This document shows positions 1-39,102 of a DNA stretch of 39,102 bases, one piece after another. Under the pieces are notes generated by a model. The model had not been told where the DNA came from. It did not search any database and saw only the letters and a list, made by a program, of their open reading frames with translations. The DNA is from an uncultured Sphingomonadales bacterium (GTDB taxonomy: Bacteria > Pseudomonadota > Alphaproteobacteria > Sphingomonadales > Sphingomonadaceae). Positions within the stretch are counted from its first letter, which is position 1. Every line of letters begins with the position of its first letter. The DNA is taken from the NCBI GenBank assembly GCA_903868245.1, contig CAIPUN010000092.1:1-39102 (forward strand). Direction: 5' to 3'. Position numbers and translations under genes: made by a program.

Positions 1-76
1 AAGCTGCCGGCACCAGCATGGCGCTGCAGATAGTGCTGCACAAAGCAGCGGTAATAACACGATTAAATCGACGCAT
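1..76 (-). CDS. Exported protein, N-terminal fragment (cut by window edge)
   Basis: The reading frame starts at an ATG (complement of 74-76) and runs off the left end after 25 residues. The start is supported by a strong ribosome binding site, GGAGGAG on the minus strand, about 8 bases upstream. The visible residues begin MRRFNRVITAAL and continue with a hydrophobic stretch ending in LVPAA, which is a signal-peptide pattern (basic n-region, hydrophobic core), so the product is probably secreted or in the outer membrane. The mature part is outside the window, so the family cannot be named. It is divergent from the E1 gene at 296. Confidence 0.6.
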   Translation of the reverse strand, partial: MRRFNRVITAALCSTICSAMLVPAA

Positions 77-295
77 TTCTCTCTCCTCCATTTAACCGAA
101 AAACCATGGGCATTTACTGCTCTTATATGGTTGACGGCACTTTAAACACTTCCCGGGCGGGAAAATTCCGGGAAGAAACTCAACTAACGCCCCAGCCTAT
201 CGCCGAAATCTTACAAATCCAGCGATTTAATTGCACGATTGAAAATATCATTTTGCTGTGGCTTTTGCGCCTCGTGTCGCTAATCATCTCAAACT
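77..295. promoter_or_regulatory. Divergent intergenic region with nested inverted repeats
   Basis: This 219-base gap separates a minus-strand exported protein from the plus-strand E1 gene and must hold both promoters. It contains a perfect 8-bp inverted repeat, CTTCCCGG (149-156) and CCGGGAAG (168-175), with an 11-base spacer. A second dyad, TTCCCG-GG-CGGGAA (150-163), is nested in it. I see no convincing sigma-70 promoter for either side and no Shine-Dalgarno in front of ATG 296. The dyads may be an operator or an mRNA hairpin. No coding potential is apparent; the frame at 106-303 has no ribosome binding site and no recognisable product. Confidence 0.45.
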
Positions 296-2488
296 ATGTT
301 TGACCGCCCCACAATCTTGGACGAGGCATTTTGTCGCCGCGTCGCTGCGCATGACTTCCCAGCTACACGTTCGAGCCACGCTGCTGAAATGGTTGCATCG
401 GACGTACTTGTTGACCTGTTCGATAGTCAGATTATGAGCCGCCATCTCGACCTTTGGGCGCGGCGTTCCAAAGGCAAAACCTTTTATTCGATTGGCAGTT
501 CGGGGCATGAGGGCACAGCAGCAATGGCGGCCGCAACGCGTTCGACCGATATGGCATTTCTGCATTACCGAGATGCTGCGTTTCTGATCCAGCGTAAGAA
601 GCAAGCAGGCGGATTGACGCCGTTGAACGACATGGCCTTGTCTTTTGCTGCATCAGCCGATGACCCGATATCAGGGGGGCGCCACAAAGTATTGGGATGC
701 GCACATACCTTTGTGCCGCCGCAAACCAGCACGATCGCTTCACATTTGCCCAAGGCTGTTGGCGCGGCGCATTCGCTCGGCATGGCGCAAAGGTTGCAGC
801 TTACGGATGCCGTGCTGCCGCATGACTCGATAATCCTATGTTCCTTTGGCGATGCGTCTGCGAACCATTCAACGTCGCAAGGTGCATTCAACGCCGCGTG
901 CTGGGCCGCGTATCAGCATTTGCCCATGCCTATTGTCTTTCTATGTGAAGATAACGGCATTGGGATTTCCGTGCGCACGCCGGGCGGTTGGATCGCCGCC
1001 AATTTCGCGCACAGGCCGGCGCTGAATTATATAAGCTGCGATGGCGCGGACCTTAATGATGCCTTGCGCGGATGCGCCGAAGCGGTGAACTTCGCCCGCA
1101 CGCGGCGTAAGCCGGTTTTTCTGCACATGCAGACGATCCGACTGATGGGGCATGCCGGCGCCGACGTTGAGTTAAGCTACGCGCCGATTGCACAGATTGA
1201 GGCGGCAGAGGCCCAGGATCCGCTGCTACACAGCGCGCGTATCTTGCATGAACAGGCGGGCATGTCAGGCGCAGAAATCGTTGCACGCTATGAAGATATG
1301 CGCGCACGGGTAGAAAGCGTGGCGCAGGATGCTTTAGCGAAACCGCGACTATTGACGGCGGCTGAGGTCATGGCGTCGATTGAACCGCCCACATCTGCAA
1401 AGCCACCGCAGTCCATGCCTGATGCTGCGGAGCGTGATGCCCTATTCATCAAAGACGCACGCAACCTTGCCAAGCCAGTGACATTGGCCAAAAGCATCAA
1501 TTTTGCATTGGCAGATATAATGCTGCAATATCCCAATATCGCCGTGTTTGGCGAAGATGTCGCACGCAAGGGTGGCGTCTATGGCGTGACACAGGGCTTG
1601 CAAGAGAAATTCGGCGCGGCGCGCGTGTTTGACACATTGCTAGATGAACAAACAATCTTGGGTCTTGCCATTGGCATGGCGCATAATGGCTTTGTGCCAA
1701 TGCCCGAAATCCAGTTTTTGGCTTATCTGCACAATGCCGAAGATCAGATCCGTGGCGAAGCGGCGACCTTATCTTTCTTTTCAAACCAGCAATATCGCAA
1801 CCCAATGGTTATCCGTATTGCTGGCCTGCCATATCAAAAGGGGTTTGGCGGACATTTCCATAATGACAATAGCTTGGCCGTCCTGACGGATATTCCCGGC
1901 ATCATAGTTGCTTGTCCCTCCAGCGCCGCTGATGCGCCAGCAATGTTAAGGGAATGCGTTCGTCTGGCGCATGAGGATGGGCGGGTCGTGGTCTTTATTG
2001 AACCTATCGCCCTATATCATACGACCGACCTGCAGCAGCCGGAGGATGGCGGGTGGACTGCACCTTATGTTGCGCCAGATCAGGACAAGGCGATTGCACA
2101 TGGTGTGCTTGGTCAATCTGGTAAAGGTACTGAACTTGCGATCATAACCTATGGAAATGGTTATTTTCTTTCGCACCAGGCGGTAGATGAATTGGAAGCG
2201 AGCGGGATTGATCTGCGAATTATCGATCTACGCTGGCTGCATCCGTTAAATGCCGAGGCAATTGTCGCGGCCGTGGCAGATTGTAGAAAGATTTTGATTG
2301 TCGACGAATGCCGCAAGTCGGGAAGCCTCAGCGAAAAGTTGATGACCATTTTGACCGAAGCAGGGCGCGGTAATGCCGTAAGCCGGATTACAGCCGAGGA
2401 TTGCTTCATTCCTTTAGGGCCAGCAGCTGAACTGGTGCTACCCAGCAAAGCATCTATAATCGAAGCGGCACGGGCGGCAGTAGCATGA
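296..2488 (+). CDS. 2-oxoacid dehydrogenase E1 component, alpha and beta fused (thiamine diphosphate enzyme)
   Basis: A 730-residue fusion of the two E1 subunits of a branched-chain or pyruvate-type 2-oxoacid dehydrogenase, which decarboxylates a 2-oxoacid on thiamine diphosphate. The alpha half covers about residues 40-350. It shows the cofactor/Mg site as GDASAN (185-190) followed by EDNGIGIS (218-225), with Ala in place of the second Gly of the usual GDG. The beta half starts near 395 with the IAVFGEDVARKGGVYGVT signature and runs to the transketolase C-terminal domain. No lipoyl or E2/E3 domain is present or nearby. ATG 296 is the first possible start after an in-frame stop at 281-283; it has no visible Shine-Dalgarno, so translation may start later (for example the Met near residue 32). 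The stop overlaps the next gene by 4 bases (ATGA), implying coupling. The substrate cannot be told from sequence. Confidence 0.85.
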   Translation: MFDRPTILDEAFCRRVAAHDFPATRSSHAAEMVASDVLVDLFDSQIMSRHLDLWARRSKGKTFYSIGSSGHEGTAAMAAATRSTDMAFLHYRDAAFLIQRKKQAGGLTPLNDMALSFAASADDPISGGRHKVLGCAHTFVPPQTSTIASHLPKAVGAAHSLGMAQRLQLTDAVLPHDSIILCSFGDASANHSTSQGAFNAACWAAYQHLPMPIVFLCEDNGIGISVRTPGGWIAANFAHRPALNYISCDGADLNDALRGCAEAVNFARTRRKPVFLHMQTIRLMGHAGADVELSYAPIAQIEAAEAQDPLLHSARILHEQAGMSGAEIVARYEDMRARVESVAQDALAKPRLLTAAEVMASIEPPTSAKPPQSMPDAAERDALFIKDARNLAKPVTLAKSINFALADIMLQYPNIAVFGEDVARKGGVYGVTQGLQEKFGAARVFDTLLDEQTILGLAIGMAHNGFVPMPEIQFLAYLHNAEDQIRGEAATLSFFSNQQYRNPMVIRIAGLPYQKGFGGHFHNDNSLAVLTDIPGIIVACPSSAADAPAMLRECVRLAHEDGRVVVFIEPIALYHTTDLQQPEDGGWTAPYVAPDQDKAIAHGVLGQSGKGTELAIITYGNGYFLSHQAVDELEASGIDLRIIDLRWLHPLNAEAIVAAVADCRKILIVDECRKSGSLSEKLMTILTEAGRGNAVSRITAEDCFIPLGPAAELVLPSKASIIEAARAAVA

Positions 2489-3519
2489 AAAAACGGGCTT
2501 TAGTTATTTGTCCGGGGCGCGGGACCTATAATGCTGCAGAACTTGGCTATCTGAAAGCGCACCATATGGCGCGTAAAGGCGTTATTGCGACGGTTGACGC
2601 CGTCCGCACCTCGATGGGGCAGATGACTATCTCGCAGCTTGATGCCGCAGACAAATACGCGCCAGCGGTCCATATGACGGGCGATAATGCCTCGGCGTTG
2701 ATTTACGCCTGCGCTATGGCGGACTTTGCTGCGATTGACCGCGAACAATATGACATTGTCGCCGTAACCGGCAATTCTATGGGTTGGTATCTGGCCTTGG
2801 CTTGTGCGGGTATAGTCGATCTTGCCAGCGGGGCGCGGCTCGTCAACAATATGGGCGGCATAATGCATCAGCATGGGGTTGGCGGACAGATTGTCTGGTC
2901 TATCTGTGATGATAATTGGAATGTTCAGAAAGATAAATTATTATTTATTAATAATTTGATGATTGAAGCATCTATGATTTCTGAAGTTAGTATTTATATT
3001 TCCATCCGGCTCGGCGGGATGATTGTGCTTGCCGCGAACGAAGCTGGGCTCAAGTGGTTGATGGAGCGCCTACCTAAAGACGACCGCTTCCCTTTAAGGT
3101 TGATGCACCATGCTGCATTTCATAGTCCCTTGCTAAACCATATCGTGCCGATGGCGCGGGCAGAGAATCCGCTTAGCGATTTTGGGGTTGGCGAAATTCC
3201 GGCGATTGACGGGCGGGGCCGAATTTGGTCCCCGCGTGCGTTCAGCCAAGAGGCCATTTATGATTACACGCTCGGTGCGCAATTGACCGATAGTTATGAT
3301 TTTACCCGTGCGGTCCAAGTCGCGGCTGCAGAGTTTGCACCCGATACGATCATTGTGCTTGGCCCCGGTACAACCCTAGGCGCGCCAACCATTCAGGCGC
3401 TGATAGCTTCGGGCTGGCGCGGTCTGTCGAGTAAAGCGGACTTTCAGGCGCGGCAGCAGGAGGAACTTATGCTCATTTCCATGGGCATGGCTGAGCAGCG
3501 CGCTTGGGCGTTAAGCTAA
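2485..3519 (+). CDS. FabD-like acyltransferase (malonyl-CoA:ACP transacylase fold)
   Basis: A 344-residue protein of the FabD/acyltransferase fold. The nucleophile elbow is GNSMG with Ser98, and the partner His is His213 in AAFHSPLL; both catalytic residues are therefore present. The N-terminal loop is PGRGTY (residues 10-15) where FabD normally has PGQGSQ, so the oxyanion-hole Gln is replaced by Arg. This makes ordinary malonyl-CoA:ACP transfer doubtful. The gene overlaps the E1 gene by 4 bases and is very likely co-translated with it, so the acyl substrate may relate to the E1 product. A stretch of about 90 bases (2911-3000, residues about 143-172) is only about 20% GC, with codons such as TTA, ATT and AAT in runs, unlike the rest of the gene; the frame stays open and the flanking motifs keep normal spacing. 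Family assignment is fairly sure, function is not. Confidence 0.75.
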   Translation: MKKRALVICPGRGTYNAAELGYLKAHHMARKGVIATVDAVRTSMGQMTISQLDAADKYAPAVHMTGDNASALIYACAMADFAAIDREQYDIVAVTGNSMGWYLALACAGIVDLASGARLVNNMGGIMHQHGVGGQIVWSICDDNWNVQKDKLLFINNLMIEASMISEVSIYISIRLGGMIVLAANEAGLKWLMERLPKDDRFPLRLMHHAAFHSPLLNHIVPMARAENPLSDFGVGEIPAIDGRGRIWSPRAFSQEAIYDYTLGAQLTDSYDFTRAVQVAAAEFAPDTIIVLGPGTTLGAPTIQALIASGWRGLSSKADFQARQQEELMLISMGMAEQRAWALS

Positions 3520-3581
3520 GCACTGCATACGAATAAGCCCTAGACGCCCCGCCGCTTGCGGATAAAGGGAATGGCAATTTT

Positions 3582-3606
3582 GCAAGGCCATTATCTGCTG
3601 CCTTGC
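3582..3606. promoter_or_regulatory. Inverted repeat just upstream of the zwf ribosome binding site
   Basis: A perfect 7-bp inverted repeat, GCAAGGC (3582-3588) and GCCTTGC (3600-3606), with an 11-base spacer. It ends two bases before the AGGAG of zwf. It could be an operator for the Entner-Doudoroff operon or a leader hairpin that affects access to the ribosome binding site. It does not match the HexR operator pattern. The rest of the 102-base gap (3520-3621) shows nothing else that I can support. Confidence 0.4.
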
Positions 3607-3621
3607 CAGGAGATTGATGGA

Positions 3622-5067
3622 ATGCGAGACCATAGTTCAACCTTGCTGCTGTTCGGGGCGACGGGTGACCTTTCGCGCAGGATGCTGCTGCCGTCTTTAT
3701 ACGCATTGCATGCTGATGGTTTGATTCACCCGGCTTTGCGGATTTTTTGCACTGCGCGAAGTGCGCTGACCGACGAAGCCTTTCGCGACATGGCGCGCGG
3801 GGCATTGTGCGAATTTCTGCCCGACGACCGCAAGGCCGAAGGATTGATAGACGCCTTCTTGCTGCGTTTGCATTATGTCGCGTTAGACGCGTCCAATCCT
3901 GATGGCTTTACCGAACTGGCAGCGACAATAGGTGATATCTCGGGGGGTTTGTCGATCTTCCTGTCCACAGCGCCGTCTTTGTTCGAAGCGACGATCAAGG
4001 GCCTACATTATGCCGGGCTTTCGGGCGAGAATGTCCGTATTGGTCTCGAAAAACCCTTGGGCAATGATCTTGCGTCCTCGTGCCACATCAATGACGCCGT
4101 CAATGCCGTATTCCCCGAAAAACGCACCTTCCGCATTGACCATTATCTGGGCAAGGAAACCGTTCAGAACCTGATGGCGTTACGCTTTGCCAATATGTTG
4201 TTTGAACCATTGTGGAATGCCAATGCCATCGAACATGTGCAGATTACCGTGAGCGAGACGGTCGGACTTGAGGGGCGCGCGGGCTTTTACGATGATACGG
4301 GCGCGCTGCGGGACATGGTGCAGAACCATATGCTGCAATTGCTCGCACTGACCGCGATGGAGCCGCCCGCCAGCCTTGATGCCACCGCCATTCGTGACGA
4401 AAAGGTGAAGGTTCTGCGCGCGCTCCGTCCTGTGGCTGAAGGCGACGTTGTTACCGGTAAATACATCGAAGGTGCGGTCCAAGGCGATGCAGTCAAAAGC
4501 TATGAAAGCGATCTTGGCAAAGCGTCCGATACCGAAACCTTCGTTGCGATTAAGGCGTATGTCGACAATTGGCGCTGGCAGGGCGTTCCGTTTTTCTTGC
4601 GTACGGGCAAACGATTACCCGAACGGCGCAGCGAGATTGTCATTCAATTCAAGCCCGTGCCGCACAATGTGTTCCGTGACCGTGGCGGTAAGCTTGAGGC
4701 GAATACACTTATCATTCGGTTACAGCCGGAGGAATATGTGCGGTTGTTGGTGATGGCAAAAGAACCCGGACTGGACCGGGGCGGGGTTACTTTGCGCGAA
4801 GTGCCGCTGGATTTGTCGCTAACGGCAGCCTTTGCCGGATCGCGCAGGCGGATTGCGTATGAAAGACTGCTTCTCGACCTCATAGAAGGCGACCAGACGC
4901 TATTTGTCCGCCGGGATGAAGTTGAGGCACAGTGGGCATGGATCGATGCCATACGGGCGTTGTGGAACGTCACGGCACTTAAGCCGAAGGCCTATGGCGC
5001 AGGAAGCTGGGGTCCGAATGCGGCGATTGCGCTGACTGAACGCGATGGAGTGAGCTGGCATGAGTAA
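3622..5067 (+). CDS. zwf: Glucose-6-phosphate 1-dehydrogenase
   Basis: Oxidises glucose-6-phosphate to 6-phosphogluconolactone with NAD(P)+, the entry step of the Entner-Doudoroff pathway. The 481-residue protein has the dinucleotide-binding motif [10 protein letters not shown] (11-20), the conserved EKPLG (143-147), the substrate signature RIDHYLGKE (171-179) and the catalytic-base region at VQNHMLQ (His236). The length is normal for the family. The start is set at ATG 3622 because AGGAG (3608-3612) lies 9 bases upstream and the motif spacing from there is typical. An upstream in-frame ATG at 3556 would add 22 residues with no family counterpart. The gene is first of a tight five-gene operon and overlaps edd by 8 bases. 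An inverted repeat at 3582-3606 sits directly before the ribosome binding site. Confidence 0.97.
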
Positions 5068-6883
5068 ATTGCACTTTGCCATCGAAGCTGTCACTGCGCG
5101 GATTATTGAACGCTCCAAGCCGGGGCGTCGGGCCTATCTCGACCTGATTGCCAAGCAACGCGACGCTGGTGTTAACCGCCCGGTTTTAAGCTGCGGTAAC
5201 CTTGCGCATGGCTTTGCCGCCAGTGGCGAGGACAAGGCGTCGATCCGCGATGGCAAGGCGATGAATATCGGCATTATCAGCGCGTATAACGATATGCTCT
5301 CCGCGCATCAGCCTTATGGCCGTTATCCAGAGCAGATGAAAATTTTCGCGCGTGAGGTTGGTGCCACCGCGCAAGTTGCAGGATCAACGCCTGCCATGTG
5401 CGATGGTGTCACGCAGGGGCAGGATTCGATGGAGCTGTCGTTGTTCAGCCGCGACGTAATCGCGATGGCAACGGCGGTAGGTCTGAGCCATGGCATGTTC
5501 GAAAGCGTCGCGATGCTTGGCATTTGCGACAAGATTGTGCCTGGTCTGTTGATCGGCGCTTTGCGCTTCGGCCATTTGCCGACCATCCTTGTGCCAGCCG
5601 GCCCAATGCCGTCTGGCCTTGCCAACAAGGAAAAACAACGCGTTCGGCAGCTTTATGCCGAGGGTAAAGTGGGCCGCGCCGAATTGCTTGAGGCAGAGGC
5701 CGCGTCTTATCATAGCGCGGGCACCTGCACCTTTTACGGCACCGCAAATTCCAACCAGATGATGATGGAAGTGATGGGGCTGCATATACCCGGTTCCGCC
5801 TTTATTAACCCCGGCACGAAATTGCGGACCGAATTAACCCGCGCCGCCGTCCACCGCCTGAGCAAGATTGGATGGGATGGCGATGATTATCGACCCTTGG
5901 GGCTTTGTGTGGATGAAAAAGCGATTGTAAATGCCTGCGTTGGCTTGCTCGCGACGGGTGGTTCAACCAACCATGCGCTGCATATTCCGGCAATCGCGCG
6001 GGCGGCGGGGATCATTATCGATTGGGAAGATTTGGACCAACTGTCCTCGGCTGTTCCGCTCATTGCGCGGGTCTATCCAAATGGCTCGGGCGATGTGAAC
6101 CATTTCCACGCGGCGGGCGGCATGGGCTATGTTATTCGCGAACTGATTGATGCGGGCCTTTTGCACCGCGATATCATGACGGTCGCAGGCAATGATTTGG
6201 CAGATTATGGGCGTGAGCCAATGTTGGAGAATGACCAGCTGGTCTGGCAAGATGCGCCAGCAGTTACTGCCGACGACACTATGCTGCGGCCTCCATCTGC
6301 GCCGTTCAGCCCCGATGGCGGGATGCGTTTGGTGACGGGCAATTTGGGCCGCGCAACATTTAAGACCAGCGCAGTCGATCCTGCACGCTGGACGACAGAA
6401 GCACCCGTCCGTGTGTTTCATGACCAGAATGAGGCATTGGCAGCATTCAAGGCGGGCGAATTGGATCGCGATGTCGTGGTCGTTATCCGCTTCCAAGGAC
6501 CAGTTGCCAATGGCATGCCCGAATTGCACAAGCTGACTCCGCCCTTGGGTGTTTTGCAGGATAAGGGCTTTAATGTGGCACTCGTCACCGATGGCCGCAT
6601 GTCCGGCGCGTCGGGTAAAGTACCCGCCGCTATCCATTTAAGCCCAGAAGCCGCGCGCGGCGGAGCAATCGCCAAGCTTCAGGATGGTGACATCGTCCGG
6701 CTATGCGCGCACACTGGAACGTTGTCGGTCTTGGTCGATGCTGATATCTGGGCGACCCGCGCGCCAGCGCCTACGCCAGAACGGCATATAGGCACGGGGC
6801 GGGAGCTGTTTGCTCTGATGCAGGTAGGCGCGGATGAGGCGGAGAAAGGCGGGTCGGCCATGTTGGCGGTTGCTGGACTATGA
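5060..6883 (+). CDS. edd: Phosphogluconate dehydratase
   Basis: Dehydrates 6-phosphogluconate to 2-keto-3-deoxy-6-phosphogluconate (KDPG), the defining step of the Entner-Doudoroff pathway. It is an IlvD/Edd family iron-sulfur protein of 607 residues, the normal length. Visible family marks are the CDG.TQG loop after TPAM, the signature CDKIVPG, the [15 protein letters not shown] segment with a cluster Cys, and the C-terminal [13 protein letters not shown] motif. The Cys residues of these three segments fit the cluster ligands of the family. It overlaps zwf by 8 bases and glk by 4 bases, so the three genes are translationally coupled. The zwf-edd-glk order is also found in the glf-zwf-edd-glk operon of Zymomonas mobilis. 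Confidence 0.97.
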
Positions 6884-7851
6884 CGGCGATCGTGGCAGTC
6901 GATATCGGCGGAACCCACGCCCGGTTCGCCATCGCTGAGGTTGAAGACGGCCGTGTACTTGCGCTTAGCCAAGCGGTCACGCTGAAAACAGCTGAACATG
7001 CGAGTTTTCAGACGGCATGGCAGGAATTTGAACGGCTCAATGGCAAGGCGCTTCCGCGGGCTGCGGCAATCGCGATTGCCGGACCGGTAGATGCTGATGT
7101 TATCAAGCTGACCAACAATCCCTGGATTATTCGTCGCTCTATGGTGTGCGAGAAATTGCAGGTGGACAGTTTTGTCATAATTAATGACTTTGGTGCTGTT
7201 GGGCATGCGGTAGCGCAAGCCGGATCAGAGCATTTCCAGCACCTGACGGGGCCGGAACAGGACTTTGCTAAGGACGGCACACTAAGCATTATCGGACCAG
7301 GAACGGGTCTTGGTGTAGCGCATGTGTGGCGCCAGGGCACTGACTATCATGTGCAAGCAACAGAAGGCGGACATATCGATTTTGCGCCGCTAGACGCGAT
7401 TGAGGACGCCGTTTTGGCGCGCTTGCGCAAACGCTACCGCCGCGTATCGGTAGAACGGGTCGTGTCTGGCCCAGGCCTTGTCGATCTCTACGAGACGCTT
7501 GCCGCGATTGAGGGGCGTGCGGTCCAGCAATATGATGACAAGACTTTGTGGCAAATCGGCATGTCGGGCGAGGACAGCCTTGCTGCTGCTGCCGTTGACC
7601 GCTTCTGTTTATCACTTGGCAGTGTGGCGGGTGACATAACACTGGCGCAGGGTGGATTTGCGGGTGTCGTGATTGCGGGCGGGCTTGGTCTTCGCATAAA
7701 GGACAACCTTATTCGTTCAGGTTTTGCCGAACGGTTTCGCGCAAAAGGGCGCTTCGAAGGTCTGATGTCTGCCATCCCTGTTAAACTCATTACGCATCCG
7801 CAGCCCGGCCTTTTTGGCGCAGCGGCCGCATACGCCCAGCAATATATTTGA
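6880..7851 (+). CDS. glk: Glucokinase
   Basis: Phosphorylates glucose with ATP to glucose-6-phosphate, feeding zwf. The 323-residue protein is of the bacterial GlkA (ROK-unrelated, E. coli Glk-type) family. It begins with the phosphate-binding motif [12 protein letters not shown], has [11 protein letters not shown] with the catalytic-type Asp, then [11 protein letters not shown], and EGGHIDFAP matching the sugar-binding Glu/His region. ATG 6880 overlaps the edd stop (ATGA). The gene stops at 7849-7851, and its stop codon overlaps the GAGGA ribosome binding site of eda. Confidence 0.94.
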
Positions 7852-7864
7852 GGAATTATACCAT

Positions 7865-8479
7865 ATGGCCGCAATCGAAAAAATCATGCGCGCCGCGCCC
7901 GTCATTCCGGTGCTGGTTATCGAAGATGCCGCGCATGCGCGCGGCATAGCGGAGACGCTCGTTGCGGGTGGGCTTCCCGTGCTCGAAGTCACCTTGCGCA
8001 CCGAGGCGGCATTGGATGCGATTGCCGAGATGAAGAAGGTCCCCGGCGCGATTGTCGGCGCTGGTACTGTTGTTGATGTGCCGGGACTCGAGTGTGCGAT
8101 AGCCGCTGGCGCTGAGTTTATTGTCTCCCCAGGCCTGACCGATAATTTGGGTAAAGCAGCCATCGCCAAAGGCATACCGTTTTTGCCCGGTATCGCGAGC
8201 GCGGGCGACATCATGCGCGGATTGGATCTCGGCCTCACGCATTTCAAGTTTTTTCCAGCGGAGGCCAATGGCGGCCTTCCGGCACTCAAGGCTCTCATTG
8301 GACCATTTGGGCAGTGCAAATTCTGCCCCACGGGCGGCATCAAACAGGAAACTGCGGCAGATTGGTTAGCGGTACCGGAAATTTTATGTGTTGGCGGCAG
8401 CTGGCTTGTTGGTAAAGGCGTTCCGGATGTTGCCGCGATTGAATCGGCAGCGCGTGCCGCATCGGCATTACGGATATAA
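7865..8479 (+). CDS. eda: KDPG aldolase (2-keto-3-deoxy-6-phosphogluconate / 4-hydroxy-2-oxoglutarate aldolase)
   Basis: Cleaves KDPG to pyruvate and glyceraldehyde-3-phosphate. The 204-residue class I aldolase shows the base region EVTLRT (Glu41, Arg45), the Schiff-base lysine in THFKFFPAE (Lys128), and the phosphate-binding CPTGGI (154-159). ATG 7865 is preferred over the in-frame ATG at 7814 because GAGGA (7850-7854) is correctly placed 10 bases before it and MAAIEKIM is the usual N-terminus. The earlier start would lie inside glk. It follows glk by 13 bases and precedes pgl by 16 bases. Confidence 0.95.
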   Translation: MAAIEKIMRAAPVIPVLVIEDAAHARGIAETLVAGGLPVLEVTLRTEAALDAIAEMKKVPGAIVGAGTVVDVPGLECAIAAGAEFIVSPGLTDNLGKAAIAKGIPFLPGIASAGDIMRGLDLGLTHFKFFPAEANGGLPALKALIGPFGQCKFCPTGGIKQETAADWLAVPEILCVGGSWLVGKGVPDVAAIESAARAASALRI

Positions 8480-8495
8480 TGGAGACGCAAGGCGT

Positions 8496-9203
8496 ATGGC
8501 CGAAGAAATCGAATGGTGGGATTTTGATGCTGCGGAAGATCTAATCGACGCAGTGGTGGGCGATATCAGCTTCATCATTGAGAGTGCGCTCGATGCCCGC
8601 GGTCAGGCACTGGTAGCATTCCCCGGCGGTTCAACGCCCAAACCGATTTTGGAAAAGCTTGCTCAAACCAATATTCGTTGGAAAAACGTTACGATCATCC
8701 CGACCGATGACCGATTGGTGCCCGTCGATAATCCCTTGTCCAATGTGGCGATGATTGCCAAAATTTTCATTCCAAAGGGTGCACGGGTTTTGCCAATCGC
8801 GAGTGATGCTGCCGACCATAAACTGGCGGGCAACGCTGCCAATGCACGGCTGGCTGATTTGCATTGGCCGCCGGATTTGGTTTGGCTTGGCATGGGGATA
8901 GATGGCCATACGGCGTCGATCTTCCCCGGTCCTGATTTGGAATTGGCGATGGACAGCGGCAAAGATGTGCGCGCGGTGGGCGTTGCGCCTGATCCGTTGC
9001 CGCCAGAAGCGCCCGTCAATCGCGTGACATTAACAGGTGCTGCTATCGGTGCGGCGCGGACCGCGATTTTGGTAATAAGCGGTGCACATAAACGTGAAGT
9101 GCTAGAAGCAGCTATCGAGCAAGGCGGCAAATCCGCTTATCCTGTTGGCCGCGTCCTCGACAAAATTGTTGTGCCTGTCGACATTTACTGCCTCGACGAC
9201 TGA
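8496..9203 (+). CDS. pgl: 6-phosphogluconolactonase
   Basis: Hydrolyses 6-phosphogluconolactone to 6-phosphogluconate, the step between zwf and edd. The 235-residue protein belongs to the DevB/NagB-like family: FPGGSTPKPIL near the N-terminus (phosphate binding), TDDRLVP, and the strong signature GMGIDGHTASIFPG. ATG 8496 is chosen because GGAGA (8481-8485) is upstream and MAEEIEWWDF fits family N-termini; the frame is open back to 8388, but that part overlaps eda. Here pgl is last in the operon, after eda, whereas many sphingomonads carry it next to zwf. It is convergent with dksA across a 53-base gap with no evident terminator hairpin. Confidence 0.93.
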   Translation: MAEEIEWWDFDAAEDLIDAVVGDISFIIESALDARGQALVAFPGGSTPKPILEKLAQTNIRWKNVTIIPTDDRLVPVDNPLSNVAMIAKIFIPKGARVLPIASDAADHKLAGNAANARLADLHWPPDLVWLGMGIDGHTASIFPGPDLELAMDSGKDVRAVGVAPDPLPPEAPVNRVTLTGAAIGAARTAILVISGAHKREVLEAAIEQGGKSAYPVGRVLDKIVVPVDIYCLDD

Positions 9204-9256
9204 TTATGCGCGGTGTATTTTGCGGGGATTGCCTTGTGCATCCGTCTGCCTAAGGT

Positions 9257-9721
9257 TCAGTCGTCGCGTGATACCCGTTCTTGACGTTCGTGGCGTTCTT
9301 GCGCCTCCAGCGTCATGGTTGCGATCGGCCTTGCGCGTAGGCGTGCGAGCGAGATAGGTTCGCCAGTCACTTGGCAGTAACCATATTCGCCCTCAGTGAT
9401 GCGGCGCAAGGCGGCGTCAATCTTCGCAACAAGTTTACGTTGACGGTCGCGGGTCCGCAGTTCGATGCCCCAATCGGTCTCACTCGAAGCGCGGTCGTTA
9501 AGATCTGGCTCGCGCATCGGGCCATCCTGAAGCTGGTTCAATGTACCTTGCGCTTCTGCCAAGATGCTATTCTTCCAGTCAACAAGCTGTTTTTCAAAGT
9601 ATTTCAGTTGCCGTTCATTCATGAACGGCTCGTCGTGGCTAGGCACATATGATTCATCAATGCCAAAGTCAGAGGCGCTTGTTCCGCTGATCGTGTCTTG
9701 AGGCTTGGCGCTTACGCCCAT
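9257..9721 (-). CDS. dksA: RNA polymerase-binding transcription factor DksA (reduced zinc finger)
   Basis: DksA binds in the RNA polymerase secondary channel and works with ppGpp to control rRNA and amino-acid promoters. The 154-residue protein has the coiled-coil with the tip NDRASSE (Asp76, Ala78 match the functional Asp/Ala of E. coli DksA), the conserved ELRTRDRQRKL helix, and a C-terminal globular part YGYCQVTGEPI..RLRARP. Only one cysteine exists in the whole protein (Cys116), so the classical four-Cys zinc finger cannot form. This type is common in Alphaproteobacteria. The start has GGTGGAG upstream on the minus strand. An N-terminal extension of about 30 residues before the coiled coil is poor in recognisable motifs. 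Confidence 0.9.
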   Translation of the reverse strand: MGVSAKPQDTISGTSASDFGIDESYVPSHDEPFMNERQLKYFEKQLVDWKNSILAEAQGTLNQLQDGPMREPDLNDRASSETDWGIELRTRDRQRKLVAKIDAALRRITEGEYGYCQVTGEPISLARLRARPIATMTLEAQERHERQERVSRDD

Positions 9722-10005
9722 CCTAATTCTCCACCCTGGGGCAGGCCCTCCAGAACGAAGGAGCCTGCGTCCAATCCACTCTTGGCGGCGCTATAGACTC
9801 GCGCCAAATACGGCACAAGCCAAATGTGACGTGGTAACGTCAATCGGTCAAAGACTGCGGAAGGGTGCGCTACTTGCACCTGCGTACAGTGCTACTGGCA
9901 TGGAAGTTATGGCAAGACCCATTGGCTATGTGCAGGGCAAACGCCGCCAACTTTCCGTCGCATTTTTCATTGCGAAACGGCCACTCGCGGGGCATAGGCT
10001 GCTTG
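9722..10005. promoter_or_regulatory. Divergent dksA/serS intergenic region with a 6-bp dyad
   Basis: This 284-base gap holds the promoters of dksA (minus) and serS (plus). A perfect inverted repeat TGACGT-GGTA-ACGTCA lies at 9827-9842, about 105 bases from the dksA start and about 165 bases from serS. A second weaker dyad is TTGGCG...CGCCAA around 9783-9808. Neither matches a binding site I can name. Frames open through this gap (9705-10013 and the upstream extension of serS) have no ribosome binding site and no recognisable sequence, so I do not call a gene here. Confidence 0.35.
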
Positions 10006-11286
10006 ATGCATGACCTAAAATATATCCGGGAAAATCCGAAAGACTTTGATGCGGCTTTAGCGCGACGGGGCGCTGCGCCCGTTGCTGCATCCATTGTTAC
10101 TCTGGATGAAAATCGGCGCGCAATCTTGACTGAGATGCAAAATGCCCAGGCCCGCCGCAACGATGCGTCTAAATCCATAGGTGCAGCCATGGGCAAGGGC
10201 GATACCGCAACAGCTGAAGCGTTGAAAGCCGAAGTTGCGCAGTTGAAAGACACGTTGCCGCAGTTGGAAGAGCGCGAACGGGCGGCGGGCATTGAACTTG
10301 ATGCCTTGCTTGCAGGCTTGCCAAATTTGCCATCTGCGGACACGCCAGATGGCGCAGATGAGACCGAAAATGTCGAAATTGCGCGCTGGGGCGAACCACG
10401 CGATTTTGATTTCGAGCCGCGCGACCATGCTGATATCGGTCCTGCGCTTGGCCTTGATTTTGAAACGGGTGTTGCCATTTCGGGCGCGCGGTTCACCTTC
10501 ATGCGTGGTCAGATGGCGCGCTTGAACCGCGCGCTTGGCCAATTCATGCTCGACCATCAGACGGCGCAGCGCGGCTACACAGAGTGCGCTACGCCATATC
10601 TGGTGCGACAGGAATCTTTGTTTGGAACAGGGCAGCTTCCTAAATTTGCCGAAGACAATTTTCAGACTACCGATGGCCGCTGGCTCATTCCAACGGCTGA
10701 AGTTTCGCTGACCAACAGTGTGCGAGAACAGATTTTAGACGAAAGTGTTTTGCCAATCCGGCTGACGGCGCTGACCCCATGTTTCCGCTCCGAAGCAGGT
10801 GCCGCGGGCCGCGATACCAAGGGCCTTATCCGCCAGCATCAGTTTGAAAAGGTGGAGCTAGTCTCCATCGTGCGGCCCGAAGACAGTGTGGCAGAGCATG
10901 AACGCATGGTAGAAAGCGCCGAAGGCATTTTGCAAGCGCTTGAATTGCCGTATCGAAAGATGCTGCTGTGCACGGGTGATATGGGTGCAAGCGCGCGGCG
11001 GACATATGATCTCGAGGTATGGTTACCAGGCCAAGGGCTATACCGCGAAATCTCCAGCTGCTCGAACTGCGGTGACTGGCAGGCACGGCGGATGAATACC
11101 CGTTACCGTCCAGCCGAAGGCAAAGGAAATGTGTTCGTCCATACGCTGAATGGCTCTGGTCTTGCTGTGGGCCGCACACTCGTTGCCGTGCTTGAAAATC
11201 ATCAGCAGGCTGATGGCAGTGTCATCATTCCGACCGCTTTGCTGCCCTATATGGGTGGTCTCACAAAGTTGGAGGCGACTGCCTAA
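10006..11286 (+). CDS. serS: Serine--tRNA ligase
   Basis: Charges tRNA-Ser (and selenocysteine tRNA where present) with serine. The 426-residue length is standard. The N-terminal [11 protein letters not shown] is the usual SerRS start and is followed by the long tRNA-binding coiled coil (about residues 30-100). The class II catalytic core shows motif 2 as [14 protein letters not shown] and motif 3 as [19 protein letters not shown] 10006 is chosen on this N-terminus; the frame is open 47 codons further upstream without family similarity. No clear Shine-Dalgarno is seen. The stop TAA shares a base with the surE start (TAATG), so the two are coupled. Confidence 0.96.
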
Positions 11287-12053
11287 TGCGTATCTTGTTG
11301 ACCAATGACGACGGCGTAAATGCGCCGGGGCTTAAAGTGCTTGAAGCAATTGCCCGCACGATCAGCGATGATATCTGGATCGTGGCGCCTGCGGAGGAAA
11401 ACTCGGGCGCCGGCCATTCGCTTACCCTGACGAAGCCCGTACGCATTCGCCAGCATGGGGATAAGCATTATTCGGTTGCAGGCACCCCGACAGATTCCGT
11501 GATGCTGGGGCTCGGCGTAATCATGAAGGATGCAAAGCCTGACCTGATCTTGTCCGGCGTCAACCGGGGTGCCAATTTGGGTGATGACATCACTTATTCC
11601 GGCACGGTGTCTGCCGCGATGGAAGGGGCGTTGGCGGGCATTCGTTCCATTGCACTGAGCCAAGTCTACAGCAAGGAAGGCATGGCCGATGCTGTTCCAT
11701 TCTCGGCAGCGGAAGCATGGGGCGAGCGCGTACTTCGCCCGCTGCTCGATATGCCGGACACGCCGCGCACATTGACCAATATCAACTTTCCGCCGCTGCT
11801 GCCGCAAGACGTGAAGGGGATCAAAGTCGCCCGTCAAGGTTTTCACGACTATAGCCGGGGGTCAATTGTCAAAGGTACAGACCCACGCGGATATGATTAT
11901 TATTGGTTTGGTCTGCATGGCATGCTGCATACACCGGGCCATGATACCGACCTTGAGGTTATCGAAGATGGTTACATAGCCGTGACCCCGCTTCAACTTG
12001 ACCTGACGCACCATGAATCTTTGGCAACATTGAAGCAAAGATATGGCGCCTAG
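11286..12053 (+). CDS. surE: 5'/3'-nucleotidase SurE
   Basis: Metal-dependent phosphatase acting on nucleoside monophosphates, linked to stationary-phase survival. The 255-residue protein starts [10 protein letters not shown] with the metal-binding Asp8-Asp9 pair and has the canonical SGVNRGANLGDDITYSGT segment and an AGTPTDSV loop. It overlaps serS by one base. In many Alphaproteobacteria serS-surE is followed by pcm (protein-L-isoaspartate methyltransferase); here the next gene is an unrelated convergent DUF1761 gene, so pcm is missing from this place. Confidence 0.95.
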   Translation: MRILLTNDDGVNAPGLKVLEAIARTISDDIWIVAPAEENSGAGHSLTLTKPVRIRQHGDKHYSVAGTPTDSVMLGLGVIMKDAKPDLILSGVNRGANLGDDITYSGTVSAAMEGALAGIRSIALSQVYSKEGMADAVPFSAAEAWGERVLRPLLDMPDTPRTLTNINFPPLLPQDVKGIKVARQGFHDYSRGSIVKGTDPRGYDYYWFGLHGMLHTPGHDTDLEVIEDGYIAVTPLQLDLTHHESLATLKQRYGA

Positions 12054-12062
12054 GCCCGTATT

Positions 12063-12464
12063 TTAATGCCCAAGCATTAGGAAGACCAAACCCATAGCAG
12101 CGTAAAATACGAGCCAATATCCGGCATCAATGGCGAACAACCGGCCTGACTTGCGCGAAAACAGGTAATTGGTGCCAATGGCGGGAATGATATAGCCTAG
12201 CGAAATGCCAACAGATATCATCAGCGTTGATCGCGGATTGGTGTCAAAAAACGCCAATAAATGTCCAAGAAACACGGCTGAAAGCACAGAAAAGGCGAAG
12301 GTCAGGCCGTAGATTTTTAGCATATTGCCGCTACGCAATTGTTCTTCCGTAAATCCATGCTCTGCCATCCATGCTTTCCCGAACAGTGGGCCGTACCACA
12401 GGCCACCAATCAGGAATCCCGTAGCTGCGGCCACCAATATCGCTAACAAATTCGTGTTCGCCAT
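12063..12464 (-). CDS. DUF1761 family integral membrane protein
   Basis: A 133-residue protein with about four hydrophobic membrane segments and the DUF1761 hallmark GGLWYGPLFGKAWM near residues 20-33. Function is unknown. Two adjacent ATG codons (12467 and 12464) follow AGGAG; the second has the better 8-base spacing, so I use 12464. A longer frame to 12491 would run through the ribosome binding site. It is convergent with surE (9 bases between stops) and divergent from rimO. Confidence 0.75.
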   Translation of the reverse strand: MANTNLLAILVAAATGFLIGGLWYGPLFGKAWMAEHGFTEEQLRSGNMLKIYGLTFAFSVLSAVFLGHLLAFFDTNPRSTLMISVGISLGYIIPAIGTNYLFSRKSGRLFAIDAGYWLVFYAAMGLVFLMLGH

Positions 12465-12553
12465 CATGATCTCTCCTGTAACAAAACGCATGATTTATGC
12501 GCTTGTTCGCTAGTCGTGACAAGCGTGCCGAAACGCGCTATGCGCCGGCCATC

Positions 12554-13918
12554 ATGGCAACAATCATTAAAGCAGCGCCGAAAGTCGGCATGGTATCGCT
12601 TGGCTGCCCCAAGGCGCTCGTCGATAGCGAACGGATTCTCACTAAGCTGCGTGCAGACGGCTATGGCCTGTCGCCCGATTATGCAGGTGCCGATGTCGTG
12701 CTCGTCAATACGTGTGGATTTCTCGATTCTGCAAAGGAAGAAAGCCTAGAAGCCATTGGTGAGGCTATAGCGGAAAATGGACGCGTCATCGTGACAGGCT
12801 GCATGGGTAATGAAGCTGATGTTATTCGTGCGCGCTTTCCCGATGTTTTGGCGATTACGGGCGCGCATCAATATGAAGCTGTCGTATCGGCGGTCCATGA
12901 AGCGGCACCTCCGACGCGCGGTGCATTCGTAGATCTGGTGCCTGAAGGCGGATTGAAGCTCACGCCACGTCATTACAGCTATCTGAAAATTTCAGAAGGC
13001 TGCAACCACAGCTGCACATTCTGCATTATTCCGTCCCTGCGCGGAAAGCTCTCCAGTCGTCGCATTGACGCCGTGCTGCGTGAGGCAGAGAAGCTGGTTT
13101 CTGCCGGTACCAAGGAACTGTTGGTCATCTCGCAAGACACATCAGCTTATGGTGTCGATACACGGCATGAGCCGCGCGAATGGAAGGGGCGTCAGGTTCG
13201 GGCGCATATGACCGATCTTGCGCGCGAATTGGGCAGTCTGCGCACCAGCGATGGCATCGCGCCTTGGGTTCGGCTACATTATGTTTACCCCTATCCCCAT
13301 GTGGATGATGTAATTCCGTTAATGGCGGAAGGGTATTTAACGCCTTATCTCGATATCCCGTTCCAGCACGCGGCGCCGAATGTCCTGAAGGCTATGAAGC
13401 GACCAGCCAATGAAGCCAAGGTGCTTGAACGCATTCGCAAATGGCGCGGTATTGCGCCTGACATCGCCATACGTTCAAGTTTTGTTGTCGGCTTTCCCGG
13501 CGAAACAGAATCGGACTTTGAATATCTACTCGATTGGCTCGAGGAAGCGCAGCTAGACCGTGTTGGTGCGTTCCGCTTTGAACCTGTGGACGGTGCGCGG
13601 GCGAATGACTTGCCTGACCCCGTGCCTGAAGAGGTCAAGGAAGAGCGGTTCCAGCGTATCATGGCGAAAACAGCTTCAATCAGTGCCGCCAAGCTTGCGG
13701 CAAAGGTTGGTCGCAACATTCCCGTTATAATCGACGAAATCGGCGACATGGATGAAGACAACAGCATCGGTGCGACTGGTCGATCTCAGGCCGATGCGCC
13801 TGAAATCGACGGGCATGTTTATCTGCGCGATGTCGCGGCAACGTTGAAGGCCGGCGATGTCGTGATGGTCAATATCGAAGATGCCGACGAGCACGACCTG
13901 TTTGGAGTGATCGCCTGA
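12554..13918 (+). CDS. rimO: Ribosomal protein S12 (aspartate)-methylthiotransferase RimO
   Basis: Radical-SAM enzyme that adds a methylthio group to the conserved Asp of ribosomal protein S12. From ATG 12554 the protein has 454 residues. The N-terminal UPF0004 domain carries the three auxiliary cluster Cys (Cys18 in [10 protein letters not shown], Cys54 in NTCGF, Cys83 in GCMG). The radical-SAM motif is CNHSCTFC (Cys150, 154, 157), and a TRAM domain ends the protein. [12 protein letters not shown] marks RimO rather than MiaB. The frame also opens at ATG 12497; neither start has a good ribosome binding site, and 12554 is chosen because the extra 19 residues are basic and not conserved-looking. 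The stop at 13916-13918 abuts the stop of the opposing gene with no gap. Confidence 0.94.
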
Positions 13919-14728
13919 TTATTTCCGCTTTGGCGGTAGCGGGAAGAATCCTGATGTGCGCGCGACATAATCGGCATATTCGGGCCGCGTCTTCTTCATG
14001 CCGCGTTCCAATAAAGGCTTTCCCGACCACCGGGTCAGGGTGAATGTCAAGAATATCGGGCCAATGATGCTGATCCATCCCGCGAGCCCTGTTTCGCAAG
14101 CGATGAGCCAAATGCCCCACCATGTGCAGGCATCACCAAAATAATTGGGGTGGCGCGTATAGCGCCACAGGCCGGTATCAAGAACCTTGCCCTTATTGGC
14201 CGGATTGGCGCGGAACGCGTTAAGCTGCGCATCACCGATGGTTTCAAACAATATGCCGATGATCGCAATGATTGTGCCGATTAATGCCAACGGGCCTAGC
14301 AATGTGTACCCGCCTTCGCTTGCCCAAATACCAAGCTGCGCAGGCAGGGAGGTTATGAAAAGTAGAGGTGCTTGTGTAAGAAACACGGAGAGCAAAGACG
14401 TTTTGTTCCAACTCCAGCCTTTCTTTTCCATCACGCTGCCCATGATTTTAGCGTAGCGCGGATCTTCGCCATGCGCGCGCCAACGTGTCCATAGATGAAA
14501 GGTGAGACGCAGGCCCCAAAGGCTTGTTAGTCCAAGCAACAGGTGGGACCGCGCATCGGGCGTGCTTGATTGCGCCCAAGTCGCCCAGGCCAGTAACACC
14601 ATCCCGAATGCCCAAAAGGCATCGATGAATGACACATCCCTAATTTTGACGGAGTAAGCCCATAAGGCAAGAATAACGGTGAGCAACGCCGCCGCATTGA
14701 TAAGCATCGTCGAACCAAAATCAGTCAT
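13919..14728 (-). CDS. DUF1295 membrane protein, steroid 5-alpha-reductase-like
   Basis: A 269-residue protein with about six or seven membrane helices. The C-terminal part has the DUF1295/isoprenylcysteine methyltransferase-like pattern, LDTGLWRYTRHPNYFGD followed by WWGIWL, with the conserved RxxRHPNYFGD that binds NADPH or SAM in related families. The exact substrate is unknown. Its start overlaps the stop of the upstream acyltransferase gene by 4 bases, so the two form an operon, probably acting on lipids. Its stop codon directly abuts that of rimO, leaving no room for a terminator. Confidence 0.82.
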   Translation of the reverse strand: MTDFGSTMLINAAALLTVILALWAYSVKIRDVSFIDAFWAFGMVLLAWATWAQSSTPDARSHLLLGLTSLWGLRLTFHLWTRWRAHGEDPRYAKIMGSVMEKKGWSWNKTSLLSVFLTQAPLLFITSLPAQLGIWASEGGYTLLGPLALIGTIIAIIGILFETIGDAQLNAFRANPANKGKVLDTGLWRYTRHPNYFGDACTWWGIWLIACETGLAGWISIIGPIFLTFTLTRWSGKPLLERGMKKTRPEYADYVARTSGFFPLPPKRK

Positions 14729-15330
14729 GCATCGTCCCTCGCAAATATTTCAGTCATTCCTTTGGCTGGGTATTTTGGTTTAACCTTGGCGTAGATTTCT
14801 GCAACCTTCGCCATATCGGCTTTATAATCGCCGGTCGGCCAGATCGCTGGACCGAGCCCGCCAGTTTTGGAACCATAATCCATCATGCCTACCACGAGGG
14901 GCACGCCGGCGCCCATTGCGATATGATAAAAGCCGGTTTTCCAAGCCTTAACCGTGCCGCGTGTTCCCTCCGGCGCGATGGTCAGCATGAATTCGTCGCG
15001 GCGACTGAATTCATCAATCATCTGCTGCACATAATTACGGTTTGAACTACGATCGACAGGAACGCCGCCCATATCGAGCATGAAGTTTGTAAATGGCCAT
15101 CGGAAAAGCGACATTTTGGCCATGAAATGTGGTTTAATTCCTAAATCGTCGGTGAGCCCTAGAAAATAGACAAAATCCCAGTTGCTAGTGTGTGGCGCAG
15201 CGATCAGCACGAATTTGCGCGGTTCAGGTACCACGCCATGGGCATGCCAACCTGCGCTTTTGTAAACCCCCACCAGTGCCCGCCTGAATAGCCGAGACAA
15301 CCAGCTAGGCTGGCGTTCATTCAACGACAT
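14725..15330 (-). CDS. PlsC-like 1-acyl-glycerol-3-phosphate acyltransferase family protein
   Basis: A 201-residue acyltransferase of the PlsC/LPLAT superfamily. The catalytic motif is HTSNWD (His47 to Asp52) and the glycerophosphate-binding motif is EGTR (121-124). It lacks the N-terminal membrane helices of full-length PlsC and belongs to the shorter 1-acyl-sn-glycerol-3-phosphate acyltransferase group, so the true acceptor is uncertain. ATG 15330 is selected because GGGGGAGGA stands 8 bases before it; the frame is open to 15405, but that would overlap the divergent KAS III promoter. It is followed by the DUF1295 gene with a 4-base overlap. Confidence 0.83.
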   Translation of the reverse strand: MSLNERQPSWLSRLFRRALVGVYKSAGWHAHGVVPEPRKFVLIAAPHTSNWDFVYFLGLTDDLGIKPHFMAKMSLFRWPFTNFMLDMGGVPVDRSSNRNYVQQMIDEFSRRDEFMLTIAPEGTRGTVKAWKTGFYHIAMGAGVPLVVGMMDYGSKTGGLGPAIWPTGDYKADMAKVAEIYAKVKPKYPAKGMTEIFARDDA

Positions 15331-15449
15331 TAAGATATTCCTCCCCCAAAGCTCACATAACGACGTTACAATGCATTTCAAACGGCTTGTTTCGCAAATA
15401 CGCAAAGGCTAGGCATCTGCACGCAATAAAAATTAACGCGGGAATTTAC

Positions 15450-16589
15450 ATGTCGCAACATGCACAGGGTGTCACTCCAGTTATTTCTTCGACCGGATTA
15501 TTCACCCCATCGGATACTATCAGCAATGAGGAATTGGTCGCGAGCTTCAATGCTTACGCCGACCGCTACAACGCAGCCAACCCCGATGCAGAGCCACTCA
15601 CGCATAGCTCGGTTGAATTTGTCGAGAAGGCTAGCGGGATAAAATCCCGGCATGTGATGGATAAAAGCGCCATCGTTGACCCTGACATCATGGAGCCACG
15701 TTACCCCGAACGGCCAAATGACGAAATTTCGTTAATGGCTGAAATCGGTGTAGCGGCCTGCCGCGATGCCTTGGAGCGCGCCGGACGGAGTATTGAAGAT
15801 GTAGATGCCGTTTTATGTGCCGCGTCGAATTTGCAGCGCGCTTATCCTGCCATGGCGGTCGAGATCCAACATGAGCTTGGTATGCAGCGCGGCTTTGGCT
15901 TTGATATGAATGTTGCCTGCTCTTCAGCGACGTTCGGCATTCAAACTGCTGCTGACTATATCCGCAGCGGTAATGCGCGTTCGGTTTTGGTCGTAAATCC
16001 CGAAATCACTTCAGGACATCTTAACTGGCGCGACCGCGACAGTCACTTCATCTTTGGTGATGTGGCTACAGCTATATTGGTTGAGGCCAAGGACATAGCG
16101 CCTGCGCAACATTGGGAAATTCTTGGTACGCGGCTGAAAACGCAATTCTCGAACAATATCCGTAACAATTTTGGTTTCCTTAATCGCGCACACGGGCAAG
16201 GTCCGGTCGACCAAAGCGGGCCGCGCAATGACAAGCTGTTCGTTCAAGAGGGCAGGAAGGTGTTTAAGGAGGTTGTGCCGATGGTCGGACAAATGATCGT
16301 TGAACACGCCGAAAGCCTTGGCCTATCGGGATCAAGTCTACGCCGCATGTGGCTGCATCAGGCCAATACAGGCATGAATAGACTGATTGCGCAAAAGGTT
16401 TTGGGGCATGAAGCTAATGAGGACGAAAGTCCCACCGTACTTGATACTTACGCCAACACCTCGAGCGCAGGCTCCATCATTGCCTTCCACAAGCATAATG
16501 CAGACCTAAGCGCAGGAGATGTTGGCTTAATATGCTCATTCGGTGCGGGCTATTCTGCGGGCTCGGTGTTCGTGCGAAAGGTTGCTTAG
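15450..16589 (+). CDS. Beta-ketoacyl-ACP synthase III (KAS III) family protein
   Basis: A 379-residue thiolase-fold condensing enzyme. The Cys-His-Asn triad is present: Cys157 in NVACSSATFG, His303 in WLHQAN, Asn336 in YANTSSAGS. It is about 50 residues longer than E. coli FabH, with insertions around residues 30-90, so it belongs to the extended KAS III branch; it may start fatty acid chains or make another acyl product. ATG 15450 gives an N-terminus MSQHAQGVTPVISSTGLFTP that fits the family; the frame extends upstream to 15387, but that part shows no similarity. The ribosome binding site is weak (GGGAA). It is divergent from the PlsC-like acyltransferase, so both could share a regulatory region (15331-15449). 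Confidence 0.87.
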   Translation: MSQHAQGVTPVISSTGLFTPSDTISNEELVASFNAYADRYNAANPDAEPLTHSSVEFVEKASGIKSRHVMDKSAIVDPDIMEPRYPERPNDEISLMAEIGVAACRDALERAGRSIEDVDAVLCAASNLQRAYPAMAVEIQHELGMQRGFGFDMNVACSSATFGIQTAADYIRSGNARSVLVVNPEITSGHLNWRDRDSHFIFGDVATAILVEAKDIAPAQHWEILGTRLKTQFSNNIRNNFGFLNRAHGQGPVDQSGPRNDKLFVQEGRKVFKEVVPMVGQMIVEHAESLGLSGSSLRRMWLHQANTGMNRLIAQKVLGHEANEDESPTVLDTYANTSSAGSIIAFHKHNADLSAGDVGLICSFGAGYSAGSVFVRKVA

Positions 16590-16650
16590 CCCATTGGGGT
16601 GCGGGCTTACGAGGTAAACGCGGCTGCCAGTTGACGAGGTACCAGTTCCT

Positions 16651-16680
16651 TGCACAATCCGTTCTGTGATGGATTGTGCA
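16651..16680. terminator. Strong stem-loop between convergent KAS III and pspC genes
   Basis: A perfect 10-bp inverted repeat, TGCACAATCC (16651-16660) and GGATTGTGCA (16671-16680), with a 10-base loop. It lies 61 bases after the KAS III stop and 42 bases after the pspC stop. It could end transcription from both sides, but no T-run follows on either strand, so it may instead be a Rho-dependent or RNA-stabilising structure. Confidence 0.5.
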
Positions 16681-16722
16681 GTCGATTTGGTTCGCCCTGC
16701 AATGGCACCTGTCATATCTCAT

Positions 16723-16899
16723 TTAGTCCAGTATCATTGCCAGCAAAATGTAAATCAAAACAGGCGACCCAAAGCCCACAACCGTTGCAACGGCGAAGAT
16801 TAAGCGAATGATCATGGCATCCATGCCTGTCCAATTAGCAAGGCCGGCACAAACGCCGAGAATTTTCTTGTTGGTTTTATCAAGTGTTAAACGTGCCAT
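16723..16899 (-). CDS. pspC: PspC domain protein (58 residues)
   Basis: A short gene that encodes one complete PspC domain. It starts MARLTLDKTNKKILGVCAGLA, where KILGVCAGLA followed by MDAMIIRLIF is the family signature, and ends with a hydrophobic helix FGSPVLIYILLAMIL. PspC proteins sit in the inner membrane and report envelope stress in the phage-shock system. The start is well supported by AAGGAG 8 bases upstream. It is the second of two tiny genes, 35 bases after a 39-residue gene, behind a candidate sigma-54 promoter. No pspA, pspB or pspF is in the window, so this is a stand-alone PspC or a second psp locus. Confidence 0.9.
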   Translation of the reverse strand: MARLTLDKTNKKILGVCAGLANWTGMDAMIIRLIFAVATVVGFGSPVLIYILLAMILD

Positions 16900-16934
16900 T
16901 AAATTTCTCCTTAAATGTGAAATGCGGTGCTGTG

Positions 16935-17054
16935 TTACGCGATGATGGCTGCGGCCGGGACTACGGCAGGTGCCACGCTAGTTCCGATGGTGATGAATGC
17001 GCAGATAACGGCTGCGAAAACTGATAGAATTTGTGTGCGTGCATATTGTGTCAT
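16935..17054 (-). CDS. Small hydrophobic peptide of unknown function (39 residues), upstream of pspC
   Basis: A 39-residue reading frame starting MTQYARTQILSVFAAVICAF and ending PAAAIIA. One basic residue precedes a long hydrophobic stretch, so it is either a single-helix membrane peptide or a secreted one (a signal-peptidase-like VAPA lies near residues 27-30). ATG 17054 has AAGGT about 7 bases upstream. The evidence that it is a gene is the ribosome binding site, its place between a candidate sigma-54 promoter (17103-17121) and pspC with a 35-base gap, and the same orientation. I do not recognise a family. The plus-strand frame across the same bases has no such support. Confidence 0.6.
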   Translation of the reverse strand: MTQYARTQILSVFAAVICAFITIGTSVAPAVVPAAAIIA

Positions 17055-17102
17055 GTTGATTACCTTTGAGATGTCCCGGATCATTCCGGCTATACAAACT
17101 AC

Positions 17103-17121
17103 ATTGCACAGCATGTGCCAA
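17103..17121 (-). promoter_or_regulatory. Candidate sigma-54 (RpoN) promoter for the small-peptide/pspC pair
   Basis: On the minus strand the sequence TTGGCACATGCTGTGCAAT has the invariant GG (17119-17118) and GC (17107-17106) separated by exactly 10 bases. It matches the -24 element TTGGCAC fully and the -12 element TTGCA with one mismatch (GTGCA). Transcription would start about 12 bases after the GC, near 17094, giving a 5' leader of about 40 bases to ATG 17054. Phage-shock genes in other Proteobacteria are driven by sigma-54 with PspF, which fits the pspC gene downstream. Confidence 0.65.
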
Positions 17122-17139
17122 AATTAATATACATATAAA

Positions 17140-17215
17140 TATCAATATTTTAGTTCAATATCAGAGAATTCGTTATATCGGAATAACTGCATATATTGGG
17201 AAATAATGCCAATAT
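17140..17215. promoter_or_regulatory. IHF site and two upstream dyads (candidate enhancer)
   Basis: TATCAATATTTTA at 17140-17152 fits the IHF consensus WATCAANNNNTTR exactly. It lies about 46-58 bases upstream of the predicted sigma-54 start. Further upstream are two perfect inverted repeats: GTTAT-N6-ATAAC (17172-17187) and ATATTGG-N9-CCAATAT (17193-17215), at about -78 to -121, the distance at which PspF-type activators bind in E. coli. The block is AT-rich. It also forms the region upstream of recF (ATG 17281), so a recF promoter must lie close by; none is obvious. Confidence 0.5.
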
Positions 17216-17280
17216 TTGGGGGTGATGAAATGCCAATAGCCGCTTGACCAGAAGTGACCATACTATAGCAGACGCAGATT

Positions 17281-18339
17281 ATGGCTTTGTCGCGTTTGAC
17301 CCTGAATAATTTTAGAAATCATGCTGCGCTGGAAATTCGGCCGCACGCACAATTCCTTGCGCTTCACGGCACAAATGGCGCGGGTAAGACAAACATTCTT
17401 GAGGCAGTGTCGCTGTTGGTCCCCGGCCGAGGTCTCCGACGGGCGGCGATGTCTGATATAGTGCGCAACGGGAGCAGTGGCGGCTTTGCCATTGTAGCTG
17501 AGGTCGGTGGCAATGTGATTGGTACTGGTGTCAGCGCAGAGCAGCCCGAACGGCGCAAGGTGCGGGTGAACGAGAGCAATGCCACGATAAACAGTCTTGC
17601 TGAATGGCTATCGGTTATCTGGCTTACACCGGCGATGGACCGTTTGTTTGCTGATGGCGCAGCTGCGCGACGGCGGTTTCTGGATCGATTGGTATTGGCG
17701 ATAAACCCGGGCCACGCGCGGCACAGCAGTCGATATGAAAAGGCCATGCAACAACGCAACCGGCTTTTGGCGGGCGGTGTTGCCGCCGATCCACTGTGGT
17801 TAGATGCGCTTGAGGCGCAGATGGCTGAGAGTGGAAATGCCATTCAGGCGGCGCGTGCTTCGGTCGTTGAGGCATTGAGTGACCAATTGCTAAAGACTCC
17901 GTCCGGGCCATTTGCCACGCCGCAGATAAAATTGGTCGATAAGGTTGCAGCTGCCGATGACGATCTTGAATCTGCATGGCGCAAGGGACGTAGCCGTGAC
18001 GCTGCTGCCGGGCGCACTTTGCTTGGTCCGCACCGCGCTGATCTCGAAGTATTGCACAGCGCCTCGGGACAAGTCGCTGAGCAATGCTCCACAGGAGAAC
18101 AAAAGGCGTTGTTACTCTCGCTCATTCTCGCGCACGCGGCGCTTGTATCGGTCCAACGTGATGCGCCGCCGATTTTGTTGCTTGATGAGGTTGCTGCGCA
18201 TCTCGACCCGGCAAGACGCACTGCGTTGTTCGGGTTGTTGGCCAATACGGGCGCGCAGGTCTGGATGACTGGAACTGAACCCGAATTGTTTAACGGTATT
18301 GGAGCCTCAGCCCAGTTGTTGCCAATAGGCCAGATTTAG
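17281..18339 (+). CDS. recF: DNA replication/repair protein RecF
   Basis: SMC-like ATPase that loads RecA at gaps with RecO and RecR. The 352-residue protein begins LSRLTLNNFRNH, with Walker A GTNGAGKT (30-37), the ABC signature STGEQKALLLSL, and Walker B LLLDEVAAHLD near the C-terminus. The length is normal. The start has no strong ribosome binding site; no other Met lies near it. Unlike in many bacteria, it is not beside dnaA-dnaN-gyrB here. It converges on clpA, with a hairpin between. Confidence 0.93.
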   Translation: MALSRLTLNNFRNHAALEIRPHAQFLALHGTNGAGKTNILEAVSLLVPGRGLRRAAMSDIVRNGSSGGFAIVAEVGGNVIGTGVSAEQPERRKVRVNESNATINSLAEWLSVIWLTPAMDRLFADGAAARRRFLDRLVLAINPGHARHSSRYEKAMQQRNRLLAGGVAADPLWLDALEAQMAESGNAIQAARASVVEALSDQLLKTPSGPFATPQIKLVDKVAAADDDLESAWRKGRSRDAAAGRTLLGPHRADLEVLHSASGQVAEQCSTGEQKALLLSLILAHAALVSVQRDAPPILLLDEVAAHLDPARRTALFGLLANTGAQVWMTGTEPELFNGIGASAQLLPIGQI

Positions 18340-18343
18340 AATG

Positions 18344-18363
18344 GCCCCCTGCGTGCAGGGGGC
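18344..18363. terminator. Bidirectional hairpin between recF and clpA
   Basis: GCCCCCTGC (18344-18352) and GCAGGGGGC (18355-18363) form a very stable 9-bp GC-rich stem with a minimal loop (effectively 8 bp around a 4-base loop). It starts 5 bases after the recF stop and ends 7 bases before the clpA stop codon. It is the only possible terminator for these convergent genes. Downstream T content is poor on both strands (ATTCATTTA on plus). Confidence 0.7.
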
Positions 18364-18369
18364 ATTCAT

Positions 18370-20712
18370 TTAGCGGGCTTTACTGGACTTTTTAGCACCA
18401 CTTTTCTTTGTCGGCTTGGGTTTGGCAGATTTGGGTGGCGCTGGCGTCACTTCAAAGGCGGGCTGGCCGTCCTTAATGCGCACGGCCACTTCGCCGCCAT
18501 GCACGAGTTTGCCAAACAACAGCTCTTCCGCCAACGGCTGCTTGATTTTCTCTTGAATCAGGCGGCTCATCGGGCGCGCTCCGTACAGCTTGTCATAGCC
18601 ACGTTCGGTCAGCCATGCACGTGCCTCGTCATCAAGTTTGATATGCACATTCTGGTCGGCAAGCTGCAGTTCCAATTGCAGGATGAACTTGTCGACAACG
18701 CGTGCGACGACTTCGGTTGGCAGATATCCGAATGGCACGGTCGCATCGAGGCGATTCCGGAATTCCGGCGCAAACATTTTTTTAACGGCTTCGTCGCCGG
18801 CGTCTTCCTTGCTGATATTGTTGCCGAAACCGATGCCCTCTTTTGCCATGTCGCTGGCGCCCGCGTTGGTTGTCATGATCAAAATGACGTTGCGGAAGTC
18901 AACGGTCTTGCCATGATGGTCGGTCAAACGGCCATTATCCATAACTTGCAGCAGGATGTTGAATAGGTCCGGATGCGCCTTTTCGATTTCGTCTAGCAAC
19001 AGCACGCTATGTGGGCTTTGGTCAACGGCATCGGTTAGCAATCCGCCTTGGTCAAAACCAACATAGCCGGGGGGCGCGCCGATCAGACGGCTGACACTGT
19101 GGCGCTCCATATATTCCGACATGTCAAACCGCTTGAGTGGGATGCCAAGAATAGAGGCCAGTTGTCGCGCGACTTCGGTTTTGCCGACACCCGTCGGACC
19201 GCTGAACAAATAGCTGCCGATTGGTTTTTCGGTATCGCGCAGGCCTGCACGGCTGAGCTTAATGGCGCTCGCAAGCACTTCAATGGCCTTATCCTGACCA
19301 AAGACGACGCGCTTAAGATCCGCCTCAAGTGTGCCGAGCGCGGTCTTGTCATCTGACGACACCTGCTTTGGTGGAATGCGCGCAATGGTTGCTATAACCG
19401 CCTCAATTTCGCGGGCCGTGATCAATTTGCGGCGCTTTGAGGGTGCTACAAGCATCTGCATGGCACCAACCTCGTCAATGACGTCGATGGCCTTGTCTGG
19501 CTGCTTACGGTCATTGATGTAACGAGAGGACAGCTCCACGGCAGCCTTGATGGCGTCGGGGGTGTATTTAACTTTGTGATGCTCTTCAAATGCACTGCGC
19601 AAGCCGCCAAGAATTTTGATGGTGTCTTCGGTGCTTGGTTCGTTGACGTCAATCTTCTGAAACCGGCGCAGCAATGCGCGGTCCTTTTCGAAATGGTTAC
19701 GGAATTCCTTGTAAGTGGTCGAGCCGATGCAACGAATTGTGCCGCCGGATAAAGCAGGTTTTAGCAAGTTCGATGCGTCCATCGCCCCGCCGCTTGTTGC
19801 GCCCGCGCCGATGACGGTGTGGATTTCGTCGATGAACAAAATAGCGTCTGGAAGCTTTTCCAATTCGGACACGACCGCCTTTAAGCGCTCTTCGAAATCA
19901 CCGCGATACCGCGTTCCAGCCAGCAAAGCGCCCATATCGAGCGAATAAATCACTGCGGGTAACAGAACCTCTGGCACCTGATTTTCAACGATGCGACGGG
20001 CAAGACCCTCGGCAATCGCGGTTTTCCCAACGCCTGGCTCACCCACATAAAGGGGGTTATTCTTCGACCGGCGGCACAGAATTTGGACAGTGCGGTCAAC
20101 CTCTGCAGTGCGGCCGATCAGAGGATCAATACGCCCCTGTTTGGCTTTTTCATTCAGATTGACGGTGAACTGATCCAGTGCACCTTCTTTCTTGTCCTTT
20201 TTCGCCTTGCTGTCTTCGGGCTCGTCGTTTCTCTGCTCAGCGCCGGAGACGGACTGAGTTTCGGCTAGCTTGCCGTCCTTGCCGATGCCGTGGCTGATAT
20301 AAGATACGGCATCGAGCCGGCTCATATCCTGCTGTTGCAGGAAGTATACTGCATAGCTCTCTCGCTCCGAGAATAAAGCGACTAGGACATTTGCGCCGGT
20401 TACAACATCTTTGCCAGAGCTTTGGACATGCAATATTGCGCGTTGAACGACACGTTGAAACCCACTCGTCGGCGATGGGTCAACCTTGCCCTCCACGCGC
20501 AAACTTTCCAACTCGGTATCCAAATATGTGATGATGATGTCAGAAAGTTCGCCAAGATCGACGCCGCAAGCCTGCATGACCTTCGCAGCATCCGTATCGT
20601 CAATTAGCGCCAGAAGGAGATGCTCCAGTGTCGCATATTCATGCGCGCGGTCGCCAGCATGTTTCAATGCGTTATGAAGCGTGGCTTCCAGAGACTCTGC
20701 AAATGATGGCAT
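18370..20712 (-). CDS. clpA: ATP-dependent Clp protease ATP-binding subunit ClpA
   Basis: AAA+ unfoldase that feeds substrates to ClpP. The 780-residue protein has the double Clp-N domain (1-145), a charged linker (about 155-180, rich in Lys and Asp), a first AAA module with Walker A GEPGVGKT (224-231) and FIDEIHTVIGAG, and a second with GPTGVGKT (about 505-512) and LLLDEIEKAHPD. No ClpB-type middle domain is present, which marks ClpA. The IGFG loop after SDMAKEG is the ClpP-docking motif. The C-terminus is a Lys/Pro-rich tail (about 25 residues). GGAG precedes the start. The adaptor gene clpS, often adjacent, is absent from the window. Confidence 0.95.
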   Translation of the reverse strand: MPSFAESLEATLHNALKHAGDRAHEYATLEHLLLALIDDTDAAKVMQACGVDLGELSDIIITYLDTELESLRVEGKVDPSPTSGFQRVVQRAILHVQSSGKDVVTGANVLVALFSERESYAVYFLQQQDMSRLDAVSYISHGIGKDGKLAETQSVSGAEQRNDEPEDSKAKKDKKEGALDQFTVNLNEKAKQGRIDPLIGRTAEVDRTVQILCRRSKNNPLYVGEPGVGKTAIAEGLARRIVENQVPEVLLPAVIYSLDMGALLAGTRYRGDFEERLKAVVSELEKLPDAILFIDEIHTVIGAGATSGGAMDASNLLKPALSGGTIRCIGSTTYKEFRNHFEKDRALLRRFQKIDVNEPSTEDTIKILGGLRSAFEEHHKVKYTPDAIKAAVELSSRYINDRKQPDKAIDVIDEVGAMQMLVAPSKRRKLITAREIEAVIATIARIPPKQVSSDDKTALGTLEADLKRVVFGQDKAIEVLASAIKLSRAGLRDTEKPIGSYLFSGPTGVGKTEVARQLASILGIPLKRFDMSEYMERHSVSRLIGAPPGYVGFDQGGLLTDAVDQSPHSVLLLDEIEKAHPDLFNILLQVMDNGRLTDHHGKTVDFRNVILIMTTNAGASDMAKEGIGFGNNISKEDAGDEAVKKMFAPEFRNRLDATVPFGYLPTEVVARVVDKFILQLELQLADQNVHIKLDDEARAWLTERGYDKLYGARPMSRLIQEKIKQPLAEELLFGKLVHGGEVAVRIKDGQPAFEVTPAPPKSAKPKPTKKSGAKKSSKAR

Positions 20713-20839
20713 AACTTAGTCTCCTTGTGAGTCGCGGCAACTTCTGAATACTATATCGGCTTGGCCTTCGGCGCTTTCAAGCATGATGGGGCAGATAACG
20801 GTATGTGTCTGGTTTTTCTTAACGATAGACGAGTGGTCA

Positions 20840-21037
20840 TCACTTTTTAAACAATGCGTCCGCAACAGTTCTATGCTTGCTGGCGAACGCTATTTTCCCC
20901 TCGCAGCGTATAATTTCTGCCTTTAGTGAAGCGATACGTGCGTCAAGCTCCGCCACGGACAGGGAATCAATATCCTGCGTAACAAGATTGGCCACAGGAT
21001 CGTCGCGCCGGCGCGGCAAGTTTTCGTCAATATCCAT
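20840..21037 (-). CDS. DUF1192 family small coiled-coil protein
   Basis: A 65-residue protein with the DUF1192 pattern: an acidic N-terminus with DENLPRRRDDP, then the conserved SLSVAELDARIASLKAEIIRCE helix, predicted to be a short coiled coil. The family is alphaproteobacterial and of unknown function. The ribosome binding site is weak. It lies 127 bases upstream of clpA in the same direction; that gap shows no other gene. It is divergent from the quinone oxidoreductase gene. Confidence 0.8.
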   Translation of the reverse strand: MDIDENLPRRRDDPVANLVTQDIDSLSVAELDARIASLKAEIIRCEGKIAFASKHRTVADALFKK

Positions 21038-21110
21038 ACCGCATATTTTACCGATGGGCGGTTGCTGTCAATATGAAGCTTGCTTAAAAGGCCGGTCAAT
21101 CAAAAGGGAT

Positions 21111-22118
21111 ATGGCACAGATGGATAAGCTACCGGAATCAATGACCGTAATCGAGATTTCGACGCCGGGTGGACCCGAGGTGCTTGTCCCGTCACATCGG
21201 CCACTACCGATTCCGGGTGTGGGCGAAGTGCTGTTGAAAGTCGCTTATGCGGGCGTAAACCGGCCTGACGTTATCCAGCGTAAGGGGCTTTACCCTGCGC
21301 CTCCAGGGGCAAGTGATCTGCCCGGGCTTGAAGTGTCGGGAACAGTCGTTGCCGTAGGTGATAATGTCGACCTGGCTGTTATTGGTAACCGTTACTGCGC
21401 GTTAGTATCAGGCGGTGGCTATGCCGAATATTGCCTTGCGCGGATGGATGTGTGCTTACCGGTTCCATCAGGCATGGAGATGGTCGAAGCGGCCGCCTTA
21501 CCTGAAACATTGTTCACTGTTTGGCATAATGTTTTTGAGCGGGGCTATGCTTCCCCTGGTGAGACCGTTCTCATTCACGGAGGGACCAGCGGAATTGGTA
21601 CCATGGCGATCAAACTGGGTAAGCTTTTCGGCCTGACTGTGATTGTGACCTGTGGTTCCGATGAAAAATGTGTAGCAGCCGAAAAAATCGGCGCGGATCA
21701 TGCCATCAACTATAACAATTCCGACTTTGTCGAACGTGTGAAGGCGCTCACAAGTGGCGAGGGCGTCCATCTTGTGCTTGATATGGTCGCAGGCAGTTAT
21801 GTGTCCCGCAATCTGCAGTGCTTGCGTGAAGACGGGCGGCATGTGACCATTGCGGTGCAGGGCGGGATGATATCGGAAATCAACATGGCTTATGTCATGT
21901 CACGCCGCCTGACGCTGACTGGATCGACGCTACGTCCTCGAACCCCTGCGTTTAAGGCAACGCTTGCGCAGCAATTATTAGCGAAGGTCTGGCCAATGGT
22001 TTGCGAAGGAACGCTGCGTCCCGAAATGGACAAGATTTTTCCGCTTGCCGAAGCCGCCGCCGCACATGCCTATATGGAATCCGGCGCACATATCGGGAAA
22101 ATCATGCTGGAAGTATAA
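21111..22118 (+). CDS. NAD(P)H quinone oxidoreductase (PIG3/QOR family, MDR superfamily)
   Basis: A zinc-free medium-chain dehydrogenase that reduces quinones with NAD(P)H. The 335-residue protein has the GroES-like N-terminal domain with AYAGVNRPDVIQRKG and PGLEVSGTV, the cofactor-binding loop HGGTSGIGTMAIKLGK, and the PIG3-type C-terminus. No structural-zinc Cys cluster is present. Two in-frame Met codons (21111 and 21120) are possible; AAAAGGG lies just before the first. The frame is open upstream to 20877, but that overlaps the divergent DUF1192 gene and shows no similarity. Its stop is 6 bases from that of the convergent hydrolase. Confidence 0.88.
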   Translation: MAQMDKLPESMTVIEISTPGGPEVLVPSHRPLPIPGVGEVLLKVAYAGVNRPDVIQRKGLYPAPPGASDLPGLEVSGTVVAVGDNVDLAVIGNRYCALVSGGGYAEYCLARMDVCLPVPSGMEMVEAAALPETLFTVWHNVFERGYASPGETVLIHGGTSGIGTMAIKLGKLFGLTVIVTCGSDEKCVAAEKIGADHAINYNNSDFVERVKALTSGEGVHLVLDMVAGSYVSRNLQCLREDGRHVTIAVQGGMISEINMAYVMSRRLTLTGSTLRPRTPAFKATLAQQLLAKVWPMVCEGTLRPEMDKIFPLAEAAAAHAYMESGAHIGKIMLEV

Positions 22119-22124
22119 GCGCGT

Positions 22125-23096
22125 TTATAGTTTAGGTGCTTTCACCGTCACGCCATCCAGCCAAATTTTGACATCATTGGCGCTTTTCTCGGGAATTTCC
22201 TCCATAGGGATATGGCCGACATTAGGGTAGATGACTAGCTTTGCCTGCGGCAAGGCTTCGGCGAACCATTTGGCCGAGCTAACGGGGATTAAGTTATCTT
22301 CGGCGCCCCACAAGATCAAAGTTGGCACCTTTATGGCCGAGAGCTGCTCTTTTGTGCCGGGTGTCATATTCTTGGGACTTGCAAAGCGCTGCATCGTTGC
22401 TTCGCGGTTGCCGGGATAGCGGTTTAATTCCCAGTATCGGTCAATGAGCTTGTCATTGATTTTTGAATGAACGCTCATCGACGTTTTAACACTCGATTCA
22501 AAAATGCTGCGGGGTGCGATGAAGCGAACGGATTCTTTTATCACCGGCATGCGCATTAGTTTGAACCCAATCGGTAAATTGCCAGATTTTGCACGAGGTT
22601 GTCCGCTGGCATCAACTAACAACAAAGCTTCGACCTTCTCAGGATGCTCCAAAGCAAATAGCCATGAAACACCGCCGCCCATGGAATTGCCGCCAATTAT
22701 CGCATTATCAACATTCAACTTGGTCAATAAACGGTCAACGACGCTCACATAAGTTGCATTGTCGTAGATGCCTGCGGGGTTGCTTCCAGTCAGACCATGT
22801 CCAGGAAGATCAAGCGTGATAACGCGATAGTCTTTGCCGAGAATTTTGACCCATGGTTCCCAAGTGTGCAGTGAGGCGTTTGAACCGTGGATGAGGACGA
22901 GAACGCGTCCATCGGGCTTGCCTTCATCGCGATAATGCACGCGCAGACCAGGCTCCAATTCGGCAAAGCGTGAAGCGGCGTTGCTATATTTGCGCTCCAT
23001 CTGGGCGGCCTCTGTATCAGGGGCATAGCCCCAGAAAAACAGTGCGGCCAAGGCGGCAAGCAACAAAATGACGAGCCATTTGATCAAACGTAGCAT
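22125..23096 (-). CDS. Membrane-anchored alpha/beta hydrolase
   Basis: A 323-residue alpha/beta hydrolase with one N-terminal membrane helix (about residues 5-24), so the catalytic domain is probably periplasmic. It has the oxyanion HGSNAS (70-75), the nucleophile elbow GGNSMGGG (Ser138), the acid in LILWGAEDNLIP and His in NVGHIPMEE, giving a full triad. The substrate is unknown. ATG 23096 has GGGGGA just upstream; a TTG four codons earlier is also possible but overlaps that site. Confidence 0.87.
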   Translation of the reverse strand: MLRLIKWLVILLLAALAALFFWGYAPDTEAAQMERKYSNAASRFAELEPGLRVHYRDEGKPDGRVLVLIHGSNASLHTWEPWVKILGKDYRVITLDLPGHGLTGSNPAGIYDNATYVSVVDRLLTKLNVDNAIIGGNSMGGGVSWLFALEHPEKVEALLLVDASGQPRAKSGNLPIGFKLMRMPVIKESVRFIAPRSIFESSVKTSMSVHSKINDKLIDRYWELNRYPGNREATMQRFASPKNMTPGTKEQLSAIKVPTLILWGAEDNLIPVSSAKWFAEALPQAKLVIYPNVGHIPMEEIPEKSANDVKIWLDGVTVKAPKL

Positions 23097-23189
23097 ATCT
23101 TCCCCCAATTATTGCTCTGGAATGCACGGGTGGTGCAGCGGGTGCAAGTCCAAACGCGCATTGTCGCTTGCCGATGTGGCAAACTTCGC

Positions 23190-23234
23190 CTAATGCTTGG
23201 TTAACATTTTCAGGCCGCTCCGTAAGGGGCGGCC
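23190..23234 (+). promoter_or_regulatory. CtrA-like box and leader hairpin upstream of trcR
   Basis: CTAA-TGCTTGG-TTAA at 23190-23204 is one mismatch from the CtrA full site TTAA-N7-TTAA. It is followed by a 9-bp hairpin, GGCCGCTCC (23213-23221) and GGGGCGGCC (23226-23234, one G-T pair) with loop GTAA, ending 9 bases before the GGAG of trcR. The hairpin could be a terminator of upstream transcription, though the tail CTTATTATT is only partly T-rich, or a leader structure that controls translation. Confidence 0.45.
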
Positions 23235-23255
23235 CTTATTATTGGAGCAAATGAA

Positions 23256-23957
23256 ATGGCCACCCCTTTGATGCCACATGCGACAGCCGCTTGGTTGGTC
23301 GACAACACGGGTTTGAGCTTCTCGCAAATCGCCGAATTTTGTGGAATTCATATCCTTGAAGTGCAGGCCATGGCTGATGATATGACGGGATCGAAATATA
23401 CCGGCCGTGACCCTGTGCATGCCGGCGAACTGGCGATGGAAGAAATCGAAAAGGGGCAGGCGGATGAGGATTATGTTCTCAAAATGTCAAAGGGACCGGA
23501 TCAGGTGCGCCGCACAAAAGGCCCGCGGTATACGCCAGTATCCAAGCGTCAGGACAAGCCCGATGGCATCGCTTGGCTTCTGCGTAATCACCCCGAAATT
23601 TCGGATGGTGCCATCTGCAAGTTGATCGGTACGACGCGCAATACAATTGCGGCCATTCGTGAGCGTAGCCACTGGAACATCGCCGAAATTCAGGCGAAGG
23701 ATCCAGTAACGCTTGGTTTGACATCGCAGCGCGAGCTGGATGCTATTGTGAACCGCGCTGCTAAAAAAGCCGGTATCGACAACACCGCTGCCAATGACGC
23801 GCGCCTGGGAACCGATCGTGACGCTTTAATCGAAGAATTGCGCGCAGAACGTACAGAAGCTGCCCGTCGCGCGGAAGCTGCGCTGAATGGCGAAGACGAA
23901 AATGCTGGCAAGGCAGAATTGACCGCCGACACGCTGTTCAAAAAAGCTGGCGAATAA
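23256..23957 (+). CDS. trcR: DUF1013 / TrcR-family transcriptional regulator
   Basis: A 233-residue protein of the DUF1013 family, conserved across Alphaproteobacteria and named TrcR, a cell-cycle-linked transcription factor, in recent annotation. It has two helix-turn-helix-like segments: WLVDNTGLSFSQIAEFCGIH near the N-terminus and WLLRNHPEISDGAICKLIG around residues 107-125, with TTRNTIAAIRERSHWN following. The C-terminal third is a charged helical region rich in Ala, Glu and Arg. GGAG is 8 bases before ATG 23256. The name is recalled for the family; I could not check it here. Its promoter region has a CtrA-like box and hairpin. Confidence 0.8.
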   Translation: MATPLMPHATAAWLVDNTGLSFSQIAEFCGIHILEVQAMADDMTGSKYTGRDPVHAGELAMEEIEKGQADEDYVLKMSKGPDQVRRTKGPRYTPVSKRQDKPDGIAWLLRNHPEISDGAICKLIGTTRNTIAAIRERSHWNIAEIQAKDPVTLGLTSQRELDAIVNRAAKKAGIDNTAANDARLGTDRDALIEELRAERTEAARRAEAALNGEDENAGKAELTADTLFKKAGE

Positions 23958-23972
23958 TCGCAACGTCATGAT

Positions 23973-23996
23973 TGCCTTAATCGCTTGATTAAGGCA
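23973..23996. terminator. Perfect stem-loop after trcR
   Basis: TGCCTTAATC (23973-23982) and GATTAAGGCA (23987-23996) form a 10-bp stem with loop GCTT, 15 bases after the trcR stop and 10 bases before the MBL hydrolase start. No T-run follows, only GC-rich sequence with the GGGGGG that serves the next ATG. It may be a terminator or a processing/translation structure. Confidence 0.5.
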
Positions 23997-24006
23997 CGGC
24001 GGGGGG

Positions 24007-25107
24007 ATGGCAGTTCCTACACCCCCCGCATATGACGCGTCGCTTGCCGACCATGGGTTTGAAGCAAAAGAGCTTAAGGGGCTAACTTACCCATTGGGCG
24101 ATCATGCGCCGCAATATGGCGAAATTTACCCCATTGCACCGGATATGGGTTGGACGCGGATGCCTGTGCCCGGCAACTTAGCGCACATAAATCTATGGCT
24201 TCTGGATGAAGTTGATGGTGGTTACGCTATCGCGGATACTGGCCTTTTCATGCCAGCGACGATTGAACAATGGAAGTCGATGTTTGCTGGCGTCTTGGCC
24301 GAACGCGCGCTCAAGCGAATTTTTGTAACCCACTTTCATCCCGACCATGTCGGCTGCGCCGGTTGGCTGGCCAATAAGTTTAAGGTTCCTATTTGGATGA
24401 ACCGCACTGAATGGTTGATGGCGCGAATGCTGACCAGCGAACAGTTGGAGCAGCCGCCAGAGGAAGTTCTCAACAACCGTCGTTTTGCCGGTTTTGATGA
24501 GGCGCGCATTGATAAGCTGCGCAAGGCAGGATGGGGTGGTTTTGCCCGCGCGGTGTCGCGTCTGCCGACGGGGCATGTGCGCATGGAAGATGGACAAGTC
24601 ATTCGCGTTGGTCGCCGGGACTGGACGGTTATGACGGGCGGTGGCCACACACCAGAACATGCCAGTCTTGTCGATTTTGATAACAATATGATTATTGCTG
24701 GCGACCAGATTTTGCCGCGTATCACATCAAACGTATCGGTCATGGATAGCGAACCAGAAGCGGATCCGCTGGGCGAATGGCTGGCATCAATTGCGAAATT
24801 CCGTGCGGCTTTGCCCGCGGATATGTTGGTGCTGCCTGCGCATGGCGAGCCCTTTACCGGCGTGCATGTCCGTTTGGACAAGCTTGCCTCGGGACATCAT
24901 GAGCGGCTTGATAAGCTTGAATCTGCATTGCGTACCTCCGAAATGCGTTCTGTTGACACGTTCTCATTGCTTTTTGACCGTGAGATTGACGATAGCGTTT
25001 ATGGTTTAGCTGCAGGCGAGGCGCAGGCGCATTTGCGGCATTTGCATTTTGCCGGACGGATAAAATGTGAAATCCGCGACGGCGTTGGCTGGTATCACGC
25101 GGCATAA
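24007..25107 (+). CDS. MBL-fold metallo-hydrolase
   Basis: A 366-residue metallo-beta-lactamase-fold enzyme. The metal site is complete: HFHPDH (109-114), GGGHTPEH, AGDQILPR and PAHGEP supply the His and Asp ligands. A C-terminal winged-helix-like domain (about 290-366, with EAQAHLRHLHFAGRI) is like that of the LACTB2-type hydrolases, so the substrate is probably a thioester or ester. The start ATG follows a run of G bases and a stem-loop. It is 49 bases downstream of trcR. Confidence 0.88.
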   Translation: MAVPTPPAYDASLADHGFEAKELKGLTYPLGDHAPQYGEIYPIAPDMGWTRMPVPGNLAHINLWLLDEVDGGYAIADTGLFMPATIEQWKSMFAGVLAERALKRIFVTHFHPDHVGCAGWLANKFKVPIWMNRTEWLMARMLTSEQLEQPPEEVLNNRRFAGFDEARIDKLRKAGWGGFARAVSRLPTGHVRMEDGQVIRVGRRDWTVMTGGGHTPEHASLVDFDNNMIIAGDQILPRITSNVSVMDSEPEADPLGEWLASIAKFRAALPADMLVLPAHGEPFTGVHVRLDKLASGHHERLDKLESALRTSEMRSVDTFSLLFDREIDDSVYGLAAGEAQAHLRHLHFAGRIKCEIRDGVGWYHAA

Positions 25108-25202
25108 TGTTTCGATCATGGCCGTCTTGCCAAAAACAATGATCGTTAAGTGTGACCACAAAGCAATTCGGATCGCGCGAGATTGTTAAAGGCCAGTCTG
25201 CG

Positions 25203-26300
25203 ATGGAAGGAAATCTCAATCTCATCCGCAAGATAATCCATGTCGACATGGATGCATTTTATGCCAGCGTTGAGCAACGTGATAATCCCGATCTGCGCGG
25301 TAAACCCGTGGCCGTCGGCGGTTCATCCAAGCGAGGGGTAGTAGCTGCAGCAAGCTATGAAGCGCGTGCGTTCGGTGTGCGCTCGGCGATGCCATCTGTA
25401 ACTGCGCAAAGGCAATGCCCCGACCTGATTTTTGTCAAGCCAAGGTTTGAAGCCTATAAAGCAGTTTCCCGTCAAATTCGTGATATTTTTGCGCGGCATA
25501 CCGACCTTATCCAGCCACTATCGTTAGATGAGGCCTATCTTGATGTCACCCATGACAAGCAAGGCATCGGGTCCGCAGTGAAGATTGCTAAAGCGATCCG
25601 CACAGCTATCCGCGACGAGACGGGCCTTACCGCGAGCGCCGGTGTAAGCTACAACAAGTTCATTGCAAAGCTGGCCAGCGACCAGAATAAGCCCGATGGA
25701 ATGTGCGTCATTTTGCCGGATCAAGGCCCGGAGTTCGTTGCTAGCCTGCCGGTCCGCCGGTTTCATGGTGTCGGACCACGTACCGCTGAGAAGATGGCTA
25801 AGCTCGGTGTGAATACGGGCGCTGACCTTGCGCAGAAAGATGAGAATTGGTTGGCGCAGCATTTCGGCAGTTGGGGCGAATATTTGTTCTGGGCTGCACG
25901 TGGCATTGACCACCGGCCGGTCATCGCAAATGCAGTGCGCAAATCTATCGGCGCAGAAAGTACCTATTTTGATGATAAACGGAGCGTGCCCGAACTGCGC
26001 GATGCTCTGGAAGAGATAGTAGATTTAGTATGGGGCCGTATAGAACGGAGCCAAGCGCAGGGCAGAACATTGGTGCTAAAGGCGCGTTATTCGGATTTCC
26101 GGACAATCACACGATCCCGAACTGTTGGGCAAGCGTTGACGGATCGAGCGGCTATTGCGCAACTTGGCCATGCATTGCTTGATCAAATACTCCCGGTTGA
26201 GATGGGGGTTAGACTTCTTGGGCTAACACTTTCCGGTTTGGTAGACCATAATGAAATCGCACACGGTGCTGCGCCGCAGGGACAATTTAAATTTGATTGA
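25203..26300 (+). CDS. dinB: DNA polymerase IV (DinB, Y-family)
   Basis: Translesion DNA polymerase. From ATG 25203 the protein has 365 residues. Catalytic acids are in HVDMDAFYASVE (Asp15) and SLDEAYLDV (Asp109, Glu110); the SYEARAFGVRSAMP steric-loop motif is present, as is the little finger domain. The C-terminus QGQFKFD resembles a beta-clamp-binding motif of the QxxLxF type with Phe for Leu. A GTG start at 25152 is possible but has no ribosome binding site, whereas AAAGG precedes 25203. I found no GAAC/GTTC-type LexA box in the 95-base gap before it. Confidence 0.92.
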   Translation: MEGNLNLIRKIIHVDMDAFYASVEQRDNPDLRGKPVAVGGSSKRGVVAAASYEARAFGVRSAMPSVTAQRQCPDLIFVKPRFEAYKAVSRQIRDIFARHTDLIQPLSLDEAYLDVTHDKQGIGSAVKIAKAIRTAIRDETGLTASAGVSYNKFIAKLASDQNKPDGMCVILPDQGPEFVASLPVRRFHGVGPRTAEKMAKLGVNTGADLAQKDENWLAQHFGSWGEYLFWAARGIDHRPVIANAVRKSIGAESTYFDDKRSVPELRDALEEIVDLVWGRIERSQAQGRTLVLKARYSDFRTITRSRTVGQALTDRAAIAQLGHALLDQILPVEMGVRLLGLTLSGLVDHNEIAHGAAPQGQFKFD

Positions 26301-26329
26301 TTGAAAATTGAAATTTTTTATCATATATC
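26301..26329 (+). promoter_or_regulatory. Candidate sigma-70 promoter of the TetR gene
   Basis: TTGAAA (26301-26306) and TATATC (26324-26329) are separated by exactly 17 bases, in an AT-rich block right after the dinB stop and 37 bases before the TetR start. It is the best sigma-70-like pair in this part of the window. A small AAAAT-TGAA-ATTTT dyad overlaps the spacer and might be an operator. Confidence 0.5.
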
Positions 26330-26365
26330 ATTAAACTGTTATGTGTATGCAATACAGGATATGAG

Positions 26366-27010
26366 ATGGCGCGCCCTCAGACCGACATTGATGCTGGAAG
26401 AGCAGCATTGCTGGAAGTTGTCGAAGACTTGGTTCGCAAGCGTGGGTCGGTAGACATTTCGATGACAGATTTGGCGGCAGCCGCGGGTATGTCGCCATCC
26501 AATCTGTATCGCTTTTTCGACAATAAAGAAGCGTTGCTTGAGGCTGTGGCAGAGCGTTTTTTTGCCGAAAAAGTTCGAATAATGGTTGAGGTAACCGAAT
26601 CCGATCTGCCCGTTCAAGACAAGATGTACCAATATTTTGCGCGGCGTTACCTCGCTATGGTCGACCAATATGAAGCAGAACCCGATTTACTGAAAAGTTA
26701 CCTTGAAATTGGGCAACAATATTTTGAGGTTGTCCGCGGCTATGTAGATCTGGGAGATCATTATCTCTCCCTGATTGTCGCAGAGGCGATGGAGCAGGGT
26801 TATTTTGAAGGCCTCTCGATTGATGAGACAGTGTCATTAATCAACCAGATGGTGCAGTGCTACACCAACCCAGACGCGCTTTTTTACGTTGGCACCGCTA
26901 AGTTGAGGGTAGAGAAGCTCGCAACGATAGTTGAAACAATTTTTCTTGGTCTAGGCAAAAAATCGTCGGCGCAAACGCTTGCCCAACCGCATATCAGGAT
27001 CGTTTCGTAA
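26366..27010 (+). CDS. TetR/AcrR family transcriptional regulator
   Basis: A 214-residue regulator. The N-terminal helix-turn-helix is VDISMTDLAAAAGMSPSNLY followed by RFFDNKEALLEAV (about residues 29-61), the standard TetR form. The ligand domain is not assignable. AGGAT lies 7 bases before ATG 26366. It precedes the DUF1330-nitronate monooxygenase operon in the same direction with a 179-base gap, so it is a reasonable candidate regulator of that operon or of itself. Confidence 0.9.
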   Translation: MARPQTDIDAGRAALLEVVEDLVRKRGSVDISMTDLAAAAGMSPSNLYRFFDNKEALLEAVAERFFAEKVRIMVEVTESDLPVQDKMYQYFARRYLAMVDQYEAEPDLLKSYLEIGQQYFEVVRGYVDLGDHYLSLIVAEAMEQGYFEGLSIDETVSLINQMVQCYTNPDALFYVGTAKLRVEKLATIVETIFLGLGKKSSAQTLAQPHIRIVS

Positions 27011-27144
27011 ACCGCATAGATAGCTAGTCTGTCAGGCAGGCACTGACCTCTTTCACAGCCGCGTCCAGATGCGGCATTCTGCAAAACAGCCTAGTTAGAT
27101 ATGTGCCTACCACTTTAACGCATAATCACTTTTACAATGTCACA

Positions 27145-27171
27145 GTGCTGATTTAAGCACGTGATTAAATC
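27145..27171. promoter_or_regulatory. Nested palindromes upstream of the DUF1330 operon (candidate operator)
   Basis: Three dyads overlap in 27 bases: GTGCT-N6-AGCAC (27145-27160), CACGTG (27158-27163) and GATTTAA-N8-TTAAATC (27150-27171, perfect 7-bp arms). They end 18 bases before the DUF1330 ATG and just before its ribosome binding site, so a bound protein would block transcription or translation. The neighbouring TetR protein is the obvious candidate binder. The rest of the 179-base gap (27011-27189) shows no gene. Confidence 0.5.
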
Positions 27172-27189
27172 GGAAGGGAGTGAGCTTTT

Positions 27190-27603
27190 ATGCGTGTCGA
27201 CAATGCGATTTTTCCATCAATGGAGCAGGCTAAGTCATTTTTCGGCGGTCCAGAGAACGGGCCGTTTGTCATGGTCAATTTGTTGAGGTTCAAAGACAAA
27301 GCGGAATATGCCGATGGCAGCGATGCGGATATGTCGGGCGCAGCCGCTTATGCCCGTTACGGCAAAGCTATTCAGGCTTGTCTGGCTGCCGTCGGTGGCC
27401 GTCAGATTTACGCAGGGACAGTCACCGGGATGATGATCGGTGAAGTTGAGGACCAATGGGACATGATCGCTTTGGTCGAATACCCATCTCTAGCGGCTAT
27501 GCAGAAAATGGTGTCTTCGCCTGAATATCAAGCCATTGAGACCCATCGCAAAGCAGGGCTTGCTGGGCAGTTAAACATCCGCACCAGTCAGATTGGACGT
27601 TGA
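27190..27603 (+). CDS. DUF1330 family protein
   Basis: A 137-residue protein of the DUF1330 dimeric alpha/beta barrel type, with FVMVNLLRFKDKAEY near the N-terminus and ALVEYPSLAAMQKMVSSPEYQ in the second half, a pattern shared by this family. Function is unknown; some relatives may be monooxygenase-like or dehydration enzymes. GGGAG lies about 10 bases upstream. Its stop codon is one base from the start of the nitronate monooxygenase gene, so the two are coupled. Confidence 0.78.
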   Translation: MRVDNAIFPSMEQAKSFFGGPENGPFVMVNLLRFKDKAEYADGSDADMSGAAAYARYGKAIQACLAAVGGRQIYAGTVTGMMIGEVEDQWDMIALVEYPSLAAMQKMVSSPEYQAIETHRKAGLAGQLNIRTSQIGR

Positions 27604-27604
27604 T

Positions 27605-28546
27605 ATGAAACCGATGCAGAACCGCATGACCGACCTACTCGGCGTCGAGTATCCCATCATTCAAGCGCCAATGGGTTGGATTGCGCGGGCGCAGCTGGCA
27701 TCTGCGGTATCGAACGCAGGTGGCCTTGGTATCATCGAAACATCCTCAGGTGAATTGGATGAAGTGCGCGCTGAAATCATCAAAATGCGAGAACTTACCG
27801 ATAAGCCCTTTGGGGTGAACATCGCACAAGCCTTTGTCCGCGACCCGGGTATTGTGGATTTCGTGGTCGACCAAGGCATCAAGTTCGTAACTACATCAGC
27901 AGGCGACCCTAACAAATATTGTGGGCCATTAAAGGCGGCCGGCCTGACTGTGTTTCACGTAGTACCAACATTGGCGGGCGCGTTGAAAGCAATTGATGCT
28001 GGCGTTGATGGCCTTGTGGTCGAAGGCGGCGAAGGCGGAGGTTTCAAAAATCCGAAGGACGTTGCTTTAATGGTCCTGCTGCCGCTCATCCGCAGCAAAG
28101 TGGATGTGCCAATTGTGGCCGCGGGCGGTATCGTCTGTGGTCGGACAATGGCCGCGGCCTTCGCGCTTGGCGCTGAGGCGGTTCAAATGGGCACACGGAT
28201 GGTCAGTGCAGCGGAATCACCAGTGCATCATAACTGGAAAGACGCCATCATAAACGCGAAAGAAACCGACACGCTGTTCCTCAACCGCCACGGGCCGGGG
28301 CCGGCATTACGTGCCTTGCGCACGGAACGCACAACGAAGCTGGATCTTGAACCAACGGATAATATCATGGCCGAAATGCGCGGTGTGCTTGATTTGTATT
28401 TCGGCGGCGACATGGAGGCTGCTGTAGCTCTTTCTGGGCAAGTGGCCGGACGCATTGATTCTGTGAAACCCGCTAAGCAAATTATCGATGAGGTGATGGA
28501 CGAGTTTTATGCTGTCATGAACGATTTGCGGCGCGACTATCTCTAG
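27605..28546 (+). CDS. Nitronate monooxygenase family flavoprotein
   Basis: A 313-residue FMN-dependent TIM-barrel enzyme of the 2-nitropropane dioxygenase family. YPIIQAPMGWIA, GGLGIIETSS, KPFGVNIAQ, VVEGGEGGGFKN and VAAGGIVCGR.MAAAFALGAEAVQMGTR are the family segments, including the FMN phosphate site. The true substrate may be an enoyl or nitro compound. ATG 27605 is one base after the DUF1330 stop; the frame is open back to 27593 with TTG, but the ATG is better. The gene is followed 8 bases later by a short gene with a GTG start. Confidence 0.88.
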   Translation: MKPMQNRMTDLLGVEYPIIQAPMGWIARAQLASAVSNAGGLGIIETSSGELDEVRAEIIKMRELTDKPFGVNIAQAFVRDPGIVDFVVDQGIKFVTTSAGDPNKYCGPLKAAGLTVFHVVPTLAGALKAIDAGVDGLVVEGGEGGGFKNPKDVALMVLLPLIRSKVDVPIVAAGGIVCGRTMAAAFALGAEAVQMGTRMVSAAESPVHHNWKDAIINAKETDTLFLNRHGPGPALRALRTERTTKLDLEPTDNIMAEMRGVLDLYFGGDMEAAVALSGQVAGRIDSVKPAKQIIDEVMDEFYAVMNDLRRDYL

Positions 28547-28554
28547 GATTTGAC

Positions 28555-28950
28555 GTGGACCCGGTCCTTGAAGAGTTTCTAAGCGATCCTGCAGCAGATG
28601 TCTCGGCGCTGCACGATGTTGCGCGGATCAAGGCTATATTGGAGCAATGTGGGCGTGATGGCCGTGCGATAAGCTATTCTGAGCTCTTGTTGAACCTCGG
28701 TTTTCGCTTCACACGGCCCAAAATGCGGGCGGTGTGCAAGACGCTCGATAAGATAGACCAGATCACGGCCGAAGAAGGCGCGCCTGCGCTCGCGGTGCTT
28801 GTGGTACGTGAAGGTGATGGCTTGCCGGGGCAGGGTTGGTGGACGGGGCGAACCGATTATCAGGGCGAGTGGACCGGTCCGCAAGCGCATGCACATATTA
28901 GCAAGCTTCAGGGCGATGTGTTTGCATATTGGCAAGACAAATCGATTTGA
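28555..28950 (+). CDS. Unrecognised conserved-looking protein (131 residues)
   Basis: I do not recognise a family. The protein starts at GTG 28555 with AGGA 7 bases before it, and has no alternative ATG nearby. The middle part, RAISYSELLLNLGFRFTRPKMR followed by AVLVVREGDGLPGQGWW, looks like a compact winged-helix-type domain and faintly recalls the DNA-binding domain of alkyltransferase-like proteins, but the PCHR active site is absent. It is placed inside an operon between a flavoprotein and a TIGR03084 protein, with gaps of 8 and 18 bases. It is probably soluble. Confidence 0.65.
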   Translation: MDPVLEEFLSDPAADVSALHDVARIKAILEQCGRDGRAISYSELLLNLGFRFTRPKMRAVCKTLDKIDQITAEEGAPALAVLVVREGDGLPGQGWWTGRTDYQGEWTGPQAHAHISKLQGDVFAYWQDKSI

Positions 28951-28968
28951 ATTTGAAACTGATTTGGG

Positions 28969-29802
28969 ATGACTAAATTCATGCGACAGGCAACCGAGTT
29001 TTTGGATGAAAGCGAGGCGTTATGCGTCCAGCTGGCGCCGCTTTCCGAAGCAGATTTTGAAACGCCAACCCAGTTCAAGGATTGGACCATCAACAACATC
29101 ATCCGCCATCTGCATGTTTGGAACATAGCAGTTGATTTATCATTGCGCGACGAGGCCGCGTTTGGCGCATTTGTCGCCGCGATGATGGCTGGTGTTCGCG
29201 GGGGTAAGCTGCCTGAGTTTGAGGCGAGCTATCTAGAAGGTCTTTCTGGTCATGCCTTGCGAAACGCTTGGATGGAGCGCGCGAAAGCCACCGCCGCTGC
29301 ATTTGCTGCTACAGATCCTAAGCTTCGACTCAAATGGGTTGGCCCGGACATGAGCGCGCTCAGCTCAATCACAGCGCGGCTCATGGAAACTTGGGCACAT
29401 GGGCAGGCTGTTTACGATGTGCTTGGCGTGGAGCGGCAAGAAACCGACCGGATTGGAAACATCGTGCGCCTTGGTGTGAACACATGGGGCTTCACATGGA
29501 AAAATCGCCGCGTCGAGCCGCCCGGCCCTATGCCGAAGGTGCGCCTGTTAGCTCCATCTGGCGCGGTTTGGGAATATGGCGAGCCTTCCGAAAGCGGAAT
29601 GATCTCGGGTAGAGCGACAGAATTCTGCCAAGTCGTCACCCAATGTCGCAATGTTGCGGACACTGCGCTTGAAGTCACAGGCGAAGTCGCGCATCAATGG
29701 ATGGCAGTGGCGCAGTGTTTTGCGGGGCCACCGCAAGACCCGCCAGCAAAAGGTATAAGGCACAAGTCACATGGCACCGCGCCGACAGGGGAGTTTGAAT
29801 AG
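28969..29802 (+). CDS. TIGR03084 family metal-binding protein (DinB/mycothiol maleylpyruvate isomerase-like)
   Basis: A 277-residue four-helix-bundle type protein. Metal-site residues are visible as IIRHLHVWN near residues 44-52 and ETWAHGQAVYD around 143, the pattern of the DinB/MDMPI superfamily; the length and ending fit TIGR03084. Substrate is unknown. Two starts are possible: ATG 28969 and ATG 28981, the second having GGGATGA before it. The stop is one base from the amidohydrolase start. Confidence 0.78.
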   Translation: MTKFMRQATEFLDESEALCVQLAPLSEADFETPTQFKDWTINNIIRHLHVWNIAVDLSLRDEAAFGAFVAAMMAGVRGGKLPEFEASYLEGLSGHALRNAWMERAKATAAAFAATDPKLRLKWVGPDMSALSSITARLMETWAHGQAVYDVLGVERQETDRIGNIVRLGVNTWGFTWKNRRVEPPGPMPKVRLLAPSGAVWEYGEPSESGMISGRATEFCQVVTQCRNVADTALEVTGEVAHQWMAVAQCFAGPPQDPPAKGIRHKSHGTAPTGEFE

Positions 29803-29803
29803 C

Positions 29804-31108
29804 ATGAAGAAGGTCGTTTTTGTCTCTTTAGGCGCAGCCTTACTAGCGAGTACTTCTGTGGCCGCGCAACCTGCTGACGTGGTTACCGTGATCCATGCCG
29901 GCAATTTATTGGACAAGCCAGGAAGCTCACCGCGCGGCCCATCTACCGTCATTATTCGCAATGGCAAAATCGTTGAACTTTTGTCTGGACATCAGCAGGG
30001 ACCAGCAGGTGCGACACTGATCGATCTGAAAGACAAATTTGTCCTCCCAGGGTTAATCGACAGCCATGTGCATTTGGATAGTGACGCAGGCGGTAATGCA
30101 GCGTTGATCGAGGCCGTTACCGACAGTCCGGCGCGCGCCGCCTATCGCGCTGCGGGTAATGCGAAGAAAACATTGATGGCTGGCTTCACTACAGTCCGCA
30201 ATATGGGCGACGGCACAGGCGCAACTCTTGCTTTGCGCGATGCGGTCGCTGCGGGCGAACTCCCCGGACCCCGGATTATTGACGCTGGCCGTTCGATCTC
30301 AACGACCAGCGGGCATATGGATGCAACGCTCTCAGTCTCCGAAGACCTACATGCCAGTATCGGTCAGGAAAATCTGTGTGATGGCGTTGAAAGCTGCCGT
30401 CAGGCGATACGCAAACAGGTCCGGCGCGGTGTGGACGTGATCAAGATTGCAACGACAGGCGGCGTGAATAGCCGCATTGGGGCTGGTCTTGGGCGGCAAT
30501 TGTTTGATGACGAGGTGAAGGCATTAGTTGATACTGCGCATCTTTACGGCAAGAAAGTTGCCGTCCACGCCCATGGCGACGACGGCGTCAACATCGCCTT
30601 GGCTGCTGGAGCCGACTCGATTGAGCACGGCACCATGATTACCGACGAGAGCATCAAATTGTTCAAATCTTCAGGCGCATATTATGTGCCGACGCTGTCT
30701 ACGGTGAATGGCTATCTTGAGCGGCTCGCTGCAAACCCCAATGCCTACCCGCCTGACGTGCTGGCGAAAGTGCAATGGCGCATTGGTGTGACTGGTAAGA
30801 GCCTTGCCAAGGCCTATCCTGCAGGCGTTAAAATCGCATTTGGTACAGATGCCGGTGTTTCCAAGCATGGCCGGAACGCAGACGAGTTTGAATTGATGGT
30901 GAAGCATGGCATGCCCGCCAGTGCCGCTATTCAGGCCGCTACAATGAATGCCGCGACCTTATTGGGCGTTGAAAAAGAGGTGGGATCGCTCGAACCAGGC
31001 AAAGCAGCAGATTTGATTGCCGTGGCAGGAGACCCCATAGCCGACATCACTACATTGAAATCGGTACGTTTCGTGATGAAGAATGGGCGGGTTTTTAAGG
31101 CTGAATGA
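29804..31108 (+). CDS. Secreted metal-dependent amidohydrolase
   Basis: A 434-residue amidohydrolase (imidazolonepropionase/prolidase-like). Residues 1-21 form a signal peptide, MKKVVFVSLGAALLAS then a likely cleavage after SVAA, so the enzyme is periplasmic. Metal ligands are His88 and His90 (SHVHLD), Lys214 (VIKIATTGG, carbamylated in the family), His255/His257 (HAHGD), His275 (EHGT) and Asp349 (GTDAG). ATG 29804 is set by GGGGAG about 10 bases upstream and the signal peptide; the frame is open to 29771. Its 3' end overlaps the convergent DUF2855 gene by 14 bases. Confidence 0.9.
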   Translation: MKKVVFVSLGAALLASTSVAAQPADVVTVIHAGNLLDKPGSSPRGPSTVIIRNGKIVELLSGHQQGPAGATLIDLKDKFVLPGLIDSHVHLDSDAGGNAALIEAVTDSPARAAYRAAGNAKKTLMAGFTTVRNMGDGTGATLALRDAVAAGELPGPRIIDAGRSISTTSGHMDATLSVSEDLHASIGQENLCDGVESCRQAIRKQVRRGVDVIKIATTGGVNSRIGAGLGRQLFDDEVKALVDTAHLYGKKVAVHAHGDDGVNIALAAGADSIEHGTMITDESIKLFKSSGAYYVPTLSTVNGYLERLAANPNAYPPDVLAKVQWRIGVTGKSLAKAYPAGVKIAFGTDAGVSKHGRNADEFELMVKHGMPASAAIQAATMNAATLLGVEKEVGSLEPGKAADLIAVAGDPIADITTLKSVRFVMKNGRVFKAE

Positions 31109-32183
31109 TGATACCCTTTTGTGGGTCTGTTCGGCCTTGAAGGGTCTCTACAAAGACGGTTTCGGCAGCATTGAGTCCGGCGCGTATTTCGATTTCCACC
31201 ACGCCATCGGCCGCAGTTAGGAAGCTTTTCCAACTGCGGCTTACGGCTTCGCCAAAACCTTTTGGTCCTAGTTCCTGAATAGTTGCGACCGCGTGATCGG
31301 GGGCGAAAAACAGGATGGGCTTCGGTCCCGGCATTTCGCCGCCACTTGCGCCAGCGCTGTTTGGCCCTCGTGCGTCAACATGGGTGGCTCCGACCAAACA
31401 GCTATAATTTAAATGGCTGGCCAGCCTTTCGTGGATCGCCCGGAGCAGTTGCGAATTGCCGGCAAAATCGACGCAGACCGAAGCAGTCTTGGGCAGGGCG
31501 TCAACGTTATCATAGGACATGACTTCGTCGTACAGGCCAGTTCCCATGACAAATTCCACATTGCCTTTCGAGGTCAGACCTATGCGCTTTATGCTGGACG
31601 ATAAATCCTTTGCGACGCTCGCAAGACCCATCGCCGTTTTGGATGAAGCGCTAGTGATGATAAGGTTTTCTCCGCCAAACCAGCCTTCGCGGCGGAGCAT
31701 GGCTTCAATAAGGAAGCCAGTTTTGAACAAAGGTCCGAATAACATACGCTCCGCCTCTTTGGCGGGGTCATGTTCCAGGTCAGCGGCAAGACGGCTATAC
31801 TGGTTATAGATTGGGCTCATGGGCTGCCGGTGTGCCGCCATATCGGTGAAACCGCCGATACTCACTTTGCCAGGCAGAACATCGAGATGCGTCCCCATCG
31901 GTAAATAGCCATAGACGCGCTCGCCAACCGCAATATCGGGGCAATGCGATTCTTCGACCATTGCATGGCCCCACATTGGCACGACGCCGAAATCCCCATC
32001 CGCTGGAAAGAAGTTCCAATAGCCGAACTGGTCCCCGATGACCGCGTAAGTGATGTTATTGGCGGTGACGGAGAAGCTTTCGATACGCAAACGAACTGCA
32101 CCTTCGCTAAGCGGCGGCAATGCCGCGTCATGCACCTGCGTTTGTGTCAGTGCCTGTTTGTTTACCCAGATTGTCGATGCCAT
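31095..32183 (-). CDS. DUF2855 family protein (MDR-related)
   Basis: A 362-residue protein of the DUF2855 family, distantly related to medium-chain dehydrogenases, with FSVTANNITYAVIGDQFGYW near the N-terminus and a cofactor-like region around IITSASSKTAMGLA. Function is unknown. ATG 32183 is supported by GGAG 9 bases upstream; the frame is open to 32207. It overlaps the amidohydrolase 3' end by 14 bases. It is divergent from ribB across a region with two palindromes. Confidence 0.82.
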   Translation of the reverse strand: MASTIWVNKQALTQTQVHDAALPPLSEGAVRLRIESFSVTANNITYAVIGDQFGYWNFFPADGDFGVVPMWGHAMVEESHCPDIAVGERVYGYLPMGTHLDVLPGKVSIGGFTDMAAHRQPMSPIYNQYSRLAADLEHDPAKEAERMLFGPLFKTGFLIEAMLRREGWFGGENLIITSASSKTAMGLASVAKDLSSSIKRIGLTSKGNVEFVMGTGLYDEVMSYDNVDALPKTASVCVDFAGNSQLLRAIHERLASHLNYSCLVGATHVDARGPNSAGASGGEMPGPKPILFFAPDHAVATIQELGPKGFGEAVSRSWKSFLTAADGVVEIEIRAGLNAAETVFVETLQGRTDPQKGIIIQP

Positions 32184-32253
32184 AATTGCTTCTCCTTGCG
32201 ACGGCATAACCGCCTGAACTTATCCATTCAACGAAAGACTATAGCTTCAATTG

Positions 32254-32269
32254 TTCACATTGATGTGAA
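32254..32269. promoter_or_regulatory. Palindrome 1 in the DUF2855/ribB divergent region
   Basis: TTCACAT-TG-ATGTGAA is a perfect 16-base palindrome. Its half-site TCACAT/ATGTGA is shared with the palindrome at 32285-32300. It is about 70 bases upstream of the DUF2855 start and 44 bases upstream of ribB. It could be a second operator of the same regulator or serve the DUF2855 side, where TATAGT (complement of 32238-32243) is a weak -10 candidate. Confidence 0.6.
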
Positions 32270-32277
32270 TATGCACT

Positions 32278-32306
32278 TTGACAATCACATCGCGATGTGA
32301 AAATAG
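32278..32306 (+). promoter_or_regulatory. ribB promoter with operator palindrome in the spacer
   Basis: A perfect -35 TTGACA (32278-32283) is followed by a 17-base spacer and a weak -10 AAATAG (32301-32306). The perfect palindrome TCACATCG-CGATGTGA (32285-32300) fills the spacer almost exactly. The transcription start would fall near 32313, which is the A of the ribB ATG. No ribosome binding site is visible, so the mRNA may be leaderless. No FMN riboswitch is present in the 129-base gap. Confidence 0.55.
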
Positions 32307-32312
32307 CGAATC

Positions 32313-33614
32313 ATGAGCACACAATTGATCAATAAACTTCGTAGCCTCGTCAACGACGGCGGCTTGTCACGGTCCGGCTTGGCGCGCGCTGCTGGCCTTC
32401 ATGCCAACACTTTGCGCGACTTGGATGAGCCGGGCTGGAATCCCACCGCGGAGACACTGCGTAAGTTGGAAAGCTATTTGTTTTCGAATGATGACACGCC
32501 TGCGCTCGTGCCGATTGAGGAAATCATTGAAGAGGCGCGGAACGGCCGGATGTATATTCTCGTCGATGACGAGGACCGGGAAAATGAAGGTGACCTGATA
32601 ATTCCGGCGCAAATGGCGACGCCAGACGCGATCAATTTCATGGCAACGCATGGCCGTGGCCTTATCTGCCTTTCGATGACCAAAATGCGTTGCGAGCAGC
32701 TTGGCCTGACGCCGATGGCGCGTGAGAACCGTGAAAGCATGCAAACTGCCTTCACGGTGTCCATAGAAGCCCGTGACGGTGTTACGACGGGTATCAGCGC
32801 AGCAGATAGGGCGCGCACGATTTCAGTTGCTGTAGACGCTTCCATGGGGCCTGATGATATCGTTTCGCCCGGCCATGTCTTTCCGCTTACGGCACGCGAT
32901 GGCGGCGTGCTGGTGCGCGCAGGGCATACAGAAGCGGCTGTCGACATTAGCCGGCTTGCCGGTCTCAACCCGTCGGGCGTGATTTGTGAAATCATGAAAG
33001 ACGATGGCACAATGGCAAGGATGGACGACCTAGTCGCTTTCGCCCGTATGCATAATTTGAAAATGGGGACGATCCGCGATTTGATCGCCTATCGCCGCAA
33101 GCACGATCATTTGGTCGAAAAGCGCGCGGAGATGAAGTTCAACAGCCGTTGGGGCGGTGACTGGTCCGCCATGACCTTTTACAACAAGGCGACGGGCGAT
33201 GAGACCATTGCTTTGATAAAGGGCCGCATTGACCCTGAAAAACCGACATTGGTTCGTATGCACACAATGTCGATGTTCGTTGACGTGTTTGGCGAAGAAA
33301 ATGAGCGTTCAGGCCTTTTGTCACGTTCGATGGAGGCCATCGCTGCTGAAGGCGCTGGTGTGATCGTGGTCATAAACAAGCCCATGAAGGGCATTGTGTC
33401 CCGTTTCATGCAGCTGCGCGCAGAGGGCAAGCAAGCTGGTGCGCCTGAGATTGAAGAACTGCGGGATTATGGCGGCGGCGCACAAATCCTGACCGAGCTT
33501 GGCGTGCAGGACATGATATTGCTCACCAACACCCACCACACGTTGGTTGGCCTTGAAGGCTATGGCCTTTCCATTGTAGGCGAACGGCCAATTCCCGGAA
33601 CCGGAGGCGAGTGA
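32313..33614 (+). CDS. ribB: 3,4-dihydroxy-2-butanone-4-phosphate synthase with N-terminal HTH and degenerate GTP cyclohydrolase II domain (RibBX type)
   Basis: Makes 3,4-dihydroxy-2-butanone 4-phosphate for riboflavin. Residues 1-58 resemble a helix-turn-helix domain ([20 protein letters not shown] then [13 protein letters not shown]). Residues about 65-265 are the RibB domain with [13 protein letters not shown] (82-94) and [10 protein letters not shown] (202-211). Residues about 285-425 resemble GTP cyclohydrolase II, but the zinc region reads [20 protein letters not shown] with no Cys at all after residue 225, so this part should be inactive. This is the RibBX arrangement known in Proteobacteria. 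The HTH and the palindromes upstream suggest self-regulation. It overlaps ribH by one base. Confidence 0.88.
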
Positions 33615-34033
33615 TGGCAAAGTTTTTGATAGTTGAAGCGCGGTTTTATGACCATTTGAACGACATGCTCGTCGCAGGTGCGACGGCAGCGTTGAAGGCC
33701 AAGGGGCATGAGGTTGAGGTCATTACCGTGCCCGGCGCGCTCGAAATTCCCGGTACCATAGCGATGGCCGCAGAAGCGCAGATATATGACGGTTTTGTAG
33801 CCATTGGCGTTGTCATTCGCGGCGAAACGTATCATTTTGAGATTGTCGCTGGCGAGAGCGCGCGCGGTATCATGGCGTTGACGATGGACGGAATCGCAAT
33901 CGGCAACGGCATATTGACCGTTGAAAACGAAGCGCAAGCTATCGTGCGCGCCGATCCCAAGCAGAAGGACAAGGGCGGAGAAGCCGCTATTGCGGCGATG
34001 GCCTTGCTAAATCTGCAAAATCGTTTCAACTGA
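33614..34033 (+). CDS. ribH: 6,7-dimethyl-8-ribityllumazine synthase
   Basis: Condenses the RibB product with 5-amino-6-ribitylamino-uracil to lumazine, the last-but-one step of riboflavin synthesis. The 139-residue protein has VPGALEIPG (39-47) and the catalytic His in [12 protein letters not shown] (His74). ATG 33614 shares a base with the ribB stop (TGATG), and GGAGG lies 6 bases upstream in the ribB 3' end. Only 4 bases separate it from the carboxylase gene. ribD and ribE are not in the window. Confidence 0.95.
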
Positions 34034-34037
34034 AACG

Positions 34038-35639
34038 ATGAGCGCACCGACTTTAACGACACAGATCAACACCGATTCCGAAGAGTTTAAGGCGCGCAGT
34101 GCCTACAACAGGGCGTTGCGCGATGAACTGTGGGCGAGGGTCGCCGAGGCTGCGCTGGGCGGTAATGAGAAGTCGCGCGAGCGGCACATGTCGCGTGGAA
34201 AATTGCTGCCGCGTGAGCGTGTCGAGCGCCTGCTGGATAGCGGTTCGCCTTTCCTAGAAATCGGCCAACTTGCAGCATGCGACCTGTATGATAGCGAAAT
34301 CCCCGGTGCAGGCCTTATCACGGGAATCGGCCGCGTTTCGGGCCGCCAGTGCATGATCGTGTGCAACGACGCGACGGTAAAGGGTGGCACTTATTACCCG
34401 ATGACGGTCAAAAAGCATTTGCGGGCCCAGGAAATTGCTGAGGCGAACCACTTGCCGTGCATTTATCTCGTTGACAGCGGCGGCGCAAACTTACCGCATC
34501 AGGACGAAGTCTTCCCCGATCGTGACCATTTCGGGCGCATCTTTTTCAACCAAGCCAATATGAGCGCCAAAGGCATTCCACAAATCGCCTGTGTCATGGG
34601 CAGCTGCACCGCGGGCGGCGCGTATGTACCCGCGATGTCCGACGAAACCGTCATCGTTCGCAACCAAGGCACGATTTTCCTCGCTGGCCCACCCTTGGTG
34701 AAGGCGGCAACGGGGGAGGAAATCAGCGCTGAGGATCTAGGCGGTGGCGACCTGCATGGTCGCAAGTCCGGCGTGGTGGATCATGTGGCGGAGAATGACG
34801 AACATGCGCTGACGATTGTGCGCGATATCATCAGCCATTTGGGCCCAATCCACAAACCCGACATTGATATAAAAGAACCACGTCCGCCAAAATTTGACCC
34901 TGAAGAAATTTACGGTGTCATCCCTGACGATGTGCGTGCGCCTTACGACGTCCATGAAGTCATCGCCCGTTTAGTCGACGGCAGCGAATTTCACGAGTTC
35001 AAGGCCTTATATGGCACCACTCTCGTCTGCGGCTTTGCGCATATCTGGGGAATGCCGGTCGCTATCCTCGCCAATAACGGCGTGTTATTTTCCGAAAGCG
35101 CCGTCAAAGGGGCGCATTTCATTGAGCTTGCTTGCCAGCGGCGGATCCCGTTGCTGTTCTTGCAAAACATCAGCGGCTTCATGGTTGGTGGTAAATATGA
35201 GGCGGAAGGCATTGCCAAGCATGGCGCAAAGCTTGTCACGGCCGTCGCCACCGCAAGCGTGCCCAAGATAACTGTGCTAATTGGGGGCAGCTTTGGCGCG
35301 GGCAATTACGGCATGTGCGGCCGCGCTTATTCGCCACGCTTCCTGTTCACTTGGCCCAATGCACGGATTTCGGTGATGGGCGGCGAACAGGCGGCGTCGG
35401 TGCTCGCTACTGTCCACCGTGATGCGGAAAAATGGACACCCGAAGAGGCGGAAGCCTTCAAAGCCCCAATTCGCCAGAAATATGAGGATGAAGGCAACCC
35501 TTATTATGCGACCTCACGATTGTGGGATGACGGCATCATCGACCCAGCGCAGACAAGGGATGTGTTGGGCCTAGCTTTCGCTGCAGCACTCAATGCGCCC
35601 GTCGAGGAGGCACCCCGCTTTGGGGTGTTCCGGATGTGA
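34038..35639 (+). CDS. mccB: Methylcrotonyl-CoA carboxylase, carboxyltransferase (beta) subunit
   Basis: Carboxyltransferase subunit of a biotin-dependent acyl-CoA carboxylase. At 533 residues it has the length and sequence of the MCC beta type: [41 protein letters not shown] and [17 protein letters not shown]. This argues for 3-methylcrotonyl-CoA (leucine degradation) rather than propionyl-CoA. The start has no clear ribosome binding site and follows ribH by 4 bases. The alpha subunit follows by 4 bases. Confidence 0.92.
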
Positions 35640-35643
35640 GTTC

Positions 35644-37506
35644 ATGATCCAATCCCTCCTCATCGCCAATCGTGGCGAGATTGCGTGCCGGATTATCCGC
35701 ACCGCGCGGGATATGGGCATTCGCACGGTTGCGGTTTATTCGGACGCCGATGCTAAGGCGCTACATGTGCAGGAAGCCGATGCGGCGGTGCATATTGGGC
35801 CGTCTGCGGCGCGGGAGAGCTATTTGGTGGGCGAGAAGATTATCGCTGCTGCTAAGGCCACCGGCGCAGAGGCGATCCATCCTGGCTATGGCTTCCTTTC
35901 GGAAAATGCGGAATTCGCGCAGGCAGTGATTGACGCAGGGCTGATCTGGGTCGGTCCACGTCCCGCCAGCATCACTGCAATGGGGCTGAAGGACGCCGCC
36001 AAGAAACTAATGGCTGAAGCGGGCGTGCCTGTTACTCCGGGCTATATGGGCGACAATCAGGACCCTGCGTTTCTCGCCGAACGCGCCACCGATATCGGCT
36101 ATCCCGTCCTCATCAAGGCCGTTGCAGGCGGCGGCGGGAAGGGGATGCGCAAGGTCGAAAGCGCAAGCGACTTCGCGGACGCGCTCGCCTCTTGCCAGCG
36201 TGAGGCCAGCGCATCGTTCGGCAACGCGCATGTCTTGATCGAAAAATATATTCAGCGCCCGCGCCATATCGAGGTGCAGGTGTTTGGCGACACCCATGGC
36301 AACATCGTCCATTTGTTCGAACGCGATTGTTCGCTGCAACGTCGTCACCAGAAGGTGATTGAAGAAGCCCCCGCGCCGGGCATGGACGAAGCAACGCGTC
36401 AACAGCTTTGCGCGGCGGCAGTTAAGGCCGCCAAGGCGGTCGACTATGTCGGTGCGGGCACGATCGAGTTCATCGCGGATGCCTCTGAAGGACTGCGCGC
36501 CGACCGCATATGGTTCATGGAAATGAATACGCGGTTGCAGGTCGAACATCCGGTGACCGAGGAAATTACGGGCGTTGATCTTGTCGAATGGCAATTGCGC
36601 GTCGCCAGCGGTGAAGCCGTGCCCTTACGGCAGGAGCAGTTGCGCATCAACGGTTGGGCGATGGAAGCGCGGTTATATGCGGAAAACCCTGCAACTGGCT
36701 TTTTGCCGTCTATTGGCTCCCTTGACCATTTGGAATTTCCGGAAGAGCTAAGGGTCGATACAGGCGTTGAACAAGGCGGAGAAGTTTCGCCTTATTACGA
36801 CCCCATGGTTGCCAAGCTGATCGCATGGGGAGAGACGCGCGAGGAAGCCATTGACCGATTACGAGACGGCATTGACGGCACTGAAGTGTGGCCAGTCAAA
36901 ACAAATGCTGGCTTTTTGGGTCGTTTGCTCGATTTGGACGAATTTGGACTTGGTGACGTAGATACCGGCCTCATTGCGCGGGAAGTTGAAGACCTCGTCC
37001 ATCCATCCGAGCCAGAGCCCGAAGAGTTGTTGGAAGCCGCTGCTTTGTTATGTGCCAGCCCCGGCGAGGGACCAGTGAGCGCCATTTTAGGTTTCCGCCT
37101 GAATGCACCACCGCATGCTGAGGCGCGTCTCAGGGACGAAGATGGTAATCTTTATGTGGTCGCTTTTGATGAAATTGAGGCCGACGAACCCACAGCGGAC
37201 GTGCTCGCTTTCGCGGACGGTTTTGCGCGTCGTTATGTGTTAGACGAACCGCGTGGGTCAGGGCATAGTGCCGCGAGCGACGGTGCAATCCTGTCGCCTA
37301 TGCCGGGCCGCATTATCGCGGTTGATGTTGCTGTGGGTGACGCAGTGTCCAAAGGCCAAAAGCTGGTGACGCTTGAGGCTATGAAAATGGAACATAGCCT
37401 AACGGCGCCGTTTGACGGCGTTGTGACGGAGTTGAATGCGGACACTGGTGCGCAGGTGCAGGTAGAGGCGTTGTTGGTGCGGATTGCGGTGGTGGAGCAG
37501 TTATGA
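35644..37506 (+). CDS. mccA: Methylcrotonyl-CoA carboxylase, biotin carboxylase/biotin carrier (alpha) subunit
   Basis: A 620-residue fusion of biotin carboxylase (1-450) and C-terminal biotin carrier domain. IANRGEIACRIIRTAR starts the N-domain, KAVAGGGGKGMR is the ATP-grasp glycine loop, FMEMNTRLQVEHPVTE the metal/bicarbonate site, and LEAMKMEH carries the biotinylated Lys581. ATG 35644 is chosen because MIQSLLIANRGEIA is the normal N-terminus; an open frame to 35593 overlaps mccB. It works with MccB. Confidence 0.94.
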   Translation: MIQSLLIANRGEIACRIIRTARDMGIRTVAVYSDADAKALHVQEADAAVHIGPSAARESYLVGEKIIAAAKATGAEAIHPGYGFLSENAEFAQAVIDAGLIWVGPRPASITAMGLKDAAKKLMAEAGVPVTPGYMGDNQDPAFLAERATDIGYPVLIKAVAGGGGKGMRKVESASDFADALASCQREASASFGNAHVLIEKYIQRPRHIEVQVFGDTHGNIVHLFERDCSLQRRHQKVIEEAPAPGMDEATRQQLCAAAVKAAKAVDYVGAGTIEFIADASEGLRADRIWFMEMNTRLQVEHPVTEEITGVDLVEWQLRVASGEAVPLRQEQLRINGWAMEARLYAENPATGFLPSIGSLDHLEFPEELRVDTGVEQGGEVSPYYDPMVAKLIAWGETREEAIDRLRDGIDGTEVWPVKTNAGFLGRLLDLDEFGLGDVDTGLIAREVEDLVHPSEPEPEELLEAAALLCASPGEGPVSAILGFRLNAPPHAEARLRDEDGNLYVVAFDEIEADEPTADVLAFADGFARRYVLDEPRGSGHSAASDGAILSPMPGRIIAVDVAVGDAVSKGQKLVTLEAMKMEHSLTAPFDGVVTELNADTGAQVQVEALLVRIAVVEQL

Positions 37507-37517
37507 CCATGTTTAAG

Positions 37518-37608
37518 CGTCACCCTGAACTTGTTTCAGGGTCTATTTATCAGCCTCAACCGGTGGCTTGTGAGGCACTATGGACCCTGAAACAAGTTCA
37601 GTGTGACG
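37518..37608. repeat. Sphingomonad intergenic inverted repeat (REP-like)
   Basis: Two arms, 37520-37543 and 37583-37606, are inverted copies of one 24-base sequence with one mismatch (26 bp with the adjoining CG pairs). Each contains CCCTGAA and TTCAGGG, so the left arm can also fold by itself. The two copies lie head to head with a 39-base centre. The core is a repeat seen many times in sphingomonad genomes, recalled from memory. It fills the gap between mccA and the MaoC gene and could act as a transcription-stopping or mRNA-stabilising hairpin. Confidence 0.8.
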
Positions 37609-37630
37609 GTTGTGTACGAGGGTTAGCGTA

Positions 37631-38077
37631 ATGGCAGGCAAATATTTCAACGAATGGCACATCGGCGATAGCATCGCCCATGAAATTCGCCGGACGGTGA
37701 CCGAGACAGATAATTTACTGTTTTCGGTCATGACGCATAACCCACAACCGCTGCACATTGATGCCGAAGCCGCCAAGGCCAGCGAATTTGGACAGATTCT
37801 CGTAAATGGCACCTTCACTTTTGCGTTAATGGTTGGGCTGTCGGTGGGGGATACAACGCTCGGCACGTTGGTAGCCAATCTGGGCTATGATAAATTGGTG
37901 ATGCCCAAGCCCGTGTTCATCGGTGATACCTTACGCGCGGAAACTGAAGTTATTGCGCTCAAGGAAAGCAAATCGCGGCCAGACGCGGGTGTTGTGACGT
38001 TCCTGCACCGATGCCTCAATCAACGTGACGAACTTGTTTGCCAAACGGAACGTGCCGCGTTGCTGAAAAAGGCATAG
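37631..38077 (+). CDS. MaoC family hydratase (mesaconyl-CoA hydratase-like)
   Basis: A 148-residue hotdog-fold enzyme. The hydratase motif reads THNPQPLHIDAEAA, nearer to the mesaconyl-CoA/beta-methylmalyl-CoA hydratase group than to the classical GDxNPiHxD of R-specific enoyl-CoA hydratases, and ILVNGTFTFALMVG follows. ATG 37631 is chosen because MAGKYFNEWHIGD is the typical start, with GAGG about 8 bases upstream; the frame is open to 37610 inside the repeat. It is followed 36 bases later by a CitE-like lyase; such MaoC/CoA-lyase pairs are usual in C4/C5 dicarboxyl-CoA metabolism. Confidence 0.87.
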   Translation: MAGKYFNEWHIGDSIAHEIRRTVTETDNLLFSVMTHNPQPLHIDAEAAKASEFGQILVNGTFTFALMVGLSVGDTTLGTLVANLGYDKLVMPKPVFIGDTLRAETEVIALKESKSRPDAGVVTFLHRCLNQRDELVCQTERAALLKKA

Positions 38078-38113
38078 ATTGCCATAACGTCCGACGAGGG
38101 GCATAATAAGGGC

Positions 38114-38965
38114 ATGAAACTGCGCTCCCTCCTTTTCGTTCCGGGTGACCGGCCAGACCGATTTGCCAAGGCAGCCGCCAGCGGTGCCGATGCGATCATT
38201 ATTGATCTTGAAGACTCGGTTGCATTTGATCGCAAATTGGCGGCACGCGAAGCTGCCGCGGAGTATCTGTCGGGCGACCGTCCGGTTCCGGTTTTTATCC
38301 GCGTTAATCCGCAGGACAGTCATCTTACCCATGACGATCTTGCGTCGGTGCTGCCTTATGTTCCAGATGCTATTGTCTTGCCAAAGGCAGAGGGCGCGCG
38401 TTCGGTCCATTGGCTGCGCGCGGAAGCTGCGGCCGTGGCCGATAGTCAGGACGGCGAGGCGCCGCCCATCTTACCCATCGCGACCGAAACGCCAGGCGCG
38501 GTGTTTGACCTCGGTACTTTGCGTGAGGTCGCACATAATCTCCTTGGTGTCAGCTGGGGGGCGGAGGATTTGCCTGCTGCGGTTGGCGCTTCGACTTCGC
38601 GTGAAGCCGATGGTCGCTACACTGCGCCATATGAAATGGTGCGGTCACTCACGCTCTTTGCGGCGCATGCTGCGGGGGTCGCTGCAATCGATACGGTGTT
38701 TCCCGACATAAAAGATGAGGCTGGTCTGGCTGCCTATGTGGCCCGCGCTGCGCGGGATGGTTTTACCGGGATGCTCGCGATTCATCCGTCGCAGGTTGCC
38801 ACCATCAACGCGGGCTTTACGCCGTCTTCGGCGCAACTGGCGCATGCCCAATCCATCGTTGATGCGTTCGCGGCCAATCCGGGCGCAGGGGTATTGCAAA
38901 TGGACGGAAAAATGATCGACGCGCCGCATTTGAAAGCGGCGCTATCGATCCTCTCAAGGGCTTAG
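38114..38965 (+). CDS. HpcH/HpaI aldolase / citrate lyase (CitE-like) family CoA lyase
   Basis: A 283-residue TIM-barrel C-C lyase. RSLLFVPGDRPDRF, IIIDLEDSV, FIRVNPQDS, VLPKAEG, ATETPGAV and WGAEDLPAAVG supply the CoA-binding and Mg sites of the malyl/citramalyl-CoA lyase type. Length is normal for stand-alone CitE-like proteins. It follows the MaoC gene, so a hydration then cleavage of a branched CoA diacid is likely. Its stop codon overlaps the stop of the convergent aconitase gene by 3 bases. Confidence 0.88.
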   Translation: MKLRSLLFVPGDRPDRFAKAAASGADAIIIDLEDSVAFDRKLAAREAAAEYLSGDRPVPVFIRVNPQDSHLTHDDLASVLPYVPDAIVLPKAEGARSVHWLRAEAAAVADSQDGEAPPILPIATETPGAVFDLGTLREVAHNLLGVSWGAEDLPAAVGASTSREADGRYTAPYEMVRSLTLFAAHAAGVAAIDTVFPDIKDEAGLAAYVARAARDGFTGMLAIHPSQVATINAGFTPSSAQLAHAQSIVDAFAANPGAGVLQMDGKMIDAPHLKAALSILSRA

Positions 38966-39102
38966 GCCGCTAGTTTCCGCAACACATAATGCAGAATACC
39001 GCCGTTCATGAAATATTCGACTTCGTTCGCGGTGTCGATGCGGCACAGCGTGTCGAAATTGAACGTTGAGCCATCCTTACGGGTGACCATAACGGTTACC
39101 GT
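38962..39102 (-). CDS. acnA: Aconitate hydratase, C-terminal end (cut by window edge)
   Basis: The last 46 residues of a minus-strand gene whose stop is the complement of 38962-38964. The end RIDTANEVEYFMNGG followed by ILHYVLRKLAA is the well-known AcnA C-terminus (RIDTPxExxYYxHGGILxYVLR). The rest lies beyond the window. AcnA interconverts citrate and isocitrate. Confidence 0.92.
   Translation of the reverse strand, partial: TVTVMVTRKDGSTFNFDTLCRIDTANEVEYFMNGGILHYVLRKLAA

What the first reader, a model, noticed from the sequence alone, without database searches (positions are those of the whole stretch)
32313..32486. Helix-turn-helix domain fused to the riboflavin enzyme RibB
The first 58 residues of RibB read like a Cro/XRE-type DNA-binding domain, in front of a RibB domain and a cyclohydrolase II-like domain without any zinc Cys. 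Two TCACAT/ATGTGA palindromes lie just upstream. Inference: the enzyme senses flavin or substrate state through its spare domain and represses its own gene, replacing an FMN riboswitch, which is not seen here.
Basis: partly seen in the sequence, partly recalled or inferred. Interest (0 to 1): 0.72.

Follow-up and report, generated by a model that had tools for sequence, protein, structure and literature searches.

The report
Vitamin-B2 enzyme with built-in repressor domain
In most sphingomonad bacteria a riboflavin (vitamin B2) enzyme carries a small DNA-binding domain, and a matching DNA site sits in the promoter of that enzyme's own gene, so the enzyme very probably controls its own production, where many other bacteria use an RNA switch.

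Summary
Observation confirmed, interpretation largely supported. RibB (32313-33614, +) is an N-terminal Cro/C1-type HTH (residues 1-58), a DHBP synthase domain with intact motifs and a cysteine-free, degenerate GTP-cyclohydrolase-II-like "X" domain. The palindrome TCACAT-N4-ATGTGA (32285-32300) fills the spacer behind a TTGACA -35 box. In relatives domain and site go together: 183 of 183 fetched loci with the HTH have the palindrome (at most 3 of 12 mismatches; 165 with 0-1) within 220 nt upstream; 0 of 34 loci without the HTH do. Exact sites: 85 of 161 HTH genomes, 0 of 38 others; 69 of 75 listed places lie just upstream of the HTH. H30, N32 and R35 are invariant (183 of 183). A second half-site lies about three DNA turns upstream. 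FMN riboswitches: 1 of 199 family genomes, one without HTH-RibB. Best reading: RibB is a dedicated autorepressor of the ribB(-ribH) promoter in Sphingomonadaceae. DNA binding, repression and any flavin or substrate signal are untested. Ten searches of open-licence papers showed no report of it. Nearest kinds: archaeal RbkR, BirA, BzdR.

The parts
32313..32486 (+). Cro/C1-type helix-turn-helix domain, RibB residues 1-58; probable recognition helix around residues 30-37 (HANTLRDL)
   Evidence: Pfam HTH_3/HTH_26 in relatives, AF2 + Foldseek; G28 L29 H30 N32 L34 R35 W42 N43 P44 T48 K51 in 183 of 183
32517..33092 (+). 3,4-dihydroxy-2-butanone-4-phosphate synthase (RibB) domain, residues 69-260, [10 protein letters not shown] and HTE motifs intact
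   Evidence: PF00926 E 3e-85, place; motifs invariant in 57 aligned sequences
33123..33587 (+). degenerate GTP-cyclohydrolase-II-like 'X' domain, no cysteine, so no cysteine zinc site
   Evidence: PF00925 at 271-425, place, cysteine positions
32285..32300 (.). primary operator TCACATCGCGATGTGA, behind the -35 box
   Evidence: exact; 183 of 183 HTH loci have it with at most 3 mismatches, 0 of 34 HTH-less loci; once in own genome
32254..32269 (.). second, upstream site TTCACATTGATGTGAA; its ATGTGA starts 22 nt before the primary site, about 3 helical turns away
   Evidence: sequence; exact ATGTGA at -23..-20 in 76 of 146 dereplicated promoters, 6 occurrences elsewhere in the 60 nt
32278..32283 (+). 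-35 element TTGACA
   Evidence: sequence; T, T, G are the commonest bases at -7..-5 from the palindrome
32301..32306 (+). putative -10 element (weak here, AAATAG; relatives favour TA at its first two places), ending 7 nt before the ATG, which suggests a leaderless mRNA
   Evidence: 17-nt spacer by position; the mechanical sigma-70 scan found no promoter
33614..34033 (+). ribH (lumazine synthase), start overlapping the ribB stop; probably in the same transcript
   Evidence: PF00885 E 1e-41

Best explanation
RibB of this sphingomonad (and of most Sphingomonadaceae sampled) is an enzyme that doubles as the repressor of its own gene. Shown by sequence comparison: a Cro/C1-like HTH fused in frame to RibBX; a conserved 16-bp palindrome in the ribB promoter between the -35 and -10 positions, usually the only exact one in the genome; a second half-site on the same DNA face about 31-33 bp upstream; and domain and site present or absent together. 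Inferred: RibB dimers (DHBP synthases are dimers, recalled) place two HTHs on the palindrome, a second dimer binds the upstream site cooperatively, and RNA polymerase is blocked when RibB is plentiful, so the RibB level is held at a set point. Inferred more weakly: substrate, product or flavin bound to the catalytic or X domain tunes DNA affinity. The mRNA is probably leaderless, because the ATG lies where transcription should start.
For: 183 of 183 fetched HTH loci have the palindrome with at most 3 mismatches within 220 nt (100 exact, 65 one, 17 two, 1 three) against 0 of 34 HTH-less loci (best 4-6 mismatches). The 183 are 103 genome loci (52/36/14/1) plus 80 named loci (48/29/3), 7 of the named having an upstream stretch identical to one of the 103. 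Coding control windows of the 80 named loci: best site 4-6 mismatches in 80 of 80. Without giving a motif, the top 7-mers of 103 HTH promoters are ATGTGAT (71) and TCACATT (69), each 0 of 34 in HTH-less loci. Exact site in 85 of 161 HTH genomes, 0 of 38 others (Fisher 3e-11), one per genome in 81 and two in 4, reversed-pattern control 0 in the rows shown; of the 75 places that one search lists, 69 lie within 150 nt upstream of the HTH match, 5 elsewhere, 1 could not be placed. HTH state needs 10 changes on the RibB-body tree, at least 4 forced by supported branches, and the site label is the same in every row. Recognition-helix residues invariant. Upstream half-site phased. Palindrome start to ATG 28-30 nt in 116 of 158 loci, and an SD-like motif in the last 16 nt in only 9 of 125.
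Against: No binding or expression data. HTH and promoter are adjacent, so one deletion could remove both: co-loss alone does not prove contact, and 4 independent pairs on supported branches cannot reach significance (p 0.125). The window's HTH is below Pfam's cut-off and Foldseek E-values are weak for so short a model (0.048 at best). A PDB profile search gave no clear HTH hit: T4 lysozyme ranked first at E 0.056, DdrO at 0.22; the single-sequence search put DdrO first at only E 0.01. The two-mismatch scan of the own genome gave 32 places against 7 for the reversed control, so weaker targets are not excluded. With 350 nt searched, 2 of 30 HTH-less loci had a 3-mismatch site. The window's -10 is poor and the promoter scan found none.
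Confidence: 0.83

Rival explanations
1. The palindrome is the operator of a separate, unlinked transcription factor; the RibB N-terminal domain is an HTH-shaped add-on used for something else (oligomerisation, stability).
For: Adjacency means that HTH and promoter can be lost in one deletion; no direct binding evidence. Stand-alone relatives of the HTH with a WNPT motif exist in two family genomes checked (L253, L254).
Against: In 81 of 85 genomes the exact site occurs once, and 69 of 75 listed places are just upstream of HTH-ribB, odd for an independent regulator; exposed HTH residues H30, N32, R35 are invariant; the fetched stretches around L253 and L254 hold no site with fewer than 3 mismatches.
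Confidence: 0.1
2. RibB binds the site but as an activator (for example from the upstream site), not a repressor.
For: The second site lies upstream of -35, where Cro/C1 proteins such as lambda CI can activate (recalled).
Against: The stronger, fully palindromic site lies between -35 and -10, a blocking position.
Confidence: 0.07
3. Metabolite-gated trigger enzyme: the binding of ribulose-5-phosphate, DHBP or a flavin to the catalytic or X domain switches DNA binding, replacing the FMN riboswitch functionally (the first reader's view; a refinement of the best explanation, so confidences overlap).
For: X domain kept in all 57 aligned sequences though without the zinc cysteines in the window copy; the X domain of Shewanella RibBX is said to regulate RibB activity by an unknown mechanism (PMC10012899, passages). 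The only family genome with an FMN riboswitch lacks HTH-RibB.
Against: HTH-less RibBs of the family match the query to its end as well, so the X domain is not specific to regulation by the HTH; HTH-less members have no riboswitch either, 37 of 38.
Confidence: 0.4

Closest known systems
RbkR, archaeal HTH-riboflavin kinase (Rodionova et al. 2017; paper not held; seen only as a table row and references in PMC8305020 and PMC7693651)
   Same: A riboflavin-pathway enzyme fused to an N-terminal DNA-binding HTH, bifunctional as gene regulator and enzyme.
   Different: Different enzyme (riboflavin kinase), different organisms (Archaea); in this case bacteria, RibB, and apparently one target promoter.
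RibBX (Shewanella, Aeromonas, Bradyrhizobium; PMC10012899, passages)
   Same: Active RibB domain followed by a GTP-cyclohydrolase-II-like domain without that activity.
   Different: No HTH is mentioned in the text searched there (0 occurrences of helix-turn-helix); here a DNA-binding domain is added.
BirA, NadR, PutA (bifunctional enzyme-repressors; recalled)
   Same: Enzyme with its own DNA-binding domain that represses pathway genes.
   Different: Folds, ligands and regulons differ; here the regulon appears to be the enzyme's own promoter.
BzdR and the synthetic BzdR-shikimate-kinase chimera (PMC3602430, passages)
   Same: XRE-type HTH fused to an enzyme-derived domain; the man-made chimera with a kinase domain is a close functional model.
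   Different: BzdR shows no kinase activity and controls a catabolic promoter; HTH-RibB keeps its catalytic motifs and sits beside its own operator.
FMN riboswitch control of ribB (RF00050)
   Same: Control of ribB at its own 5' region.
   Different: RNA sensor against protein-DNA operator; not found in 198 of 199 family genomes (stricter filters).

Membership tests
Cro/C1 (XRE) type HTH domain | sequence match to HTH_3-like models | tested here: met
   20 of 27 copies match HTH_3 (best E 4.5e-7) and 21 of 27 HTH_26 at E of at most 1; the window copy alone is below the curated cut-off (17.9 vs 23 bits)
Cro/C1 (XRE) type HTH domain | helical fold like lambda-repressor-type domains | tested here: met
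   AF2 pLDDT 79; Foldseek top hits nearly all XRE-type proteins at probability 0.89-1.0, though no E-value under 0.04 and some other hits (e.g. MuB N-domain, rank 7)
Cro/C1 (XRE) type HTH domain | binds a palindromic operator | tested here: inconclusive
   palindrome co-occurs in 183 of 183; binding itself not testable here
RibBX | intact RibB domain followed by a GCHII-like domain without zinc cysteines | tested here: met
   a true RibA exists besides in 6 of 6 HTH-RibB relatives tested, but was not found in the window's own assembly
bifunctional enzyme-repressor (BirA/RbkR kind) | one polypeptide with DNA-binding and catalytic domains, both conserved | tested here: met
   catalytic motifs invariant; HTH residues invariant
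bifunctional enzyme-repressor (BirA/RbkR kind) | represses its own or pathway genes in response to a ligand | not testable with these tools
   needs binding and expression assays
FMN-riboswitch-controlled rib gene | RF00050 in the 5' region | tested here: not met
   none in window or own genome

The most novel reading that the evidence does not exclude
Across Sphingomonadaceae a vitamin-biosynthesis enzyme is its own metabolite-gated repressor: flavin or substrate occupancy of RibBX is read out directly at one dedicated promoter with two phased operator sites and a leaderless message, a closed enzyme-promoter loop with a regulon of essentially one site in the genome.
Probability: 0.4. Interest if true: 0.82.

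Novelty: new variant of a known kind. Interest (0 to 1): 0.72.

Why it matters
How sphingomonads regulate riboflavin synthesis is not described in what I could search, and the family nearly lacks the FMN riboswitch. This gives a directly testable answer, a natural case of an enzyme that has recruited a DNA-binding domain and an operator, and a possible role for the puzzling X domain of RibBX. It may also offer a compact one-protein, one-promoter control part.

Tried and rejected
Chance palindrome: rejected. Shared operator of the divergent DUF2855 gene (31095-32207): rejected as the main role, because the site stays with ribB where the upstream neighbour differs, e.g. ribE in 42 of 183 HTH loci by a motif test. 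Wider regulon: the five listed exact sites away from an HTH-ribB start were fetched (G101, G103, G104, G152, G165). The G104 and G152 sites lie inside coding frames (G152 inside ribB itself); G103's lies about 1.5 kb beyond the end of ribB; G165's lies roughly 50 nt before an unidentified gene; G101's lies near a phage terminase gene. None is next to another recognised rib gene; I treat them as chance or unexplained, not as a shown regulon. The second exact site of G197 was not listed and not seen. RNA hairpin role for the palindrome: unlikely, since it lies upstream of the predicted start. Full-length AF2 model: pLDDT 63, not used. Origin outside the family: of 385 genomes of the class (5 of them in the family), 4 family members gave strong N-terminal hits (E under 1e-30); 8 genomes of other families gave weak ones, E 1e-10 to 7e-4, which I read as generic HTHs; at most 15 candidates per genome were scored. 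Both riboswitch surveys used stricter filters and scored at most 15 or 8 candidates per genome, so a few may be missed.

A slip: notebook entry 1 puts the -35 box at 32279-32284; the sequence gives 32278-32283.

Full report
What is there. The ORF 32313-33614 (+) encodes 433 aa: residues 69-260 match DHBP synthase (PF00926, E 3e-85) and 271-425 a GTP cyclohydrolase II domain (PF00925, E 2e-34). The second domain has no cysteine, so no cysteine zinc site; this is the RibBX layout known from other proteobacteria (PMC10012899, passages read). Residues 1-58 resemble a Cro/C1 HTH. In the window copy the match is below Pfam's cut-off (HTH_3, 17.9 of 23 bits), but of 27 aligned copies 20 match HTH_3 (best 4.5e-7) and 21 HTH_26 at E of at most 1. 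AlphaFold2 on 57 aligned sequences gives helices at 2-15, 20-27 and 46-60 with a short helical turn at 34-36 (pLDDT 79), and Foldseek ranks HipB, CapH, SinR, DdrO and restriction-control proteins high (top 50: probability 0.89-1.0, TM mostly 0.5-0.64, E 0.048 and up). A profile search of PDB sequences was inconclusive. I take the domain as a true HTH.

The site. TCACATCGCGATGTGA lies at 32285-32300, one base behind a TTGACA at 32278-32283 and 12 bases before the ATG. A second site TTCACATTGATGTGAA lies at 32254-32269. The exact N4 palindrome occurs once in the window and once in the own genome.

Spread in relatives. In 199 genomes of the family the N-terminal domain is found in 161 at E of at most 1e-3 (76 of 96 genera). 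Two of these (G010, G027) are weak hits (E about 5e-4) and neither proved to be an HTH-RibB, so the real number is at most 159. The exact palindrome is in 85 of the 199 genomes, all among the 161, and in 0 of the 38 others (Fisher 3e-11). 81 have one and 4 have two; the reversed-pattern control was 0 in the rows shown. One search lists 75 places in 72 genomes (the list is cut): 69 lie within 150 nt upstream of the HTH match, 5 elsewhere, and 1 could not be placed because its HTH place was not listed. In 385 genomes spread over the class, strong N-terminal hits were confined to the family, 4 of its 5 members there.

I then read promoters directly. For 34 HTH-less RibB loci it has 4 in 4, 5 in 20 and 6 in 10. 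With a longer stretch (350 nt) the 30 HTH-less loci then held included 2 with 3 mismatches, so a 3-mismatch site can arise by chance. Coding windows of the 80 named loci: 4-6 mismatches in all 80. A motif-free 7-mer count gives the same two half-sites at the top (ATGTGAT 71 and TCACATT 69 of 103; 0 of 34 in HTH-less loci). Named carriers include Sphingorhabdus wooponensis, Sphingorhabdus profundilacus, Chakrabartia godavariana, Sphingobium boeckii, Sphingosinicella soli and several Novosphingobium. The window itself is close to Sphingorhabdus: its first 68 residues are 100% identical to those of S. wooponensis.

Architecture of the promoter. In 146 dereplicated promoters (chosen for at most 2 mismatches, so conservation inside the palindrome is partly by selection) the flanks favour TTG at -7 to -5 and TA at +16/+17 from the palindrome start. 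That fits a -35 and -10 pair with a 17-nt spacer that contains the palindrome. An exact ATGTGA occurs at -23 to -20 in 76 of 146, against 6 occurrences elsewhere in the 60 nt. Half-site to half-site this is about 30-33 bp, three helical turns. The ATG lies 28-30 nt from the palindrome start in 116 of 158 loci with a clear start, with an SD-like motif in only 9 of 125 loci of distance 26-31; this suggests a leaderless mRNA. In the window itself the -10 is weak and a mechanical scan does not call a promoter.

Conservation and evolution. G28, L29, H30, N32, L34, R35, W42, N43, P44, T48 and K51 are invariant in 183 of 183 loci, while many other positions vary. On a tree of RibB bodies (89 HTH, 33 HTH-less rows, quick method) the HTH state needs 10 changes, 4 at least on supported branches, and the site, whose label is the same in each row, needs 10 too; 4 of 4 independent pairs agree, too few for significance (p 0.125). 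Caveat: HTH and promoter are neighbours, so one deletion that moves ribB into the ribE operon would remove both. 17 of 34 HTH-less ribB genes follow ribE closely by a motif test.

Riboswitch. RF00050 is in 69 of 385 genomes of the class, and in 1 of 199 of the family, genome G164 (both surveys with stricter filters). That genome has no HTH-RibB but a RibB of 46% identity with a strong GCHII domain, about 1.7 kb downstream of the riboswitch: enzyme and control appear to have been exchanged together. The other 37 HTH-less family genomes show neither, so absence of a riboswitch is not by itself a mark of the HTH system.

Mechanism. Most likely a RibB dimer binds the palindrome through its two HTHs and blocks RNA polymerase, with a second dimer at the upstream site: negative autoregulation of ribB and the overlapping ribH (PF00885, E 1e-41). 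Shown: fold likeness, co-occurrence, near-uniqueness, placement, conservation. Inferred: binding, repression, cooperativity. Open: whether a ligand tunes it.

Novelty. Ten paper searches (listings and abstract starts seen) and term look-ups in three riboflavin reviews (PMC12542839, PMC7693651, PMC13028884; passages only) and one riboswitch survey (PMC3766115) gave no mention of an HTH-RibB or of its control in sphingomonads. Only open-licence papers were searchable. The nearest kind is the archaeal RbkR, an HTH-riboflavin kinase (seen as a table row in PMC8305020). I rate it a new variant of a known kind: an enzyme that is its own repressor.

Noticed in passing
G000 whole genome: The own assembly shows no true RibA (GTP cyclohydrolase II), only the degenerate X domain; three of three congeners tested have a true RibA. 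Probably an assembly gap (95% complete).
   Followed up: partly
L227 (G164:C1:1157800-1161300): A genus-g9 genome has an FMN-riboswitch rib locus with a RibB-GCHII protein instead of HTH-RibBX: an apparent swap of enzyme and control system.
   Followed up: partly
L245 (G101:C21), about 1186-1316: Just upstream of a phage terminase large-subunit gene lie one exact copy of the ribB palindrome (identical to that genome's ribB site) and two overlapping one-mismatch copies about 110 nt further on. A prophage that uses or titrates the RibB operator? Unexplained.
   Followed up: partly
L253, L254; L066, L067: Small reading frames related to the RibB N-terminal HTH (67-110 codons); L253, L254 and L067 were seen to carry a WNPT motif, L066 was not displayed; possible source of the domain.
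   Followed up: partly
G127:C1:2996446-2996901 and 1200942-1201373: Two further GCHII-like domains at RibBX-like scores besides HTH-RibBX and RibA, without an HTH match; possible RibBX paralogues.
   Followed up: no
L087, L088, L090, L092, L093 upstream of ribB: In a group of Sphingorhabdus-like genomes the operator lies 61 nt from the aligned start, with GGAGG before that start and another ATG 33 nt upstream in frame; the start of translation there is ambiguous.
   Followed up: no
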